This document shows, piece after piece, positions 1 through 64,000 of a stretch of DNA of 64,000 nt. A program made the translations under genes and the position numbers. Position 1 is the stretch's first letter. Every line of letters starts with the position of its first letter. The notes beneath the pieces are model-generated. The model worked only from the letters and a program-made list of their open reading frames with translations. It was not told the origin of the DNA and ran no database searches. This DNA comes from an uncultured Planctomycetota bacterium (lineage in GTDB: Bacteria > Planctomycetota > Phycisphaerae > UBA1845 > UTPLA1). Where the stretch lies: contig CAADGE010000005.1 in the NCBI GenBank assembly GCA_900696465.1, positions 1 to 64,000 on the forward strand. Reading direction: 5' to 3'.

Positions 1-123
1 GCCGCCTGGGCTCGGCCTTGACGGCGCGAACAACGCGATCCCGAAAGACGGAATGTCTCCTGCGAGTTCTCACGCATGACCTGATGATCCTCAGGCGTGC
101 AAGTTAGGGATTTCTACAGAGCA
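1..123. other. No recognisable gene at window start
   Basis: Short open frames reach in from the left edge and stop at about 21, 79 and 110, but none of the translated ends resembles a family I know. A PaaC-like gene often precedes paaD in phenylacetate clusters, but no such C-terminus can be recognised here. Confidence 0.4.
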
Positions 124-171
124 ATTTGAGATCTGAGATTCAGTTTGATTTGGGATCTGAGATTCAGATTA
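124..171. repeat. Two tandem copies of a 24-bp AT-rich unit
   Basis: Copies at 124-147 and 148-171. The first 20 bases of the unit differ at one position (G/A at the sixth base), and the last four bases diverge. The copies share the 14-mer GATCTGAGATTCAG. The repeat is AT-rich against a GC-rich background and lies immediately upstream of the PaaD-like gene. Confidence 0.8.
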
Positions 172-201
172 CAGGTCCGCTCGAATCGTAACGGTGTTGC
201 C

Positions 202-708
202 GTGGTCATATCAGCAAACGCTCAACCCGACGCACAGCGAATCTGGCAGGCCCTGGAGGGCGTATCCGATCCGGAGATTCCGGTTCTCTCCGTCGTCGAG
301 ATGGGCATCATCGCCGACGTGGCGGTGGACGACCGCGGTGTTCGCGTTCAGATGACGCCGACCTTCGCCGGCTGCCCCGCGCTCGATGTCATGCGCGATA
401 ACATCGGTCACGCCGTACGGGCCGCTGGTTACGACGACGTGTGTGTCGAAGTCGTCTTCGACCCGCCGTGGACGAGCGACCGCATCACCGAGGACGGCCG
501 CCGCAAGCTCAAGGCGTTCGGCCTCGCTCCCCCTGCCCGATCCTGCGGCAGCGAGCGCGTCACGGAAGCGGCACTCTCCAAAGTCACCTGCCCCTATTGC
601 GACTCTGCGGACACGACGCTGGAATCCATTTTCGGCCCGACCCTCTGCCGGGCGATTCACTACTGCAACGCCTGCCGACAGTCGTTTGAGCAGTTCAAGC
701 CCGTCTGA
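202..708 (+). CDS. paaD: PaaD-like (MIP18/DUF59) Fe-S assembly or phenylacetyl-CoA epoxidase subunit
   Basis: 168 residues. The N-terminal half is a MIP18/DUF59 domain: residues ~10-90 carry DPEIP, then GCPALD with its conserved cysteine. The C-terminal half is the PaaD-type zinc ribbon, with CPYC followed ~20 residues later by CNAC. The order DUF59 then Cys4 ribbon is characteristic of PaaD/PaaJ, which helps mature the phenylacetyl-CoA epoxidase PaaABCE. None of those partners is in the window. To the right lies an unrelated opposite-strand gene, so partners could only be upstream of the left edge. Start: the frame is open from 145, but that segment runs through the tandem repeat, so GTG at 202 is preferred. 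No good Shine-Dalgarno sequence is seen. Family assignment is strong; role in phenylacetate metabolism is inferred. Confidence 0.85.
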   Translation: MVISANAQPDAQRIWQALEGVSDPEIPVLSVVEMGIIADVAVDDRGVRVQMTPTFAGCPALDVMRDNIGHAVRAAGYDDVCVEVVFDPPWTSDRITEDGRRKLKAFGLAPPARSCGSERVTEAALSKVTCPYCDSADTTLESIFGPTLCRAIHYCNACRQSFEQFKPV

Positions 709-887
709 GTCGCCTTTTCTGTAACCGCTTCAGATTTTCGTTCTTCGCGGCAGCCGTTGCAGCTCCACAAAACCCAGAGGGCTTGCAGCTCGTGGGCAGG
801 TGAGACGCACATTTGATCAACAATCCCAGAAACCAACTCAACCCCGGCGGGCAACGTCGTGAACTCAGCGAGAGCCGACGGCGATAT

Positions 888-1655
888 CTATTGAAGTAGC
901 AGACTTAAGAAGAACACGCAGATCGAGAGCAGCCCGAGCGCCATGCCGATAATGGCCATGCGCCGGCCGGTCGCTTCCGGACCGATCAGCGAGGCCCGCT
1001 TCATGCCGATCACACCGAACACAATGGCCACCAGCCCGACGACCGGGAAACAGAAGGTCGGCAGCGCGAGGACGCCGCAGACCAATGCCAACTGGGCCGC
1101 GGTGTTGGTTTCACCGACGCCCTGGGCAATGATCTCCGCGCCTTCCATGGTGAAGGGAATGCCGCAGCCACTGCATGCATTGGCATCCACCGACATTTCC
1201 CGATTGCAACGCGGACAGATGATCACCTGGCGACCGTCGCCCCGGCGTTCGATGCGTGGCGCCCGGGCTCCGGCGGTCGCATAAGCGTGCATCGGCGTAG
1301 GATGCTGCCCGTCATCGGCGACCTGGGCATTTCCGATCGCCAGGCCGGTGTCCGGATCAACCGGCGGCACCACAAAGATCGCACCGCAGGTCGGACAGCG
1401 ACCGCTCTGGCCGCACATCCGATCCATGGCCTCGAGCACGGAGGCACATCGCAAGCAGGAAAAGGTGAACCGAATACTTCGATCGGTGGATTGGAACGTA
1501 TTTCTCGCGGGAGACACCGGCGAAATCCGGATCTGACCTTCGAGGTGAATGTTGAATTTTCGGTCGCAATGCGGGCAGGTGGCATCCTCACCGGCCAGCG
1601 GCGTCTGCAGCGAGAATGTTTCCTGACAGGCGGGACAGATTACTTGCAGCGCCAT
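888..1655 (-). CDS. Zinc-ribbon membrane protein with DUF4190-like C-terminus
   Basis: 255 residues. Three CxxC-type ribbons are visible: CPAC/CPHC near residues 8-30, CLRC/CPTC around 68-90, and CPRC/CSGC around 145-165. A hydrophobic C-terminal part follows with two or three membrane helices (~185-222 and ~232-254), containing a GVIGMKRA segment typical of DUF4190 proteins. Such proteins are common in planctomycetes; their function is unknown. The ribbons are probably cytoplasmic metal-binding or protein-binding modules tethered to the membrane. A TATGAT hexamer with a TG extension lies 8 nt before the ATG and there is no Shine-Dalgarno, so the mRNA is probably leaderless. The upstream lipoprotein gene ends in its own terminator, so this gene is transcribed separately. 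Confidence 0.75.
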   Translation of the reverse strand: MALQVICPACQETFSLQTPLAGEDATCPHCDRKFNIHLEGQIRISPVSPARNTFQSTDRSIRFTFSCLRCASVLEAMDRMCGQSGRCPTCGAIFVVPPVDPDTGLAIGNAQVADDGQHPTPMHAYATAGARAPRIERRGDGRQVIICPRCNREMSVDANACSGCGIPFTMEGAEIIAQGVGETNTAAQLALVCGVLALPTFCFPVVGLVAIVFGVIGMKRASLIGPEATGRRMAIIGMALGLLSICVFFLSLLLQ

Positions 1656-1663
1656 CGATGTGC

Positions 1664-1669
1664 ATCATA
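1664..1669 (-). promoter_or_regulatory. Extended -10 box (TATGAT), leaderless-type
   Basis: On the minus strand TGCTATGAT (TG-n-TATGAT) ends 8 nt before the start codon of the zinc-ribbon gene at 1655. No -35 match is evident. The spacing puts the predicted transcription start at or next to the A of ATG. Confidence 0.55.
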
Positions 1670-1693
1670 GCAAACCCGGGCAGCGTCGAGCAG

Positions 1694-1731
1694 AAAATAG
1701 CGGCCCGCGGAAGGTGTCATTCCACGGGCCG
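1694..1731 (-). terminator. Rho-independent terminator of the small lipoprotein gene
   Basis: 12-bp arms at 1701-1712 and 1720-1731 with a 7-nt loop and one G-U pair. On the minus strand the stem is followed directly by CTATTTT. It lies 66 nt beyond the stop codon of the lipoprotein gene 1798-2073. Confidence 0.8.
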
Positions 1732-1797
1732 GGCAGAAATACGAAGCGAGCTTTATCACCGACAGGTCGTGTACATGAAACGAAGGTGCCGCAGGCG

Positions 1798-2073
1798 TCA
1801 GTTCGCGATCGCGCCGACGACGTTGGCGGTCGGTACCGTGTTCGGGGCCGCCGCACCACCGCCTCCGCCGATCAGCGCGTTGACGAGCGCCTGGGTCAGG
1901 CCGAACGGGTTGTAGAAGCCGGGGTTGCCGCCAAAGCCGGTCGGAACGATCAGATTCAGACTGAAATTCGAGCCGAAGAACCGCGCCGCACCGGTGCAGC
2001 CGGTCACGTGGATCGCGCAGAGCATCAGGCAGGCGAGCGTGAAACGAAGCATCTTGGAGCGGAAGGATCGCAT
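1798..2073 (-). CDS. Small lipoprotein, glycine-rich tail
   Basis: 91 residues. N-terminus MRSFRSKMLRFTL then a hydrophobic run and the lipobox VTGC at residues ~23-26, so a lipidated secreted protein. The mature part is short, rich in Gly/Asn/Phe, with a five-glycine run near residue 71 followed by AAAPNT. No domain is recognised. The start is fixed by a GAGGAAA Shine-Dalgarno 6 nt before ATG at 2073. The frame stays open further upstream, but into the neighbouring dehydrogenase gene, so the longer version is rejected. It ends in a strong hairpin terminator. Function unknown; its size and composition resemble small planctomycete lipoproteins. Confidence 0.75.
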   Translation of the reverse strand: MRSFRSKMLRFTLACLMLCAIHVTGCTGAARFFGSNFSLNLIVPTGFGGNPGFYNPFGLTQALVNALIGGGGGAAAPNTVPTANVVGAIAN

Positions 2074-2138
2074 GGCATTTCCTCGCTGAAAACCAGTTGG
2101 CCTACCGCTTTTTCGGAGCAACCCGCTCGACAGATAAG

Positions 2139-3404
2139 TTAATCGTCTGGCAGGGTGCGAGATTCTGCGCGGAAATCGAATGCCGCTTTTATGATCGGGA
2201 ACCGGTCGCGGCGCAAAAGCTGCCCCAAGGCCCGACGATACTCCGGCAAACGGAAACAGGTCACGGGAATGGCCGATAAGTCGAGCCGGCCGGAAGCGAT
2301 CCAGTCGAGCACCAGGTCGTAGCTGTGTCGCTGTTGGCCGTCGAGGTCCTCCAACTGTCTTCCGTTGGCGCCAATGACTTCCAATTCGTCGAACCAGAGC
2401 GGCGTGGTATCCAGAAGTGTGATGCCGCTCGTGCCGACGAGCACCACGGTCCCCCGGCTGCGTGCCCATTTGAAGGCGTCGGTCATCCCGCTGCCTGAAC
2501 CCGTGCAGTCGTAGACGAGATCGAAGCCGCCGAGGAAGGTCTGATTGCCGAAGCGCGCGGCGATCCGCTTCCCGCTGACGTGCTGGGCGATTCGGTCGTA
2601 GCGTTCGACCGGTCCTGCACTGCGCGGCATCCTCAGGACATGCGTGGCACCGAGTACCGTCGCCAGTCGGGCCTGGAAATCATGCCGGACGAGGACGGTG
2701 ACGGTATTCTGTAGCTTGAGTGCCCGAATCGCAGCGAGTATGCCGAGGGCGATGATGCCGGCACCGTGAACGAGGACGGTTTCGCCCTCCTTCGGCCGGC
2801 GGCGAAGTACGGCATGCGCCGCAGAGGCGATCGGATCGAGAAGCACGGCCTGTTCATCGCCGATGGCATCGGGCACGGCGTGAAGCTGCGAGCTGTGGGC
2901 CACGAAATATTCTCCCCAACTACCGCCCGTCAGGTTATTCAACCCGAGCAGGGCGCGAGGCGGCAGGGATGAATCCGCCGGTTGTTCACAAAGCGAGGTT
3001 CGTCCTGCAGCGCACTGCGGGCATGGGGGATCGATCCCGCGACTGGCACAACCAAGTGCCGGCTCGACGCAGACGCGCTGTCCGACTCGCCAGCCGCTGA
3101 CCTGCGCACCGAGCTGGTCAATACAGGCGACGTTCTCATGGCCGAGGACGCAAGGGAATCTCGCAAACGCCTGAAGCATGGTCGCGGGGTGTTGTCTCAG
3201 CGCGATCAGCGCCAGGTCAGTGCCGCAGATGCCACCGAGCAGCGTTTTGAGCCGAACCCATTGCGGACCCGGCAGTGGCGGCGGTTCTCGATCGACGAGC
3301 CGCAGCCCGGACAGCAGTCCGTGGCACGCGGAAGCCGAAAACCGCGAGGCCGTCCAAGTGAGAATCCACCGGGCCGGGGACATGTTGTAAACAAGGGCTT
3401 TCAT
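2139..3404 (-). CDS. Zinc-dependent medium-chain alcohol dehydrogenase
   Basis: 421 residues, MDR superfamily. Catalytic zinc ligands: Cys in GGICGTD (~residue 47) and the GHEN pair (~residue 82). A structural zinc lobe follows with cysteines spaced C-x2-C and C around residues 120-140 (CPQCAAG...SLC). The Rossmann nucleotide site is HGAGIIALG around residue 210. The substrate cannot be read from sequence; threonine- or sorbitol-dehydrogenase-like and alcohol-oxidising members share these motifs. Start: the frame is open to 3440, but a TATACT hexamer lies inside that extension, 10 nt before ATG 3404, so the shorter start (MKALVYN) is chosen. That matches the usual MKALV-type N-terminus of the family. 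It is followed by the small lipoprotein on the same strand, 65 nt away. Confidence 0.85.
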   Translation of the reverse strand: MKALVYNMSPARWILTWTASRFSASACHGLLSGLRLVDREPPPLPGPQWVRLKTLLGGICGTDLALIALRQHPATMLQAFARFPCVLGHENVACIDQLGAQVSGWRVGQRVCVEPALGCASRGIDPPCPQCAAGRTSLCEQPADSSLPPRALLGLNNLTGGSWGEYFVAHSSQLHAVPDAIGDEQAVLLDPIASAAHAVLRRRPKEGETVLVHGAGIIALGILAAIRALKLQNTVTVLVRHDFQARLATVLGATHVLRMPRSAGPVERYDRIAQHVSGKRIAARFGNQTFLGGFDLVYDCTGSGSGMTDAFKWARSRGTVVLVGTSGITLLDTTPLWFDELEVIGANGRQLEDLDGQQRHSYDLVLDWIASGRLDLSAIPVTCFRLPEYRRALGQLLRRDRFPIIKAAFDFRAESRTLPDD

Positions 3405-3414
3405 CGGGGGGCGT

Positions 3415-3420
3415 AGTATA
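3415..3420 (-). promoter_or_regulatory. -10-like box TATACT close to start
   Basis: Minus-strand TATACT ends 10 nt before ATG 3404 of the dehydrogenase. No Shine-Dalgarno lies between them (spacer is acgccccccg). It supports the short start and a leader of at most a few nucleotides. Confidence 0.45.
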
Positions 3421-3440
3421 AGGGCTGGTAAGCCGTTCAT

Positions 3441-3748
3441 GGTTTGGGATTTTGAAGAGCAGTTTATAGGGGGCTCTATGTGTAGAAATAGGCCCGAGTA
3501 TTCACACTCGCGCGTTGACGCGACGCAAACTAGCGAGAAGTGATTTATACTAGTGTGGGTAAGAATAATCGTGGCAACGTTGCAACATTGACCGAATTGA
3601 CTTGTCGGCTACTTGGAGTTCGTCTTGATTCCTGACCTCACTTCTAGGTACGATTGAATGACTTGAACGAAATGGAGTAAAGGAGGCATAAGTCCTGTCG
3701 AACTCTACTTGTAATAATATAGCAGGTGGTGAGCTCTTTCTACGCAGC
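3441..3748. other. AT-richer divergent intergenic region
   Basis: No gene seen. It separates the dehydrogenase from the kelch-repeat gene and is visibly more AT-rich than its surroundings. It holds TATACT (3546-3551), TAATAT (3715-3720), several TTGA-type hexamers at poor spacing, and an isolated AAAGGAGG (3679-3686) with no start codon at a useful distance. No convincing -35/-10 pair was found. Confidence 0.5.
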
Positions 3749-3760
3749 GGAGGGATGGAC

Positions 3761-5956
3761 ATGGATAAGCAAACTTGGACCTACGATGAACCGCGTCATC
3801 GGATGATCGAGGCGGAGAGTCTGGCTCGCAGGGTAACGATTCTGCTACTCGCGGCGGCGTGCATTACTGGTGATGCGACCGGCATGACGCCAGAGTGGCA
3901 AGGACCGTTCTTCCCCAACCCGCGCACGGAGCACGCAATGGCATTCGACTCAGTCCGTGGCGTAACTGTGCTCTTCGGTGGTGAACTTCTTAACTTGAAT
4001 AGCGAGACATGGGAGTGGGACGGGCACTCGTGGACGCTACGGAGTACCAGCGGCCCCAGCCCGCGCTATGGGCACGCCATGAGTTACGACGTTGGCCGAG
4101 GCGTGACCGTGCTGCTCGGGGGCAGTCCAGGCGGCAGTGAGACATGGGAGTGGGATGGGGTCTCGTGGACGCAGCGGGCCGGCAGCGGTCCCAGCCCACG
4201 CTTTCGACATGCTATGTCCTACGACGCCAACCGGTGCGTAACCGTTCTGTTCGGTGGCAGCTCATACAGCGGTGTACTCACCCCACTTCGTGACACATGG
4301 GAGTGGGATGGAGCCACATGGACGCAACGGGCCAATAGTGGACCAAGCCCGCGCGATGCGCACGCCATGAGTTACGACGCTGGCCGAGGCGTGAACGTGC
4401 TTTTTGGGGGCAGTTCAGGCGGTAGTGAGACGTGGGAGTGGGATGGAGTCACATGGACGCAACGGGCCAATAGTGGACCAAGCCCGCGCTATGCGCACGC
4501 CATGAGTTACGACGCTGGCCGAGGCGTGAACGTGCTTTTTGGGGGCAGTTCAGGCGGCAGTGAGACATGGGAGTGGGATGGAGTCACATGGACACAACGG
4601 GCCAATAGTGGACCAAGCCCGCGCTATGCGCACGCCATGGCTTACGACGCTGGCCGTGGAGTGACCGTACTCTTTTCGGGCTTCGACAACGCGTATAACG
4701 GCGAGACATGGGTGTGGGACGGAGTCACATGGACGCTACGAAGTAGCAGTGGCCCCCGCCCGCGCGAGGGCCACGCCATGGCCTACGACGCGAGCCGGGG
4801 CGTGACTGTACTGTATGGGGGCAATACCTGGTATTTTCCCCAGACTTACAGCGGCGAGACCTGGGAGTGGGATGGAGTCTCGTGGACGCATCGGGCGAGC
4901 ACTGGTCCAGGCATGCGTTTTAATCACGCAATGGCCTACGACTCCGGCCGGGACATTACCGTACTGTTCGGAGGCTGGACGATCGGCGGTGCTGTCAACA
5001 ACGAAACGTGGGAATGGAATGGGATTTCGTGGACGCAGCGGGCCACTAGCGGGCCCAGCCCGCGCGCTTACCATTCCATCGCCTACGATGTCGGACGGGG
5101 CGTAACCGTGCTCTTTGGAGGCGAAACCCTACACGCCGAACATTTCCTAGGTGACACTTGGGAGTGGAACGGAGTCTCCTGGACGCAACGGGCCAGCAGC
5201 GGCCCCAGCCCGCGCTCCTCGCACGCCATGGCCTATGATGCGAGCCGTGGAGTAACCGTACTGTTCGGGGGCCATTTAGGCGGCAGCGAAGTCGACGGCG
5301 AGACGTGGGAGTGGGATGGCGTATCGTGGACACAACGGTCTAGCAGCGGCCCGATACCACGCGGGTGGTACGCTATGGCCTACGATGCTGGAAGGCGCTT
5401 GACCGTGCTGTACGGAGGCAGCCCTGGTGGCGGCTTCACAGATGACACATGGGAGTGGAACGGAGCCGCGTGGTCACTTCGGGTAAGTAGCGGCCCCTCC
5501 ATGCGCTATGAGCACGCCATGGTCTATGACGTCGGCCGGCGCGTATGCGTGCTGTTTGGGGGCTACGGCATATTCGGCCTAAGCGCCGAAACGTGGGAGT
5601 ACAACGCATGCGTTGCAACCGAGCCGCCGGAGATCTTGAGCCATCCGCAGTCTCGCATGACGCTCGTCGGGGGTACAACCGTTTTCTCGGTCGAAGCTGC
5701 GGAGGACACGTCCGGACTTTCCTATAAATGGCGGAAGGACGGCGTCGAACTGATGGATAACGATCGCATCGTTGGCACGGCTACCGATACCCTCACGATC
5801 ACTTCGCTGGCGCTAGACGACACCGGATCTTACGACGTGTTGATTGCCAACTCGTGTGGCGAAATCGCCAGTGCAGCAGCTCAGCTTCGTGTGCGTCCGA
5901 TGTTTACACCGCTTCAAGCCATACCAGTAGAGAAACAGTCTATTGTTAATCAATGA
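3761..5956 (+). CDS. Secreted kelch-type repeat protein with C-terminal Ig-like domain
   Basis: 731 residues. After a hydrophobic signal segment (RRVTILLLAAACITG, ~residues 24-38) come 12 tandem repeats of 45-51 residues built as HAMxYD-GRGVTVLFGG-ETWEWDG-SWTQR-SGPSPR. Each forms a kelch-like blade with diglycine and Trp positions, implying one large or two smaller beta-propellers. An Ig-like domain follows (~residues 615-705: KWRKDGVEL, then LTITSLALDDTGSYDV), typical of I-set modules. Role: probably an extracellular or envelope-bound binding protein; the ligand is unknown. Start: GGAGGG (3749-3754) sits 6 nt before ATG 3761 but abuts ATG 3755, so 3761 is preferred. Repeats 4 and 5 are almost identical in DNA, so the array is still changing by duplication. 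Confidence 0.85.
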   Translation: MDKQTWTYDEPRHRMIEAESLARRVTILLLAAACITGDATGMTPEWQGPFFPNPRTEHAMAFDSVRGVTVLFGGELLNLNSETWEWDGHSWTLRSTSGPSPRYGHAMSYDVGRGVTVLLGGSPGGSETWEWDGVSWTQRAGSGPSPRFRHAMSYDANRCVTVLFGGSSYSGVLTPLRDTWEWDGATWTQRANSGPSPRDAHAMSYDAGRGVNVLFGGSSGGSETWEWDGVTWTQRANSGPSPRYAHAMSYDAGRGVNVLFGGSSGGSETWEWDGVTWTQRANSGPSPRYAHAMAYDAGRGVTVLFSGFDNAYNGETWVWDGVTWTLRSSSGPRPREGHAMAYDASRGVTVLYGGNTWYFPQTYSGETWEWDGVSWTHRASTGPGMRFNHAMAYDSGRDITVLFGGWTIGGAVNNETWEWNGISWTQRATSGPSPRAYHSIAYDVGRGVTVLFGGETLHAEHFLGDTWEWNGVSWTQRASSGPSPRSSHAMAYDASRGVTVLFGGHLGGSEVDGETWEWDGVSWTQRSSSGPIPRGWYAMAYDAGRRLTVLYGGSPGGGFTDDTWEWNGAAWSLRVSSGPSMRYEHAMVYDVGRRVCVLFGGYGIFGLSAETWEYNACVATEPPEILSHPQSRMTLVGGTTVFSVEAAEDTSGLSYKWRKDGVELMDNDRIVGTATDTLTITSLALDDTGSYDVLIANSCGEIASAAAQLRVRPMFTPLQAIPVEKQSIVNQ
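4361..4630. repeat. Recent 135-bp tandem duplication within the kelch gene
   Basis: Units 4361-4495 and 4496-4630 differ at only three positions out of 135 by eye, all silent. The other repeats in the gene are far more diverged. Confidence 0.9.
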
Positions 5957-5966
5957 GGAACCGTAG

Positions 5967-6005
5967 CCTCGAATTTCGTAATGCTGTGGCCACAACGATT
6001 CGAGG
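5967..6005. repeat. Inverted repeat with inner palindrome in convergent gap
   Basis: Outer arms CCTCGAAT (5967-5974) and ATTCGAGG (5998-6005) enclose a perfect palindrome TGTGGCCACA (5985-5994). It lies just after the kelch gene and before the end of the opposite gene. There is no T-run, so if it is a terminator it is not a classic one. Confidence 0.6.
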
Positions 6006-6087
6006 TCGCCAACTCGTTCGACGCCCGGCAGTGGTGCCAGACGCTACGGACGTTGGGAACGCGAGCGCTACTTAACTAAATGGACAC

Positions 6088-6540
6088 TCATCCGCGGCTG
6101 GCGAGGAGCGAAGTGCCGGCGCGGACCTGGACCTGATTCGACGGGATGTCGTACTGGCCGGACAACTCAGCCAGGACGCGCGAGAGCGTCTGCTGCTGGG
6201 CTGGCGTGGGCCGGCCGGTTGCGTGCGTCTCACAGAGCAGGAGCTGGATCGTATGGGGCTGCTCGGGATGGGCCTGCTGGTAGCGCCAGGCATCGCTTCG
6301 ATAGAGGCGACCCTTGCCATCAATCCGAAGGTGATAAAAACCGTTGGCATCGCTCGCGGTTTCGGCCCGGACGAGGATTTCCTTCCAGGATGCCGGACCG
6401 GGCGAGGTACCTCGGAGCGGCGTGACCGGCGAAAATTGGGCGAGCCAGAGAAGGAGGAACGTGCCGCCCGTCATGGAGAGGACGAGGAGAATCAGTGTCT
6501 TGTAGTGTCGATGCTGGTGACGACTGGTGGACGCGGCCAT
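6088..6540 (-). CDS. Membrane-anchored protein with degenerate amidase_2/PGRP-like domain
   Basis: 150 residues. Short cytoplasmic N-terminus, one membrane helix (~residues 14-35, TLILLVLSMTGGTFLLLWLA), then an outward domain. Residues ~50-145 follow the layout of N-acetylmuramoyl-L-alanine amidase type 2: WKEILVR at the first strand, FYHLRIDGKGRLY in place of the yHFvI-G-iy segment, AHPEQPHTIQLLL in place of the GaH-N-iGIal segment, then RPTPAQQQTL and a closing SGQYDIPSNQVQV. The histidine expected after the first strand and the final zinc-ligand histidine are missing, so catalysis is unlikely. It may bind peptidoglycan or be a structural relic. Start: GAGGA lies 6 nt before ATG 6540. The assignment rests on pattern likeness and needs profile confirmation. 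Confidence 0.55.
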   Translation of the reverse strand: MAASTSRHQHRHYKTLILLVLSMTGGTFLLLWLAQFSPVTPLRGTSPGPASWKEILVRAETASDANGFYHLRIDGKGRLYRSDAWRYQQAHPEQPHTIQLLLCETHATGRPTPAQQQTLSRVLAELSGQYDIPSNQVQVRAGTSLLASRG

Positions 6541-6714
6541 GGAATCCTCGTCGAACGGCAATTACTGCCGCCTTGCCAACCCTTGCAACGTGACTATCTA
6601 ATCCTATCTATCGGTCCATGGCAAACCGAAAAATCGAGATTTTGTGAAAAAATCTTGCGCTCCAGTGCTAAGACCGGTGACGGGCGGATGCGCTCTTATC
6701 AGACCATGCACTTC

Positions 6715-7599
6715 TCAGCATCCTGACGACGGTTTTTCCAGGAACAAGGCGCCGAACGTATAGGACGTTGAACCCGCAGCCACGCGCGAGCGTTCGACGT
6801 TGCCCGTCAACATCGCGTGGAGCCGCGCCGCCGTTCGCGTGAATCGGCCGAAGCCGAAACACTGCGGGCACTCCAGATCGCGCTCTCCCGCATCGATGAA
6901 CGCATCGCCGCCGCGCAGTCGCAGCCCCGATGGCTCGATGAACTGTCGGCGCACGTCGTCGGGTGTATCGATGCGACCAAAAGATTGCGGATTCGCATAG
7001 TCGAACGTGTAGCCCACCGTGCCGCCCGGTCGGAGCACGCGGGCGACTTCCGCATTGCAGGCAATTCGCCCGGAGACGGGCAGATGTTCGAAAACGCAGA
7101 CGGAGAAGATGTGGTCGAAGTAATGATCCGGATAGTCGAGCCGGGTCATGTCCATTCTTCGTGCGCGAATTCGCCAGCCCATCTGTCTGCCGGTCTTCTC
7201 GGCCTGCTCGCAGAGTTCGGCCTGAAGGTCGATGGTGTGCAGCTCGCACCCGCGCGAGGCGAGGTAGCAGGAGAAGAGCGAGCCCGCCCCGCCCATGTCT
7301 AGCACGCGTGCGGCGGGCTTCATGGGCGTATGGGCGACCAGCCAGGCGATCTCCCAGAGCAGAAACCACGGGATGCGCAGCTCGTCGGGGTTGCCGGCGC
7401 AGGGCTGGTAGTGCTCGCCGCGATTGATGTGCTCCCAGGCACTGGGCCAGGCATCGACGGCACCGTACCAGGAGGAGTACTTCGCGCCGTGGGATTGCAT
7501 CCGGCGCATCAAAGCGAAGAGCTCGATGAGCACGGCCCGGCACTCGGGTCGTTCGAGGTCGCCGCGCTGCATGGTCTTGTTGATCGAGTCGTTTCGCAT
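6715..7599 (-). CDS. Class I SAM-dependent methyltransferase
   Basis: 294 residues. Motif I is VLDMGGAGSLFS (~residue 92). An acidic residue follows at the end of strand 2 (HTIDLQAE), then a DYPDHYFDHIFSVCVFEHL segment and the post-motif VLRPGGTVGYTFDY. This is the Methyltransf_11/25 layout. A CPQC pair near residue 240 could bind metal or be chance. Substrate unknown. The annotated start at 7599 (MRNDSINK) is preferred over the open frame to 7773: a TTCTCA-17-CATAAT promoter ends 7 nt before this ATG, and the upstream extension is rich in Pro/Ser without similarity. It is probably transcribed alone. Confidence 0.8.
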   Translation of the reverse strand: MRNDSINKTMQRGDLERPECRAVLIELFALMRRMQSHGAKYSSWYGAVDAWPSAWEHINRGEHYQPCAGNPDELRIPWFLLWEIAWLVAHTPMKPAARVLDMGGAGSLFSCYLASRGCELHTIDLQAELCEQAEKTGRQMGWRIRARRMDMTRLDYPDHYFDHIFSVCVFEHLPVSGRIACNAEVARVLRPGGTVGYTFDYANPQSFGRIDTPDDVRRQFIEPSGLRLRGGDAFIDAGERDLECPQCFGFGRFTRTAARLHAMLTGNVERSRVAAGSTSYTFGALFLEKPSSGC

Positions 7600-7606
7600 C
7601 GCCGGG

Positions 7607-7635
7607 ATTATGGAGGAAGGGGCCTGATCTGAGAA
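7607..7635 (-). promoter_or_regulatory. Promoter TTCTCA-17-CATAAT, leaderless-type
   Basis: On the minus strand the -35-like TTCTCA (7630-7635) and -10-like CATAAT (7607-7612) are 17 nt apart. The -10 ends 7 nt before ATG 7599 with no Shine-Dalgarno between (spacer cccggcg). Confidence 0.55.
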
Positions 7636-7896
7636 TGCAACGCGGGAAGGACAGGAAGATGGATAAGGGATGAGGGAAAAGGGGCGCGAAGACTGATACG
7701 GGAATGGGAAATGAGACGTCGCTCCAGGAAGTGATGCGTTCTTACGCAGCCGACGAACTGCATGATCGGGCATTGGACGGGGAGAACCTCACCGAAAGGC
7801 GTGTTTCGTGAACAGCGGCATGACGCTTGCTGTGTGTTTTCAGTTGGCCGAGGCATGGGGATGGTCCCAGTCCGGCGTCTGATGGGAGGATCGAAG

Positions 7897-8439
7897 ATGT
7901 CACGAAAACAACTGGGATGCGTCACGGCAATGTCACTTGTTCTCGTCGGCGCGGGCTGCGAGGGGTTGCTCCTGCTGCTGCCGCCGATCGATGCCGCGTC
8001 GGTGAAGCTGGTGCTGATCAACGACAGTGCGACGAAATATGTCTCGCCCAATCCGGGATTGTGCCCGCAGGGGTTGGACACGGGACCGCATTCGTTCCTC
8101 GCATCGCGACCGCTGCTTGCGCCGGGAGCGCGCGTCACCATCACGACGTTTCAACTCGCGGGCTTCGACGGGTTTTGCGTCGATGCCGATCCATCGTTCA
8201 TGATCGGCCTGTGCGGCTGGCATCATGGTGACGATCCGGCGAACCTGGCGCAATGTTCGAACCAGTACGGGGGGCAGATCGGGTATCAGTTCCACTGCTG
8301 CGACACGGTGATCCTGCGATGGACGGACGAAGGTGGACCGGATGGAACCTGGACGAGCGAAGTCCTGTCGGCCGCGGGGAACGATCCGCCGGCGATGCCT
8401 TTTATGCAGATCGAGGGCGGCGGACAGTGTACGCAGTAG
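7897..8439 (+). CDS. Secreted lipoprotein, cysteine-containing, unknown function
   Basis: 180 residues. Signal sequence MSRKQLGCVTAMSLVLVGAGC with a lipobox VGAGC; residue 21 is the lipidated cysteine. The mature part has about eight further cysteines (for example CGWHHG, CSNQYGG, FHCCDT), suggesting disulfides outside the cytoplasm. No family was recognised. The phrase LINDSATKYVSPNPGLCP early in the mature chain looks like a beta-rich start. Start: GGGAGGA (7884-7890) is 6 nt before ATG 7897, which decides against the longer open frame from 7762. It faces tyrS tail-to-tail, with a long inverted repeat between the genes. Confidence 0.75.
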   Translation: MSRKQLGCVTAMSLVLVGAGCEGLLLLLPPIDAASVKLVLINDSATKYVSPNPGLCPQGLDTGPHSFLASRPLLAPGARVTITTFQLAGFDGFCVDADPSFMIGLCGWHHGDDPANLAQCSNQYGGQIGYQFHCCDTVILRWTDEGGPDGTWTSEVLSAAGNDPPAMPFMQIEGGGQCTQ

Positions 8440-8447
8440 CGTTAGAA

Positions 8448-8541
8448 ATCCGAGCCGCAAGCACCAGCGCCAGGCCCAAAGTCGATGGTGAATTGGCGTT
8501 ATGATCAAACGAAACCTGTCGCTTGCGCCCCGGGCTCGGAT
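8448..8541. repeat. Long-range inverted repeat between convergent genes
   Basis: ATCCGAGCC (8448-8456) pairs with GGCTCGGAT (8533-8541). Directly inside, GCAAGC (8457-8462) pairs with GCTTGC (8521-8526), leaving a 6-nt bulge on one side. Inner CGCCA/TGGCG arms could extend it. There is no T-run. It may be a bidirectional 3' end structure for the lipoprotein and tyrS mRNAs. Confidence 0.6.
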
Positions 8542-8549
8542 CGTCCGCC

Positions 8550-9779
8550 TTACCCGATGCGGGCTGCTTTGCGTTTGCCGACCTGGATGAGCATGCCTTC
8601 TGCAGGCGTGATCTTTACCTGTGGGTCGGTGGTCTTCTGCTGGTCGATGGAAACGCCGCCGGATTCGACCAGGCGGCGGCCCTCGCTGGTGGACGGCGCG
8701 AGATTGAGCAGCTTGAGGAGCTTGGGTAGCCAGATGGTGCCATCGGCCTCGCACGCGCCGGGCGGGAGTTTGACCGTCGGGATGTCGTCGCGAAGACCGC
8801 TGCCGCGAAAGACCTCCTGCCACATCGCTTCTTCGTGGTCGGCCGTCGCACGGTCGTAATAGGTCGTGACGATCTCCTTCGCCAACCGCACCTTGGCATC
8901 GCGCGGATGCGTCCTGGCCGGGTCGCACAGGGCAGCGATCTCCTCGGCCGGCAACGTGGTCAGCAGCGTGTACCACTCCTTCATCATCTCGTCGCCGATG
9001 CGCATCGTCTTGCCGAACATGTCCTTGGGCGAGTCAGTGAGGCCGATGTAATTGCCGAGCGACTTGCTCATCTTCTCCTCGCCGTCGAGACCGCGGAGGA
9101 TGGGCATGATGACGACAAGCTGGCCCGGCTTGCCGTAGGCGGGCATCAGGTCGCGGCCGACGAGGTTGTTGAAGGTCTGATCGGTGCCGCCGAGTTCCAC
9201 GTCGGCGTCGATGGCGACGGAGTCGTAGGCCTGCATGAGTGGGTAGAGCATCTCGGTCAGCACGATGGGCGACTGCTTCTCGATCCGCTGGGCAAAGTTG
9301 TCGCGCTGGAGCATCTGCTGGACGGTCATGTGGCTGGTGAGCCGCAGTACGTCGGCGAAGGTAAGCTGCGCAAGCCATTCGCTGTTGAAGCGGATCTCCA
9401 ATTTGTCCGGACGGGTGTCGAGTACGTGGCCCGCCTGGGCAAAGTAGGTCTCGGCATTTTGCTTGATCGTCGCCTCATCGAGCATCGGCCGCGTCTTCGT
9501 CTTGCCGGACGGATCGCCGATGCGGGCGGTGTAGTCGCCGATGATGAGCACGGCCTTGTGGCCGCAGTCCTGGAATTGGCGCATCTTGCGCAAGACGACG
9601 GTGTGGCCGAGGTGGATATCCGGCGCGGTGGGGTCCATGCCGAGCTTGACGCGCAGCGGCTTTCCCGCGGCGATGGATTTTTCGATGCGGGCGCGCAACT
9701 CCTTCTCGGTGTAGACGGCCTCACAGCCGCGGAGGAGGAGGGAAAGTTGCTGGTCAACGTTGTACCGGCTCTGACTCAC
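8550..9779 (-). CDS. tyrS: Tyrosyl-tRNA synthetase
   Basis: 409 residues. Charges tRNA-Tyr. Class I signatures: HLGH (~residue 46, in PDIHLGHTVVLRKM) as the HIGH motif and KMSKS (in GEEKMSKSLGNYIG, ~residue 230). The tyrosine pocket region is GGTDQTFN. A C-terminal S4-type RNA-binding domain covers residues ~345-409. The arrangement and length match the TyrZ-like branch of bacterial TyrRS. Start: the frame is open to a TTG at 9794, but GTG at 9779 (MSQSRYNV) has GGGAG 6 nt upstream and is chosen. The neighbouring HD-domain gene is on the same strand, 120 nt upstream. Confidence 0.95.
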   Translation of the reverse strand: MSQSRYNVDQQLSLLLRGCEAVYTEKELRARIEKSIAAGKPLRVKLGMDPTAPDIHLGHTVVLRKMRQFQDCGHKAVLIIGDYTARIGDPSGKTKTRPMLDEATIKQNAETYFAQAGHVLDTRPDKLEIRFNSEWLAQLTFADVLRLTSHMTVQQMLQRDNFAQRIEKQSPIVLTEMLYPLMQAYDSVAIDADVELGGTDQTFNNLVGRDLMPAYGKPGQLVVIMPILRGLDGEEKMSKSLGNYIGLTDSPKDMFGKTMRIGDEMMKEWYTLLTTLPAEEIAALCDPARTHPRDAKVRLAKEIVTTYYDRATADHEEAMWQEVFRGSGLRDDIPTVKLPPGACEADGTIWLPKLLKLLNLAPSTSEGRRLVESGGVSIDQQKTTDPQVKITPAEGMLIQVGKRKAARIG

Positions 9780-9899
9780 GAATGGCTCCCGCAACGCGAT
9801 CCAACCGGTGACCGCGCGGACGATTCATGGCGGGGATCATAACGGAACAAACAGGCGACGTGTAACTGCATGTCTCTCGCCTGTGCTTCGCGGGCATCT

Positions 9900-10466
9900 T
9901 CAGGTCGGCGGAAGCAGGCCAAGTTCGCCGGCGGAGCTTTTCATAGCGGAGATGCAGTTGCGGATGTGGTCGTCCAGCGAGAGGCCCAGCAGCTCGGCGC
10001 CGGCGGTGATGTCTTCGCGACTCACGGCGGCGGCGAAGGCGGGGGTCTTGAGCTTCTTCTTCACGCTCGATGGCTCCATGCCCTCCAGCCGAGTGGGGCG
10101 AACCAGCGCCGCGGCGGTGATGAAGCCGCAGAGTTCATCGACAGCGAAGAGGGCCTTGCGGATCGGCCGGTCGCGCGGGTACTCGTCAAGGTTCCAGTCA
10201 GCATGGGAGAGGATCGCGCCGACAATCTCCTCGTCCACGCCACGCTCGTGAAGGATTCTCGCGCCCTCGCGGGTGTGGTCCGGCGGGTTCGGCCAGCGCT
10301 CGTAGTCGAAGTCGTGCAGCAGCCCGGTGACGCTCCACTGCTCCGCGTCACCGCCGAGCAGGCCGGCGTAATGCCGCATCGCCGCCTCGACGGCGAGCAT
10401 GTGCTTGCGCAGTGAGTCAGACTGGACGAATTCGCAGAGGAGATCCCAAGCGTCGTGGCGGTTCAT
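9900..10466 (-). CDS. HD-domain phosphohydrolase-like protein
   Basis: 188 residues. HD superfamily metal ligands are readable: His in LRKHMLAVE (~22), the HD pair in LLHDFDYERW (~51-52), a second His in LSHADWN (~88) and Asp in FAVDELCG (~109). Small HD proteins of this length with an HDIG-like core are usually metal-dependent phosphohydrolases of unknown substrate. It lies 19 nt after asd on the same strand, so the two are probably co-transcribed, although a functional link is not obvious. No clear Shine-Dalgarno precedes the ATG. Confidence 0.8.
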   Translation of the reverse strand: MNRHDAWDLLCEFVQSDSLRKHMLAVEAAMRHYAGLLGGDAEQWSVTGLLHDFDYERWPNPPDHTREGARILHERGVDEEIVGAILSHADWNLDEYPRDRPIRKALFAVDELCGFITAAALVRPTRLEGMEPSSVKKKLKTPAFAAAVSREDITAGAELLGLSLDDHIRNCISAMKSSAGELGLLPPT

Positions 10467-10485
10467 GAAAGTACCATCGATCGGC

Positions 10486-11490
10486 CTACATTGATAACAT
10501 TACTTCCGCAATCTGCACGGCGTTCAGTGCGGCACCTTTGCGGAGCTGGTCGCCGGAGACGAACAGGTCGATCCCTCGGCCGTCGGGCTGGCTGATGTCC
10601 TGCCGAATGCGGCCGACGAGCACTTCGTCCTTACCGGACGCGTCGATCGGCATGGGGAAGTAGTTCTTCGCGCGGTCATCGACAATCTTCACGCCGGGCG
10701 CGATCGAAAGAATCCGCCGCGCCTCGTCCGCGCTCATCGGCTGGTCAAAGGTCAAGTTGATCGCCTCGCTGTGGGCACGCAGAACCGGTACGCGAACACA
10801 GGTCGCGGTAATGGCGATCGAAGGATCGGCGAAAATCTTGTGCGTTTCGTGGATCATTTTGGATTCTTCGAGGTTGTAGCCATCTTCGCCGACAGCGCTG
10901 TTATGCGAGAAGACGTTAAATGCCGCCTGGTGCGGCAGGACCTTGGGCTGTGCGGGGCGGCCCTCGAGTACGTCGCGCGTCTGGTTCTCCAACTCCAGCA
11001 TGGCCTGGTAACCCGCCCCACTGGCTGCCTGATAGGTCGCCACGACGATCCGCCGCACACGGTTTACGCGGTGCAGCGGCCAGACGGCGACGTTCATGAT
11101 AATCGTCGAGCAGTTCGGATTGGCGATCAGCTTTGCGTCACCGATGGCCTGTGGATTGACCTCCGGCACGATGAGCGGCACGCCCTCGTCCATGCGGAAG
11201 GCCGAGCTGTTGTCGATCACCCGAGCGCCGGCCTGAATCGCCACCGGGGCCCACTGCCGGCTTGACGACGCTCCGGCGGAGAACAGGGCGATGTCGATGC
11301 CTTCGAAGCTGCGCGGGCCGACTTCCTCGACGCTCAGCGTCTGCCCGCGGAAAGTCACTTTCGTGCCGGCGGATCGCGCGGAGGCCAGCAGCCGCAGCGA
11401 GCTGATGGGGAAGGATCGCTGATCCAGTACGCGAAGAAACTCCTGTCCGACGGCGCCGGTCGCGCCAAGTATCACCACATTTGCACTCAT
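10486..11490 (-). CDS. asd: Aspartate-semialdehyde dehydrogenase
   Basis: 334 residues, the usual length. Makes aspartate-4-semialdehyde from aspartyl phosphate with NADPH, feeding lysine/diaminopimelate, threonine and methionine synthesis. Visible: nucleotide loop GATGAVGQE (~8-16), active-site Cys in NPNCSTII (~residue 126), and the later catalytic His in RVPVLRAHSE (~239). Start ATG 11490 has AGGGAA about 8 nt upstream. Divergent from the kynurenine-formamidase-like gene, with a promoter-like element for the latter between them. Confidence 0.95.
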   Translation of the reverse strand: MSANVVILGATGAVGQEFLRVLDQRSFPISSLRLLASARSAGTKVTFRGQTLSVEEVGPRSFEGIDIALFSAGASSSRQWAPVAIQAGARVIDNSSAFRMDEGVPLIVPEVNPQAIGDAKLIANPNCSTIIMNVAVWPLHRVNRVRRIVVATYQAASGAGYQAMLELENQTRDVLEGRPAQPKVLPHQAAFNVFSHNSAVGEDGYNLEESKMIHETHKIFADPSIAITATCVRVPVLRAHSEAINLTFDQPMSADEARRILSIAPGVKIVDDRAKNYFPMPIDASGKDEVLVGRIRQDISQPDGRGIDLFVSGDQLRKGAALNAVQIAEVMLSM

Positions 11491-11509
11491 TCAACATTCC
11501 CTGAGATCA

Positions 11510-11538
11510 TGGTCATACGAACAGCCCCACAATATACT
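11510..11538 (+). promoter_or_regulatory. Promoter TGGTCA-17-TATACT
   Basis: -35-like TGGTCA (11510-11515, four of six) and -10 TATACT (11533-11538) with a 17-nt spacer. The predicted transcription start is about 11545, giving a ~40-nt leader for the gene at 11586. Confidence 0.55.
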
Positions 11539-11585
11539 CGCTGCGGTGCGAGCATAACAGTTCGCCGTCGACCGGGGTTCGTGGC

Positions 11586-12212
11586 ATGGCTCGAATCTAT
11601 GACATCACGCCGCCGATCACGCCGACGCTCGCGGTCTGGCCCGGTGATACGCCGCCTTCCCGTGAAGTTCTTCTCGATATGAAACGCGGCGATAACCTGA
11701 CGCTTTCGACACTTCGGGGAACGGTTCATCTTGGTGCGCATGCCGACGGGCCGAATCATTATGGCGCGGACGCTCCATCGATCGACGCTCGCCGGCTGGA
11801 TTTTTACATCGGGCCGTGCCAGGTCGTGCAGGTCAATGTCGCTCGCGGGACGCGGATCGCTCCGGATCAGATCGGCGCGGCTATCACAACGCCGCGCGTG
11901 CTTTTTGCCACGGGGACCTATCCCGATCCGACCCGATGGAACGAGGACTTCGCCGCGCTCTCGACGGAGCTGATCGACTGGCTCGCGGCGCGCGGTGTAC
12001 GAACGGTGGGCATTGACACGCCGAGTGTTGATCTGTTCACGTCGAAGGACCTACCGGCACATCAGGCGATTCTCCGCCATGACATGGCTATTCTTGAAGG
12101 GCTGGTGCTCCGCGACGTGCCCGAAGGCAGGTACGAACTGATCGCCCTGCCGCTGCCGCTGGTGGGTTTTGATGCGAGCCCGGTGCGGGCGGTGCTGCGA
12201 AGCGAGTCGTAG
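11586..12212 (+). CDS. kynB: Cyclase-family amidohydrolase, kynurenine formamidase-like
   Basis: 208 residues, the size of KynB. The metal-binding signature HLGAHADGPNH (~residues 48-58; pattern HxGxHxDxPxH) is complete, and a late LILHHDM-like stretch is replaced by ILRHDMAILEGLVL, as usual in the family. TPSVDLFTSKDLPAHQAIL matches the KynB substrate region. KynB hydrolyses N-formylkynurenine in tryptophan breakdown. No kynA or kynU is nearby, so the physiological role is inferred; other cyclase-family hydrolases share the fold. No clear Shine-Dalgarno. Convergent with manA, 36 nt apart. Confidence 0.85.
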   Translation: MARIYDITPPITPTLAVWPGDTPPSREVLLDMKRGDNLTLSTLRGTVHLGAHADGPNHYGADAPSIDARRLDFYIGPCQVVQVNVARGTRIAPDQIGAAITTPRVLFATGTYPDPTRWNEDFAALSTELIDWLAARGVRTVGIDTPSVDLFTSKDLPAHQAILRHDMAILEGLVLRDVPEGRYELIALPLPLVGFDASPVRAVLRSES

Positions 12213-12248
12213 CAACTCTGCAATCACTTCACCACAGTGGGGGTGACG

Positions 12249-13343
12249 CTATTTGCGCTGGATGGAAATGTTCAGCGGTATTGGTGCAGTGGGCGTGCCG
12301 TCCGGGGCGCGAAGGGCAGCGGTGCTGGGTCGGTCGTATTCGGCGAGGTCCGATGGCGCGGGGATGGTCACTTCCAGCCAGACGCAGTCCGCCTTAGTCC
12401 TGAGCCGCGGCTCCTTCAGTGCAGCGGGCAATAAGACCACATCGCCCTTCGCGAAGGTCTCCACGCCGCTCCTGCCATAGAGAATCTCGCCGCGGCCTTC
12501 GAGGACGATCCAGATGACCGGTTCGGCATAGGGGATCGGCTGCTCGATGTCTCCGACGAAGCGCACGCGCTCCAGGATGAAGCTCGGGCAGGTCACCAGT
12601 CGCGTGACAGTCGTGAAGACGCTGGTGACGTGCGATCTCTTCTCAAACGACGCGAAGTCAATATGCGATCGGATGCAGGCGAGGCCATCGGTCAGGTGGA
12701 GTCCGGCGTCGTCCTGCGGGCGCTGTCGTCCCCAATCGTAGAGGCGATAGGTTACGTCGGAAGGGGTCTGAATCTCGGCGACAACGACGCCGGCGCCGAT
12801 TGCATGAACGGTGCCGCTGGGGACGTAGAACGTATCGCCGGCGCGGACTGGGATGCGATACAGCAGATCGACGATGGACGGCGGGTCTTTCTCAAGGGCG
12901 GCGGCAAATGCCTGGAGCGCGACACCGGGGCGCAGGCCGCGATAGATCGCGGCATCCTGCCTGGCTTCGAGAATATGCCAGGCCTCGTCCTTGGGGCGAA
13001 CGGCGATACCCAACCGTGCAGCGGCCTCGGTATCGGGATGGACCTGGATGCTCAAATTTTCCGCCGCGTCGAGAAACTTAATGAGCAGCGGAAAGCTGCC
13101 ATCCATCACGCGTGCACGGCCGAGCAGCGACCTGCCCCAATCGCGGACGAGGTCGCCGAGCTTGTTTCCCCTGGCGGGTCCGCGCGCGACGATGGACTGG
13201 GCACCTTCGAGATCGGCGCATTCCCACGATTCGCCGATGCTCCCTTCCGGCGGCAGGCGTTTGTCCAGCAGGCGCGACAGGTTGCGTCCGCCCCAAATCT
13301 TAGGGCGGTAGATCGGCTCGAATACCAGCGGGCAGACATCCAT
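12249..13343 (-). CDS. manA: Class I mannose-6-phosphate isomerase
   Basis: 364 residues. Interconverts fructose-6-phosphate and mannose-6-phosphate for GDP-mannose and glycans. N-terminal FEPIYRPKIWGG is the family start. Zinc ligands are seen in SIQVHPD (Gln and His, ~residues 96-98) and PSGTVHAIGAG (His, ~173). The cupin C-terminal domain runs to the end. Length fits the short bacterial (Bacillus-like) form. Start: the frame is open to 13811 over the opposite-strand arfB gene, but homology begins at MDVCPLVFEP (13343). There TACAAT, with a TG extension, lies 7 nt before ATG and there is no Shine-Dalgarno. Confidence 0.92.
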   Translation of the reverse strand: MDVCPLVFEPIYRPKIWGGRNLSRLLDKRLPPEGSIGESWECADLEGAQSIVARGPARGNKLGDLVRDWGRSLLGRARVMDGSFPLLIKFLDAAENLSIQVHPDTEAAARLGIAVRPKDEAWHILEARQDAAIYRGLRPGVALQAFAAALEKDPPSIVDLLYRIPVRAGDTFYVPSGTVHAIGAGVVVAEIQTPSDVTYRLYDWGRQRPQDDAGLHLTDGLACIRSHIDFASFEKRSHVTSVFTTVTRLVTCPSFILERVRFVGDIEQPIPYAEPVIWIVLEGRGEILYGRSGVETFAKGDVVLLPAALKEPRLRTKADCVWLEVTIPAPSDLAEYDRPSTAALRAPDGTPTAPIPLNISIQRK

Positions 13344-13350
13344 GATCGCG

Positions 13351-13356
13351 ATTGTA
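13351..13356 (-). promoter_or_regulatory. Extended -10 box TACAAT, leaderless-type
   Basis: Minus strand TTGCTACAAT (TG-n-TACAAT) ends 7 nt before ATG 13343 of manA. Spacer cgcgatc has no Shine-Dalgarno. No -35 match. Confidence 0.55.
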
Positions 13357-13485
13357 GCAATCGCCTGAACTCCGAACAGTCGGCGGGCGATTCTCGATTG
13401 GCCGCAGTTTGCACGGTGAGCAAAAGAATGTGCGAGATTATGATGATTCCGAGTACCCCCTGCGTTGCGCGACCAGGATGGGGAA

Positions 13486-13926
13486 ATGAAACGAACGCTC
13501 ATGATCGAAATCAATGAACATCTGACCATCCCGTTCGAGGAGATTGAACTGTCCTTCAGCCGCAGCTCCGGCCCTGGCGGCCAGAACGTCAACAAGCTGG
13601 CGACGAAGGTGCTGCTGCGGTTCGACGTGGGCACGAGCAACGCCCTGTCCGACGAGCAGAAGGCGATCATCCGTCGTCGCCTTGCGACTCGCATCGGCAG
13701 GGACGGCAGTCTGCGGGTCATCGCCGGCAGCGAACGAAGCCAGAAGGCCAACCGCGAGGCGGCCTTCGAGCGATTTGCCCGGCTGATCCGTGATGCCCTG
13801 CGGCCTCGCAAGAAACGAAAGCAGACGCGACCGACTGCCGCATCGCGAGAGCGGAGGTTGACGGAGAAGAAACGCCAGAGCGAACGAAAAAAGCATCGGG
13901 GGTATCGTTCGAGAGGGGACGAGTGA
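13486..13926 (+). CDS. arfB: Ribosome rescue peptidyl-tRNA hydrolase ArfB
   Basis: 146 residues. Release-factor-like catalytic motif GGQ in SSGPGGQNVNK (~residues 28-34), then a small alpha/beta domain. A lysine/arginine-rich C-terminal tail follows (RKKRKQTRPT...KKRQSERKKH), which in ArfB enters the empty mRNA channel of stalled ribosomes. It frees ribosomes lacking a stop codon. Start ATG 13486 is used; GGGGA lies almost against it, and ATG 13501 (MIEINEHL) is an alternative. It is divergent from manA and convergent with the SLC13 transporter, where a small terminator hairpin follows. Confidence 0.92.
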   Translation: MKRTLMIEINEHLTIPFEEIELSFSRSSGPGGQNVNKLATKVLLRFDVGTSNALSDEQKAIIRRRLATRIGRDGSLRVIAGSERSQKANREAAFERFARLIRDALRPRKKRKQTRPTAASRERRLTEKKRQSERKKHRGYRSRGDE

Positions 13927-13949
13927 TCGTCAGCAAATCGGCGTTTGGG

Positions 13950-13969
13950 ATTTCGCGCGGCGAAATTTT
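13950..13969 (+). terminator. Small hairpin terminator after arfB
   Basis: ATTTCGC (13950-13956), loop GCG, GCGAAAT (13960-13966), then T's to 13969. Short 7-bp stem, so moderate confidence; it overlaps the stop codon of the converging transporter gene. Confidence 0.5.
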
Positions 13970-15504
13970 CACGCCCAGAGGGTCACGCAGCAGACCAGCC
14001 AGATCGTGGCCAGCACATCAACCGTGATGCCGGTGATGATCATGAATCGCAGGGGAATCTGTCGCGTGCCGTAAACAATTGCGTTGGGCGGCGTGGAGAT
14101 CGGCAGAGCGAAGCCCAGACTCGCGGCGAGGGCCACCAGCCAGATGGCCTGCACCGGTGAAAGGCCCAGGGCCGTCGCGAGCGAACCTGCGACAGGCACC
14201 ATCAATGCCGCCGTGGCGGTGTTGCTGGTCAGTTCCGAGAGGAGCACGGTCGAACCGACCAGGCCGAGCATGAGTACCAGGGGCGGAAGCTCGGCATGGG
14301 CCAGACCGGTCGATAGCGCTGTGGCAAAACCGCTGGTCTCGAGCATCTGGCCGAGCGAGAGACCGCCGGCGATGAGAAAGAGCGTATCCCAGTCGAGGGC
14401 CTGAAAGTCATGACGATCGAGAATCGTTTTGCGGCCCTCGCCGGTCGGAATCATGAAGAGCAGCCAGGCGATCATGACCGGCACGAGCGACTCGGGCAGG
14501 TAGGTGCGGAACCAGATCGACGCGGAATGATCCGGCGGCAGCACACTGCGGGCAATGGCGGGAACGAGCCAGAGAAGCACGGCGAGGGCAAAGCTGCAGA
14601 CGACGACCTGTCGCGCGAAGGGTGTCGTTTCCGTTCTGTGCTGCGCTTCGTTCTCGCCTTCGTCGATTACTTCAGGCCGGCTATCGGCGATTCGATCGCC
14701 GGAAACGGCGACCGGGTGTGCGACCGTGGTCGGGCCGAGATCGGTGACGAGCCAGCCGTCGAGCCAACGGGCCAGTCGCGAACGTTCCGTGCGGATCGGG
14801 TCGTTGCCGCGAAGAAAGAGGCGCGATGCGACCGCAAGCACGCCCCAGCCGATGAGGGTTGTCCCCAGCCAGACGGGAACGCCGACTTTCATCCACGATA
14901 TGAAATTGACGCTTTCGTCGATGTCTTTCATCGCGGAGAAGCCGATGAAATTCGGCGCAGTGCCGACCGGCGTGGCCATACCGCCGAAGGTCGAACCCCA
15001 GGCGAGGGCCAGCAGGGCCGGCGCCGCAGTGCGAACCCGCCGGGTGAGGGCCAGCACCAGCGGCAGCGTCATCGCCGTGACGGCGGTGTTGTTCTGCATG
15101 AGGGACAGCGTCCCGGACATGAGCAGGACAGCGAGCACGAGCAGGACGCCTTCGCCGCCCGGACGAACGATGCCCCATCGAAGGGAGAGAATCCAGTCAA
15201 AGACACCGTGCTTATCGAGTGCGCGGGCCAGCAGGAAGGCGCCGAGAAAGAGAAAGACGATGTCGCTTCCCCAGGCGGCGACGGCGCGATTCCAGGGCAA
15301 GAGTCCGGTGAAGGCGGCGACGATGGGAATGGCCATCGCCGTGACGCCGAGGGGAGCGATCTCGCTGATCCAGAGGACTAGCGTGGCGAGCACGACGCCG
15401 GTGGCGCGGCGCACGGCGATGTCCTCATGCCAGGCGATCGCGGAGGAAGCGGTGTAAAGCCCCGCCGCGAGGAGGAAGATGATCAGGCCGCGCCGCTGTT
15501 TCAC
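13969..15504 (-). CDS. SLC13/DASS family sodium-coupled anion symporter
   Basis: 511 residues with about twelve hydrophobic segments. Family features: the two SNT-like motifs appear as MQNNTAVTAMTLPL (~residues 129-142) and LTSNTATAALMVPV (~residues 427-440), and SLGFALPISTPPNAIVYGT near residue 470 is the DASS signature. Members import dicarboxylates, citrate or sulfate with sodium; the substrate is not decidable here. An extended loop (~residues 245-295) between helices is acidic and variable. The start is GTG at 15504, overlapping the stop of the upstream TPR gene by 4 nt (GTGA), so translation is coupled. Confidence 0.88.
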   Translation of the reverse strand: MKQRRGLIIFLLAAGLYTASSAIAWHEDIAVRRATGVVLATLVLWISEIAPLGVTAMAIPIVAAFTGLLPWNRAVAAWGSDIVFLFLGAFLLARALDKHGVFDWILSLRWGIVRPGGEGVLLVLAVLLMSGTLSLMQNNTAVTAMTLPLVLALTRRVRTAAPALLALAWGSTFGGMATPVGTAPNFIGFSAMKDIDESVNFISWMKVGVPVWLGTTLIGWGVLAVASRLFLRGNDPIRTERSRLARWLDGWLVTDLGPTTVAHPVAVSGDRIADSRPEVIDEGENEAQHRTETTPFARQVVVCSFALAVLLWLVPAIARSVLPPDHSASIWFRTYLPESLVPVMIAWLLFMIPTGEGRKTILDRHDFQALDWDTLFLIAGGLSLGQMLETSGFATALSTGLAHAELPPLVLMLGLVGSTVLLSELTSNTATAALMVPVAGSLATALGLSPVQAIWLVALAASLGFALPISTPPNAIVYGTRQIPLRFMIITGITVDVLATIWLVCCVTLWA

Positions 15505-16688
15505 GCCGGGTAGTATGGCCGGGATTCACACGGATGTCGCGGGGCGACACGGTGCAGCGCGTTGTCCGCGAGCAGCAGCGATATGTCAGCGTCGCACGAG
15601 TTTGACCGATCGATCGCGCGGCGCGGTGGCCGGTGCGGACGGCTCGCGGGGCTCGCGGATTTCGCGGGCGCGATCCGGTGCGGGGCCTCGCGCTCGATGG
15701 GCGCAACTTCGCGCTCAACAAATGGTGCGGCATGCGCTTCGGGGCTGGCCTGTCGGGCAAGCGTGAGCAGCTTGGGGATGAAGTAGTCGTCGGGCCGAAG
15801 GCGGGCGGCGCGTTCGAGGTACTTCCACGAGGCGGCGGGGCCTTCGGTGTAGAAGAAGATGTAGCCGAGCATGGTCAGGGCGTCGGCGTCGGCGGGCTGC
15901 CTCGCAACGAAGGCCTTGAGGGCCATCAGGTGCCGGTGGAAGTCTGCATGATCACCGTACTCGTCGCGGACGTCGTAGCTCTTGTAGGCGAGGATCGGCG
16001 AAAGTTCGAACGCACGTGCCAGCAGTGTGACACCATCAGCGTACTTGCCGAGAGCGAACATGGCATGACCGGCGTGCAGCCGGGTGGCGGCATTTGCCTG
16101 GTTGATGTCGGCGGCACCAAGCCACTTGATGGCCGCGCGGTCGTAGTGGCCGTCGCGAAACAGCAGGATGCCCTCGTCGAAGAATTCGGCACTTTGATTA
16201 ATGAGCCGACCGGCGCGCTGCGACGCGATGAACCAGAGATACTCGCGGTCGGCGTCGTAGCGGCCCTGGTTGTAGGCCTGGGCCGCATCGGCGAAACCGT
16301 AGTACGGCGGTGCGCAGTATGCACAGCCGCAACCGGCGCCATGACCGAAGGCATAGGACGGTGCTGCGCTGTACGGCCGACCGCCGATGCGCTGCCGCGG
16401 CAGGCGGTTGAGGCCGCGCGGCTGGTACTGTGTGCTGTAATCGGGAAACGGCCGGATGTGCGGACTCCAGTAGTCGGGCCGATCGGAAGGATTGATGACG
16501 TAATGACCGGGACGAAGCAGGTAAAGCTCGGAAGGTGAAGGAGCAGGATCATCCGGTCGGGCGATCATGGTGACGCGGGGATTGGATTCACCGCCCCAGG
16601 AGGCCGTCGAGCGATGTTGTGCCACGGCATCGGGCAACCAGGCCGACAGGACGCAGGCAAACACGATCGGCGCTAAGACACGATCCAT
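15501..16688 (-). CDS. Secreted TPR-like repeat protein
   Basis: 395 residues. Signal peptide MDRVLAPIVFACVLSAWLPDAVA. A Pro/Tyr/Arg-rich stretch follows (~25-125) with GCGCAYCAPPYYG. Residues ~140-320 have a helical TPR-like pattern (AAIKWLGAADINQANAATRLHAGHAMFALGKYADG, then ADALTMLGYIF). The C-terminal ~75 residues are basic and proline-rich. Probably a periplasmic scaffold; function unknown. Start: GGGGAGC lies ~5 nt before ATG 16688; the longer open frame is rejected. The stop overlaps the GTG of the SLC13 transporter gene, suggesting they are made together. Shown: overlap. Inferred: functional link. Confidence 0.75.
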   Translation of the reverse strand: MDRVLAPIVFACVLSAWLPDAVAQHRSTASWGGESNPRVTMIARPDDPAPSPSELYLLRPGHYVINPSDRPDYWSPHIRPFPDYSTQYQPRGLNRLPRQRIGGRPYSAAPSYAFGHGAGCGCAYCAPPYYGFADAAQAYNQGRYDADREYLWFIASQRAGRLINQSAEFFDEGILLFRDGHYDRAAIKWLGAADINQANAATRLHAGHAMFALGKYADGVTLLARAFELSPILAYKSYDVRDEYGDHADFHRHLMALKAFVARQPADADALTMLGYIFFYTEGPAASWKYLERAARLRPDDYFIPKLLTLARQASPEAHAAPFVEREVAPIEREAPHRIAPAKSASPASRPHRPPRRAIDRSNSCDADISLLLADNALHRVAPRHPCESRPYYPA

Positions 16689-16809
16689 GACATGCTCCCC
16701 GTGTTCGATCCGGCGGCTACCGGATGTATGCACCCCTCGTATGGGCGACCTCGAAGGACGGACCGGCCGCCTAGCTTCAGACATCATAGACACGGGAAGG
16801 CGAGGGGGG

Positions 16810-17367
16810 TTAGTCCTTTTTTCGCTGGAAGCGAAAATGCGTGGGGCGGCTTTCCGCGCCTTCCGGGGGGATCAACTGGACTTCGTAGACATCCTTCTTC
16901 GGGCTGGAGAATCGGAACCGGCGGGGCTTGTCCTTCTCCGGGTCCTCGAACACGACCTCACGGTCGCCGATGGACTTAAGCGGGTAGGTCAAGGCGCTGT
17001 TCTTGTCTTCCCAAGGGGTCTGTTTGCGGTCGAAGTGACGCAGGCGAAAGACGAGAACGCCGTCGTCGATGGTGATGGTCATCAACTCGGTCATCCAGAG
17101 CTTGCCGCCCTTGATCCAGCGGAAGGTACCGATCATGCAGTCGGCTTCCGGGGCTGACCAGGATTCTTCCAGGACATCGCCGCCCTGGGTTCGCTGCCAG
17201 GTTCCCTGCATCCAGAGGAGCTGCTCGAGTTGTTGATGAACCTTCGAGGTTCTCGAGTCCGCTTTTGCCCGGGCCTGCGCGTCATCGACTGCGGCGATGG
17301 TAGAGGATGATTGGGGGAACAAAGCCACAAAATAAACGATGACGACGAAAGCGATGTGACCCCACAT
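16810..17367 (-). CDS. Secreted DUF6265-like protein
   Basis: 185 residues. Signal peptide MWGHIAFVVIVYFVALFPQSSS. The mature part matches the DUF6265 outline, a lipocalin-like barrel: LLWMQGTWQR near residue 50, EESWSAP, MIGTFRWI, ELMTITIDDGVLVFRLRHF, and a closing YEVQLIPP segment. The family is of unknown function and usually secreted. Start: AAAGGAG about 8 nt before ATG 17367 (MWGHIA) decides against longer frames. It lies downstream of truB on the same strand, 81 nt away, possibly co-transcribed. Confidence 0.7.
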   Translation of the reverse strand: MWGHIAFVVIVYFVALFPQSSSTIAAVDDAQARAKADSRTSKVHQQLEQLLWMQGTWQRTQGGDVLEESWSAPEADCMIGTFRWIKGGKLWMTELMTITIDDGVLVFRLRHFDRKQTPWEDKNSALTYPLKSIGDREVVFEDPEKDKPRRFRFSSPKKDVYEVQLIPPEGAESRPTHFRFQRKKD

Positions 17368-17448
17368 GTTCTTTGCTCCTTTCGCTGGCGAGACGACATT
17401 GCCACAAAACAAGCGACCACGGCATTGTAACCGACCGTCTTGGAATAC

Positions 17449-18204
17449 TCAGGACACCCGCAAGAAATCGGAGCCGGGTAGGTTTTCGATGAGTCGGGCG
17501 GCCCGCTCGATCGGTATCACGGCGGACCGCACCTGCGCGGGATCTGCTTCGAGAATGTTCAGCGCGTCTTCGAGTACGAAGGGCCCAACCGACTCGCGGA
17601 TCAGCGTCTCGCAGGCGCCTCCGCACGCGAGGGCCTGACCCAGATCGCGGGCGATGGCACGGATGTAGGTGCCGCGACCGCAGCGGATGGTCAGTTCGAG
17701 ACGAGGCCACTGGTAGGACTCGATGGTGATGTCGTAGATGGTCACGCTGCGGGCCTTGTGCTCGATGGGCCTGCCCTGCTTCGCAAGGTGATAACTGAAT
17801 CGGCCACCGACGCGAATGGCGCTGAAGACCGGCGGGACCTGCTGGATCGTGCCGACGATATTTGCGACGGCGGCCTCCACCGTCACGCGGGCAGGAGGAA
17901 CGGCATCAGCAACCGGCACAAAGGGCTGCTCGGTGTCAAACGTGTCGTTGGTGACGTCGAGACGGATGGTCGTGCGGTAGCGTTTGGGCAGGTTCATGAT
18001 GCGTTCGACGAGCTTTGTCGCCCTGCCGACGCAGGCGATCAGCACGCCTTCAGCGAAAGGATCGAGCGTACCGGCATGGCCGACCTTGCGCTGATTGAGG
18101 ATCGGGCGCAGGCGATAGACGTAGTGCGCGGAGGATCTGCCGGCCGGTTTGTAAAGGTTTACAACGCCGTCGATGGCAGATGCGTCGGTTACCGGGGTCG
18201 GCAT
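17449..18204 (-). CDS. truB: tRNA pseudouridine-55 synthase
   Basis: 251 residues. Isomerises uridine 55 of the tRNA T-loop. Catalytic Asp in GHAGTLDPFAEGVL (~residue 46), with the YKPAG motif near residue 18 and the KRYR segment near 78. RCGRGTYIRAIARDLGQAL (~residues 188-206) is the second family signature. It is shorter than the Escherichia coli protein because the C-terminal PUA-like part is reduced. Start: AGGCGAGGA lies before ATG 18204 (MPTPVTDA). Divergent from the TrkA-N gene. Confidence 0.93.
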   Translation of the reverse strand: MPTPVTDASAIDGVVNLYKPAGRSSAHYVYRLRPILNQRKVGHAGTLDPFAEGVLIACVGRATKLVERIMNLPKRYRTTIRLDVTNDTFDTEQPFVPVADAVPPARVTVEAAVANIVGTIQQVPPVFSAIRVGGRFSYHLAKQGRPIEHKARSVTIYDITIESYQWPRLELTIRCGRGTYIRAIARDLGQALACGGACETLIRESVGPFVLEDALNILEADPAQVRSAVIPIERAARLIENLPGSDFLRVS

Positions 18205-18233
18205 GTTTTTCCTCGCCTGAGCCGCAAGCCGAG

Positions 18234-18262
18234 TCGGCAACGCAGCGGTCGAACGTTATAAT
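18234..18262 (+). promoter_or_regulatory. Promoter TCGGCA-17-TATAAT
   Basis: A perfect -10 TATAAT (18257-18262) with a four-of-six -35 TCGGCA (18234-18239) and a 17-nt spacer. It drives the operon starting at 18288, with a leader of about 19 nt that contains GGAG. Confidence 0.7.
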
Positions 18263-18287
18263 AGGACAAGTTCGGTCGGAGCGTATG

Positions 18288-18716
18288 ATGCGAGATCATG
18301 TCATTATTGCGGGGTACGGCGCGGCGGGCCGGTTCATTGCGGAATACCTCAGGGCGCGGCAGATGCCGTTTGTCGTCGTCGAGATGAATACCGAAACCTG
18401 TGAGGCCCAGCGGAGTCTCGGCGTGCAGATCGTCCACGGGGACATTTCGACGGAGGAGGTGCTGCGGGCGGCCGGTGTCGAGACGGCCTCGGTGCTGGCC
18501 CTGGCCATACCTGATGAGGATGCGGCCCTTCGAGCGACAGAAAAAGCGAACGCCATCCGACCGGATATTCACATCATCGCCAGTACGCGTTATACCAGCA
18601 CCGGGTTGCAGGCCTTGCAGAAAGGTGCGGACGAGGTCATCGTCGCCGAGCAGGCCGTGGCGCAGGAGTTTTATCGCCGCATTGCTCGATTCATGGACGC
18701 CACGGCGAAAGTCTGA
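18288..18716 (+). CDS. Stand-alone TrkA-N (RCK) NAD-binding protein
   Basis: 142 residues. Rossmann glycine motif IIAGYGAAGRFIAEYL (~residues 5-20), acidic residue ending strand 2 (VVEMN), then the TrkA-N path with GDISTEEVLRAAGVE and a closing STRYTSTGLQALQKGADEVI. It equals just the nucleotide-binding half of a potassium-channel or antiporter gate; there is no TrkA-C domain and no channel pore in the gene or next to it. The same fold, with an almost identical RTRYTS motif, forms the tail of the KefB-type antiporter at 40470. It might act in trans on such a transporter. Start: GGAG (18278-18281) is 6 nt before ATG 18288, better than ATG 18285. Confidence 0.8.
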   Translation: MRDHVIIAGYGAAGRFIAEYLRARQMPFVVVEMNTETCEAQRSLGVQIVHGDISTEEVLRAAGVETASVLALAIPDEDAALRATEKANAIRPDIHIIASTRYTSTGLQALQKGADEVIVAEQAVAQEFYRRIARFMDATAKV

Positions 18717-18738
18717 CAAGCAGCGTATCCTGATACTG

Positions 18739-19209
18739 ATGCCATCGATACTGTCCATACGACGGCGATGCGGAAGGGCGGAATGCCGCGCGTGGTGCGG
18801 CGCGACCATTGAGCGCCCGGGCAACGTGGAACTGACCTGCCCGAGTTGCGGTGATGTGACGCGCATCGATGCCCCTGTCGAGCTGGTCAATCAGCGATCG
18901 CCCCGGCAATGCCCTGCGTGCGACTGCCGGGAGTTCTTCATTCGCAAGGATTTTCCGCAGCGGCTCGGGCTCTTCCTGGTAATCGTCTTCGGACTTATCG
19001 CCTCGGTCTTCTATTACTATGAAAATGTCGTCGCCACATTCGCCACGCTGGGGTCGCTGGTGGTGATCGATGCAATCATCTATCTATTCGTCGGGCGCGT
19101 CACGGTCTGCTACCGATGCCGTGCGGAGTTTCGCGGCGTGGCCTATAATGCCGATCACGAACCGTTTGATCTGGCCACCTCGGAGAAATACAGCCAACTG
19201 CCGGGGTAG
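18739..19209 (+). CDS. Small zinc-ribbon membrane protein
   Basis: 156 residues. An arginine/cysteine-rich start (RRRCGRAECRAWCGATI), a CPSC ribbon near residue 36 and CPACDC near 63 suggest zinc binding. Two membrane helices follow (~residues 78-95 and 100-120), then CYRCRAEFRGVAYNADHEPFDL, a second half-ribbon. No family name is known to me. It sits 22 nt after the TrkA-N gene and 36 nt before folE, so it is in their operon. No Shine-Dalgarno is obvious, so ATG 18739 is chosen as the first in the frame after the preceding gene. Confidence 0.7.
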   Translation: MPSILSIRRRCGRAECRAWCGATIERPGNVELTCPSCGDVTRIDAPVELVNQRSPRQCPACDCREFFIRKDFPQRLGLFLVIVFGLIASVFYYYENVVATFATLGSLVVIDAIIYLFVGRVTVCYRCRAEFRGVAYNADHEPFDLATSEKYSQLPG

Positions 19210-19245
19210 AAGAATGGGCGTCACCGATTCCGGGAGTGCGGGAAG

Positions 19246-19836
19246 ATGAAAGAAAGCCCTCCTATCGCGAAGGATGTAGATCAGAAGCGCATCGCCGCGG
19301 CGGTGCGGGAAATCCTGCTGGCCATTGGTGAAGATCCGGATCGCGAAGGGCTCCGCGGCACGCCCGGACGTGTGGCCCGGATGTACGCGGAGATGTTCGC
19401 CGGGCTGCGGGTGGATCCGCGGGAGCATCTGCAGACGTTCTTTACGGAGAAGTACGACGAGATGGTCGTCCTGCGGGATGTGACCTTCTACTCGATGTGT
19501 GAACACCACCTGTTGCCGTTTGAGGGCCGATGCCACATCGCTTATCTGCCGGACGGCAAGGTGATCGGCCTGTCGAAGCTGGCGAGGATACTGGATGCCT
19601 TCGCACAGCGACCGCAGGTTCAGGAACGCCTGACCACGCAGATTGCGGACACACTCTACAAGGAATTGAACGCCAAGGGCGTGGCCGTGGTGATGGAGGC
19701 GGTTCACAGTTGCATGACCTGTCGGGGGGTCAAGAAGCCGGGCAGCGTGATGGTCACGTCGGCCATCCGCGGCGAGTGCTGCACGAATCCGGCGACGCGC
19801 GCCGAGATCATGAGTCTCCTGCACAAATCCTCATGA
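19246..19836 (+). CDS. folE: GTP cyclohydrolase I
   Basis: 196 residues, normal length. Converts GTP to 7,8-dihydroneopterin triphosphate, first step to folate, and in some bacteria to queuosine. Family marks: [16 protein letters not shown] (~residues 27-42), zinc Cys and His in [11 protein letters not shown] (~85-95), [17 protein letters not shown], and the third zinc Cys in HSCMTCRGV (~157). Start ATG 19246 follows a GGGAGTGCGGGAAG purine stretch. The stop overlaps the ATG of the next gene (ATGA), so the propeller protein is translationally coupled. Other folate genes are absent from the window. Confidence 0.95.
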
Positions 19837-21449
19837 ACCACGCCACGGATTTAGATTACGCGGCTACCTCGTCGACCGTTGAGCCGGCGGCGCGGCCCGT
19901 AAGGTGGTATCACAAGCGGCGCGTCGTGCTGCCGCTTCTGGCCGTGTGTTACCCGCTCGGACTGTGGCTGCTGGTAAAGGCGCCGCGGCCGGGTCAAGTC
20001 ATGAAGATATTCGTCAGCGTGGTCTTCCTTCCGATCTTCGCGATCGTCGCGCTGCTGGCGTTCAAGCCATACTGGCAATTTGCCGGCGGCATGAGCGGCC
20101 TGAAGGACTTCTCCATCGACACCGATCGAATGCTGCGCAGTCCGGATGCCCGACTGGAGGCCCATCGCTCCGAGCAGGCGGCCAAGGGCAAGCCGGCACT
20201 GCCGGGAAACGCAGTCGCCGGTCCGGCCTGGACAGACTTTCGCGGCCCTCAGCGGGATGGCGTTTGTCGGGGGGAGCGCATCCGACTCGATTGGTCGAAA
20301 CATCCGCCGAAGGAGTTGTGGCGACAGCCGGTGGGCGGCGGGCATGCGTCGTTCGTCGTTGTTGAAGGCATGGCCTTTACGATTGAACAGCGGCGCAAAC
20401 AAGAGGTCGTCACATGCTACGACGTTGAGACCGGCCGCGAGTTGTGGGCCTTCGCTTATGATGCGTCGTTTGAAGAGACGCTCGGCGGCAACGGACCGCG
20501 GGCCACGCCGACGATTCACGGCGACCGGCTGTTTTCCCTCGGCGCGCAGGGTCATTTGCATTGTCTGGAACTCCGGACGGGCAAACGCGTCTGGTCAACA
20601 AACATCCTGATCACGCCGGCGTCGGATGCCGACGCATCGCAAAAAGGCAAACCGGTGAAGAACCTTGAATGGGGTCTCTCGGCCTCTCCGCTGGTCGTCG
20701 ATGACATTGTGATGGTGACCAACTCGGGTAAGTCCGGGCCGTCCGTCTTTGGCTATCGAGTTTCGGATGGCAAGCTGGTCTGGCAGACAGAGGCCGGATC
20801 GCAGGGATATTCCTCACCGATGCTCGCGACGATCGACGGCGTCCGGCAGGTTCTGAATCTCGGCGGAACCGAGCTGCGCGGCATCGACCCCGTGACGGGA
20901 AATGTTCTCTGGCGACATCCGTGGGATACGTACATGTGGATCAACGTCGCCATACCGCAGTTGATCGACGAAAATCGCGTCTTCCTATCCGCGGCTTACG
21001 ATCACGGCTGCGCCCTCCTGGAAGTACGCCGTGACGCCGACAAATGGCAGACGAAGGAAATCTGGTTCTCGAAGCGAATGAAGAACAAGTTCAACACGTC
21101 CGTCATCCACAATGGCCACACCTACGGGCTCGACGAAGCCGTGCTCTGCTGCATCGATCTCGAGAATGGCGAGCGCGTCTGGAAGGGCGGCCGATACGGC
21201 TACGGTTCCTTGCTGCTTGTCGGGGATCATCTGCTGGTCATGAGTGAGCAGCCGGCGGACCTGATACTGGTGAAAGCGGAGCCGAAGGAACACGAAGAGC
21301 TGGGCCGCGTGCGTCTGTTTGAGGAGCGGACGTGGAACAACTTCGTGCTTGTGGGCGGACGATTGCTGGCACGCAATGATCGCTGGATGGCCTGCTACGA
21401 CCTGAGCGAGCCGGAAGCCGGCGGCGAAGCGAATGCGGCTGTTGAATAA
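19833..21449 (+). CDS. Membrane-anchored PQQ-type beta-propeller protein
   Basis: 538 residues. Two hydrophobic helices near the N-terminus (~residues 30-46 [17 protein letters not shown], ~57-78) precede a large outward propeller. The [18 protein letters not shown] segment (~129-146) and the recurring motif [57 protein letters not shown] are PQQ-dehydrogenase-like blades. No catalytic residues of true alcohol dehydrogenases can be assigned, and such proteins in planctomycetes are usually non-enzymatic scaffolds. The ATG (19833) overlaps the folE stop; there is no separate Shine-Dalgarno. A hairpin lies ~35 nt after the stop. Confidence 0.85.
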
Positions 21450-21484
21450 CGATCACTGCGCAGCCGCGACGTTGCGCATCAACG

Positions 21485-21512
21485 ACATCGTCACACGATG
21501 TGCTGCGATTTT
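21485..21512 (+). terminator. Hairpin after propeller gene, possible terminator
   Basis: ACATCGT (21485-21491), loop CAC, ACGATGT (21495-21501), then a short ATTTT about 7 nt later. The weak T-run makes this a tentative terminator. Confidence 0.4.
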
Positions 21513-21543
21513 CCGAACAGGCACATCTAAGAACTGCTCAATG

Positions 21544-21936
21544 CTATTCGCTGAAGAAATCGTTTGAAGAGTCGCCGCCGCCTTCGCGCCGACCGGCGGG
21601 CTTCTTGGAACGGTAGCAATCCCGACAGTAGACGGGCCGACCCTCCTGCGGCTGGAACGGCACCTGCGTGGGCTGGCCGCACTGTGAGCATGTGGCATCG
21701 AAGAGTTGCGTGGGCCGGCGTGCGCCGCCGTGGCCGCCACCGCCACCACCACGACCACCTCGATGCCCGCCGCCGCCACCACCGCCGCCCGTTCGCTTTC
21801 GTTTCTCGCGGCAGGGTCGGCAACGCTTGGGCTCGTGTTCGAGGCCGCGCTCCGCATAGCGGGCCTGGTCTTCCGCGGAGTGGATGAATTCCGCGTTGCA
21901 ATCCGCACAGATCAGGGTCTTGTCGGTGTAATCCAT
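21544..21936 (-). CDS. CxxC zinc-ribbon protein with Gly-rich linker
   Basis: 130 residues. N-terminal ribbon: ICADCNAEF at ~9-17 paired with CRPC at ~39-42 (CxxC-x26-CxxC). A glycine/arginine-rich linker (~50-70, runs of 6-8 Gly) follows. The second ribbon has CSQCGQP (~84-90) and CRDC (~103-106). The first half matches the probable-zinc-ribbon family (zf-trcl-like) common in planctomycetes and Chloroflexi. Probably an RNA- or protein-binding cytosolic protein; function unknown. No Shine-Dalgarno and no near -10 box was found before ATG 21936. Confidence 0.75.
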   Translation of the reverse strand: MDYTDKTLICADCNAEFIHSAEDQARYAERGLEHEPKRCRPCREKRKRTGGGGGGGGHRGGRGGGGGGHGGARRPTQLFDATCSQCGQPTQVPFQPQEGRPVYCRDCYRSKKPAGRREGGGDSSNDFFSE

Positions 21937-22119
21937 GAGAGGAGGCCTCGGATGGGTCAGTCACGGCAGCACTGGTTTCGGCGTTCGACGGCCCGGCGGC
22001 CAACTGATCGTAAGCGAATGCCTCGTCGCAGCGTTACCGTGCGATGACTGGTTCCACCCCATCATCGGACACGAACACAAGGAGCTTGTCAAGCGACGGG
22101 CATCGAGCATTCCTCGTCG
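21937..22119. other. Intergenic gap, nothing recognised
   Basis: 183 nt between two minus-strand genes. No hairpin with a T-run or promoter pair stands out. Confidence 0.4.
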
Positions 22120-25100
22120 TCAGTTCGACTGGTGCGGTCGCAGCGGCGGCGGTCCTCGCAGGTCGGCGGGATCGGGTAACAGCCGCGGCGCCGGCCTCGC
22201 ACGCCACTTGTCATCCATCCGCGTGTGCTTACTCGTCAGTTCGACGGGGCGGCCGTCGATGAAGGCAGCGACCACGCGACTAGCCGCCTGCAGCGGAGTA
22301 TCCGTGCAGACGATCACATCCGCGATCTTGCCGACCTCGAGACTACCAAGCCGATCCGCCACGCCGATGATCCGCGCAGCATCCAGCGTGATCGCACGCA
22401 GCGCGTGGTCTTCATCCAGCCCATACGCCACCGCCATGCCCGCCTCGATGCCCAGCAGCTTGGCCAGTGATGCATCGGGCACGCTGATCGCAAAACGCAC
22501 GCCTGCACGAGCCAGCATCGCCGGATTGTCATATACACTGTCGTATGGTTCAAACGCGTCACCTGGATAGTCGCTCGTTCGACCGAGAATGACGTCGACC
22601 TTCTGATCGGCAAGTGCCGCGGCCAGCTTCCACGCCTGCCGACCGCCGAGAATCACCGGCCGCAATTGATGTCGCCTGGAAAACTCCAGCGCCTCCAGTA
22701 TCTGCTTGTACGTATCTGCCGCGAAGAACACAGGTGCTGTACCGCTCAGCACCGGCCTCATCGCTTCAAGGCGACGATCAAACTCCGGAGACGATGCCAC
22801 CGCCTCATTTCGGGCGTAGCTCTTCGCGCGACGGATGAACTCCTCCAGCCCGGCGAGTCGCTTTCGATGGCTGTCAATCTGCTCCTGCTTGCGGGTTTCC
22901 TCCATGTCGTCCGGGAATCGCTCCGGCAACGAAGGCAGCCGAACCACCAGGCCCAGCGGCGAAGCCACCAACGCCTCAGGCATCGACCAGCCGTCCAGCC
23001 GCACCAGCCCCGTGCGACCTGACAGCATGCCGCCGCCGGGCACGAGCATCGCGGTAGTAATCCCATCACACCGGGCGACTTCGACGGCTGACGCGAACGG
23101 GTTGTAGGCCGACACGGCCAGTAAGTCGGGCTGGTAATCGCCAATGTCGGATGTGTCCACCGTGCCCGCGACGGAACCAATCTCGGTGAGGCCCAACGTC
23201 GAAGCGGCATTGATCAGGCCCGGATACACGTGCAGCCCCGTCGCATCGATGACCGTCGCACCGGCCGGCGGCTTGGCGCTGTCCGCAGGACCAACGCTCG
23301 TGATCTTCCCATCGGAGATGACGACCATTCCGTTCTCGATCGACGGCGCGCTTGCGGGGTGCACGGTTCCGCCGACGATCCAGTACTCGCCCGACTCGTT
23401 CGGCGCCAGCGCCAGCGGCTCGTGCGGCTCGGGGAAAGTTCGGCCCGGTCGAGCGGGCAGGGGCTGTTCGATCTTGAAGCCGGGCTCGACGAAGTGGATT
23501 TCTCCATCCACGAGCGTCAGCACGCATCGCGAGAAAGTATCCAGCGGATGACCGTCGAAGACGGCGATGTCGCCGAGTTTGCCCGGCTCCAGCGATCCGA
23601 CGTGCGCGTCAATTCCGAGCTGGATGGCCCCGTTGATGGTGACCAGCCGCAGGCACTCATCGGGCGACAGACCGCCGTAGCGCATGCTCTTGGCGGCTTC
23701 GAGATTCAGGTGTCGCATTACCGCGGGCGAGTCGGAATTTACCGTGGAGACGACGCCGCCCTGCTCCATCCGTGCGGCATTGTGCGGGATGGCGTCGTAG
23801 GCCTCGATCTTGTAGGCCCACCAGTCAGAGAAGGTCGACGCCGTCGTGCCGTGACGGCGCATTTCGGGAATGATGCGATAGCCCTCAAGGATGTGCTGCA
23901 ACACGGCGACGCGGACGTGGTACTCCTCGGCAACATCGAGTAGACGCAGAATCTCATCCGCGCGGTAACAGTGTGAATGAATCCAGATGTCTCCGGTGAG
24001 GATTTCGGCGAGTGCTTCCAGGCGAAGATCCCGACGCACCGGCCGCGGATCCTTGCCGGCGGCTTTATCCTTCCTGTATTGCTCGTGTTCTCGCTGGTAG
24101 CCGATCGCGGCATCAAAGGCGCGGCGGATGGTCGCTTCCACGCCCATGCGCGAATAAGGAAATCGACTGCCACGCCGCGGGAAGTTCGACTGCTTGACGT
24201 TCTCACCGAGGGCGAGCTTCACGGTGCGCGGCGCCGGTGCGAAGGTCCACTCCGCAGCGGGCCGGCCGTACTTGAGACGCAATACGACGTTCTGACCTCC
24301 GATGGTGTTCGCCGAACCGTGCATGGTGTGGATACAGGTGACGCCGCCGGCCAGGGCACGATACGCCGAGACGCTCATGTGATTCACCGCGTCACCGATG
24401 CGGACCTCCGGCGTGACCGAGTGCGAGAACTCATTAAGACCGCCGTCGATGCAGATGTGGGAGTGACAGTCGATGATGCCGGGCATGACGAAATAACCGC
24501 GAAGGTCGATCAAGGTCATGCCGGGCAGGAGCGGCAGGCCGCGGCCGATGGCTGTGATACGGCCGTTCTCAATGATCAGGTCGGTCTCTTCGAGCACGCC
24601 ACGGGTGATGGTCAGCAGCGTTGCGTTGCGGAGCAGTACGTTGCCGCCGGTCTTCCGCGGTGGTTTGCGGTCGGCCTCGATCTCGACGGCGAACTCCGGA
24701 GGCGGCGTCGTGGGGGCGGATGTCGGCGATGCAGCTGTCGTGGTCGGCTGTGTGGAGGGGGCGGTGGTCACGTCGCCGCCTGCCTCACGCTTCGAGGTGA
24801 CGGACGACTCACCGGGAGACTCGGGTTCCTCGGGCTTGTCCTTCCCGTCGGGCTTCCGGTCGCGTCGGTCGGGCCTCTTGGCGGCCATGCCTACGTCGAA
24901 GCGATGTCCTTCAACGAATACCCACTTGACCCGGGCCTTGTCGTCACCGAAGGGTTTATCGAGCACGGTCAGATTGGCAAGACGGCCGCTCTCGATGACA
25001 CCAAGGCGGGAGGTCATACCGAAGAGTTCAGCCGCGTTTCGCGTCAGTGCAGCGAGCGCCGCCTCTTCCGGCAGGCCGCGCTTGATGGCCACGCGGAGAT

Positions 25101-26382
25101 TCTTCATCACCTCGTCGATTGATTTCATCTCGAACGAGCCAATGGCGAAGGGGATGCCTGCTTCATGAAGCCGCAGCGCGTTGTCGACTTCTTCCTGCCA
25201 GAGCCGGACACGCTCGTCAAACTGTCGTTGCGGTTCGAAGGGTTGGCGCTCCCAGGCATCGTCGAAGACCAGGTCCATAGCGGTCTTCGCGGAAGGCGTT
25301 TCTGTAGCCGATGGGCGCTCGCCGCCACGGCCATCTGCACCGGAACCCTTGGGTTTTTCGGGCTCCTTCGACCAGTTGAGACTGAGAATGATGGGTATCT
25401 GCTGCTCCTTGAGCCGATCGGTCAGTTTCCAGGCCTCGCGTGCGCCGGCGATGATCGGCTTCAGCTTGAACTCGGCGGCCAGATCGAGAGCGCGGTGGAT
25501 TTCGTTTTCGCTGTTGGCAATCCAGACAATTCGCCGATGGCCCTGTCGCCACTGCCAGAGCGTTACCAGATCGGGATCGAGTGGTGGGTGTTCATCGCGC
25601 GGGTGCCGCTGTGACCATTCCATCCACTCGGCATGCCATTGGGCATCGTGCATGACCTGACGAAACGCCGCCATGGCGCCGATGATCGTCGTCGGATACT
25701 GAGGCATCTCGGTTGGCGGTCCGGCCTCACGGCGCGCGCGACGACCGGTGGTCAGGGCAGCGTGTTGTGCAAAGTCGGACTTGAGGATCGATCTGCGACG
25801 GGGTTCTTCTCCGAGTTGAATCACGGCGCTGGACCCTGAAAAGATCGCCGCCGCTGGCGAAACGAGCGCAGCGGTGAATCCTTCCCGGCGAAAGTCCTCG
25901 CGACGTGCGGCCTTCGGGTCGAACAGTTCCTCCGCCTTCCAGTGCGGGTGCACCAGTCGGCGATACGCCTCCAGGGTCGACGCGTTCGGCACTTCACGGG
26001 CATCGGGACGCTCGTCTTCCAATCGTGCGCGCTCTTCGTCGTCGGGCTCGGCGCGGGTGATACCGGCATGCGTGCCGGCGTCGATGAAGCCGGGATGGAC
26101 GTTCAGCCCCTCCGCGTCGATCACGAGGGCATCTTCGGGAACGGTTAACTCCATGCCGACTTCCCGGATAATGCCCTTATCAATCAGAATGATGCCGCGC
26201 TCGATCGAGTTGCCTGGCGCGAAGACGATCCGCGCGTTGATGATGGCGATCGGCGGCTGGTAGTCGATGGGCAGTTCTCCGGCGGCCCGGTGGGCAAAAG
26301 CCATGACGCAGAGGTAGCACAGACCGGTAACGATGAAACATGGCCGCGACGCGATCGACGCGGCGAAGTTGAGGATACGCAT
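22120..26382 (-). CDS. Giant exported protein with three amidohydrolase modules
   Basis: 1420 residues. An N-terminal hydrophobic segment (~residues 8-30) suggests export. Three amidohydrolase-type modules follow. Module 1 (~40-530) has HPGFIDAGTHAG where the family has IDxHxH, so the first metal His is Gly. Module 2 (~576-985) has an intact MPGIIDCHSHICIDGG, then IHSHCYRADE, VLQHILEGYRI and VNSDSPAVMRH, giving a full set of candidate metal ligands. Module 3 (~995-1410) has YPGLINAASTLG, lacking both histidines. Each module ends with the urease-type LGSLExGKxADxxV strand. A linker rich in Thr/Pro/Ser/Glu (~490-575) joins modules 1 and 2. Module 2 is probably the working hydrolase; the others may be structural. 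Substrate unknown. The frame is open 141 nt further upstream, but ATG 26382 begins the hydrophobic segment and has GGAG nearby. Confidence 0.85.
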   Translation of the reverse strand: MRILNFAASIASRPCFIVTGLCYLCVMAFAHRAAGELPIDYQPPIAIINARIVFAPGNSIERGIILIDKGIIREVGMELTVPEDALVIDAEGLNVHPGFIDAGTHAGITRAEPDDEERARLEDERPDAREVPNASTLEAYRRLVHPHWKAEELFDPKAARREDFRREGFTAALVSPAAAIFSGSSAVIQLGEEPRRRSILKSDFAQHAALTTGRRARREAGPPTEMPQYPTTIIGAMAAFRQVMHDAQWHAEWMEWSQRHPRDEHPPLDPDLVTLWQWRQGHRRIVWIANSENEIHRALDLAAEFKLKPIIAGAREAWKLTDRLKEQQIPIILSLNWSKEPEKPKGSGADGRGGERPSATETPSAKTAMDLVFDDAWERQPFEPQRQFDERVRLWQEEVDNALRLHEAGIPFAIGSFEMKSIDEVMKNLRVAIKRGLPEEAALAALTRNAAELFGMTSRLGVIESGRLANLTVLDKPFGDDKARVKWVFVEGHRFDVGMAAKRPDRRDRKPDGKDKPEEPESPGESSVTSKREAGGDVTTAPSTQPTTTAASPTSAPTTPPPEFAVEIEADRKPPRKTGGNVLLRNATLLTITRGVLEETDLIIENGRITAIGRGLPLLPGMTLIDLRGYFVMPGIIDCHSHICIDGGLNEFSHSVTPEVRIGDAVNHMSVSAYRALAGGVTCIHTMHGSANTIGGQNVVLRLKYGRPAAEWTFAPAPRTVKLALGENVKQSNFPRRGSRFPYSRMGVEATIRRAFDAAIGYQREHEQYRKDKAAGKDPRPVRRDLRLEALAEILTGDIWIHSHCYRADEILRLLDVAEEYHVRVAVLQHILEGYRIIPEMRRHGTTASTFSDWWAYKIEAYDAIPHNAARMEQGGVVSTVNSDSPAVMRHLNLEAAKSMRYGGLSPDECLRLVTINGAIQLGIDAHVGSLEPGKLGDIAVFDGHPLDTFSRCVLTLVDGEIHFVEPGFKIEQPLPARPGRTFPEPHEPLALAPNESGEYWIVGGTVHPASAPSIENGMVVISDGKITSVGPADSAKPPAGATVIDATGLHVYPGLINAASTLGLTEIGSVAGTVDTSDIGDYQPDLLAVSAYNPFASAVEVARCDGITTAMLVPGGGMLSGRTGLVRLDGWSMPEALVASPLGLVVRLPSLPERFPDDMEETRKQEQIDSHRKRLAGLEEFIRRAKSYARNEAVASSPEFDRRLEAMRPVLSGTAPVFFAADTYKQILEALEFSRRHQLRPVILGGRQAWKLAAALADQKVDVILGRTSDYPGDAFEPYDSVYDNPAMLARAGVRFAISVPDASLAKLLGIEAGMAVAYGLDEDHALRAITLDAARIIGVADRLGSLEVGKIADVIVCTDTPLQAASRVVAAFIDGRPVELTSKHTRMDDKWRARPAPRLLPDPADLRGPPPLRPHQSN

Positions 26383-26553
26383 CAGTAGATTGCTCCGATC
26401 GCCTTGCAAGGAGGGGATTTTCCCCGACCACGATGAATCAGGCACAGGTGCGTCTGCCCGAAACAGACACGCCCCACCATTGGAACGCCGCGGGCGGACG
26501 GATGCAACGCGCGGCCGATGCATCTTCGTCGATGCGAAACCGGTTTGAAATTT

Positions 26554-27324
26554 TCAGCGGGGCTGTTGAGGCGCGACTTTGCCGAAGCGGCGATCCCGGC
26601 GGGCGTATTCGCGGATGGCATCGTCAAGCTGATCGGCGCCGAAGTCGGGCCAGCAGACGTCGGTGACCACCAGTTCGGCATAGCTGATCTGCCAGAGGAG
26701 GAAGTTGCTGACTCGCATCTCGCCTGCAGTGCGGATGAGGACATCGGGATCGGGCATGTGAGCGGTGTAGAGCGCGTCGCTGATGGTCTGCTCGTCCACA
26801 TCGTCGGGCGAGAGTTCGCCGGACGCGGCGCGGCGGGCAATATCGCGGACAGCATCGGTCAGTTCGGCTCGGCCGCCGTAATTCAGCGCGAGGCAGAGGG
26901 TCATGCCGGGATTCGTACTGGACATGCGCATGGTCTCGTCCAGCTCGCGGAGCACGTCATCCGGTAAGCCGACGCGCCGGCCGATCTGAATGAGCCGCAC
27001 ACCGTTCTCCATGATCTCGGTGCGTTCCTTGATGAGATATTCGACGTAGAGCCGCATGAGATGAGCAATCTCGCTCTGCGGGCGTCGCCAGTTCTCCAGA
27101 CTGAAGCTGTAGAGTGTCAAATAACCGACACCGAGGCGCGAGCAGCGGGTGACGATCTCCTGCACCTTGTCGGCGCCGGCTTCGTGACCGCGCACGCGCG
27201 GCAGGCCGCGGCGTTCGGCCCAGCGGCCGTTGCCGTCCATGATGATGGCGATATGGCGCGGAAGCCGCTCGGGCGGGATGCCCAGGGTGTTCATCGAATC
27301 CAGCGGCTCGGCGGTCGGCATCAT
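26554..27324 (-). CDS. uppS: Isoprenyl transferase (undecaprenyl diphosphate synthase)
   Basis: 256 residues. Makes the C55 lipid carrier for cell-wall and glycan synthesis by adding isopentenyl units in cis. Signatures: IAIIMDGNGRWAERRG with the metal Asp (~residue 30), RVRGHEAGADKV, LTLYSFSLENWRRP (~residues 75-88), and the closing DVLIRTAGEMRVSNFLLWQ (~residues 197-215). The usual RxSNFL is present as RVSNFL. The ATG overlaps the purA stop by 4 nt (ATGA), so the two are translationally coupled. Confidence 0.95.
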   Translation of the reverse strand: MMPTAEPLDSMNTLGIPPERLPRHIAIIMDGNGRWAERRGLPRVRGHEAGADKVQEIVTRCSRLGVGYLTLYSFSLENWRRPQSEIAHLMRLYVEYLIKERTEIMENGVRLIQIGRRVGLPDDVLRELDETMRMSSTNPGMTLCLALNYGGRAELTDAVRDIARRAASGELSPDDVDEQTISDALYTAHMPDPDVLIRTAGEMRVSNFLLWQISYAELVVTDVCWPDFGADQLDDAIREYARRDRRFGKVAPQQPR

Positions 27325-28679
27325 CCACCCGCCCTTCCGCTCACGGCCGGCGATCGGCCGCGCGCGACGCGTAGAGCCGTTGAGCGATGCAAGGTCGCCG
27401 TTCGCTCAGCGCCGATGCTGACGATGGTGATCGGCGCGCCGAGCACTTCTTCCAGTCGGTTGATGTACCTCCGGGCGGCGATCGGCAGCGCCTCGAAAGA
27501 GGTCGCCGCGGAAATATCTTCCTGCCAGCCCGGCAGCGTTTCATAGACGGGCTCGACGTGCTCCAACTCGCGGATATCCGCCGGGAATGTGTGCAGCGGC
27601 TTGCCACCGACACGATAGCCGGTACAGATCTTCAGGTCGCCGATGGTGCTCAGCGTGTCGAGGTGCATCACGGCAATCTGCGTGATGCCGCCGAGCAACA
27701 CGCTGTAGCGCGTGGCGAAGGCGTCGAACCAGCCGCAGCGGCGAGGTCGGCCCGTCGTGGTGCCATACTCGTGACCCCGCTCGCGGATCAGATCGCCCGT
27801 CGCGTCGGCCTGCTCTGTCGGGAAGGGTCCGCTGCCGACGCGCGTGCAGTACGCCTTGACCACGCCGAGATACGACTGCACGGCCGACGGCGGTACGCCA
27901 GCGCCGGCGGCAACGCCGGCCGCCGTGCAGGTGCTGCTGGTGACGAAGGGGAAGGTGCCGTGAGTAATGTCCAGCAAGCTGCCCTGCGCGCCTTCGAAGA
28001 GGATGCGCTTGCCGTCGGCGATGGCGTCATTGAGCACGCTGGTTGTGTCCGCGAAATGTGAACGAAGTCGTTCTGCATATCCCAGCCACTGATCGGCGAT
28101 TGCCTTCGCATCGAGCGGCTCGGAATCGTCATAGAGTGAGGCGAAGATGCGGTTTCGATCGGAGATGATTTCGCCGAGCTTCTCGCGAAACTCATCCGGG
28201 TAGCACAGGTCCGTCACGCGCAGAGCGGTCATCCGCAGGGCCTTGTCGGCGTAGCACGGGCCGATGCCTTTGGCGGTCGTGCCGATCTTCCGCGAATCGC
28301 CGAGACGGGCTTCGGCGAGCCGATCCTGCTTTTTGTGGTACGGCATGACGAGGTGGGCGCGCAGGGAAATAAGGAGATTGTCATTGATCGCCACGCCGCG
28401 CTTTCGCAGACCGTCGATCTCCGTCGAGAGGATTTCCAGATCGAGGGCCACGCCGGGGCCGATGATGTTCAGCACGCCGGGGCGGAGGATGCCGCTGGGC
28501 ATGAGGTGCAGGGCGAATTTCTCCTCGCCAACGCGCACGGTGTGGCCGGCATTGGCACCGCCGGCGTATCGGACGACGAGGTCAAAATACTCGGTGAGCA
28601 GATCGACGATCTTGCCCTTTCCCTCGTCGCCCCACTGGAGCCCGACGACGCTGGTATTTCCGAGTGAATCGAAGTCCAT
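27321..28679 (-). CDS. purA: Adenylosuccinate synthetase
   Basis: 452 residues. Joins IMP and aspartate using GTP, first step to AMP. GTP loop: GLQWGDEGKGKIVD (~residues 13-26), with catalytic Asp and His in that loop and in NAGHTV (~44). GSGPFPTEQ and TTGRPRRCGWFD are typical later motifs. The C-terminus is slightly extended (~20 residues beyond the usual end, rich in Arg/Gly), reaching into the uppS start. It is the first gene of a purA-uppS pair. It is divergent from the serine acetyltransferase; a perfect 15-nt palindrome lies between. Confidence 0.95.
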   Translation of the reverse strand: MDFDSLGNTSVVGLQWGDEGKGKIVDLLTEYFDLVVRYAGGANAGHTVRVGEEKFALHLMPSGILRPGVLNIIGPGVALDLEILSTEIDGLRKRGVAINDNLLISLRAHLVMPYHKKQDRLAEARLGDSRKIGTTAKGIGPCYADKALRMTALRVTDLCYPDEFREKLGEIISDRNRIFASLYDDSEPLDAKAIADQWLGYAERLRSHFADTTSVLNDAIADGKRILFEGAQGSLLDITHGTFPFVTSSTCTAAGVAAGAGVPPSAVQSYLGVVKAYCTRVGSGPFPTEQADATGDLIRERGHEYGTTTGRPRRCGWFDAFATRYSVLLGGITQIAVMHLDTLSTIGDLKICTGYRVGGKPLHTFPADIRELEHVEPVYETLPGWQEDISAATSFEALPIAARRYINRLEEVLGAPITIVSIGAERTATLHRSTALRVARGRSPAVSGRAGG

Positions 28680-28717
28680 GTTTCAACCTGATAAGTATGG
28701 CGGCGTCCGGTAAGCGT

Positions 28718-28732
28718 GGTCGTCAGACGACC
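28718..28732. promoter_or_regulatory. Perfect palindrome, candidate operator
   Basis: GGTCGTC-A-GACGACC, 7-bp arms around a central A, located 39-53 nt upstream of purA in the region divergent from cysE. AGC/GCT flanks can extend it with a 2-nt bulge. No known binding factor can be assigned. Confidence 0.45.
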
Positions 28733-28912
28733 GCTAAGGGCACGATCAGGCGCAGAAACCATTTATACCCTGTGAAGGTACGCACGGAAAGCCGATCACG
28801 GTTTGTACGCTCGCGTGAAACGATTGTTCCGCCGGTTCGTCATCGCCAATCGGCCAAGCCGTTACGCGGGCAGGTTGCGACGGGCTCATAGCCACGCTTT
28901 CATCCCCACGGG

Positions 28913-28918
28913 TATAAT
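28913..28918 (+). promoter_or_regulatory. -10 box TATAAT, leaderless-type
   Basis: Perfect TATAAT ending 7 nt before ATG 28926 of the serine acetyltransferase. No good -35 at 16-18 nt. Spacer cagaaga has no clear Shine-Dalgarno. Confidence 0.55.
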
Positions 28919-28925
28919 CAGAAGA

Positions 28926-29906
28926 ATGTTCGGCGAATTTGACATTGATGCCAAGCTTCAGGACCTCGTCGATCGGGTCGTCGCCAGTTATGACGCCGAT
29001 CCGCGGACGCGGCATATCGACCGAGGTTACCTTCCGAGCTCAAGCGAGATTGTTCGCATCATCGAGATGCTTCTGGATATCTCTTATCCCGGTTACTTCG
29101 GCCGGCAGAACCTCTCTCGAAAAAACGTGCGTTACCACGTCGGTGACCTTCTGCCGCGGCTGGGGCAGGCGTTGTACACGCAGGTCTTCCGTTCCCTGTG
29201 CCATCAGAACGAACTCGACGGCAACTACGATCCCGAGGGCTCGGACCTTCAGGCGCTGCCGCTGGACGTAAAGGCCCGAGACCGGAGCGAGGCCTTTTTG
29301 CAGAAGATTCCCGAAATTCGCGAGATGCTCGCGCTGGACGTGCAGGCCGCCTACGATGGAGACCCCGCCGCGCCGAACACCGACGAGGTCGTGCTCGCGT
29401 ATCCGGGCCTGCTGGCCATCACGGTCTATCGTTATGCCCATGTGCTTTACGAGATGGAAGTACCGGTGATACCGAGGACCATGAGCGAGTGGGCCCACAA
29501 GGAGACGGGCATCGACATTCACCCCGGTGCGCGGATCGGTCGCAGTTTCTTCATCGACCACGGCACCGGTGTGGTGATCGGTGAGACGACGGACATCGGC
29601 GACCATGTGAAGGTGTACCAGGGCGTGACGCTGGGTGCGTTGTCGTTCCTGAAGGATGAGCGAGGTCGGATGGTCCGCGGCTACAAGCGTCATCCGACGG
29701 TGCGGAACGGGGTGACGATCTACGCCAATGCGATCATCCTCGGCGGAGAGACCGTGCTGGGCGAGGGCAGCACGATCGGCGGTTCGACCTTCCTGACTTC
29801 CAGCGTGCCGGCGGGTTGCACGGTGACCAGCTCGCCGCCGGAGCTGAACGTGCGTCCTGCAAGAACGAGGATGGCGGTGGATCACGGTCTGGATTTCAAT
29901 ATCTGA
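28926..29906 (+). CDS. cysE: Serine O-acetyltransferase
   Basis: 326 residues. Acetylates serine to O-acetylserine, the acceptor for sulfide in cysteine synthesis. The N-terminal helical domain (~1-185) precedes a left-handed beta-helix of hexapeptide repeats (~190-300): IDIHPGARIGRSFFIDHGTG with the catalytic HG, then VIGETTDIGDHVKVYQGVTLGA. The long helical domain places it with the EpsC/SrpH-like branch rather than the short form. The frame extends to 28803, but TATAAT 7 nt before ATG 28926 supports this start. Downstream is the FlgI-like gene after a minisatellite. Confidence 0.9.
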   Translation: MFGEFDIDAKLQDLVDRVVASYDADPRTRHIDRGYLPSSSEIVRIIEMLLDISYPGYFGRQNLSRKNVRYHVGDLLPRLGQALYTQVFRSLCHQNELDGNYDPEGSDLQALPLDVKARDRSEAFLQKIPEIREMLALDVQAAYDGDPAAPNTDEVVLAYPGLLAITVYRYAHVLYEMEVPVIPRTMSEWAHKETGIDIHPGARIGRSFFIDHGTGVVIGETTDIGDHVKVYQGVTLGALSFLKDERGRMVRGYKRHPTVRNGVTIYANAIILGGETVLGEGSTIGGSTFLTSSVPAGCTVTSSPPELNVRPARTRMAVDHGLDFNI

Positions 29907-29972
29907 GGCGTGCCGGCCGAGCTGCATGGCAGGCAATCGCGTGGAGCCGCCGCTGTCCCGGCGTGTCGGGAA

Positions 29973-30026
29973 GGGCTCAATGGGCTCAATGGGTACAAAG
30001 GGCTCGAAGGGCTCAATGGGCACAAG
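29973..30026. repeat. 9-bp minisatellite, six units
   Basis: Units of consensus GGGCTCAAT at 29973, 29982, 29991, 30000, 30009 and 30018. Units 1, 2 and 5 are identical; the others differ by 2-3 bases. It lies 67 nt after the cysE stop and 62 nt before the FlgI-like start, in non-coding DNA. Confidence 0.85.
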
Positions 30027-30088
30027 ATCGTGAACAGGAGACTCGGATCGGCAATTTGCGAGAGCGGCCCCCTGCCCACCTGAACCTG

Positions 30089-31870
30089 ATGCGAATTACA
30101 GACGCACTATCACGAAGGCACCATCATCTGTCGCGGCTACTTGCCTGCGCGCTGGGGCTTTGTGCCGTAAGCGGTTGCGGCGGCAAGGAGGAGTGGGATC
30201 AGTTCTGGGGCAAGTTTCAGGACAAAGGCGAGCAGCCCGCCCCGATGACGCCGGCCATGGCCTCGCGCGGCAAGGGCCTTCAGGGCACGATCGGACAGCT
30301 CGTCACCATCGACGGTCTGCGGATGACGCAGGTCGCCGGCTACGGTCTCGTGGTGGGTCTCGTGGACACAGGCGGCGCGGACGGCCCGGACGAAGTCAAG
30401 AATTATTTGACGAAGGAAATCCGCCGGTTGCAGGAGATCGGTGCGCCGGGTCTGCCGGTCGATCAACTGCTCGGCGGGCGGGACTCGTCGATGGTGTATG
30501 TCACGGGCTACATCCCGCCGGGTGCAAAGAAGGGCGACCGGATCGACGTGGTGATTGAGGCGCTGGGCACGCAGACGAAATCGCTCGTGGGCGGACGGCT
30601 GGTGCTCTGCGAACTCAAGCTGTTCGCGGAGACTCCGCGAGGGATCATCGACGGCAAGCCGCTGGCCCGCGCCGAGGGTCCGGTGTTCGTCAGCCCATTC
30701 GATACGGCGGGCCGGCCGACGTCGAACGTCGATCTGCGCCGTGGAATGGTATTGGGCGGCGGTGTGGTGAAGGAGTCGCGGCACATCCGCCTGATGCTGA
30801 CCGACCCGCGCTACAGCGTGACAAAGCAGATTGAATCGCGCATCAACGCCCGTTTTGCCGGGGTTGATCCGCTCGCGGTGGCGAAGAGCGCCGGGATGAT
30901 TGAGATCGATTTCCCCGCGGAGATGCGAGACCGTAAGCGGGTCTTCCTCGAACGCGTGATGCACACGACGCTCAACGGCAGCACGCCGTTTCTTGAGCAA
31001 CGCGCCCGCGACCTGGGCGATGAGATCGACGACGAAGATGCCGAATACGAGACGATCGGCCTTGCGTGGGAAGCCATCGGAAAGCTCGGCCTGCCGCAGA
31101 TTCGCAAACACTACCTCACGGAAACTCCGGCCGTCAGCTATTACGCAGGGCGCACCGGGCTGCGGCTCGGCGACAAGGAAGGCATGCGCACCGTGGCCCG
31201 CCATGCGCTGAACCCGCGAAGCCCGTTCCGCCAGCAGGCGATCGATGAACTGGGCTATGCGACGGAGCTGCACGGCGCCGGCGAAGCGCTGCGTAAGGTG
31301 CTGGATGACACGGACCCGGACGTCCGCATCCGAGCGTACGTCGGGCTTCGCCGGCATCGTCATCCGTCGATCGAGTCGACCGTGCTGGATGAGGATAATC
31401 TGATCCTCGACATCGTTGACAGCGGCGGGCCGTTCCTGATTTACGTGCAGCGGCTGGGGGAGCCGCGGGTGGCGATCTTCGGACGGCAGATGAAGTGTCA
31501 GCCCCCGGTCATCTTTCCTGATCCGGACTATCGCAAGGATGAACGCGTGCTGCTGACCATGATCACCGCGCAGGAAGGCGACGAGGCGCTGACTGTCTTC
31601 TGCCAGAACCGGCGCACGGGGCTGCGCTCACCGCGGCTGACGGCACCGCTGAACCTCGGTGAACTGGTCAAACTTCTCGGGGATCGATTCGACCGCGACG
31701 ATAGCGACAACCCGACCGGTCTGGCGGTACCCTACTCGGAAATCGTCGAAATCCTGGGGGCACTGTGCAAGAAGCGTTCGATTCCGGCGAGCTTTGTCAC
31801 GGAAGAATCGGAAGCACTCAAGGATGCGGAACAGGACGGCAGCCGCGATCGACAGGAATCCGAATACTGA
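30089..31870 (+). CDS. Lipoprotein with FlgI (flagellar P-ring)-like domain
   Basis: 593 residues. A signal sequence ends in the lipobox AVSGC (~residue 30). Residues ~60-310 match the FlgI outline: GTIGQLVTIDGLRMTQVAGYGLVVGL corresponds to the FlgI rlkDia-iegvR-nqLvGyGLVVGL start. GYIPPGAKKGDRIDVVIEALG, VSPFDTAG, and ADP-rYSVTKQIESRINARF then follow in order. FlgI itself is ~350 residues and periplasmic, not lipidated. The C-terminal ~280 residues are additional: a helical part with HEAT-like pairing (PDVRIRAYVGLRRHRH) and a beta-rich end. No flagellar genes are nearby, so a P-ring role is doubtful; an envelope ring or channel is possible. Start ATG 30089 gives the signal sequence; no Shine-Dalgarno. 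Confidence 0.75.
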   Translation: MRITDALSRRHHHLSRLLACALGLCAVSGCGGKEEWDQFWGKFQDKGEQPAPMTPAMASRGKGLQGTIGQLVTIDGLRMTQVAGYGLVVGLVDTGGADGPDEVKNYLTKEIRRLQEIGAPGLPVDQLLGGRDSSMVYVTGYIPPGAKKGDRIDVVIEALGTQTKSLVGGRLVLCELKLFAETPRGIIDGKPLARAEGPVFVSPFDTAGRPTSNVDLRRGMVLGGGVVKESRHIRLMLTDPRYSVTKQIESRINARFAGVDPLAVAKSAGMIEIDFPAEMRDRKRVFLERVMHTTLNGSTPFLEQRARDLGDEIDDEDAEYETIGLAWEAIGKLGLPQIRKHYLTETPAVSYYAGRTGLRLGDKEGMRTVARHALNPRSPFRQQAIDELGYATELHGAGEALRKVLDDTDPDVRIRAYVGLRRHRHPSIESTVLDEDNLILDIVDSGGPFLIYVQRLGEPRVAIFGRQMKCQPPVIFPDPDYRKDERVLLTMITAQEGDEALTVFCQNRRTGLRSPRLTAPLNLGELVKLLGDRFDRDDSDNPTGLAVPYSEIVEILGALCKKRSIPASFVTEESEALKDAEQDGSRDRQESEY

Positions 31871-31919
31871 TCTCCGGGGGCTCCGCCCACGGGGACTCCG
31901 CCCATCGACATGTCGTCGG

Positions 31920-31943
31920 GGCCCGATTCGTCTCAATCGGGCC
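31920..31943. terminator. Hairpin at convergent gene ends
   Basis: GGCCCGATT (31920-31928), loop CGTCTC, AATCGGGCC (31935-31943), a perfect 9-bp stem. It includes the stop codon of the SGNH gene on the minus strand and lies 50 nt past the FlgI-like gene. No T-run, so bidirectional termination is inferred only. Two near-copies of GGGG-CTCCGCCCA precede it. Confidence 0.45.
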
Positions 31944-33102
31944 TGATGAGTTGCAGCTCGCGTAGGTAGCGCTCCAGTTCGCGGGCCAGCAGGTGATTGC
32001 CCTGTTCACGAAAGTGACCGTCGCGGGGAAAGTACGGTCGGCCGCCGGTGGCTACGTCCCGCCGCAGGATCGGCAGCATGTCCAGGCAGGCGATGTCATG
32101 CTTCCGGCACCATTCGGTGATTTCCCGGCAGAACGTGTCCGCAGGCAGCTCCCGTGCATAGGGCAGCTTAGACATCAATCGGTCGTGGTACACGTGCTCC
32201 TTGGCGGGAATGACGACGCAGACCAATGTGGCGCCATCGGTCACGGCCGCGGCACGCAGGTCGATGATTGCCTGCTCGGTACGGCGTTTTCCTTCGGCGA
32301 TGGTCGGACTACGCGGATCCTGCGCAGCATACGCGCTGGCGTCGAAGTGATACGTCTCGCCGTCGATCTCAAGGTCGATTCCGCCGCCGAGCGCGGGCTG
32401 TGCCCAGTCGGGCGGCAGGCGGTAGGCGTTCTTGCGGATGCCTTCGTAGATCGCATTGGAGCGCGGGAAGTCGACCTGCTCGCCGTAGGTCTGCCGCGCC
32501 TGCCACCATGCGTGAAACATGGCATCGTCGAGCCAGTCGTTGACGAACAGCGTCATGATGACGAGCCGGGGTTTTAATGGCGCACCATGCCGCTCGTAGT
32601 TTCTCGGATACTGAGTTGGTGCGCCGCCGGACAGGCCCAGATTAACCACCTCGGCGCCGATCGCCTTCTCCAGCCGCTCGGTCCAGACGTCTTCCAGCGC
32701 CACCTTGTGCCCAAAGGTGAAACTGTCACCCACGGCCACCGCAAAGACCGGACCATTGATGCCATCGTCACGAAAGCAGGCATCCGGCGAGATCGCCACA
32801 GCGCGATAGGTGAACTCGCGGCCAAGCTCGTTCGACTCGCGGGCGTCGAGATCGCATCGCAGCTTCTTACCGATGTAGGGATCCGCGACCCATGCCCCCT
32901 CGCCGTCGGTCTGCCACTCGGCCGTCAGCGGCGTATAACCGCGCCGGTACGGTGCGGCCGTATCACCAGACAACCACACCCACGCGGAGAAGCCCGCGAA
33001 CACCAGCGACAGCGTAAAGAGTGTAAGCAACAGGCGAGCAGAGATCGGCGCACCGGGTGCGGTGGTTTTCGGCGCGGACGCGGTTGATGGATCGTTCTTC
33101 AT
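31933..33102 (-). CDS. Membrane-anchored SGNH/GDSL hydrolase-like protein
   Basis: 389 residues. One N-terminal membrane helix (~residues 24-45, LLLTLFTLSLVFAGFSAWVWL), then an outward domain. SGNH blocks: VGDSFTFGH (nucleophile Ser, ~120), GLSGGAPTQYP, VNDWLDD (Asn), and the C-terminal catalytic pair in PRDGHFREQGN (Asp and His, ~365). Likely an esterase or O-acetyl-group hydrolase acting on an extracytoplasmic glycan. The ATG (33102) overlaps the stop of the GT39-like gene by 4 nt (ATGA), so the two are made together, supporting a shared glycan role (inference). Confidence 0.8.
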   Translation of the reverse strand: MKNDPSTASAPKTTAPGAPISARLLLTLFTLSLVFAGFSAWVWLSGDTAAPYRRGYTPLTAEWQTDGEGAWVADPYIGKKLRCDLDARESNELGREFTYRAVAISPDACFRDDGINGPVFAVAVGDSFTFGHKVALEDVWTERLEKAIGAEVVNLGLSGGAPTQYPRNYERHGAPLKPRLVIMTLFVNDWLDDAMFHAWWQARQTYGEQVDFPRSNAIYEGIRKNAYRLPPDWAQPALGGGIDLEIDGETYHFDASAYAAQDPRSPTIAEGKRRTEQAIIDLRAAAVTDGATLVCVVIPAKEHVYHDRLMSKLPYARELPADTFCREITEWCRKHDIACLDMLPILRRDVATGGRPYFPRDGHFREQGNHLLARELERYLRELQLIRPD

Positions 33103-34922
33103 CGTGTCGGCTCCGCCCAGCGCGTGGCGGCTTCGGGTCGGAGGTATTCCTGCCAGTTTTTCCACGGCTTGCCGGCAAAGTACACGGTGCATCCTTCTTC
33201 GTATCGAAGCTGCCCGCCGTAATGAGCCCGGACCCACTGCTTGAAGGGGGCCAGCAGCCGTCCCTCGAGTTTCGCGTGCTCAGGATCGGCGTCCTCCGCC
33301 AACGAGAAACCGCCGGCCGGCACCAGCAGCACGAGTTCGGAGTCGGGCACGCGCGGATCGGCCGATTCAACGGCGACGGGGGTCCAGTCAACGATCAGGT
33401 CCGGTGGATCGGCCTCAATGCGACGGATCACTTCATCGAGCGGTGGATCGAGCAGGCGAACGCGGCCGTTGAAGATGTCAATGGCCTGGCACATCTCCAG
33501 CGGTGTGCGCCGGCCTGCATGGTAACTGATGGCATGTTCCGCCGGCCAGAGCAGGACAGAATGACCTATCTCGGAGTGTCGCTGAATAACTCCTTCGAGG
33601 ACCCGATTTCGTTCGCGCATGTGCTTGTAGGCCACCCGCGGGGGATACATGGCGTCTGCCGTGAAACGGAGATGGTCCGAGAGCTGCCAGAATCCCAGCA
33701 GCAGAGCGGCGATCAGGGCGATGAGCGGCCAGCGTGCTCGCGGGAAGTCCCCGTCAGCCGCATTCCCGCGGGCACGGTCGATCGCAACTGCGGCGAGCAC
33801 AGCCGCAGGCGGCGCGGCATGAAGCAGGTAGTGACCGTAGCCGTGCGGTGCGATGACGAAGACGAGCGTCGCCAGGACTGCATAGATCAGGATGAGAGGA
33901 AGTGCAGATACGCCGGCGCCCGGTCGATCGTGACGATGCGAATTGCCGGAAGCTGTCGTCGCGCGATTCGCCGTCGGCCGTTGGATCATCGCTGCCGCGG
34001 AACCGACCACGGCGGGAAAGAACACGACTCCGGCCATGAGAAGGTGCCGGCCGACCGCGGACCAGTGCTCGAACTGCATCATCCGCGAGCGTTCGAGATC
34101 GGCCGATGTGACTCTCAGAAAATCATACGCCACGACTTGTCGATAGAAGTCCTGCGCCGTTTCATCACGAAGCAACGACCAGCCGACGACGACCCACGGA
34201 AGCGCGACACCGAGCATCAGTCGCGGTACGGCTGTTCGCAGTCTCGGCAGGCCGAGTGCCTTCCAGCGCAAGATGAGACCGACGAGCAGGATCACCAGCA
34301 GCAGGATTCCGGTCTGCTTGTAGAGTGCGGCAAGTCCGCAGAAGAGACCAGCGCACAGCCAGGGAACCGCTTGCGCCTTCGGTGCGGTCTTACTGCAGGT
34401 AGCTCGAAGGATCAGCCAGAGGGCTGTCATTTCAAAGAGTGCAACGAACTTTTCGAGGTTGTTGCCCCAGTCCGCGAGGATGCGATGGCAGAGGACCACG
34501 CTCAGCAGGCAGATTGCCAGCAGTGCGGAGTCTCGCGAGGCCACGCAGCGGGCGACTAGATATGTGACACCGCACACCCCGACAGTAACGATTGCATCCA
34601 GCCAGACGAGTGGCCCATCGTTGCCGATGCCGAAAAGCCGCTCAACGATCGCGAACGTCCAGAAGATGCCGGGCGGCTTGCTCTCCCAGAGATCGCCGTA
34701 GAGCCGTGCACCGTCCAACATGCGAGCGGCAAAATAGGCCCAGATTCCGGTATCCGTCTGTAGGGGAATATCCGCCCAGACGAGGCGAGTGGCGACCAGA
34801 TGGACAGCGGCGGCGGCCAGGCATGCCAGTATCAGCCAGCGCATCCCGCTCGATGGCTGTTCCGAGTTCGAGACGGTCGGTGGCAGCAATGCGGAATGCC
34901 TGGAGCGGCCTGTTTTCGCCAT
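33099..34922 (-). CDS. GT39/PMT-family-like membrane glycosyltransferase
   Basis: 607 residues with about ten to twelve hydrophobic helices in the first two thirds. The first outward loop contains TDTGIWAYFAARMLDGARLYGDLWESKPPG, the D/E-rich pattern of lipid-linked-sugar mannosyl or aminoarabinose transferases (GT39, ArnT-like). Residues ~440-607 form an outward soluble domain. Such enzymes use polyprenyl-phosphate sugars as donors outside the membrane. Acceptor unknown. TACAAT lies 6 nt before ATG 34922, no Shine-Dalgarno. Operon with the SGNH hydrolase through ATGA overlap. Confidence 0.8.
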   Translation of the reverse strand: MAKTGRSRHSALLPPTVSNSEQPSSGMRWLILACLAAAAVHLVATRLVWADIPLQTDTGIWAYFAARMLDGARLYGDLWESKPPGIFWTFAIVERLFGIGNDGPLVWLDAIVTVGVCGVTYLVARCVASRDSALLAICLLSVVLCHRILADWGNNLEKFVALFEMTALWLILRATCSKTAPKAQAVPWLCAGLFCGLAALYKQTGILLLVILLVGLILRWKALGLPRLRTAVPRLMLGVALPWVVVGWSLLRDETAQDFYRQVVAYDFLRVTSADLERSRMMQFEHWSAVGRHLLMAGVVFFPAVVGSAAAMIQRPTANRATTASGNSHRHDRPGAGVSALPLILIYAVLATLVFVIAPHGYGHYLLHAAPPAAVLAAVAIDRARGNAADGDFPRARWPLIALIAALLLGFWQLSDHLRFTADAMYPPRVAYKHMRERNRVLEGVIQRHSEIGHSVLLWPAEHAISYHAGRRTPLEMCQAIDIFNGRVRLLDPPLDEVIRRIEADPPDLIVDWTPVAVESADPRVPDSELVLLVPAGGFSLAEDADPEHAKLEGRLLAPFKQWVRAHYGGQLRYEEGCTVYFAGKPWKNWQEYLRPEAATRWAEPTR

Positions 34923-34928
34923 TGAGAC

Positions 34929-34934
34929 ATTGTA
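34929..34934 (-). promoter_or_regulatory. -10-like TACAAT, leaderless-type
   Basis: Minus-strand TACAAT ends 6 nt before ATG 34922 (spacer gtctca). No -35 match. Confidence 0.5.
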
Positions 34935-35152
34935 CCTGTCGATCGACCGTCGAGTGAGAGCGATCTGCCTCGTAGGATTTCAAGATCGGCTGCGTTCCTC
35001 AAAAATAACCGTCCTGCGTCGTACAATATATTTTGCAGAGGACCGTGCCAAGCCGCGGCCCACTGTCTCGCGTGCGCCTGAGTCGCGAACGAATCCATCG
35101 CGCGTACTTCGCGACCGTGCAAAGGGCAGGAGTTCAACCTGGGAGACCCATC

Positions 35153-37096
35153 ATGAATCTACGACATACGTTTTCGAATCGCGTCATCCCGATCTGCTCG
35201 GTCCTCGCACTACTGCTGGCCGCACCGGCCGGGTTGTTGGCGCAGACTGGCGCCGAGGCCGAGCTTCATCGGGCGTATTTTCTGGAGAAGGAGTCCGGCC
35301 AGTTCGCCGCGGCTCGGGAGCTTTATCGCGGCGTGCTGGCGAAAGGCGTCAACGAGGAACTCCAGCGTGTCGCCCAGCGCGGTTCGGATCGCTGCCGCGA
35401 TGCCCTGGCGGCGCAGAACTTTTCTCAGCTGATGCCGGCTGACGCACTGGCATATATCGAACTGAATCGACCGGGGCGATTTATCGAGCAGCTCGCGGGC
35501 CTGATCGGACTGACGACGGAAGACATGCGTCAACTTCTGGACCAGCGACCGAATCAGGACTCGCGCCAGGTGGCGTTCATTCCCGGGCGAATCGCGATCA
35601 GTCCTTCGATGTTTGATTATCTCTCGTGCTTCGGTGGTGCCGCAGTGGCGCTGACGGACTTCGATCCATCCAACCGGCGCGCGCCGACCGGCGTACTGGT
35701 CCTGCACCATGGCGATGCATCGCTCCTCAAGGGGGCGCTGGAAACGGCGTTTCAGTTCGCTCCGCTCGGTCAGAAGATCCGCGATCTGCCGACCTTCGGC
35801 GCTGATGTGCCCGATGTCGGTCGACTGACCGGCGTGCTGACTGAATCGCTGCTGATCCTCGGCAACGGAACGGAGCTGATCGAAGGTGTCGTCGATCGCC
35901 TGATCGGAGAGCGAGCGGACAGTCTTGCTAATCGCGAAGACCTCGCCGATCTTTCCGCCCAGCGGAAGGGCGCGGCAATCTTCGCTTATTGCGATCTGCA
36001 GGGCATCATCCGCCGCGTCACGGCAAACCTCCCGGAAACCGATCGCGGCGAACTGAAGGTCATTAACGGCCTTGTGGACCTGGACAGTCTTCGATGGGCG
36101 GCTTTCTCGCTGGGCATACAGGAGCAGGCGCTGGGCCTGCGATTTGCCATTCGGCTGGCGGATGACCATCGGTGCATCGCCTACAACCTGATGCGATTGC
36201 CGCCGATGACCGGTCAATGCCTGAAGCTCGTGCCCTCGGACGCGGCGGCGGTGTTCGGCATGGGCCTCAACCCGGCGCTGACCATGGCAGCGGCTGATGC
36301 TGCCCAGAGTCGCTCTCCCGCGAATGCGGTCTCCGGGCTGGATATCTTCCGTGAATTCTTTGGTAATGTTCGCGAGCTCTGCGCCTTTGTCGTTACCGGA
36401 GATGCCGGTCCGAAGGGCGCGCCGAACGCCTGCGTGCTCATGGCGGTCAACGACGTCGCCCGCTCGCGTGCTTTGTGGGACCAGTTTCTACGGATGCCCG
36501 GCATTCTTGAGGGCAACGAATCCGTGGAAGCGCGCGAGGTGAAGCTCGGCGAGACGACGGCGTACTCCTATGCGATTCCGGATTTCGGAAATGTCTACCT
36601 CGCGGAAATCGACGGCTGCATCGCCATCAGCGTGACGCGCAACGCCCTCAAGGCAGCTCTTCGCGCCCGGAGCCGGAACCAGTCGATCGACTCCGATCCG
36701 CAACTTGGAAAGGTGATCTCCTCCCTGCCGCGCGATACCAGCATCTTCGCCGTGGCCCACGTCGGCCGGTGCATCCGCGTCGGCGCAGGCAGTGCGGGCA
36801 ACCCGGCTGCGGCCATGCCGGCCAACATGGCGGCGGACTTGTGCACCCGCACGGTCGCGTGGTTCGGCCTCGGGCAGGCGCCGAACGAGATGTCCGTACA
36901 GGTGGCGGTGTCCGGCCTGCCGAATGTGAACGAGGCGATTGAGAAGTTCGGGCCGATGATCAATGCCTTCCTGCCCAACATGCCGCGCCCGAGCAAGGAT
37001 CATCAGACACTTGTCCGCAAAGAGGGCGGAGCACGGCGAGAGCCGCCGTCGGCCGCGTCGACGAAGGAGTCGAGCCCGGAGCCGGCAACGCCCTGA
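35153..37096 (+). CDS. Large secreted protein, DUF3352-like, unknown function
   Basis: 647 residues. Signal peptide (ICSVLALLLAAPAGLLAQ, ends ~residue 30). The mature chain begins with a helical, TPR-like start (AYFLEKESGQFAAARELYRGVL), then LMPADALAYIELNRPGRFIEQLAGLIGL, the recurring pattern of DUF3352-type proteins, with later parallel segments (VLILGNGTELIEGVVDRL; IAISVTRNALKAALRARSR). These alternate alpha/beta repeats of ~150 residues suggest a repeat fold. Function unknown. Start: GGGAG about 7 nt before ATG 35153. The gene ends at a strong terminator. Confidence 0.7.
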   Translation: MNLRHTFSNRVIPICSVLALLLAAPAGLLAQTGAEAELHRAYFLEKESGQFAAARELYRGVLAKGVNEELQRVAQRGSDRCRDALAAQNFSQLMPADALAYIELNRPGRFIEQLAGLIGLTTEDMRQLLDQRPNQDSRQVAFIPGRIAISPSMFDYLSCFGGAAVALTDFDPSNRRAPTGVLVLHHGDASLLKGALETAFQFAPLGQKIRDLPTFGADVPDVGRLTGVLTESLLILGNGTELIEGVVDRLIGERADSLANREDLADLSAQRKGAAIFAYCDLQGIIRRVTANLPETDRGELKVINGLVDLDSLRWAAFSLGIQEQALGLRFAIRLADDHRCIAYNLMRLPPMTGQCLKLVPSDAAAVFGMGLNPALTMAAADAAQSRSPANAVSGLDIFREFFGNVRELCAFVVTGDAGPKGAPNACVLMAVNDVARSRALWDQFLRMPGILEGNESVEAREVKLGETTAYSYAIPDFGNVYLAEIDGCIAISVTRNALKAALRARSRNQSIDSDPQLGKVISSLPRDTSIFAVAHVGRCIRVGAGSAGNPAAAMPANMAADLCTRTVAWFGLGQAPNEMSVQVAVSGLPNVNEAIEKFGPMINAFLPNMPRPSKDHQTLVRKEGGARREPPSAASTKESSPEPATP

Positions 37097-37170
37097 AAAT
37101 CAAGGTACTCCGGCCCTGTTGGAAGCTGTGACAGGCACGCCCAATAAGTGTTATTCAGGTCCGCTTTATT

Positions 37171-37218
37171 TGCCCCTTTCGCCGAGTGAACCGCACACTC
37201 GGTGAAAGGGGCATTTTT
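37171..37218 (+). terminator. Strong Rho-independent terminator
   Basis: 18-bp arms 37171-37188 and 37196-37213 with one G-U pair and a 7-nt loop AACCGCA, followed by TTTTT. It lies 75 nt after the stop of the gene ending at 37096. Confidence 0.9.
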
Positions 37219-37501
37219 GCTATTCTTCATGACGGGCCACACAGGGTGGCAAAACTCACTTCTTTATCCATTCTCAATCTTCGGCCACCGCGCCATCGGA
37301 CCGCCGGCTGCAGAATTGACCCCTCCTGTCGCCGACAATTATAATTCGACGTCGTTCGGGTTGTATCCGATCGTTTCTCAGGGACGCGTTGCGCGCGTCT
37401 TATAAGAATTCCGGTATGCAGTGGCGATCGCGGGAAGCGGGCCGTCGTCCCGGGCGGTGGGGTTGCTTTCTCAGGCCGGTCATGCAGAAAGGTTGAATGT
37501 C
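37219..37501 (+). promoter_or_regulatory. Intergenic region with strong promoter and long leader
   Basis: Promoter TTGACC (37316-37321), 18-nt spacer, TATAAT (37340-37345). The predicted start near 37352 gives a leader of ~150 nt before the carbamoyltransferase ATG. Within it an ATG at 37416 opens a 26-codon frame ending at 37496, 5 nt before the gene start. No strong Shine-Dalgarno precedes this short frame. Whether it is translated is unknown. Confidence 0.6.
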
Positions 37502-39238
37502 ATGCTGATCCTCGGCATCGGTGAACTGGATAATGACAGCGGTGCGGCACTGATCAAGGACGGTGAGACGATCGCCGCGGCGAACGAAGAGCGCTTTTCC
37601 CGGATCAAGCAGCAGGACGGCGTGCCGGCCAAAGCCATCGACTGGATGCTGAAGCATGCCGGAGCCACCTTCGCCGACCTCGACGAGATCCTCTGCGTTC
37701 GACAGGACGTGCATGCCGAGTATTCGCACGATCAGCGGCAGCTCGATCAGGTGGCGTGGTTTTCGTATCCCGGACCCTTTTCGTGGAAGCTCGCGAACTA
37801 CGGCATCTGGCGATTTCGCAATTTCAAGAAGCGTCTCGAACTGAGCAAGTTGCAGAATCAGCGTCTCCTGGACTGGGCGCGCGAACATGGCATCGAGCGC
37901 AGCCGGATCGAGCGCCCCGATCATCACCTGATGCACGCGGCCTGCGCCTATTACGGTTCGGGCTTTGACGAAGCCCTGGCCTTCACCGTGGACGGCTGGG
38001 GCGACGGCAAAACAGCTACGCTCTATGCCTGTCGAAACGGCCGATTCGAACTGATCCACGAGGTCATGCTTCCGCACTCGGCAGGCGTCTTCTATGCCGC
38101 CGTGACCCGCGCCGCGGGCTATCGACCGTTTCGCCACGAAGGCAAGATCACCGGCCTTGCGGCACATGGATCGTACGACGACGAGTGCATGGCATTTGCT
38201 CGGATGGGTCTCTACAACGTCAACGGTTCCTTTGAAGCGCCGTACAACTACGGCAGCTACCCCTGGCTGCGGCGGCTGATCAAGAAGAAGGGCCCGGAGA
38301 AGCTGGCCTATGCCTATCAGCATACACTCGAAGACGTGATGACGAAGTACGTTGCTCAGTACGTCAAAAGCACGGGGCTCAAGAATCTCTGCCTGGCCGG
38401 CGGCGTCGCGGCCAATGTCCGCGTTAACCAGAAGCTGCACGAGGTTCCCGGCGTGGAGAAGACCTTCATCTTTCCGCACATGGCGGACGGCGGCCTGGGC
38501 TGGGGCGCGGCCATGTGGGCCTGGCATCGCAGTCAGCAGCGCAAGCTCGGAGATAAGTATCGGTACGAACCGAAGCGCATCCACAACGTCTACTGGGGGC
38601 CGGACTTCAGCGAGGACGAGATGCGCCAGACGCTCGAGCGCGAGGGCGTGCGCTTCACGCGACCGGAGGACATCGACCTGGCCATGGCCGACCTGCTCGC
38701 GGATGGCGAGTTGATCGCCCGGTTTCAGGGGGCGATGGAATTCGGCCCGCGTGCCCTGTGTCATCGCTCGATTCTTTATCAGCCGACAGATCCGACGGTA
38801 AACGTCTGGCTCAACGAGCGGCTGCATCGGACGGAGTTCATGCCGTTTGCCCCGGTCACGCTGGAGGAGGACGCGCCGAAGATGTACAAGAACATGAGCG
38901 GCGCGGAGCATCCGGCGAATTTCATGACTATCACCTTCGACTGCACCGAGGAGATGGCGCGCACCTGTCCCGCCGTGGTCCACATCGACGGAACGGCCCG
39001 CCCGCAGACTATCCGCCCGGACCTGGACCAGAGCACGTATCGGCTGCTCAAGTTCTACAAGGAAAGGACCGGACTCTGCTCCGTGATCAACACCTCGTTC
39101 AACATGCACGAGGAGCCGATCATCTGCACGCCGATGGATGCGATCCGCGGCGCCCGGTCGGCGAGGTTCCGTTACCTTGCGATGGGGCCGTTTCTCTGCG
39201 AGTTTGACAATCCGAGTCCGCCGCCGCGCGGCAAGTAG
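37502..39238 (+). CDS. NodU/CmcH-family carbamoyltransferase
   Basis: 578 residues. Transfers a carbamoyl group from carbamoyl phosphate (through an AMP intermediate) to a hydroxyl on a sugar or natural product. The N-terminal Kae1-like domain has DHHLMHAACAYYGSGF with the metal histidines (~142-146) and VDGWGDGKTAT. LAGGVAANVRVNQKL (~residue 300) is a further nucleotide-binding mark. The C-terminal YrdC-like domain has EFGPRALCHRSIL (~residue 415) and NTSFNMHEEPII (~535). Start: ATG 37502 (MLILGIGELDND), AAAGG ~10 nt upstream; the open frame from 37421 lacks similarity. A methyltransferase follows at 84 nt, and the pair may modify an extracellular glycan or secondary product. No other biosynthetic genes are adjacent. 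Confidence 0.88.
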   Translation: MLILGIGELDNDSGAALIKDGETIAAANEERFSRIKQQDGVPAKAIDWMLKHAGATFADLDEILCVRQDVHAEYSHDQRQLDQVAWFSYPGPFSWKLANYGIWRFRNFKKRLELSKLQNQRLLDWAREHGIERSRIERPDHHLMHAACAYYGSGFDEALAFTVDGWGDGKTATLYACRNGRFELIHEVMLPHSAGVFYAAVTRAAGYRPFRHEGKITGLAAHGSYDDECMAFARMGLYNVNGSFEAPYNYGSYPWLRRLIKKKGPEKLAYAYQHTLEDVMTKYVAQYVKSTGLKNLCLAGGVAANVRVNQKLHEVPGVEKTFIFPHMADGGLGWGAAMWAWHRSQQRKLGDKYRYEPKRIHNVYWGPDFSEDEMRQTLEREGVRFTRPEDIDLAMADLLADGELIARFQGAMEFGPRALCHRSILYQPTDPTVNVWLNERLHRTEFMPFAPVTLEEDAPKMYKNMSGAEHPANFMTITFDCTEEMARTCPAVVHIDGTARPQTIRPDLDQSTYRLLKFYKERTGLCSVINTSFNMHEEPIICTPMDAIRGARSARFRYLAMGPFLCEFDNPSPPPRGK

Positions 39239-39322
39239 TAACCCGCGAAGCCCGCGCAGTTCATCCGGCGGACCCGTGCCGCTGTCTGCCGCGTTCGAGT
39301 AAGATTCGGAAGAAGGCACGCC

Positions 39323-40315
39323 ATGCAGACGGATACGACGCCCACCGCGACGGTCTCCGAATCGGTCCACGACTTCTACCGGACTTATCCGTTTCCGCAG
39401 TTGACGGCCGCGGAGCGACGTCGGCAGGTTCCCTTCGAGATCTGCAAGTATCGCTTCCTGGGAATCGAAGACCGCATGCCGGGCGCCCGCGTGCTGGATG
39501 TGGGATGCGGCACCGGCCGCCACATGCAACTGATGAAACACTTCGGCGTGGGGCAGTACGTCGGGCTGGACCGCTCGCCGGCCTCGCTGGAAATCGCAAA
39601 GCAGGTGGCGCGTGAGGACGGCTTTGATCGGTTCTACCCGCTGGAAGGCGACCTGTTTCGCATTCCCTTTCCGGATAACACCTTCGATGTCGTAGTCTCG
39701 TGGGGCGTGCTGCATCACACGCCGGACCCGTATCGTGGACTTGCGGAAATGGTCCGAGTCTGCAAGCGCGGGGGCTTCGTGGCCATCTTCTTATACAACC
39801 GCTGGAATCACTGGCGGTTCAACATGCAGAAGCGTCGTATCCTCTCGGAAGCAGGCGAAGACCTGGAAGCACGCTTTCAACTCGCACAGCGACTCTACGG
39901 GACCAAGCCGGTCGATCAGATGACCCGCAGCGAACTGCTGACCTTTTATGATCGCTACTGCCATCCGTACAAGAGCGACCATACCTTCAGTGAGACGCTC
40001 GCATGGTTCGATGAACTGGGGCTGGAATACTGGGGCTCTTCGCGGCCGGCGCGATTTCTCGATTTTGTGCGTTACCTTCAACAGCTCAATCAACTGGTCA
40101 CCGATCATGCGGCGCGGGAAGAATCGCGCGGGCTGGCGATCCGAGCGATCAAGGCCGCTCGACTGGCTGCGAAGCTTCCCCGGCTCAGCGAGCCGCGTGC
40201 TCCCTTCCGACGCCCGAGCGTGCTGCACCGCTTCGTCTGGCAGGCCGCACTGGCCTGGCAAGGGCGCAACGGACGACAATCCCACAGCACCTCCTTCGCC
40301 GGGCGAAAGCGTTAG
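39323..40315 (+). CDS. Class I SAM-dependent methyltransferase
   Basis: 330 residues. Motif I VLDVGCGTGRHMQLM (~residues 57-71), acidic strand-2 end YVGLDRSP, motif IV FDVVVSWGVLHHTPDP (~residues 125-140), then VCKRGGFVAIFLY. The first 45 residues (DFYRTYPFPQ) resemble the tail of methyltransferases near natural-product and glycan genes. The C-terminal ~130 residues form a helical lid. Start ATG 39323 has GAAGAAGG ~8 nt upstream. It lies 84 nt after the carbamoyltransferase and may share its transcript. Substrate unknown. Confidence 0.8.
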   Translation: MQTDTTPTATVSESVHDFYRTYPFPQLTAAERRRQVPFEICKYRFLGIEDRMPGARVLDVGCGTGRHMQLMKHFGVGQYVGLDRSPASLEIAKQVAREDGFDRFYPLEGDLFRIPFPDNTFDVVVSWGVLHHTPDPYRGLAEMVRVCKRGGFVAIFLYNRWNHWRFNMQKRRILSEAGEDLEARFQLAQRLYGTKPVDQMTRSELLTFYDRYCHPYKSDHTFSETLAWFDELGLEYWGSSRPARFLDFVRYLQQLNQLVTDHAAREESRGLAIRAIKAARLAAKLPRLSEPRAPFRRPSVLHRFVWQAALAWQGRNGRQSHSTSFAGRKR

Positions 40316-40469
40316 GCAAGATTCGAGTTCTCTACCCATCCGGTCAAGATGGATTGCGGCGAGACCAGTCGCGCGCTTTGCTCCGGCTGTCGATTCACTT
40401 ATCCTTCGATCTTCGCCGTGAGGATTCGGCGTATTCGATCGCTCTCCTGCACCGGCCACGGACGGGAAC

Positions 40470-42473
40470 ATGGACAGCAGAGGCGTCTTGTACGAGATCG
40501 TCGTGCTCTTCGGCGCAGCCGTCGCTGTGGCGTGGCTGTTTCGGATGCTCCGCGCCCCGGCGATCATCGGCTTCCTCGTCACCGGCATGCTCATCGGCCC
40601 GTCGGTCATGGGGCTCATCACGCGGGAGTCCGTCTCACAGTTTGCCGACCTCGGGCTTGTTCTGCTGCTCTTCGCGGTAGGGCTGGAACTCTCGCCCGAG
40701 CCGCTGCTCCGCGCCGGCCACCGCATTCTCGTGGCCGCCGGCGGGCAGATCGTGCTGACCGTCATCGTCGGCCTGTTCTGTATTCTCATGGCGGCACAGG
40801 TCTCATGGCCCGCGGCCGTGGCCATGGCGCTGGCCATCACACCCAGCAGTACGGCCATCGTTCTGAAGCAACTGGCGGACATCCGTCAGACCGACTCACC
40901 TACGGGCAGCACGGTGACCGGCGTCTCACTCGTTCAGGACATTCTCGTCATTCTGCTCATGCTCTTTCTGCCGCTGCTCGCCGGTCCCGGACAGACCGGC
41001 TGGGCGGTCGCGGTCCTGCATGGTTTGCTGTCGCTGGTCGTCCTGCTGGTCGGTTTTGCGATACTTCGATGGCTGCTTCCCTTTGTACTCCACGCGGTGC
41101 TTCGCGTCGGCGGACAGGAGCTTATGACCCTGTTTGCCGTGCTGATGGCCTGCGCCGGGGCGTACATTGCCGGACGCGCGGGATGGTCGCCGGCCCTCGG
41201 CGCGTGCGTCGCCGGGCTGCTGCTCGCGGAGACGGACGTGCGTCACCAACTCTTCGCCGACATCGTCCCGTTTCGCGACGTGTTCAACGCGCTGTTCTTC
41301 ATCTCCATGGGCATGCTCGTGGACCTTAATCTCGTCGCGAAGTTTCCGTTTTCGATCGGCTTCGGCGTCGTCGTCACGCTCGTTCTCAAAACACTGCTGG
41401 CCGCGCTGGCGGTTCGTTTTGCGGGATGGCCCCTGCGGCTGAGCATCCAGGTCGGCATGGGTCTGGCCACGATCAGCGAGTTCGGCTTCGTCCTCGCGCG
41501 GGAGTCGGAAAAGCTGCACCTGCTTCCGGCCAGTGCGCTGGACTATCTGACCGCCCTGATCGTCGGAACCATGCTGATGGGGGCGATGCTGGTGCCCCTC
41601 TCCGAACGTGTGTCCCTGGTGATTGAGCGCTTCAGCCGAAGATCTACGAAAACGGAGCTTGTCCCGTTGCCGGAAACACAGCCCCTGACCGATGTGCAAG
41701 TCATCATCATCGGATACGGGCTCAACGGTCAGAATCTGGCGCGCGTGCTCCGGGCGACGAACATTCCCTGCTGCGTGGTGGAGATGAATCCGGCGCTGGC
41801 GGCGGTGGCGCGTAAGGCCGGTGAACGGATCATCGTGGGCGACGCCACGCGCATCGCGATTCTGCATCGAGCCGGCATCGAACACGCCCGGGCAATCGTG
41901 GTGGCCATCAACGAACAGGAAGCGACGCGGCGTATCGTCGCCCAGGCACGAACTGCTCGGCCGAATCTCTACATCCTGGCGCGAACGCGCTACACGAGCG
42001 AGCTGGAGATTCTCTATCGGCTCGGCGCACAGCAGGTCATCCCGGAGGAGTTCGAAACCTCAATCGAAATCTTCGCCCATGTGCTCAAGCACTTCGGTAT
42101 ACCAGAGAACGTCATCGCCGCGCAGGTCACCATGATCCGCGCCGGCAACTATGGGATGCTTCGCGGACGACCGGCCACCGGCGCCCAACGGGCCGACCTG
42201 ATGAGTCTCCTGGAGGCCACAGCGACGCAGACCTACATGCTCGAAGCCGACAGTCCGGCGTGCGGCAGGTCGATCCGTGACCTGCACCTTCGAGCGCGCA
42301 CCGGCGTGACGATCATTGCCGTCGTGCGAAGCGGCAAGGCCGCGACCAACCCGCCGCCCGACTACCAGTTTGAATCCGGCGATGTTTTGGTACTGCTCGG
42401 TGGTCACAAGCAGCTTGACGAGGCCAAGGCCATGCTCGCTCCGCCGGCGAAAAGCGAAACAGGCACGGATTGA
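40470..42473 (+). CDS. CPA2 monovalent cation/proton antiporter with RCK domains (KefB-like)
   Basis: 667 residues. About twelve to thirteen membrane helices (~1-395) of the CPA2 type, with GFLVTGMLIGPSV in helix 2, ITPSSTAIVLKQL (~130) near the ion path, and FFISMGMLVDL (~278). A TrkA-N domain follows (~408-535: IIIGYGLNGQNLARVL, then ARTRYTSELEILYRLGAQQVI) and a TrkA-C domain (~575-655). Probably a potassium or sodium efflux antiporter gated by nucleotide binding. Start ATG 40470 has GACGGGAAC just upstream. An alpha/beta hydrolase gene follows after 4 nt. Confidence 0.9.
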   Translation: MDSRGVLYEIVVLFGAAVAVAWLFRMLRAPAIIGFLVTGMLIGPSVMGLITRESVSQFADLGLVLLLFAVGLELSPEPLLRAGHRILVAAGGQIVLTVIVGLFCILMAAQVSWPAAVAMALAITPSSTAIVLKQLADIRQTDSPTGSTVTGVSLVQDILVILLMLFLPLLAGPGQTGWAVAVLHGLLSLVVLLVGFAILRWLLPFVLHAVLRVGGQELMTLFAVLMACAGAYIAGRAGWSPALGACVAGLLLAETDVRHQLFADIVPFRDVFNALFFISMGMLVDLNLVAKFPFSIGFGVVVTLVLKTLLAALAVRFAGWPLRLSIQVGMGLATISEFGFVLARESEKLHLLPASALDYLTALIVGTMLMGAMLVPLSERVSLVIERFSRRSTKTELVPLPETQPLTDVQVIIIGYGLNGQNLARVLRATNIPCCVVEMNPALAAVARKAGERIIVGDATRIAILHRAGIEHARAIVVAINEQEATRRIVAQARTARPNLYILARTRYTSELEILYRLGAQQVIPEEFETSIEIFAHVLKHFGIPENVIAAQVTMIRAGNYGMLRGRPATGAQRADLMSLLEATATQTYMLEADSPACGRSIRDLHLRARTGVTIIAVVRSGKAATNPPPDYQFESGDVLVLLGGHKQLDEAKAMLAPPAKSETGTD

Positions 42474-42477
42474 CCGT

Positions 42478-43317
42478 ATGCTCGAGCCCTGCATCGAAAC
42501 GCTCACCTACTCCGACGGCTATCGGGCCACGGTCCGCTGGTGGCGACCGCCTGATCCGCGTGGGGCCGTGTTGTACTTTCATGGAATCCAGTCGCATGGC
42601 GGCTGGTATGTCGGCTCCGGTTCGCGCCTCGCGGAGGCCGGACTGGCCGTACTCATGCCGGACCGGCGCGGCAGCGGCCTCAATCGTGAATCGCGCGGGC
42701 ACACACCCTCGGCGGCCCGCTCGATCGCCGATGCGAGCGAATGCATGAAGACGCTGCTCGAACGCAGCGGACAGAGCGAGGTGCATCTCGTCGGCGTCAG
42801 TTGGGGCGGCAAGCTGTGCGTGGCCCTGGCTTCGAGCGAGCCGCAACGCGTACGCACGATCTCGCTGGTGGCGCCGGGGCTGTTTCCCCGAGTCGACCTG
42901 ACGACGGCGGAGAAGTTCCGTGTCGGTCTTTCGCTGATCGCCGATCGAGAGAAGCTGTACGACATCCCACTGAACGATCCGAGAATGTTCACGGCGAACC
43001 CGGAGCGGATCGCCTACGTGGAGCAGGATCAACTGAAACTCACTCGCGTCACGGCGTCGTTTCTCGTGTCATCCCGCCGGATGGATCGCTTTACGGCCCG
43101 TTTCGGCAGCAGCGGCTATCGCGGCGCGATCCACCTGATGCTGGCCGGACAGGACCGGATCATCGACAGCGACCGCACCGGCGACTGGCTGCGCGAGTTG
43201 CCGAATGAAGATCGCCAGATCACGCTCTATCGCGAGGCACATCACACGCTGGAGTTCGAGCCGGATCCGTCGACGTTCCTGTCGGACCTGGTGAACTGGA
43301 TCGTCGAGCGTTGTTAG
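42478..43317 (+). CDS. Alpha/beta hydrolase (monoacylglycerol lipase-like)
   Basis: 279 residues. Serine hydrolase fold: oxyanion HGIQSHGGWY (~35), nucleophile GVSWGG (~107), acid in AGQDRIID (~222) and catalytic His in AHHTLEF (~254). The layout and the YFHGIQSHG start resemble Hydrolase_4/lysophospholipase-type enzymes. Substrate unknown. Start: ATG 42478 begins 4 nt after the antiporter stop, so the two are co-transcribed; the open frame before it lies inside the antiporter gene. Confidence 0.82.
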   Translation: MLEPCIETLTYSDGYRATVRWWRPPDPRGAVLYFHGIQSHGGWYVGSGSRLAEAGLAVLMPDRRGSGLNRESRGHTPSAARSIADASECMKTLLERSGQSEVHLVGVSWGGKLCVALASSEPQRVRTISLVAPGLFPRVDLTTAEKFRVGLSLIADREKLYDIPLNDPRMFTANPERIAYVEQDQLKLTRVTASFLVSSRRMDRFTARFGSSGYRGAIHLMLAGQDRIIDSDRTGDWLRELPNEDRQITLYREAHHTLEFEPDPSTFLSDLVNWIVERC

Positions 43318-43343
43318 ACCTGCCGGCTGAGGTAGACGAGCCG

Positions 43344-43373
43344 TTGGCAATCCGCGGGCTGGATCGCTAGAAT
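43344..43373 (+). promoter_or_regulatory. Promoter TTGGCA-18-TAGAAT for metG
   Basis: -35 TTGGCA (43344-43349, five of six), 18-nt spacer, -10 TAGAAT (43368-43373, five of six). Predicted start ~43380, leader ~22 nt with GGAG (43393-43396) 5 nt before ATG 43402. Confidence 0.75.
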
Positions 43374-43401
43374 CGCCGCGGCAATAGCCGATGGAGTTGC
43401 T

Positions 43402-45183
43402 ATGTCGCGACGATTTCTGGTGACTTCAGCGCTTCCGTATTCCAACGGGCGGCTTCATGTCGGTCATGTGGCCGGCGCGTACCTCCCGGCGGATATTTTT
43501 GTGCGCTATCTCCGCTCGCGCGGGGATGAAGTGCGTTTCATCTGCGGCAGCGATGACAACGGAGTGGCCATCGAAATCTCCGCCCAGAAGGAAAACACCA
43601 CGCCGGCGGAACTCTCCGCACGCTACAACCGGCAGCAGGCGGCCGATTTCGAGGGACTCGGCATCCACTTCGACATCTACGGCGGCACACATCAGCCGGA
43701 GTTCACCGAGCTGCACAACCGCCTCAGCCAGGAATTCTTCCGCACGATTCACGACAACGGCCACTTCGTGAAGCGCACCACCGAGCAGTTGTACGACGTG
43801 AAGGCGGGCCGTTTCCTGCCGGATCGGTATGTCACCGGCACCTGCTACCACAAGCTGCCGGACGGCACGCCCTGCGGCCATCCGCAGGCCCTCGGCGATC
43901 AGTGCGAGCACTGCGGCAACAGCATCGACCCGCTCAAGCTGATTAACCCTGTCAGCATCGTGACGAATACGACGCCGGAGAAGCGGCAAACGACGCACTG
44001 GTTTCTCCAGCTCGGCCGCTTTCAGGGTGTACTCGCCGACTGGTTCAGTCTGGTCTCGCTCGACTGGCGGCCGATCGTCACCAACTTCGCCCTGGGCTCC
44101 ATCCGGCAGGGTCTGCCCGAACGGGCCATGACGCGCGACCTGACCTGGGGTGTCCCGGTTCCGCTGGACGATCCGGATGCCAAAGGCAAGGTTCTCTACG
44201 TCTGGTTTGATGCGCCGATCGGCTACGTCAGCTTCACAGCGGCGCTCTGTCAGCAACTCGACGGCGACTGGCAACGCTACAAGGACTGGTGGCAGGACCC
44301 GGACTGCCAGATCGTGCACTTCATCGGCGAAGACAACATCGTCTTTCATGCGCTGATCTGGCCGGCGATGCTGCTTGGCACGCAGTTCACGGCGAAGGAG
44401 ATCGACGCCCGCGGGAGTAATTACACGAAGCCGAAGGAGAAAGGGTTCTTTCAGCTTCCGTCGAACGTGGTGGCGAATGCGTTTCTGAACATCCGCTTTC
44501 CCGGCAAGGAAGAGGAAAAAATCAGCAAGAGCCGCGGCACGGCGGTGTGGATCGAGGACTATCTCAAGAGCTTCGACCCCGACCCGCTGCGGTATTACCT
44601 GACGATCAACGCCCCGGAAAGCCAGCGGACGGCCTGGAGTTTCGACGAGTTCGTTGAGCGAAACAATTCCGAGCTGATCGCCACGCTGGGCAATTTCGTC
44701 AACCGCTGGCAGAAGATTGTTACCGATGATTTCGGCCGTAAGGTACCGCCGTTTGACCGCGCGGAGGATTTGGAGAAGCAACTCCTCGCCATGATCGACG
44801 CTCTGCCGCAGGAGGTGGCCGACGACATCGAGGCAACGCGCTACAAGGCGGCGCTCGGTCGGATCATGGAGGCCTTCCGCGAGTGCAATCGTTACATCGA
44901 TACGCGGGCGCCCTGGACGAGCCGCAAGACGGATGCCGGACTTTGCGCGGCGACGATCCACGCCTGCATCCAGGCCGTACGGACGCTGGGTGTCCTGCTT
45001 GAGCCGTTTCTGCCGTTCGCGTCGGAGAAGATTCGCCAGTCGCTGGGCGTATCAGGAGATGAGTGGAAGTGGCCACAGGCAACGAAGCGCCTTGCGGTCG
45101 GCCACGCCCTGGGCCCTGTGCCGGAGGTTCTCTTCCGCAAGCTCGACCCGAAGGAGTTCACCGAGGGACCGAATCCTTCATGA
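43402..45183 (+). CDS. metG: Methionyl-tRNA synthetase
   Basis: 593 residues. Charges tRNA-Met and initiator tRNA. HIGH motif: YSNGRLHVGHVAG (~12-24). A zinc knuckle lies at ~150-180 with GTCYHK, PCGH, QCEHCGN, giving four cysteines. KMSKS is present as KISKS in EEEKISKSRGTAVW (~375). The anticodon-binding helical domain ends the protein; the optional C-terminal tRNA-binding (Arc1p-like) domain of E. coli MetRS is absent. Start ATG 43402 has GGAG 5 nt upstream and a good promoter. Confidence 0.95.
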   Translation: MSRRFLVTSALPYSNGRLHVGHVAGAYLPADIFVRYLRSRGDEVRFICGSDDNGVAIEISAQKENTTPAELSARYNRQQAADFEGLGIHFDIYGGTHQPEFTELHNRLSQEFFRTIHDNGHFVKRTTEQLYDVKAGRFLPDRYVTGTCYHKLPDGTPCGHPQALGDQCEHCGNSIDPLKLINPVSIVTNTTPEKRQTTHWFLQLGRFQGVLADWFSLVSLDWRPIVTNFALGSIRQGLPERAMTRDLTWGVPVPLDDPDAKGKVLYVWFDAPIGYVSFTAALCQQLDGDWQRYKDWWQDPDCQIVHFIGEDNIVFHALIWPAMLLGTQFTAKEIDARGSNYTKPKEKGFFQLPSNVVANAFLNIRFPGKEEEKISKSRGTAVWIEDYLKSFDPDPLRYYLTINAPESQRTAWSFDEFVERNNSELIATLGNFVNRWQKIVTDDFGRKVPPFDRAEDLEKQLLAMIDALPQEVADDIEATRYKAALGRIMEAFRECNRYIDTRAPWTSRKTDAGLCAATIHACIQAVRTLGVLLEPFLPFASEKIRQSLGVSGDEWKWPQATKRLAVGHALGPVPEVLFRKLDPKEFTEGPNPS

Positions 45184-45288
45184 AGCCCGAGCCGCCACAG
45201 TCATTCGACGGTCCATGATTCGGCGTGATTGATCAACCGGGCCACGACCGGCCCTGCTCGAAACAGCGATCATCGCGGTCATCGCCCA

Positions 45289-45966
45289 TCAGATATTCTC
45301 TACAAACAACGACCCCTTGCCGCGCGCACCGCGCACGTTCTTGCGGAGATGCTCCGCCACATGGGCCGCGTCAAGGATACTGCGGAGAAACAGGTGCTCG
45401 TCCGTCGCGTCGCTGCTGATGATCTCGATGTCGCCCGTGTTCACTATCCGATCGATCACACTTTGCCGCACGCGGACATCCTCCACGCGAACCAGTTCAA
45501 TCTGATCGGTCACGCGCGTGATGATCCCGCGATACAGAAAGAGCCGCTGCGACGTGAGTCGGTAAAGAAGGCCGTAGATCACGAGTGCCTGTCGGACGGC
45601 CAGCGCCACCGCTGAGCCGGCCACCAGCAGCCAGAGTACGCTGCGCACCGTGGACTGTGGCTCCGTGGAGCGATAGCCGAAGACCAGGAGGGCGATGCTC
45701 GCGACCAGCCAGATCGCCCACGAACCGGCATAAGCTCGCCACGCCGCGCGCCCTCGCCAGACGTCCTTCTCCATCGCTGGGTCGCGGTGCAGATCTCCGG
45801 CCTTGGCAGCCATCGCAGCGGCCGAGAGCGGATCGCCGGCCGTCGGCGCAACTGATGGACCGGCAGCAGGCGGATTTTCTGTATTCGCGGCACCGACCGG
45901 CGCGCCGCAGTGTTTGCAGAAGCGGCTGTCGGGGTCCAGTTCAACGCGGCATTTCGAGCAGGTCAT
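45289..45966 (-). CDS. Zinc-ribbon membrane protein with bacterial PH domain
   Basis: 225 residues. N-terminal ribbon CSKCRVELDPDSRFCKHCG (CxxC-x11-CxxC, ~residues 3-21), a disordered Ala/Pro linker, two membrane helices (~82-98 and ~112-135), then a bacterial PH (bPH_2) domain (~140-205: YRLTSQRLFLYRGIITRVTDQIELVRVEDV, then GDIEIISSD). This is the YdbT/DUF304-like layout. Role unknown, probably at the inner face of the membrane. Start: GAGGAA ~6 nt before ATG 45966. It lies just after the superoxide dismutase on the same strand (10 nt), so probably one transcript. Confidence 0.82.
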   Translation of the reverse strand: MTCSKCRVELDPDSRFCKHCGAPVGAANTENPPAAGPSVAPTAGDPLSAAAMAAKAGDLHRDPAMEKDVWRGRAAWRAYAGSWAIWLVASIALLVFGYRSTEPQSTVRSVLWLLVAGSAVALAVRQALVIYGLLYRLTSQRLFLYRGIITRVTDQIELVRVEDVRVRQSVIDRIVNTGDIEIISSDATDEHLFLRSILDAAHVAEHLRKNVRGARGKGSLFVENI

Positions 45967-45976
45967 GCACGATTCC

Positions 45977-46705
45977 TCAGGCCGTCGCCGCGTAGTAGCG
46001 CTCAGAGACGTCCTTCCAGTTGACGACGTTCCACCAGGCCTTGATGTAGTCCGCCCGGCGATTCTGATACTTGAGGTAGTATGCATGCTCCCAGACGTCG
46101 CACAGGAGGAGCGGCACCGTCCCGACCGGGACCTGCATCTGCTGATTCAGCATGGCGAAGACCATCAGCCGGCGAAGGTCGCGATGATAGGCCAGCACGC
46201 CCCAGCCGTTGCCTTCGACGGCCGTCGCTGCCGCGGTAAAGTGGGCCTGAAACTTGTCATAGCCGCCGAAATCGCGCTGCAGATCAGCGGCCAGCTTGCC
46301 GTCCGGCTTGCCGCCGCCACCTTTTGATGCCGGGGCCATATTTTTCCAGAAGATGTTGTGATTGACATAGCCGCCGGCATGAAACGCGAGCAGACGGGAG
46401 AGATTCTGGATATTGCCGAAGTCGCCGCTCTCGCGCGCCGCTGAGAGCGAGGCGAGGGCCTTGTTCAGACCGTCGGTGTAGCCCTTGTGGTGCAGATCAT
46501 GATGAATGCGCATGGTCTGGCCATCGATGTGCGGCTCCAGCGCATCGTAGTCATACGGCAGCGGCGGCAGCTCGTATTGACCGGGTGGACCACCACCTTC
46601 ACCACGATCCATGGCCAGCGCCGAAGTCTGGCCCAGTTGTTCTGCAAGCAGCAGGAGCCCGCCGGACAGGCCGAGTGCGCCGAGAAATTCGCGTCGCGTA
46701 TTCAT
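45977..46705 (-). CDS. sodA: Tat-exported Fe/Mn superoxide dismutase
   Basis: 242 residues. Twin-arginine signal NTRREFLGALGLSGGLLLLAEQ (RR at residues 4-5), so the enzyme is exported folded. Metal ligands: His in RIHHDLHHKGY (~66), His in GGYVNHNIFW (~115), Asp and His in CDVWEHAYYLKYQ (~203, 207). The GGHxNH motif of manganese forms reads GGYVNH here, and a Cys precedes the ligand Asp; the metal is not decidable. It removes superoxide outside the cytoplasm. Start: GGAGGT 6 nt before ATG 46705. A 7-bp palindrome lies in the upstream leader. Confidence 0.9.
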   Translation of the reverse strand: MNTRREFLGALGLSGGLLLLAEQLGQTSALAMDRGEGGGPPGQYELPPLPYDYDALEPHIDGQTMRIHHDLHHKGYTDGLNKALASLSAARESGDFGNIQNLSRLLAFHAGGYVNHNIFWKNMAPASKGGGGKPDGKLAADLQRDFGGYDKFQAHFTAAATAVEGNGWGVLAYHRDLRRLMVFAMLNQQMQVPVGTVPLLLCDVWEHAYYLKYQNRRADYIKAWWNVVNWKDVSERYYAATA

Positions 46706-46726
46706 GATGCACCTCCGAAGGTAGGT

Positions 46727-46745
46727 CACCGACCGCACGTCGGTG
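46727..46745. promoter_or_regulatory. Inverted repeat upstream of the superoxide dismutase
   Basis: CACCGAC (46727-46733), 5-nt loop CGCAC, GTCGGTG (46739-46745), starting 21 nt upstream of the ATG. It may be an operator or leader hairpin. Confidence 0.4.
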
Positions 46746-46802
46746 TATGGGAATATGTTGGCCACGCGGGCAACATTTGACAAGCCGCGCCGGAAGGGGA
46801 AC

Positions 46803-47069
46803 CTACCGCACCTTCGAGAGCCAGTCCTTCAGATGCACGGCGAGGACCTCGGGGCTTTTCTTCTCGAGAATGTGGGCCGCGGCGGCATCAGGAATCTTGA
46901 GATTCTTCATGGCGGCAGCCACGCGCTTCCACAGTTGATCGCGCTTCCGATCGTTCTGGGCAAGATAAAGCTCCGACACGAGGTCGGAGAGTTTCGTGAG
47001 CATGATCGCATCGCGCTGGTCGTAATAGCGATCGATGATCCGTCGCTGATGGGGCGTGTAGTCCGTCAT
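46803..47069 (-). CDS. Small conserved hypothetical protein
   Basis: 88 residues, predicted mostly helical, basic at both ends, no membrane helix or cysteine. It starts MTDYTPHQRRIIDRYYDQRDAIMLTKLSDLV, a pattern I have seen in short planctomycete proteins of unknown function. It sits 30 nt after the YacL-like gene on the same strand, so likely co-transcribed. No clear Shine-Dalgarno before ATG 47069. Confidence 0.7.
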   Translation of the reverse strand: MTDYTPHQRRIIDRYYDQRDAIMLTKLSDLVSELYLAQNDRKRDQLWKRVAAAMKNLKIPDAAAAHILEKKSPEVLAVHLKDWLSKVR

Positions 47070-47099
47070 GCGTGCTTCAACGCGATCGAGGCGCGCAGC

Positions 47100-48191
47100 T
47101 CACGCGCTCTGTGACGAGGCGGGCTTGCGTCGCGGCGGCGATCCGGCACCTTCCATGCGGCCGAAGATCATCCGACCCGCGGAGGTCTGCAGCACGCTCG
47201 TGACAGCGATCTCGACCGGTTCGCCGATGTAGTTTCGACCCTGATCCACGACCACCATCGTACCATCTTCCAGGTAGCCGACGCCCTGACCCGGCTCCTC
47301 GCCGGCCTTGATGATCTTCACCGTGAGGGCTTCCCCCGGCAGGACGACGGGTTTGAGCGCGTTGGCCAGATCGTTGATGTTGATGATCTGCACGCCGCGT
47401 ACCTTGGCCACCTTGTTGAGGTTGTAATCGTTCGTGGCGACGCGGCCGTTGAGCCGCTGGGCCAGAGTAAGCAGGCGCAGGTCGACCGCCTCGGCCGCCT
47501 CGTGCGCGCTGACGGGCTCATCGAGAACCTGCACTTCGACGTTAGCGGTATTCGACTGAAGTCGATTCAGGATATCCAGACCACGACGGCCCCGGTTGCG
47601 TTTGAGTTTGTCGCTGGAGTCTGCGACGGCCTGTAACTCCTGCAGGACGAACTTGGGCACGATGAGCTTCTGGTCGATGATCCCGGTCTCGCAGATATCG
47701 GCGATGCGGCCATCGATGATGACCGACGTATCGAGAATGACCGGTCGCTGGCCCTTGACTTGCTTGGCAAACTCGACGTACGGAATGACAAAGCGAATGT
47801 CGTCCTTGGTCTGAAGAATAAAGCTGACGCAGAAGTAACAGCAGACGATGCCCACGAGAATGCGGGTGATGCCTACGCCGGGGTGTTCAACGCCGTTGCC
47901 GACGTCCATGAGCCGCGGCGCGAAGGTGGAGACGATCAGGTCCAGCACAAGGTTGATGCCGTAGGCAATCAGCAGACCGACGGAAAGCCCGAAGAAGACG
48001 CCGGAGATCGCCTGAAGCGACTTGCGGGGAATCCATGAATCGACGGCGATAATGAGCCCGGAGAGCAGCACCGCGCCGATGATGAAGATCACGCGGTATT
48101 CCGAGAGAAACTCACCCCGTTCGGCATAGCTCATGCCGATGGCCAGAAGTGCGACAAAGAGAAAACCGCGAAGCAGGAATTGAAGCAGCAT
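47100..48191 (-). CDS. PIN-TRAM domain membrane protein (YacL-like)
   Basis: 363 residues. Four hydrophobic helices (~residues 1-130), then a PIN nuclease-like domain (~140-270) with acidic residues in [16 protein letters not shown] and later [10 protein letters not shown], and a C-terminal TRAM domain (~290-350: [29 protein letters not shown]). Same architecture as Bacillus YacL, whose role is unclear but probably RNA-linked. The C-terminus ends in a basic tail. Start: ATG 48191 (MLLQFLL) chosen; GTG 48203 is possible; neither has a strong Shine-Dalgarno. Confidence 0.88.
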
Positions 48192-48423
48192 GATCGGACT
48201 CACCCGATGACTTCGACCGTGAGCGGGGGCACGCAGCCCTGCAACCCGGCGGTCGATTGTGCGCGCAGACGTTCGAGGCGAATTGCGAACCGGCGGCAGT
48301 TCTGCCCTCGACTCGCTCGAACGGGCCGCTATCAGTATAGCCGCGACCGGCCCCGGCTGTGCAACGTGTCGGACCGGTACGGGCGAGCATCACCCGGCGA
48401 ACGGAAGCCGCTTACTCTCGTGA

Positions 48424-49053
48424 TCATGGGGTAACGAACGAATAGTCAATGCGAAAGCCACCGGGTGCGGCGGCATCCTGCTCAAAGGTGAAGATCAGAA
48501 CGCCCGTTCCAGTTACCTGTCGGATGTCGGTCCGCTCACAGGTGAAGTCCACGCCGACAAGTCGAACCAGGCCCAGGGCCGTGCCTTCGGTCGGCTCGGC
48601 TTCGAGCGGATCTCCCAGCGGTGCTCCCGAGAAATTGACGCCATCAACCAGGGCGGCCGGGTCGTTCACGGTAATCAACGGGCTGTTGCGATTGAGTTCG
48701 ATCAGGCGAATCAGTTCTTCTCCGCCGACGGAAAAAGTTTTCCGGCAGGGCTGGGCAATCTGAGCACTGGATGTATTGCCTTCGAGGCGAAGCTGCCCGA
48801 AGTTCTGCGGGATCGTATTTTCATCAAGCTGGTCGTATGCCCCGAAGGTGAAAATCGCCCGAAACGGAGTATTGTTGATGAAGCCGACACTGATGGTCCG
48901 CGGCGTGGGTATCCCGAGACCGGGGGCGAAGTTGCTTGTCGGAGATGTGTTGTTGAGCAGCGCGGTTGTGGAGCAGGACATCGCTACAAAGACACCTGTG
49001 CCCAATACAAGTTGGACAGCTCGCAGCATGAAGCCCGCCGTTCGATTTCTCAT
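48424..49053 (-). CDS. Secreted lipoprotein, unknown function
   Basis: 209 residues. Signal sequence from MRNRTAGFMLRAVQLVLG to the lipobox AMSC (~residue 27). The mature chain is beta-rich with no known domain (ISVGFINNTPFRAIFTFGAYDQ, then GFRIDYSFVTP at the end). One Cys in CRKTFSVGG and another in DFTCERTD might pair. Start: ATG 49053 begins the signal sequence; the frame stays open 240 nt upstream without likeness. Neighbours: the DsbA-like gene 163 nt upstream on the same strand. Confidence 0.65.
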   Translation of the reverse strand: MRNRTAGFMLRAVQLVLGTGVFVAMSCSTTALLNNTSPTSNFAPGLGIPTPRTISVGFINNTPFRAIFTFGAYDQLDENTIPQNFGQLRLEGNTSSAQIAQPCRKTFSVGGEELIRLIELNRNSPLITVNDPAALVDGVNFSGAPLGDPLEAEPTEGTALGLVRLVGVDFTCERTDIRQVTGTGVLIFTFEQDAAAPGGFRIDYSFVTP

Positions 49054-49216
49054 ACGGTATGTATCGGCTGTCAGCGACAACAAATCCCGGTTTGCAGGTC
49101 GCTGAAACGGAGACCGATCCCAATCGGCCTCACATCGCAGCGTAGCCGACTGCGCACTATTTACCGGCCCTCTGCGCATGAATTGCGCCGAGCACACAGG
49201 CAGTGCCCCGCACCGA

Positions 49217-49972
49217 TCAGTTACCGTTGATTTTCTGATCGATAATGACGCCGAGCTGCTCAGCCGTCTGGAAGCCGTTGACCCGCTGACCATTCACAAA
49301 GAAGGTCGGTGTGCCGGTGATCCCCAGGGCCGTTCCGCTGTTGACGTCCTGTTGGACGCGTGCAGCTTTGCCGTCGCCGGGCGGGAAACAGGCATCGAAC
49401 GCTGCCAGGTCCAGCCCGAGCGTTTGTGCGTGCAATCGCAATTGTTCGTCGGTCAGGACGGTGTTGCTTGTACCCGGCGCAAGCGTCTGGAAGACGAGGT
49501 CGTGATACTCGAAGAACTTGCCCTGATCGCTGGCGCATTCCGTGGCCCGTGCAGCGGCTTCAGCACGATTGTGGATGTTTCGCAGGGGGAAGTGCCGGAA
49601 AACAAAACGAATCTTGCCGGTGTCGATGTAATTGGTCTTGAGCTTGTGGAACTCCTGCCTCGCGAACCTCCCACAGAAGGGGCACTGAAAATCGGAGTAT
49701 TCCACGACGACCACAGGAGCATTGGCCGCGCCCATGATATGGTCGCTGGCCAGCAGGATGATGTTGTTCGTTCCACCACCGCCACCACCACCGCCGCCGC
49801 CTCCGCCACCACCACCGCCACCGCCACCGGGATCGACATTGCAATCGCTGCCGTTCATACCCATGGCGACCGAGAGCAAGATACATGCGATGGCGGGCAG
49901 AAGGCGCGGCCGCCATGCACGGCGTACGCGAACACTTACCTCAGACTGACTTGTAGCAAAATCTGGATTCAT
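49217..49972 (-). CDS. Exported DsbA/thioredoxin-fold protein with 19-glycine linker
   Basis: 251 residues. Hydrophobic export segment (~20-40), a cysteine in GSDCNVDP, then an unbroken run of 19 glycines (~49-67). The thioredoxin-like domain (~75-245) has the active site CPFC in YSDFQCPFCGRFA, then RHFPLRN, ALGITGTPTFFVNGQ with cis-Pro (TPTFF). This is the Thioredoxin_4/BdbD-like type. Likely a disulfide oxidase or isomerase outside the cytoplasm, perhaps serving the Cys-containing lipoproteins nearby (inference). The poly-Gly is encoded by mixed GGN codons, so not a simple slippage tract. No Shine-Dalgarno; ATG 49972 precedes the export segment. Confidence 0.82.
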   Translation of the reverse strand: MNPDFATSQSEVSVRVRRAWRPRLLPAIACILLSVAMGMNGSDCNVDPGGGGGGGGGGGGGGGGGGGTNNIILLASDHIMGAANAPVVVVEYSDFQCPFCGRFARQEFHKLKTNYIDTGKIRFVFRHFPLRNIHNRAEAAARATECASDQGKFFEYHDLVFQTLAPGTSNTVLTDEQLRLHAQTLGLDLAAFDACFPPGDGKAARVQQDVNSGTALGITGTPTFFVNGQRVNGFQTAEQLGVIIDQKINGN

Positions 49973-50453
49973 TGGGGTTCTTTCCGGTCGGGTGAGGCAG
50001 TTCCTGCTTGGCTTGGAACAATACTCTCCTGACGCTCCGTGGCTCGGCGAGAAGCGAGGCGATGACGCCCGGGATTGTAGCAGTCGGACGCTCAAAAGAT
50101 TCTATGAATGAGCCAAGCGACGGTCAAGAATGTGCGGACCTGGCGGCACGCATGCATTCGGGGCGGATTGAACCAATGAATGATTGTTATCGGAAACAAT
50201 GCATCTTCGGTGGTTCCAGCTCGTTCGACAGTGGATTTCGACGGTCCGAAACGATTTTTAGCTCCAGCCGAAGCCCATAATGGCGAAGATGAAGGGGGGT
50301 GTCCCCGCCTTCGCGTTGCCTTCCACCCGGTGGAAGCCAACAATCAAGAGGCCGGGCCACCTCGCGGCCGAGGTCCGGGGCGTTTCTTAATCAGTACGAC
50401 GACCCTCGCGAACCGAACTCCGCCTGATCGCCAGCGGAGAGGGGATGGTCAGG
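49973..50453. other. Intergenic region, no gene recognised
   Basis: About 480 nt separating the divergent DsbA-like and lipoprotein genes. The short open frames here look like noise. One short inverted repeat, ATTGTT (50183-50188)/AACAAT (50195-50200), with an AT-rich centre, could be an operator or part of a promoter. Confidence 0.5.
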
Positions 50454-51332
50454 ATGCTTCGTACCGATCTACACTGCCGGAATATCCCTCGCTCCAGGAC
50501 TGTCGCCGCGCGCCGATCAGGGCTGCTTTTGCTGTTGGGGCTGATGACCGGCTGCACGGGACAGATGGTTTTGCAGGGTACGTTGCCGGTCCCGCTTCCG
50601 TCGAACACCGACATCACGCTTGCCGTCTCGATTGTCACTCCCCGGGTCGCCACGACCGCGACACTGGGCGTTGCTGCCATCATCCAGTGGGCGGATATCG
50701 CCACGGTTCCGGGAACGATCGTCCGCGTCAGTGCCCAGCGACAAAACAACCTCGAAGAGCCAATCGGCGACCCGATTCATCTCGTCGGCGACGGTACGCC
50801 CGGTGTGGGACGCGATGCGCTGGCCGACGGAGACGCGGACATTTTTTCTTGGGATGTGACCGGTGTACTCGTCGGCGATTATGTCATCACGGTGATCGTA
50901 GAATCTCCGGACGGCCAAACGGCAACGGCTGTTTCGCGCGACCCGGATCGTAACGTCAACGGCTTCGTCCAGGTCACGACCGCCCTGCCGACACCGACCT
51001 TCACCTTCACGGCTCCGAATGCCAACGCTACGCTGATCACAGGGGATACCTTCAACATCACCTGGAATGACAACGGCAACGCGAACGCCGAAGCACTTCT
51101 CACGCTGGGTCTGGACCCCGATTCGGACCGAACGAACGGCAACGAAATCATCCTGCTGCGGGATGATCTGCTTTCGAACAACGGCAACACCGGCACGTTT
51201 ACGTTTAGCTTCCTCGATGAGAATGGAAACACCGTCCCGGATGGCACTTATTTCGTCTTCGCCACGGTTGACGACAAGGTCCACGATCCCGTTTCGGCGA
51301 CGGCCAACGGCCAGCTCATCCTGAATCCGTAG
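50454..51332 (+). CDS. Secreted lipoprotein with tandem beta-domains
   Basis: 292 residues. Signal sequence with lipobox MTGC (in GLLLLLGLMTGC, ~residue 34). Two beta-sandwich-like halves: ~45-165 (NTDITLAVSIVTPRVATTATLG, then VGDYVITVIVESPDGQ) and ~185-285 (FTFTAPNANATLITGDTFNITWNDNG, then VPDGTYFVFATVDDKV). This suggests an Ig-like or fibronectin-like adhesive protein. Start: GGAGAGGGG (50436-50444) abuts ATG 50445 but is 9 nt from ATG 50454, so 50454 is chosen; 50445 adds three residues. Function unknown. Confidence 0.7.
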   Translation: MLRTDLHCRNIPRSRTVAARRSGLLLLLGLMTGCTGQMVLQGTLPVPLPSNTDITLAVSIVTPRVATTATLGVAAIIQWADIATVPGTIVRVSAQRQNNLEEPIGDPIHLVGDGTPGVGRDALADGDADIFSWDVTGVLVGDYVITVIVESPDGQTATAVSRDPDRNVNGFVQVTTALPTPTFTFTAPNANATLITGDTFNITWNDNGNANAEALLTLGLDPDSDRTNGNEIILLRDDLLSNNGNTGTFTFSFLDENGNTVPDGTYFVFATVDDKVHDPVSATANGQLILNP

Positions 51333-51384
51333 AAACTGCGAAACCGATTCCGTCCGCAGGATCTGCAGGTCAGCTTGATTCCAC

Positions 51385-52908
51385 TCAATCGAGTTCCGCA
51401 CTCGCCTCAACCGTTTCCGGGGGAGATTCTCCCTCCAGCCGGGCGACGACCGCACAGGCGGTCATGTCCCCCCAGACATTGACCACCGTGCGATACATGT
51501 CCAGCGGGCGATCGACCGCGAGGATCAGTCCGACGCCTTCAATCGGCAGATTCACCGCCGAGAGCACGACGACCATCATGACGGTGCCGGCGTGGGGAAT
51601 GCCGGCAGCGCCGATGCTGGCGATGAGAGCCGTCAGGGCGACGATGGCCTGCTGAGTGAAGGTTAGTTCATAGCCCATGACCTGTCCGATGAAAAGCACC
51701 GCGGCGGCCTCGTAGAGCGCCGTGCCGTCCATGTTGATGGTCGCACCCAGCGGCAGGACAAAGGAGCTGACCCGATTGGAAATGCCGGCCCGCTTCTCGA
51801 CACAGGTCATGGTCAGCGGGAGCGTGCCGTTGCTGCTCGCGGTGGAAAACGCGGTCAGCAGCGCGGGGGACATTTGCCTGGCGTATTCGTGCGGCGATCG
51901 TCGGCCGAGCAGGTACAGAAGCACCGGCATGGTCAGGAGGCAATGGATCGACAGCCCCGCCGCAACCGTCACGACATACCACCCAAGCGCAACGAACACA
52001 TCCAGCCCCTTGCCGGCCGATGCATAGAGCATGTAGCCCAGCACACCGAGCGGAGCGAGCCGGATGATGAACAGGGTCATGCGCATCATCACGTCAAAAC
52101 CCGCGGAGAACAGCCGTGTCAGCCGCGTGCCTGATTCGCCGCCGACGACGATGATGAAGACGCCAAGCATCAGCGCGAAGAAGATGACACCGAGGATGGA
52201 GGTGTTGCTCGGATCGGACAGCGCGGCGAAGGGGTTCGATGGAATCATGTTGAAGAGCTGGTTCCAGAGAATTTCACCGACGCCGCGGCCCTCGACCACC
52301 AGTCCGGTCACCGGCGCCTCGGCCGCCTCCTCAACGAGATCGAGTTTCGCGTGACGGCCGGGATTGATAAGGTTGAACAGAACGATTCCCGTCAGGATCG
52401 CCATCATGCTCGTGCAGAGATAGAACACGATCGTCCGTCCGCCGAGCCGGCCGAGCCCTTCCAGTTTTCCCGTGCTGGTGATGCCGGAGACGAGCGAGCA
52501 GAGTATCAGCGGGGCCACGATCATCGACAGCAGGCGGAGAAACAGGTCGCCGACTTTCTTGCCGTAGTAGGCCACCGTGCGCGGCCAGTAGCCGCCGCTC
52601 TGCACGACAAACGACTCGCCGACGTAGCGAAGCGCGTAGGGCTCGCGTCGGCCCTCCACCCGCCAGCGCTTTCCGGCGCGTTCCTCAATGACATGGGCGC
52701 CATCCGGCAAGCGGATATGTGCAAGTTCAGGTCGGGAAAAGAGCGCATCCAATTCGGCAGAGAGCGGTCCGGCCTGAATGGTCGGCGCTTCTTCACGAGG
52801 AAGCGAAAGGAGCGTGCGCGGTCCGGCGAAGATATTGAGCGGCAGTCCCACGCCTGCGCCGAGCACCATGGCGATGAGGATCTGATGGTGGAGCTTGAGC
52901 CGCCGCAT
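51385..52908 (-). CDS. Dicarboxylate/amino acid:cation symporter with large insert
   Basis: 507 residues. DAACS/EAAT family, with FSTASSNGTLPLTM (~355) and NMDGTALYEAAAVLFIGQ (~390) forming the substrate/sodium site. About eight helices plus two re-entrant loops. Unusual: ~90 residues are inserted between the first and second helix (~30-125, including PDGAHVIEERAGKRWRVEGRREPYA), forming a probable outward domain; normal members have a short loop here. TACAAT ends 8 nt before ATG 52908 with no Shine-Dalgarno. Confidence 0.88.
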   Translation of the reverse strand: MRRLKLHHQILIAMVLGAGVGLPLNIFAGPRTLLSLPREEAPTIQAGPLSAELDALFSRPELAHIRLPDGAHVIEERAGKRWRVEGRREPYALRYVGESFVVQSGGYWPRTVAYYGKKVGDLFLRLLSMIVAPLILCSLVSGITSTGKLEGLGRLGGRTIVFYLCTSMMAILTGIVLFNLINPGRHAKLDLVEEAAEAPVTGLVVEGRGVGEILWNQLFNMIPSNPFAALSDPSNTSILGVIFFALMLGVFIIVVGGESGTRLTRLFSAGFDVMMRMTLFIIRLAPLGVLGYMLYASAGKGLDVFVALGWYVVTVAAGLSIHCLLTMPVLLYLLGRRSPHEYARQMSPALLTAFSTASSNGTLPLTMTCVEKRAGISNRVSSFVLPLGATINMDGTALYEAAAVLFIGQVMGYELTFTQQAIVALTALIASIGAAGIPHAGTVMMVVVLSAVNLPIEGVGLILAVDRPLDMYRTVVNVWGDMTACAVVARLEGESPPETVEASAELD

Positions 52909-52916
52909 GGGGCGGC

Positions 52917-52922
52917 ATTGTA
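52917..52922 (-). promoter_or_regulatory. -10-like TACAAT, leaderless-type
   Basis: Minus-strand TACAAT ends 8 nt before ATG 52908 of the symporter; the spacer gccgcccc has no Shine-Dalgarno. Confidence 0.5.
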
Positions 52923-52958
52923 CGGGGGAACGTGAGAATTACACGTCGAAACGCCCGG

Positions 52959-54101
52959 CTATCGTTTGTCGATCGGCGTGACATTTCGCGGCGGCGGACC
53001 GATGTACTCCGACAGCGGGCGGATGATGCGGTTGTTCACGTGCTGTTCCATCACATGGGCGCACCAGCCGGTGACGCGGCTGCAGACGAAAATCGGCGTG
53101 TACAGGTCGATGGGGATTCCCATCTGGTAATAGGCGTGGGCCGCGGGGTAGTCCGTATTCGGATGGATGTTCTTCTCCTTGAGCATCAGCGCCTGCAATT
53201 TGTCGGCCATGTCGATCCAATGTTTCTGACCGGTCTCTTTGGAGAGCTGCAACGACCATTCGCGGAGAATGCCTGCACGGTGATCACCGTTTTTGTAGAC
53301 GCGGTGGCCGAAGCCCATAATGAGTTTCTTGTTGTCGGGATGGTTCTTGTTGTGCTCCTGAAGATCGCGGAACCACTTCTCGACGTTGTCGGCGCTGCCG
53401 ATCTCGAGGAACTGGTGCATGGCTGCTTCGTTCGCCCCGCCGTGCAGCGGTCCCTTCAGCGCGCCGATGGCCCCGGTGACGGCAGAGTGCATGTCGGCCA
53501 GCGTCGAAGCGATCGTACGAGCGGTAAAGGTCGAAGCATTGAATTCGTGCTCGGCGTAGAGGATGAGGGTGCCGTCCATCACCCGGCCGGCCAGCTCGCT
53601 ACCGGGCTTGCCGGTCATCATGGCGAGCAGGTTCGCGCCGTGCGACTTGGAGGGGTCGGGCTTTACCGCGGAGAATTTCGAAACCTTCTGACACCAGAGA
53701 CCGACGGCGGCGGCGATCTGGCCCAGCAGCCGCTCGCTCTTGCGGAGATTTGCGGCGGGTGAGTTGTCCTGGGCGTCGGGGTCGAAGTGCCCCAGCAGCG
53801 ACACCACGCTGCGCAGGACGTCCATGGGCGGCGTCTTCTCGGGGAATTGCCGGACCATCTCGGCGATATTCGCTGGGATGGTCATGGCCGACTGCACGCG
53901 ACCGCGAAAATCAGCGAGCTGCTTCCTGTTCGGCAATTCGCCGTGCAGCAGCAGATGTGCGACCTCGTCAAAGCAGCAATGCTCGGCCAGATCGGCAATC
54001 TCGTAGCCGCGGTAGCGCAGACTCGTTTGCGTCACCTCGGCCACGGCCGTCTGGCCTGCGTAGATGCCCTCCAACCCCGGTTTGAACTTGGCGTCGCTCA
54101 T
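52959..54101 (-). CDS. prpC: Citrate synthase family, probably 2-methylcitrate synthase
   Basis: 380 residues, the length of the PrpC/type II short branch. Catalytic His in KGPLHGGANE (~226), second His in GFGHRVYKNGD (~268), and Asp in IPIDLYTPIFVCSRVTGW (~320). It condenses an acyl-CoA with oxaloacetate. Sequence alone does not separate citrate from methylcitrate synthase. The neighbour prpB, 39 nt upstream on the same strand, makes methylcitrate likely, with the pair serving propionate breakdown. Start: GGAGC ~7 nt before ATG 54101. Confidence 0.85.
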   Translation of the reverse strand: MSDAKFKPGLEGIYAGQTAVAEVTQTSLRYRGYEIADLAEHCCFDEVAHLLLHGELPNRKQLADFRGRVQSAMTIPANIAEMVRQFPEKTPPMDVLRSVVSLLGHFDPDAQDNSPAANLRKSERLLGQIAAAVGLWCQKVSKFSAVKPDPSKSHGANLLAMMTGKPGSELAGRVMDGTLILYAEHEFNASTFTARTIASTLADMHSAVTGAIGALKGPLHGGANEAAMHQFLEIGSADNVEKWFRDLQEHNKNHPDNKKLIMGFGHRVYKNGDHRAGILREWSLQLSKETGQKHWIDMADKLQALMLKEKNIHPNTDYPAAHAYYQMGIPIDLYTPIFVCSRVTGWCAHVMEQHVNNRIIRPLSEYIGPPPRNVTPIDKR

Positions 54102-54140
54102 CGTCGTTGCTCCAATTTCAGGTGAACGAACGGTGATACT

Positions 54141-55019
54141 TTACGGCTTCGTGACCGCGCGGTCGATCTGCTCCAACCCATCATAATCCAGCAGGTCGTA
54201 CAGTTCCTTGCGGGTCTGCATACGATCGAGCCACTTCGTCTGATCGCCGGTTTTCTTCAGGTCGGCCAGCATTGCCTGGATCGCCTTGAAAGCCACACGC
54301 AGGGCCGTCTGCGGGTAGATCACCATCCGATAGCCCAGCTTGCGCAGCTCATCCAGCGGGAGGAGCGGCGTCTTGCCGAACTCGGTCATATTCGCCAGCA
54401 GCGGGGCCTTGACCGACTGCGCGAACTTCGCCAGTTCGTCGGCACTCTGCATCGCCTCGGGAAAGATCGCGTCCGCCCCCGCATCCAGATAACGCTTTGC
54501 ACGATCAACAGCGTCGTCGAATGATGTCACTCCTCTGGCATCGGTCCGGGCGATGATCATGAAATCCCGGTCGCACCGTGCCGCCACCGCCGCGCGGATC
54601 TTCTCAACCATCGCTGCGGTGCTCACCAGTTCCTTGCCGTCCAGATGACCGCACTTTTTCGGCAGCACCTGGTCCTCGAGATGCACCGCCGATACGCCCG
54701 CCGCCTCGAACTCCGAGACCGTCCGCGCTGCGTTGATCGTGTCGCCGAACCCGGTATCACCGTCGGCGATGACCGGCACCTTGACCGCGTGGACCACTCG
54801 CCGGGCATGATCAACCGCTTCCGTCAGGGTGATCAGCCCGACGTCCGGCAGCCCGAAAACGGCGTTCGACAGTCCCGCGCCGGATAGATAGACCGCTTCA
54901 AAACCGGCCTTCTCAACGGCCCTTGCGGCCAGGGCGTTAAAGGCGCCGGGTATCTGGAGAATGTCCTTTTCAATTAGCAGACGCAGACGTTTGTGACGGG
55001 TAGATGACATCGGCTGCAT
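54141..55019 (-). CDS. prpB: 2-Methylisocitrate lyase
   Basis: 292 residues. Splits methylisocitrate to pyruvate and succinate in the methylcitrate cycle. Isocitrate-lyase fold marks: GAFNALAARAVEKAGFEAVYLSG, PVIADGDTGFGD with the metal Asp (~87-95), and the active-site KKCGH (~123). Start at ATG 55019 is used; ATG 55010 is possible; a G-rich run (GTGGGGGGA) precedes both. It is the first gene of a prpB-prpC pair. prpD (methylcitrate dehydratase) is not in the window. Confidence 0.92.
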   Translation of the reverse strand: MQPMSSTRHKRLRLLIEKDILQIPGAFNALAARAVEKAGFEAVYLSGAGLSNAVFGLPDVGLITLTEAVDHARRVVHAVKVPVIADGDTGFGDTINAARTVSEFEAAGVSAVHLEDQVLPKKCGHLDGKELVSTAAMVEKIRAAVAARCDRDFMIIARTDARGVTSFDDAVDRAKRYLDAGADAIFPEAMQSADELAKFAQSVKAPLLANMTEFGKTPLLPLDELRKLGYRMVIYPQTALRVAFKAIQAMLADLKKTGDQTKWLDRMQTRKELYDLLDYDGLEQIDRAVTKP

Positions 55020-55380
55020 TATCCCCCCACCCGCGCGGCGTCACAACGATCGGCAGGCCGACGCCTGCACAAGTCTGTCCCAGATTTGGACGTTCGACGC
55101 AGATATCGGGGAGCCACCCTGATCTGCGAGCTTCTGACGGTCGCCGGGAGGTTCCATCGCAGCCTCAGCAAGCCGGATGTCTCGTCATGAAACTACATAA
55201 CCAATTCTGGAATAGTCAGTTATAAATTACCGAGAAATCTGATTGACCGATTATACAGCCTTCCAAAGTCGCGCCAGCGGTCTGTTCATACGGGTTATCC
55301 CTTGACGAATTCACAACGTACGGCCGATAACCAGAGGGGCTGGATGGAGATGCTCCATCCGGAGACCGGGAGTCCTACAC
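55020..55380. promoter_or_regulatory. Intergenic region with promoter and hairpin
   Basis: AT-rich island at about 55190-55260 within GC-rich DNA, containing TATAAT on the minus strand (55247-55252) that might serve prpB at a long distance. On the plus strand TTGACG (55302-55307), 18 nt, GATAAC (55326-55331) precedes the small gene at 55381. Between that promoter and the gene is the hairpin 55342-55360. Confidence 0.5.
55342..55360 (+). repeat. Perfect 8-bp hairpin in small-gene leader
   Basis: GGATGGAG, loop ATG, CTCCATCC. It lies 20 nt before the start codon of the 51-residue gene and 8 nt before its GGGAG site, inside the predicted leader. Confidence 0.7.
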
Positions 55381-55536
55381 ATGGCAGGACACGCCCCTGA
55401 GTTGCAGTCCGCCGGCGAACGATTGCGAAGCTGGATCAGCGAGGCCTCGGACCTGCGGCTCTCCATCTACATGTTCTTGCTGGCGCTGACCGTCGCCGCG
55501 CTCCTGTACTTTGTGGATTCGCGATTTTTCGCGTGA
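55381..55536 (+). CDS. 51-residue single-pass membrane protein
   Basis: Small gene found by reading the sequence. Translation starts MAGHAPELQSAGERLRSWIS; an amphipathic N-terminal part is followed by one hydrophobic helix (~residues 26-44, LRLSIYMFLLALTVAALLYF) and a short basic/aromatic end VDSRFFA. Support: GGGAG (55368-55372) lies 8 nt before ATG, a promoter-like TTGACG-18-GATAAC lies 50 nt upstream, and there is a hairpin in the leader. No family recognised. A 7-bp hairpin (TCAGTGC/GCACTGA, 55571-55594) follows 35 nt after the stop. Confidence 0.55.
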   Translation: MAGHAPELQSAGERLRSWISEASDLRLSIYMFLLALTVAALLYFVDSRFFA

Positions 55537-55570
55537 CAGGCCGGATGCGCAGCACATCTGCCGCAAGCGC

Positions 55571-55594
55571 TCAGTGCCACTATCTTAGCACTGA
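55571..55594. repeat. Inverted repeat between convergent genes
   Basis: TCAGTGC (55571-55577), 10-nt loop, GCACTGA (55588-55594). No T-run. Position suits a 3' structure for the small gene or for the opposite gene. Confidence 0.4.
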
Positions 55595-55668
55595 TCGGAC
55601 CGAGTCGGGATCGGCGCATGCTACACCGCAGGGCGTCCAGTCGCCTCTGCACGATGAGAGAGGCCGGC

Positions 55669-57078
55669 CTAGGGTTCGGTCGCATTAAGCAGATCGGAAA
55701 CAAAGAGCTGTGCATCCAGCGCGTTGACCAGACAGTCGTTGTTCAGGTCGGAGCGCGGGCGACCCTGAGAATCAACTGCAAGCCCCGGAGGGCCGTTCGG
55801 ACAGACATCGATGTCATCCGGAATTCCGTCTCCGTCGGAATCCGTCGGGACGGAGGTATCCCGCACCAGGCGAATGACTACGTCCGGGCTGTGCACACCG
55901 GCGACGTTGGTGCCGCGGATGTACAACCGTCCACTCTCATCCGAAGACCAGAGAACTGTCTGCGGATTCGCGAGCGGTCCGCCGCCGCCCTGCTGGGGAA
56001 GGTTCATCGATTGCCAGGCGCCGGGTTCCTCGCCGTCGACCTGCGTGCGAATCTGATAGCCGGTGAACTCGGTCATGTTGTGCCGCAGCGTGATCCGTAC
56101 CTGTCCGCCGTCCAGCTCGGCCTCCGCCTCCACGTTGTTCAGCGGGTAATTGATGTTCAGATCCGTCGGATCGACGATCGGAAACTCCTGCCCGCGATAC
56201 AGGTTGTAGTTCAACGAGTTGCTGACGGATTGCAGCTTGGGCGTGGCACAGCAGGTGGGATAGGTGCCGTTCGGCTGCGTCTTGTAGGTGACGCGGAAGT
56301 TCTGCCAGTAAGTCCGCCACCACTTGGTCGAATAATGCGGCGGGATCGGTGCTCGACTGACGAGAGAAGGCATGAAGATGAGCGGCGGATTGGGCACCGC
56401 CGTCCAGATGCCGCTGATCGGATTCGCCAGAATCGGGCTGACGAGGTCGTGGGCGACGATCTCGCGCATGCCGAGCGGGCCGAGTTCCTCGTGCTCAATC
56501 CATGTGTATGTCTTAGGGCAGAACCAGACCCATCTGTTGTATTTTGTCGAGAAGAACTCGCAGCAGTAGTCGAACGCGGTGTTCGGCGGAGTAGAACTCA
56601 CTGCATTCACGAAACGAGCCGGTATGCCATGCGCCTGAGCCAGGCCGACGGCGACGGCCGAGATCTTTCCACATCCCCAGGTGTAAGACGGATGCGCATG
56701 GTGGAGATCGAGAATCTCCTTCGCACGGTCGGACGTGGGCACCGTGTTTGAGCCCGTCCAGGTAAGGCGATAGGTCGTGTAATGAATGATCGCCTTCATC
56801 ATCTCGAATTCGCGATCTTTCCAGTCCTGAGACATGTTGACGTTGTCGAAGATGCCTTGTGTCTGGGAATACTGGCGCAGCCAGGGCATGTCGTTATCAC
56901 CCGGCGCGTTGTCAAACTGGTACTTATGCCCGAGGTAGGGATAAACCGGCGCAGGGAAGACAAGCCCGTTCTGTTCGACGATGACCGAATCATCGGCCGA
57001 TGCCCCCGCCGGCAGCCCTACGGTCAGAAGCATCCACAAGGTCAGTAGTGAACCGATCGCTCGTACTGCACTGTTCAT
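55669..57078 (-). CDS. Secreted transglutaminase-fold protein with dockerin-like end
   Basis: 469 residues. Signal peptide (LLTLWMLLTVGLPAGASA, ends ~residue 28). The central domain (~110-215) resembles a transglutaminase-like protease: YTWGCGKISAVAVGLAQAHGIPARFVNAV has the nucleophile-position Cys, but the usual HxWxE histidine site reads DYCCE and the last Asp reads Cys (WFCP), so catalysis is doubtful. Beta domains follow. The C-terminus has a calcium-type repeat DSDGDGIPDDIDVCPNG (~415) and a dockerin half-repeat SDLNNDCLVNALDAQLF (~445). Start: GGAGGG 5 nt before ATG 57078. Probably an extracellular binding or scaffold protein. Confidence 0.75.
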   Translation of the reverse strand: MNSAVRAIGSLLTLWMLLTVGLPAGASADDSVIVEQNGLVFPAPVYPYLGHKYQFDNAPGDNDMPWLRQYSQTQGIFDNVNMSQDWKDREFEMMKAIIHYTTYRLTWTGSNTVPTSDRAKEILDLHHAHPSYTWGCGKISAVAVGLAQAHGIPARFVNAVSSTPPNTAFDYCCEFFSTKYNRWVWFCPKTYTWIEHEELGPLGMREIVAHDLVSPILANPISGIWTAVPNPPLIFMPSLVSRAPIPPHYSTKWWRTYWQNFRVTYKTQPNGTYPTCCATPKLQSVSNSLNYNLYRGQEFPIVDPTDLNINYPLNNVEAEAELDGGQVRITLRHNMTEFTGYQIRTQVDGEEPGAWQSMNLPQQGGGGPLANPQTVLWSSDESGRLYIRGTNVAGVHSPDVVIRLVRDTSVPTDSDGDGIPDDIDVCPNGPPGLAVDSQGRPRSDLNNDCLVNALDAQLFVSDLLNATEP

Positions 57079-57348
57079 GCAACCCTCCGACTCGCACTCG
57101 TCCGCGCGCCTGCGGCGCCGACGTCCTTCCAATCACACGGAATTGGCGCAGCATCACAGGGAACCCCGCGCAACCCCGAATACTAGCCGATAACTGTGCC
57201 GTTCGGTCGTCCAGGCCCGAAAAGGCGCGGACTCTCCAGTCACGCCTATCATACCCACTCGACGTATCCAAAACCAAGGGGTCCGCATGCAAATTGCCGA
57301 ATCGACCCGGCAATCGGCCCTGCGACAAGCGATAAGGAAGGGATGCTT

Positions 57349-58497
57349 TCAGCCCAGGACACTCAGCCGGGCAAGTCGCAGAGCGGTGGAGACAATTATC
57401 GGGAGGGCCTGCTCGATTTCCTGTGTCGTGGTATCCACCGAAAGACTGAAACGGACCGCTCCATGGGCAATGCGCTCATCGATGCCCATGGCCTTGAGGA
57501 CGTGGGAGGGTTCCAGCGAGCCGCTGCTGCACGCCGATCCGCTCGAAGCACACACACCCTGCTCACTCAGTGCGATCAGAATGGCCTCGGCCTCGAGGGT
57601 TTCGAAAGCGATGTTGGTCGTGTTCGGAGTCCGGTTCGCCCGATCGCCAACGACATGCGCGAAAGGCACCTGCTCACAGATACGGCGCTCGAGTCGGTCG
57701 CGAAGGGCGGCAACGCGCAGCCACTCCTGCGATGCAAGCCGTTGCCGCGCAAGACGTGCCGCTTCACCAAACCCGACCACGGCGGGGACGTTTTCCGTTC
57801 CCGGTCGAAGGTCGCGTTCCTGATGGCCGCCAGTGAGCTGGCTTCTCAACCGCATCCTGCGACCGACGTAGAGTGCGCCGGCGCCCTTGGGTCCGTGGAT
57901 CTTGTGCGCTGAGAGACTCAACAGACCAACACCCAGCGCCTGAACGTCGATGGAAATCTTCCCGGCCGACTGTACGGCATCCACATGAAACGGTACACCG
58001 TGTTTTTGGCAGATGGTGGAGAGTTCCTCGATCGGGAAAATCACGCCGGTCTCGTTGTTGGCGTGCATGATGCTGACGAGCGCCGTGTCATCATCGATGC
58101 ATCGCTCCAGTTCCGCCGGATCAAGGCGCCCCTGCTGATCGACCGAGAGAAAAGTGACGCGATAACCCTCTTTCGCCAGTCGCTCACACAAGCTGAAAAC
58201 GGCAACGTGCTCGACGGCGGTGGTGATGATGTGGCGCTTCGCGGGATTGGCGGCGAGCGTACCGAGAATCGCCAGATTGTCGGCCTCAGTCCCACCGCTG
58301 GTAAAAACAATGTCGCGCGATCGGGCGCCGATCAGTGCGGCCACGTGTTCGCGCGCCGTTTCGACGCCGTGCCGGGCCATCTGGCCGGCGCGATGCAGAC
58401 TCGACGGGTTTCCGAAGTTTTCGCGCCAGAAGGGCTGCATCGCTTCAACGACCTGCGTCGCGGTTTGCGTCGTGGAATTGTTATCGAGGTAGATCAT
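57349..58497 (-). CDS. Cysteine desulfurase (NifS/IscS family)
   Basis: 382 residues. PLP enzyme taking sulfur from cysteine for Fe-S clusters or thio-tRNA. YLDNNSTTQ start, SGGTEADNLAI (~70), HVDAVQSAGK (PLP Asp, ~175), LSAHKIHGPKGAGALY (PLP Lys, ~200) and the active-site loop CASSGSACSSGSLEPSHVL (~320-338). The NifS-like SSGSACSSG favours the class I group. No iscU or sufB neighbour. TATAAT ends 12 nt before ATG 58497; the frame extends to 58572 without likeness. Divergent from the sua5-ywlE gene. Confidence 0.92.
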   Translation of the reverse strand: MIYLDNNSTTQTATQVVEAMQPFWRENFGNPSSLHRAGQMARHGVETAREHVAALIGARSRDIVFTSGGTEADNLAILGTLAANPAKRHIITTAVEHVAVFSLCERLAKEGYRVTFLSVDQQGRLDPAELERCIDDDTALVSIMHANNETGVIFPIEELSTICQKHGVPFHVDAVQSAGKISIDVQALGVGLLSLSAHKIHGPKGAGALYVGRRMRLRSQLTGGHQERDLRPGTENVPAVVGFGEAARLARQRLASQEWLRVAALRDRLERRICEQVPFAHVVGDRANRTPNTTNIAFETLEAEAILIALSEQGVCASSGSACSSGSLEPSHVLKAMGIDERIAHGAVRFSLSVDTTTQEIEQALPIIVSTALRLARLSVLG

Positions 58498-58509
58498 CGC
58501 CACTTCTGA

Positions 58510-58515
58510 ATTATA
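58510..58515 (-). promoter_or_regulatory. -10 box TATAAT for the cysteine desulfurase
   Basis: Minus-strand TATAAT ends 12 nt before ATG 58497. No -35 match at 16-19 nt. The leader would be about 5 nt with no Shine-Dalgarno. Confidence 0.5.
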
Positions 58516-58539
58516 CCGCAGGGCGCAGGAGCTGCTTGC

Positions 58540-58569
58540 TTGACAGCCGGCGCGATGCAGAAGGATAAT
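58540..58569 (+). promoter_or_regulatory. Promoter TTGACA-18-GATAAT
   Basis: A perfect -35 TTGACA (58540-58545) and -10 GATAAT (58564-58569) with an 18-nt spacer. Predicted start ~58576; it drives the fused sua5-ywlE gene and rpiB. It lies back to back with the cysteine desulfurase -10 box, 24 nt apart. Confidence 0.8.
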
Positions 58570-58592
58570 CACACAGGAGTTGCCCTTTTTTG

Positions 58593-59717
58593 ATGTCCAC
58601 CGAGATCATTTCCATCCAATCCGGCGCCGCAGACACGGCCGAAATCCGACGCGCCGCTTCGGCGCTGGCCGATGGCGCTGTCGTTGCATTTCCCACGGAG
58701 ACCGTCTATGGCGTCGGTGTCAATGCCTCGATCGCAGCGAGCGTTGAACGGCTTCGAGACGTGAAGGGGCGCGCCGCCAAACAGCCCTTTACCGTGCACA
58801 TCGGCCGACGCGAAGACTGCGACCGCTTCGTCACGGAGCTTTCACCGATCGCGCGACGATTGATCCGCAAGGGCTGGCCCGGACCGCTGACGCTGATCTT
58901 CCCGGTGGCGGACCCGAAAAACGCTGAAGTTTATCCGACGCTCAGCACTCCGGGGATCGAGTCGATCTACAACGAAGGCACCGTCGGCATCCGCTTCCCG
59001 GATCATTCCGCCGGCGCGTCCCTGCTGGCCCAGGCCGGAGCGCCGATCATTGCCTCCAGCGCGAACTACACCGGGCACCCGCCACCGTCGAGCGCGGAGG
59101 AGGTCCTGCAAACTCTCGACGGCCGGATCGACCTGCTGATCGACGCCGGGCCTTGCAAATACAAGCAAGCATCGACGGTTGTCGCTCTAAACGGAACCGG
59201 CTATAAGGTGATTCGAGAAGGGGTTTACACACCATCCACCATACGTCGGTTAGCCAGCTTGAATATTCTCTTTGTATGCACCGGAAACACCTGCCGGTCA
59301 CCCATGGCCGAGGGGATTGCTCGCCAGCTTCTGGCCCGGAAGCTGGGCTGCCGTGAGGAAGAACTGGCCGGCCAGGGCATCACGGTTTCGTCAGCCGGAA
59401 CCATGGCCTTCTCCGGTGGGCCGGCAAGCCGCGAGGCCGTCGAGGTCTGCCGCCGGATGGGGATCGACCTTGGTGCTCATCGAGCCCGTGGGCTGTCCGC
59501 GGAGTTGATCCACCCTGCCGACCATATCTTTACAATGGCTCGCCCGCACCTGGAAGCGGTGCGGCGGCTGGTGCCCGGGGTCTCGACGAAGGCCCAGTTG
59601 CTGGATTTGTCAGGTGACATCTCCGACCCGGCTGGTGGTACGATTGAAGACTACGAGCGTACCGCGGCGCGGATCACGCAGGCACTGAACGCCAGAATGG
59701 ACGAGGTGGAATTATGA
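58593..59717 (+). CDS. Fusion: Sua5/YrdC-type threonylcarbamoyl-AMP synthase + YwlE-type phosphatase
   Basis: 374 residues. The N-terminal ~215 are Sua5/YrdC: FPTETVYGVGVNASIAASVERLRDVKGR, KPLTLIF-type site as GPLTLIF, and IASSANYTGHPPP; this part makes the intermediate for t6A in tRNA. Residues ~222-374 are a low-molecular-weight phosphatase: LNILFVCTGNTCRSPMAEG with the P-loop CX5R, and general-acid Asp in SGDISDPAGGTIEDYE (~345). The Thr in CTGNTCRS is the residue that in Bacillus YwlE selects arginine phosphate. Bacillus carries ywlC, ywlE and rpiB as separate consecutive genes; here the first two are fused and rpiB follows with an ATGA overlap. Start ATG 58593; GGAG is 13 nt upstream, long but present. 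Confidence 0.92.
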   Translation: MSTEIISIQSGAADTAEIRRAASALADGAVVAFPTETVYGVGVNASIAASVERLRDVKGRAAKQPFTVHIGRREDCDRFVTELSPIARRLIRKGWPGPLTLIFPVADPKNAEVYPTLSTPGIESIYNEGTVGIRFPDHSAGASLLAQAGAPIIASSANYTGHPPPSSAEEVLQTLDGRIDLLIDAGPCKYKQASTVVALNGTGYKVIREGVYTPSTIRRLASLNILFVCTGNTCRSPMAEGIARQLLARKLGCREEELAGQGITVSSAGTMAFSGGPASREAVEVCRRMGIDLGAHRARGLSAELIHPADHIFTMARPHLEAVRRLVPGVSTKAQLLDLSGDISDPAGGTIEDYERTAARITQALNARMDEVEL

Positions 59718-60166
59718 AAGTCGCTCTCGGCGCCGATCATCGCGGCTACAACGCGAAGAACCACATCAAGATCGTCCTCCAGGAACTCGGCGTGGAGGTT
59801 CAGGACTTCGGCACCGATTCCACCAAGTCCTGCGACTACCCCGACCCCGCGCATGCCGCCACCCGTGCGGTCCAGCGGGGCGAGTGTGATCGAGGCGTGC
59901 TTTTCTGCGGGACAGGCATCGGGATGTGCGTAACCGCTAACAAGTTTCATGGCATCCGTGCGGCGCTGTGCCACGATGAATTGACTGCGGAGATGTCCCG
60001 CCGACACAACGACGCCAACGTGCTCTGCCTGCCGGCGGACCTCGTCGGCAACGCGCTGATGCGCCGCATCGTGGAGGTCTGGCTCAAGACGCCGTTTGAA
60101 GGCGGTCGCCACAAGACGCGTATCGACAAGATCTCCGAGATCGAGCGCGCGCAGTGTAAGGATTAA
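59714..60166 (+). CDS. rpiB: Ribose-5-phosphate isomerase B
   Basis: 150 residues. Interconverts ribose- and ribulose-5-phosphate. GADHRGYNAK near the N-terminus with the phosphate/ring His, catalytic-Cys segment GVLFCGTGIGMCVTANK (~62-78), then RAALCHDELTAEMSRRHNDANVLCL (~85-109). Length and motifs fit RpiB (LacA/B fold). The ATG overlaps the stop of the fusion gene (ATGA), so it is coupled to it. Confidence 0.95.
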   Translation: MKVALGADHRGYNAKNHIKIVLQELGVEVQDFGTDSTKSCDYPDPAHAATRAVQRGECDRGVLFCGTGIGMCVTANKFHGIRAALCHDELTAEMSRRHNDANVLCLPADLVGNALMRRIVEVWLKTPFEGGRHKTRIDKISEIERAQCKD

Positions 60167-60427
60167 GTCGCGCAGGCCTCTCGCGCGATTCTCAGATTCA
60201 CAATGTCGTTAAGCTGTGATCGGACCTTCTCGAAGTGCCTGAACCAATCGGCACCCGATTTCATCATTCTTTAGCAGCACCTTAACGGAACAACAACACG
60301 CCTCTGGTAAAAGAGGGTCGGCGAAGATCTGCGATCTTTCTGCGCATGCAGCTCCCGGAGTGGAACTTGAGTCCTCTCCTGGTCCGCGCCTGCCCCTATG
60401 CAACTCCAATCCGGAGGATCAAACATC

Positions 60428-61684
60428 ATGAATACGGAATCGATCATGCGGCTGGATCAGAGTGGTCGGGCCGTCGATTTGTCTCAGCCAGGACGCGCTC
60501 GTCCTTCCGGTCCTGCTGCTGGCCTGTTTCAGCGTGTGAGCGGACAGCCGACCGCTCGACTGATTTCGAAGAGAGGTAGCCGCAGCCGCGCCATCGAAGC
60601 AGCCGACACGTCCTTTGCACCGATCTTCGTGGTCGGCTGCCAGCGCAGCGGCACCACCGCGCTGGCCGTCATGCTCGATCGTCATTCGCGGATCGCGATG
60701 CTGCCGGAAACGCAGTTCTTCAACAAGTTCATCCACAAGGACCGTGCCGCAGGCGGCGAGATGTCGCATCGGGCCATGGCCGAACGGGCCCTGGCCTGCC
60801 CCTTCATCGAGGAAACGCACCTCTCGCTGGAGGAACTGCTGGCCGTATTCGAGACGTACGAACCGACCTACCCGAACCTGTTCCGCTCGCTGATGGAGGC
60901 GTACCAAATTCATCACGGAAAGTTTCGCGCGGCAGAGAAGACCTGCAATCACCTGTTTCACGTTCCTGAGCTTCTTCAGTTGTATCCTCAATCAAAATTT
61001 ATCTGTATCGTGCGCGACGGCCGCGACGTTTGTCGCTCCATACGCAACGTGCCGTGGGGCGCGCATTCCACCTGGGAATCCCTCTGTCGGCAGTGGAAGG
61101 GCTTTGCGCGGGAAGGGATGCGACTCCAGCGGAAGCTCTCGCCGAAGATTTTCACGATTGTCCGCTATGAGGACTTGATGCGCGAGCCCGAGCACGAGCT
61201 GCGCCAGCTGTGTGATTTTATCGGAGAGGAATTCCAGCCCGCCCAACTCGAAGAGGGAACCGGTACGGACGTCATCCCGGTCTACGAGCAGGCATGGAAG
61301 GGCAAGGCCCGTAAGAAACCCGACGCGCAGCGCGTCGAGGCCTGGCGACGCAATGAAACACCGCTGCAGATCGCCCAGTGGAACTTCTACATGGGCCGCA
61401 CGCTTCGGGCCTGCGGCTATCCGGATACGCGCGTCGAAGGGGTGCCGCTCACCCGCCGGTTCATCTGGGCAGCGAAGTATATTCCCTATCTGCCCGGTCT
61501 GCACCCGATCGCACTGTGGGCCAATCGCCTGCTGCGCGGGCGAAATCGCCTGTTCGAGAAAGTTACCGCAGAGGCCAAGCAGCGTGCCGGCAGTCAGAGC
61601 GACGCCGCCCGAGCCGAGGCGAAGACCCTTCAGCCGAAGGAAGTGTCTACCGACGCTGGTCTGCGCGAGCTGTCCCGCGTCTGA
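60428..61684 (+). CDS. Sulfotransferase (PAPS-dependent)
   Basis: 418 residues. PAPS-binding sites: 5'-phosphosulfate loop FVVGCQRSGTTALAVML (~72-88) and 3'-phosphate site ICIVRDGRDVCRSIRNVP (~193-210). The remainder follows the Sulfotransfer_1/3 fold, with VRYEDLMREPEHEL near 245. The first ~65 residues are a basic, low-complexity lead. It would sulfate a glycan, tyrosine or small molecule; the acceptor is unknown. Start: GGAGGA (60413-60418) lies 9 nt before ATG 60428. Tail-to-tail with the asparagine synthetase gene, 23 nt apart. Confidence 0.88.
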   Translation: MNTESIMRLDQSGRAVDLSQPGRARPSGPAAGLFQRVSGQPTARLISKRGSRSRAIEAADTSFAPIFVVGCQRSGTTALAVMLDRHSRIAMLPETQFFNKFIHKDRAAGGEMSHRAMAERALACPFIEETHLSLEELLAVFETYEPTYPNLFRSLMEAYQIHHGKFRAAEKTCNHLFHVPELLQLYPQSKFICIVRDGRDVCRSIRNVPWGAHSTWESLCRQWKGFAREGMRLQRKLSPKIFTIVRYEDLMREPEHELRQLCDFIGEEFQPAQLEEGTGTDVIPVYEQAWKGKARKKPDAQRVEAWRRNETPLQIAQWNFYMGRTLRACGYPDTRVEGVPLTRRFIWAAKYIPYLPGLHPIALWANRLLRGRNRLFEKVTAEAKQRAGSQSDAARAEAKTLQPKEVSTDAGLRELSRV

Positions 61685-61707
61685 GCACGCCCGGCACTTA
61701 CGCTGTT

Positions 61708-63738
61708 TCAGGTCCCCCGTTCAACCGGCACATCCATGAACTGCCTCGCCCACTGTTCGACGACGGCCAGTCGCCAAAGCGGAAGGGCCGCGAGATCGTC
61801 GCCGGTGTTGAAGCGTGATACGAGCTTGGCGACTCCTTTTCGATCAAAACACCCTCGGTCATGAAACGACTGCGAGTTGACCGCTTCTTCCCACCATGGG
61901 CGAAGTCCTTCGCGCATCCACCTGGCTGTAGGAGCGGAAAAGCCGATCTTGTCGCGGCGATTGATGATCTCAGCAGGTACGCAACCAGCCGCCTCGCGCA
62001 GGATCGACTTGAGCCGGCCGTCGCGAATCTTCTCATCCGCGGGTACCGACATGGCCAGTTCCACGAACGCCCGGTCGAGAAACGGCACACGGGCCTCGAT
62101 GGAAAAGGCCATTGAATTACGATCCTCGAAGCGCAGCAGCGAAGGGAGACTATCGGCGATGAGCAGGTTCCACTGAAAGCGATCGATCAGTGAGCCGTCA
62201 GGATCGAGTGCCGCGGCATCGCCGCCGCGGATGCCAAGACCGTCGCAGAGGTCCTGCGAAGAATCCACGCTGAAAATATCGCCCGCCAGCCACGGGTGAC
62301 GTGAACGGTCTACCGTACTCCGAATCGAGCGCCGCGCGAATTCGGGCAACAAATGAGCGCCGACATGCGCGAACAGTGGCAGGATGCGATACCAGCCGGC
62401 ACGACGGGCTTCCAGCAACTCGCGAACAAACCGAACGAGCCGAGCACGTCGAAGCAGATCCGCCAGAAACGGAGGTATGCATCCTTCGTATCCGCAGAAC
62501 AGTTCGTCGCCGCCCTGGCCGTCGAGCAGGACGGTGACGCCGGTCTCGCGCGCCAGCCGCATGACCTCCCACTGCATGTAGATCGACGGCGAGCCGAAGG
62601 GCTGCTCCTGGTGGCGAACGAGCAAGGCCATGTCGGCAAGCAGCCCGGCCGCCGTGGGCAGGGCGCGATGCCAGTTCAGATCGCCACGGACTCGGACCAC
62701 GATTTCGGCGAATCGCGATTCATCGAGCGGGTCGCCGGGCAGACAGGCGGTGAAGACGTGCTGCGACCATTGCGTGTTGAGTTCATTGATATCGTCCGTG
62801 CGTGCGAAACCAGAGATGGCCTCATGCGCCATGCACACGACCAGTGAACTATCGAGCCCGCCAGAGAGACAAGAGCCGACTGGTACGTCGCTGATCAGGT
62901 GCTCCTTCACGGCTTGCTCAAGGAACTGCGTCACCCGATCGACCTGGAGCCGCTCTTTCGTGAACCGCAATTCAGGGTTCCAGTATCGATGTAGCGTGCC
63001 GCGAAGACCTTCGACACCGGTGCGCAGATCGAATGCGATGTAGCAGCCGGCAGGGACGGACCAGATGCCCTCGAAGAATGTGCGGTCGGTGTGGTCGGTC
63101 AAACCGCGAGTGAGGAAGTCCCGCAGGATGCTTGCCCCGGTCTCGCGCGGAAAGCCCGGCAGTGTGAGGATCGCGCCAATCTCCGAAGCGAAGGCCAGGC
63201 CGCCTCGGTAGCGTGCGATGTAGAGCGGCTTGATGCCTAGACGATCACGGCAGATCACGATCCGCCCTGAGGCGGGCTCGTAGATCGCCAGGCCCCACAT
63301 GCCCTCGAGCCGCTCGAAACAGGTAGTGCCCCAGTGGCGATAGGCGGCCAGCAGCACTTCCGTATCGCTGCCGCCGCGAAATGTCATGCCTGTGGCATCA
63401 AGCTGCTCGCGCAGCGCGCGAAAGTTGTATATCGCGCCGTTGAAGACGATCCATGCCTGTCCGTCGCCGCCCGACATCGGTTGATGACCCGCCTCGCTCG
63501 GATCGAGTATCGCCAGCCGGCGTGCGCCCAAGCCGACCTGCACGGGTAAGTAGTCCCACTTCACTGACTCGCCGGGCCGGTCCAATCGCCGTTCGATCAC
63601 AGGCCGACCGCCGAGACCGAAGATCACCGCCCCACCGCCGTCCGGCCCGCGGTGGTACATTGACTGCGTCATGGTGGTCAGCAGTTCACCGCCGCGCGGG
63701 TCGAGTTCGTCGAAAATCAGTCCGGCGATTCCGCACAT
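61708..63738 (-). CDS. asnB: Glutamine-hydrolysing asparagine synthetase (AsnB family)
   Basis: 676 residues. Cys2 is the glutaminase nucleophile (MCGIAGLIFD); MYHRGPDG (~residues 27-34) and FNGAIYNFRALREQL follow. The synthetase half has the PP-loop SGGLDSSLV (~290) and DGQGGDELFCGYEGC (~405), then DRNSMAFSIEARVPFLDR near 555. It is longer than the E. coli enzyme (554), as in AsnB-like enzymes of glycan and exopolysaccharide loci, which may amidate sugars or peptides. The ATG is 12 nt after the stop of an upstream glycosyltransferase gene, supporting a glycan role (inference). Confidence 0.88.
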   Translation of the reverse strand: MCGIAGLIFDELDPRGGELLTTMTQSMYHRGPDGGGAVIFGLGGRPVIERRLDRPGESVKWDYLPVQVGLGARRLAILDPSEAGHQPMSGGDGQAWIVFNGAIYNFRALREQLDATGMTFRGGSDTEVLLAAYRHWGTTCFERLEGMWGLAIYEPASGRIVICRDRLGIKPLYIARYRGGLAFASEIGAILTLPGFPRETGASILRDFLTRGLTDHTDRTFFEGIWSVPAGCYIAFDLRTGVEGLRGTLHRYWNPELRFTKERLQVDRVTQFLEQAVKEHLISDVPVGSCLSGGLDSSLVVCMAHEAISGFARTDDINELNTQWSQHVFTACLPGDPLDESRFAEIVVRVRGDLNWHRALPTAAGLLADMALLVRHQEQPFGSPSIYMQWEVMRLARETGVTVLLDGQGGDELFCGYEGCIPPFLADLLRRARLVRFVRELLEARRAGWYRILPLFAHVGAHLLPEFARRSIRSTVDRSRHPWLAGDIFSVDSSQDLCDGLGIRGGDAAALDPDGSLIDRFQWNLLIADSLPSLLRFEDRNSMAFSIEARVPFLDRAFVELAMSVPADEKIRDGRLKSILREAAGCVPAEIINRRDKIGFSAPTARWMREGLRPWWEEAVNSQSFHDRGCFDRKGVAKLVSRFNTGDDLAALPLWRLAVVEQWARQFMDVPVERGT

Positions 63739-63750
63739 GGTCGCTTTATC

Positions 63751-64000
63751 TCAAGTACCACGGTTCGCACCGACCACACGATGAATGATCTCAGCGTAGC
63801 GGGCTGTCACCGCTGAGGCGCTGAATCGGCCGTGGCCGCGATCGGAGATGCTCCGCCAGTCCCACTGGTCGTACCGAACGATTAAACGAAGTACGGCATC
63901 TGCCAGACTCTCCGAGCTGCCGACGTCGCATAACACGCCGTCCCCGTCGCCGATCAGTTCCTCACAACCGGTTCCACGCGTACCGATGACCGGCCGACCG
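63751..64000 (-). CDS. Glycosyltransferase family 4, C-terminal part (cut by window end)
   Basis: Only the last ~82 residues are present; the gene continues beyond 64000. They contain GRPVIGTRGTGCEELI near the edge, then GDGVLCDVGSSESLADAVLRL and a final helical part. That is the GT-B donor-site pattern: P-V-I-G-T-x-x-G-x-x-E. Family 4 (glycogen-synthase-like) is most likely. 12 nt upstream of asnB, same strand, so one transcript. Confidence 0.75.
   Translation of the reverse strand, partial: GRPVIGTRGTGCEELIGDGDGVLCDVGSSESLADAVLRLIVRYDQWDWRSISDRGHGRFSASAVTARYAEIIHRVVGANRGT

Follow-up and report, generated by a model that had tools for sequence, protein, structure and literature searches.

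The window analysed here, a 64,000-nucleotide stretch of DNA from a member of the Planctomycetota, encodes a protein that is certainly homologous to FlgI, the protein of the flagellar P-ring, and whose use outside the flagellum is well supported. We read it, at roughly even chances, as an envelope lipoprotein that puts a P-ring core to use outside the flagellum and that perhaps binds the wall and forms a ring. An earlier note, made from the sequence alone, had suggested such a repurposing, and two results speak for it: the window's genome encodes a separate FlgI, and the FlgI-like protein is kept throughout those genomes of the window's class that lack FlhA. The consulted portions of the literature on FlgI and the P-ring (including PMC1586193, PMC8298488 and PMC12758564) contain no description of this family.

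Domain layout of the FlgI-like lipoprotein

The Pfam profile of FlgI (PF02119) matches residues 68–296 of the protein with an E-value of 9.6e-26 and 90.9 bits, over its cut-off of 25.3, which confirms the earlier reading of the frame as FlgI-like. The NCBIfam models of FlgI stay far under their cut-offs (PRK05303 with 83.9 bits against 300, PRK12789 with 49.8 against 557), and the P-ring sequences of solved structures give five distinct matches (best E-value 2.3e-11). The Pfam match covers only profile positions 2–226 of 343. According to the accessible part of PMC8298488, the P-ring protein consists of an outer-ring domain (OR, mature residues 1–11 and 160–230), an upper-inner-ring domain (IRU, 12–159), and a lower-inner-ring domain (IRL, 231–346). 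With these limits, the matched part corresponds to OR and IRU, and IRL is missing. The protein is nevertheless ~230–250 residues longer than the solved P-ring chains (343–365 residues), close to the 240 given in the earlier note. That note spoke of extra C-terminal domains; the domains exist, but, as the profile match ends at position 226 of 343, they are not appended to a whole FlgI. Instead, a helical array and a C-terminal domain replace its last third (Table 1).

Table 1. Features of the FlgI-like gene and its upstream neighbour, in positions of the window
Feature	Position	Strand	Basis or remark
cysE-like gene upstream, a conserved neighbour in the family but outside the system	28803..29906	+	its cluster occurs in 12 of the 13 family loci fetched
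FlgI-like lipoprotein gene	30089..31870	+	ATG at 30089, stop at 31870 included, 593 aa
Signal sequence and lipobox VSG-C30, aa 1–30	30089..30178	+	Cys kept in all 30 aligned relatives
FlgI core, aa 68–296, outer-ring and upper-inner-ring domains	30290..30976	+	Pfam, fold match (Z 16.7), domain limits from the accessible part of PMC8298488
HEAT-like helical array, about aa 297–425	30977..31363	+	weak HEAT_2 match, helices of the model, Z 7–8
C-terminal alpha/beta domain, about aa 426–572	31364..31804	+	no Foldseek match with E ≤ 0.001
C-terminal tail RQESEY	31850..31867	+	form R-x-E-[ST]-[ED]-x in the window's order

An AlphaFold2 model of the protein, built from nine sequences, has a mean pLDDT of 78.1, and a Foldseek search with it ranks four P-ring chains at the top (best E-value 8.8e-15). 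Superposition on the P-ring with VIA-align aligns 204 residues within model residues 66–297 (Z 16.7) at an rmsd of 9.5, a value so high that the relative placement of the parts must differ between the model and the ring. Residues from about 277 to 420 are helical in the model; HEAT_2 scores 18.1 bits against this array, under its cut-off of 27.7, and designed HEAT proteins align to it with Z 7–8, a level that VIA-align calls common. Modelled alone, the C-terminal domain has a mean pLDDT of 74.9 (47–57 in the other four models), and a Foldseek search with this model found nothing with an E-value of 0.001 or better. A role in defence was considered and set aside, its support being limited to a HEAT-ARM match at E 0.02.

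The call of a lipoprotein in the earlier note is borne out by the lipobox, whose Cys30 position holds Cys in all 30 aligned rows of the window's order. In a wider set of 37 rows that includes near-copies, reading by eye finds a lipobox in 30 and none in six, with one row incomplete. In E. coli, lipoproteins of the outer membrane lack Asp at the +2 position, a rule that may not hold in planctomycetes. The window protein has Gly there, and within the order 29 of 30 rows have a residue other than Asp (Asp in one). The protein is almost certainly an exported lipoprotein in this genome, and its lipid probably lies on the outer-membrane side. Export signal and lipobox also support the earlier placement in the planctomycete envelope.

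In the tail motif of the window's order, Arg is present in 30 of 30 rows and Glu in 29 of 30; the motif stands at the very end of the protein in 25 of 30 rows when counted from the endings, or in 21 of 30 by a stricter pattern. The ending presumably resembles a class I PDZ ligand, and the tail at 31850–31867 and the same place in relatives could be a docking or PDZ-ligand signal.

A comparison of 30 FlgI-like proteins with 21 flagellar FlgI of the phylum shows what is kept and what is not. Seven core positions (G19, G21, V23, G30, V68, D85 and G100) are retained in 30 of 30 FlgI-like proteins. At the rod-facing Lys95 of the mature protein, Lys is found in 18 of 21 flagellar FlgI against 10 of 30 FlgI-like proteins, and at Lys63 either Lys or Arg in 14 of 21 against 11 of 30. 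As the window protein itself has Lys at the Lys95 place and Arg at the Lys63 place, the loss of these lysines is a trend of the family and not of this member. In a maximum-likelihood tree of 89 rows, a branch with 100/100 support splits 67 FlgI-like proteins from 22 FlgI (one from Salmonella); the root is drawn at the midpoint and does not show the true root. By their sequences, the FlgI-like proteins are thus a distinct clade of the FlgI family. Within it, rows of the two classes that carry the protein (see below) are mostly separate, which fits vertical descent. A recent copy of a local flgI is not supported, with all 22 FlgI rows lying across the 100/100 branch of this midpoint-rooted tree.

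Set beside FlgI itself (PF02119; solved in 7cbl, 7bgl and 8z5n), the family shares homologous outer-ring and upper-inner-ring domains of ~230 residues, glycine motifs, and export. It differs in having exchanged the lower-inner-ring domain for the helical array and the C-terminal domain, in its lipobox, in its persistence in genomes lacking FlhA, and in not generally keeping the rod-facing lysines. In the flagellum, FlgI builds a 26-fold ring around the rod. FlgH (PF02107) is likewise a lipoprotein of an envelope ring, as described in the accessible part of PMC8298488, but profile searches gave no FlgH match for the window protein, and both profile and fold point to FlgI. The same portion of PMC8298488 compares wall-binding domains of the OmpA type with FlgI-OR, whereas profile searches with the window protein returned no OmpA match.

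Distribution in genomes with and without FlhA

Among 61 genomes (the window's own and relatives from its genus, family, and order), a single-protein search gave a long match in 59, the exceptions being G012 and G049. A search for related loci that started from the single protein yielded no relative, and the genome searches were all made within this phylum. For class-wide searches we used a profile (A1) built from the window's order, so that scores inside the order are partly by construction, and considered only genomes that are at least 90% complete; strong matches were graded by E-value, with coverage known among the matches listed. In the window's class, all 247 near-complete genomes have a match, with an E-value of 3e-44 or better in 243. 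The other four (G049, G268, G406 and G438) have weak matches (1.6e-21 to 6.5e-8), the level expected of a flagellar FlgI. FlhA is found in 201 of the 247 genomes and absent in 46 (20 of them listed, the remaining 26 obtained by difference). Since all four genomes with weak matches carry FlhA, the FlgI-like protein is kept in 46 of 46 genomes of the class that lack it.

A second class, that of G108, gives a similar picture: in 115 of 118 genomes the E-value is at or below 6.5e-42, while G527 and G531 are matched in part, though beyond the FlgI stretch, and G535 only weakly. These three belong to the 16 genomes of this class that lack FlhA, which divide into 13 with strong, two with partial, and one with weak matches. 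The named relatives that we fetched are labelled Phycisphaerae, Phycisphaerales, Planctomycetaceae or Planctomycetota, and we take the window's class to be Phycisphaerae and the second to be Planctomycetia. When 199 genomes are sampled evenly across the phylum, the long protein occurs in about 28 among the matches listed, three of these in pieces only; most of the remaining matches listed have the size of FlgI or cover HEAT only. A decaying relic of a lost flagellum was rejected as an explanation, since the proteins form one clade and 243 of the 247 genomes of the class, both with and without FlhA, match strongly.

The window's genome does contain flagellar genes. Contig 22 encodes a separate, full-length FlgI (E-value 1.6e-70) with FlgH and FlgA beside it, and FlhA is encoded on contig 40. 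The earlier note had named a flagellar cluster lacking any other FlgI as the finding that would speak against a repurposed protein, and this was looked for; the cluster has an FlgI of its own.

The flagellum-less state of other genomes was judged by the absence of FlhA; a separate pair of searches, for FlgH and FlhA, covered 80 of 88 intended genomes. In 36 of the genomes without FlhA (the 20 listed of the window's class and all 16 of the second class), FlgI and its chaperone FlgA were searched in addition. Exactly one FlgI-family match was found in 34 of them and none in G531 and G535; no full-length FlgI turned up in the 36, as no match extends past profile position 237 of 343. At an E-value of 0.001, FlgA was not found in 34 of these 36 genomes and was marginal in two (G287 and G484). 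By comparison, four FlhA-bearing controls (G000, G108, G202 and G062) each have a full-length FlgI besides the FlgI-like protein, and all four have FlgA (6e-16 or better). In G187 (one contig, 99% complete), FlgH, FlhA and FlgA all give no match, and the single FlgI-family match is the FlgI-like lipoprotein.

The occurrence of the protein in genomes without FlhA, without full FlgI, and (in 34 of 36) without FlgA indicates that it probably has an envelope job outside the flagellum. That it is not restricted to flagellar use is, in our view, close to certain; in FlhA-bearing genomes it may have a flagellar side-role. Two side observations concern flagellar families. Ten genomes (G181, G455, G463, G466, G469, G485, G489, G509, G517 and G524) have a second, partial FlhA match at about profile positions 309–656, in a frame of about 505–533 residues. 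Furthermore, contig 1 of G108 encodes a third FlgI-family protein (5474999–5475817, in a 610-residue frame) in addition to its flagellar FlgI and to the copy linked to smc.

Gene order and the link to smc

On one side, the gene is accompanied by an amidohydrolase fusion, UppS, PurA, and a hexapeptide protein called cysE-like from its sequence (Hexapep 25.8 bits, just under the cut-off of 27); on the other lie an AlgX/SGNH-like protein, a PMT_2 glycosyltransferase, a protein without a Pfam match, and a carbamoyltransferase. None of these eight neighbours, scanned within about 8 kb, has a flagellar Pfam match, in line with the earlier note, which saw no flagellar neighbours. Across 13 loci of the window's family, the cysE-like gene lies upstream in 12, and purA and uppS are present in nine. 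Two further observations from the window are a 1467-residue protein (22120–26523, reverse strand) with three amidohydrolase stretches, apparently a fusion, and a 647-residue reading (35153–37096, forward strand) without a Pfam match at E 0.001.

Elsewhere, the neighbour that recurs is another gene. Among 39 loci, a large protein (about 1180–1410 residues) is encoded directly downstream in 17, and the three members scanned are SMC. A further kept partner was rejected: no other neighbour cluster exceeds 12 of the 39 loci, and the one that reaches 12 is the cysE-like gene of the window's family. In a sample of 80 genomes, hand-picked among those with listed coordinates and hence not random, smc lies directly downstream on the same strand in 51 of the 62 genomes outside the window's order (31 of 39 plus 20 of 23), with 44–675 bases between the edges of the matches. 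In the remaining 11, smc is found 4–5 kb downstream on the same strand in three and on another contig in six, and no SMC over the SMC_prok cut-off was found in two (G461 and G506, 93 and 99% complete), both of which have the FlgI-like protein. Inside the window's order, smc is adjacent in just one of 18 genomes, and the window's own genome is without the link. The pair is kept in genomes lacking FlhA, for instance G187, G293 and G298. This apparently old gene order points to expression together with chromosome maintenance more than to contact between the proteins, and linkage to a housekeeping gene such as smc can be regulatory or historical. In G459 (contig 1, 5880473–5885410), three 82-residue frames that match only the C-terminal end of SMC lie within 6 kb downstream of smc.

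Possible roles in the envelope

In the reading that we prefer, the lipid of the protein would sit in the outer membrane and the outer-ring domain would contact peptidoglycan, as proposed for the P-ring; by this analogy, contact with the wall seems evenly poised. The beta-rich upper-inner-ring domain could pack side by side with its neighbours into a ring or arc, which we hold to be possible though short of an even bet, and the helical array and C-terminal domain, at the position of the lower ring, might hold a partner. Several findings count against this reading: the IRL domain of the inner P-ring is missing, Lys and Arg are still found at the places of Lys95 and Lys63 in the window protein, six of the 37 rows in the wider set are without a lipobox, smc is adjacent in only one of 18 genomes of the order, and the long protein occurs in only about 28 of the 199 sampled genomes among the matches listed. 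The missing IRL would suit a wall tether that forms no ring, in which monomers or small oligomers, lipid-anchored in the outer membrane, hold peptidoglycan with the outer-ring domain on the model of the OmpA/Pal-type proteins. The lipobox and the likening of FlgI-OR to OmpA-type wall-binding domains (in the accessible part of PMC8298488) agree with such a tether, but the domain that packs between P-ring neighbours is kept together with its glycines, and we regard the tether as a serious but rather unlikely alternative.

Other roles appear far less probable. An accessory ring of the flagellar motor would agree with the homology to FlgI and with FlhA in 201 of 247 class genomes; as the only role it is contradicted by the 46 genomes that keep the protein without FlhA, while the four genomes with weak matches all have FlhA and no flagellar gene was found among the eight neighbours, so that we give it very little credence. 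Hardly any remains for a component of the crateriform structures, which are outer-membrane complexes that touch the inner membrane (in the portion of PMC5394234 available). Of the second class, 115 of 118 genomes carry the protein. It is, however, equally common in the window's class (243 of 247), which we take to be Phycisphaerae, and no such structures were seen in the Phycisphaerae strain studied in PMC7783415 (as far as the accessible part of that source goes), so that this idea fits poorly. Near-universality, export, a fold derived from a ring, and linkage to smc together make a cell-cycle role tempting to consider, all the more as all Planctomycetes have lost ftsZ according to the accessible part of PMC10632474: the protein would be a ring or scaffold for division or chromosome segregation without FtsZ, timed with SMC. 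Both the near-universality in two classes (243 of 247 and 115 of 118) and the downstream smc in 51 of 62 genomes outside the order, FlhA-less ones included, are in its favour; yet 17 of the 18 genomes of the order lack the link, two protein-bearing genomes have no SMC over the cut-off, and gene order alone shows no function, which leaves a role in division or segregation improbable. A specific form of it, in which an annulus derived from the P-ring would be co-expressed with SMC and sit where the cell divides or buds, keeping hold of wall and outer membrane during chromosome clearance and separation of the daughter, is a long shot.

If the preferred reading of a reused, non-flagellar P-ring core is true, two large classes, in which little is understood about the envelope and about division without FtsZ, have turned a flagellar ring fold into a near-universal component of their envelope. 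The FlgI-like protein, being conserved, would then offer a target for deletion and localisation experiments in Planctopirus limnophila. For genome annotation, an FlgI label in these genomes is no proof of a flagellum.
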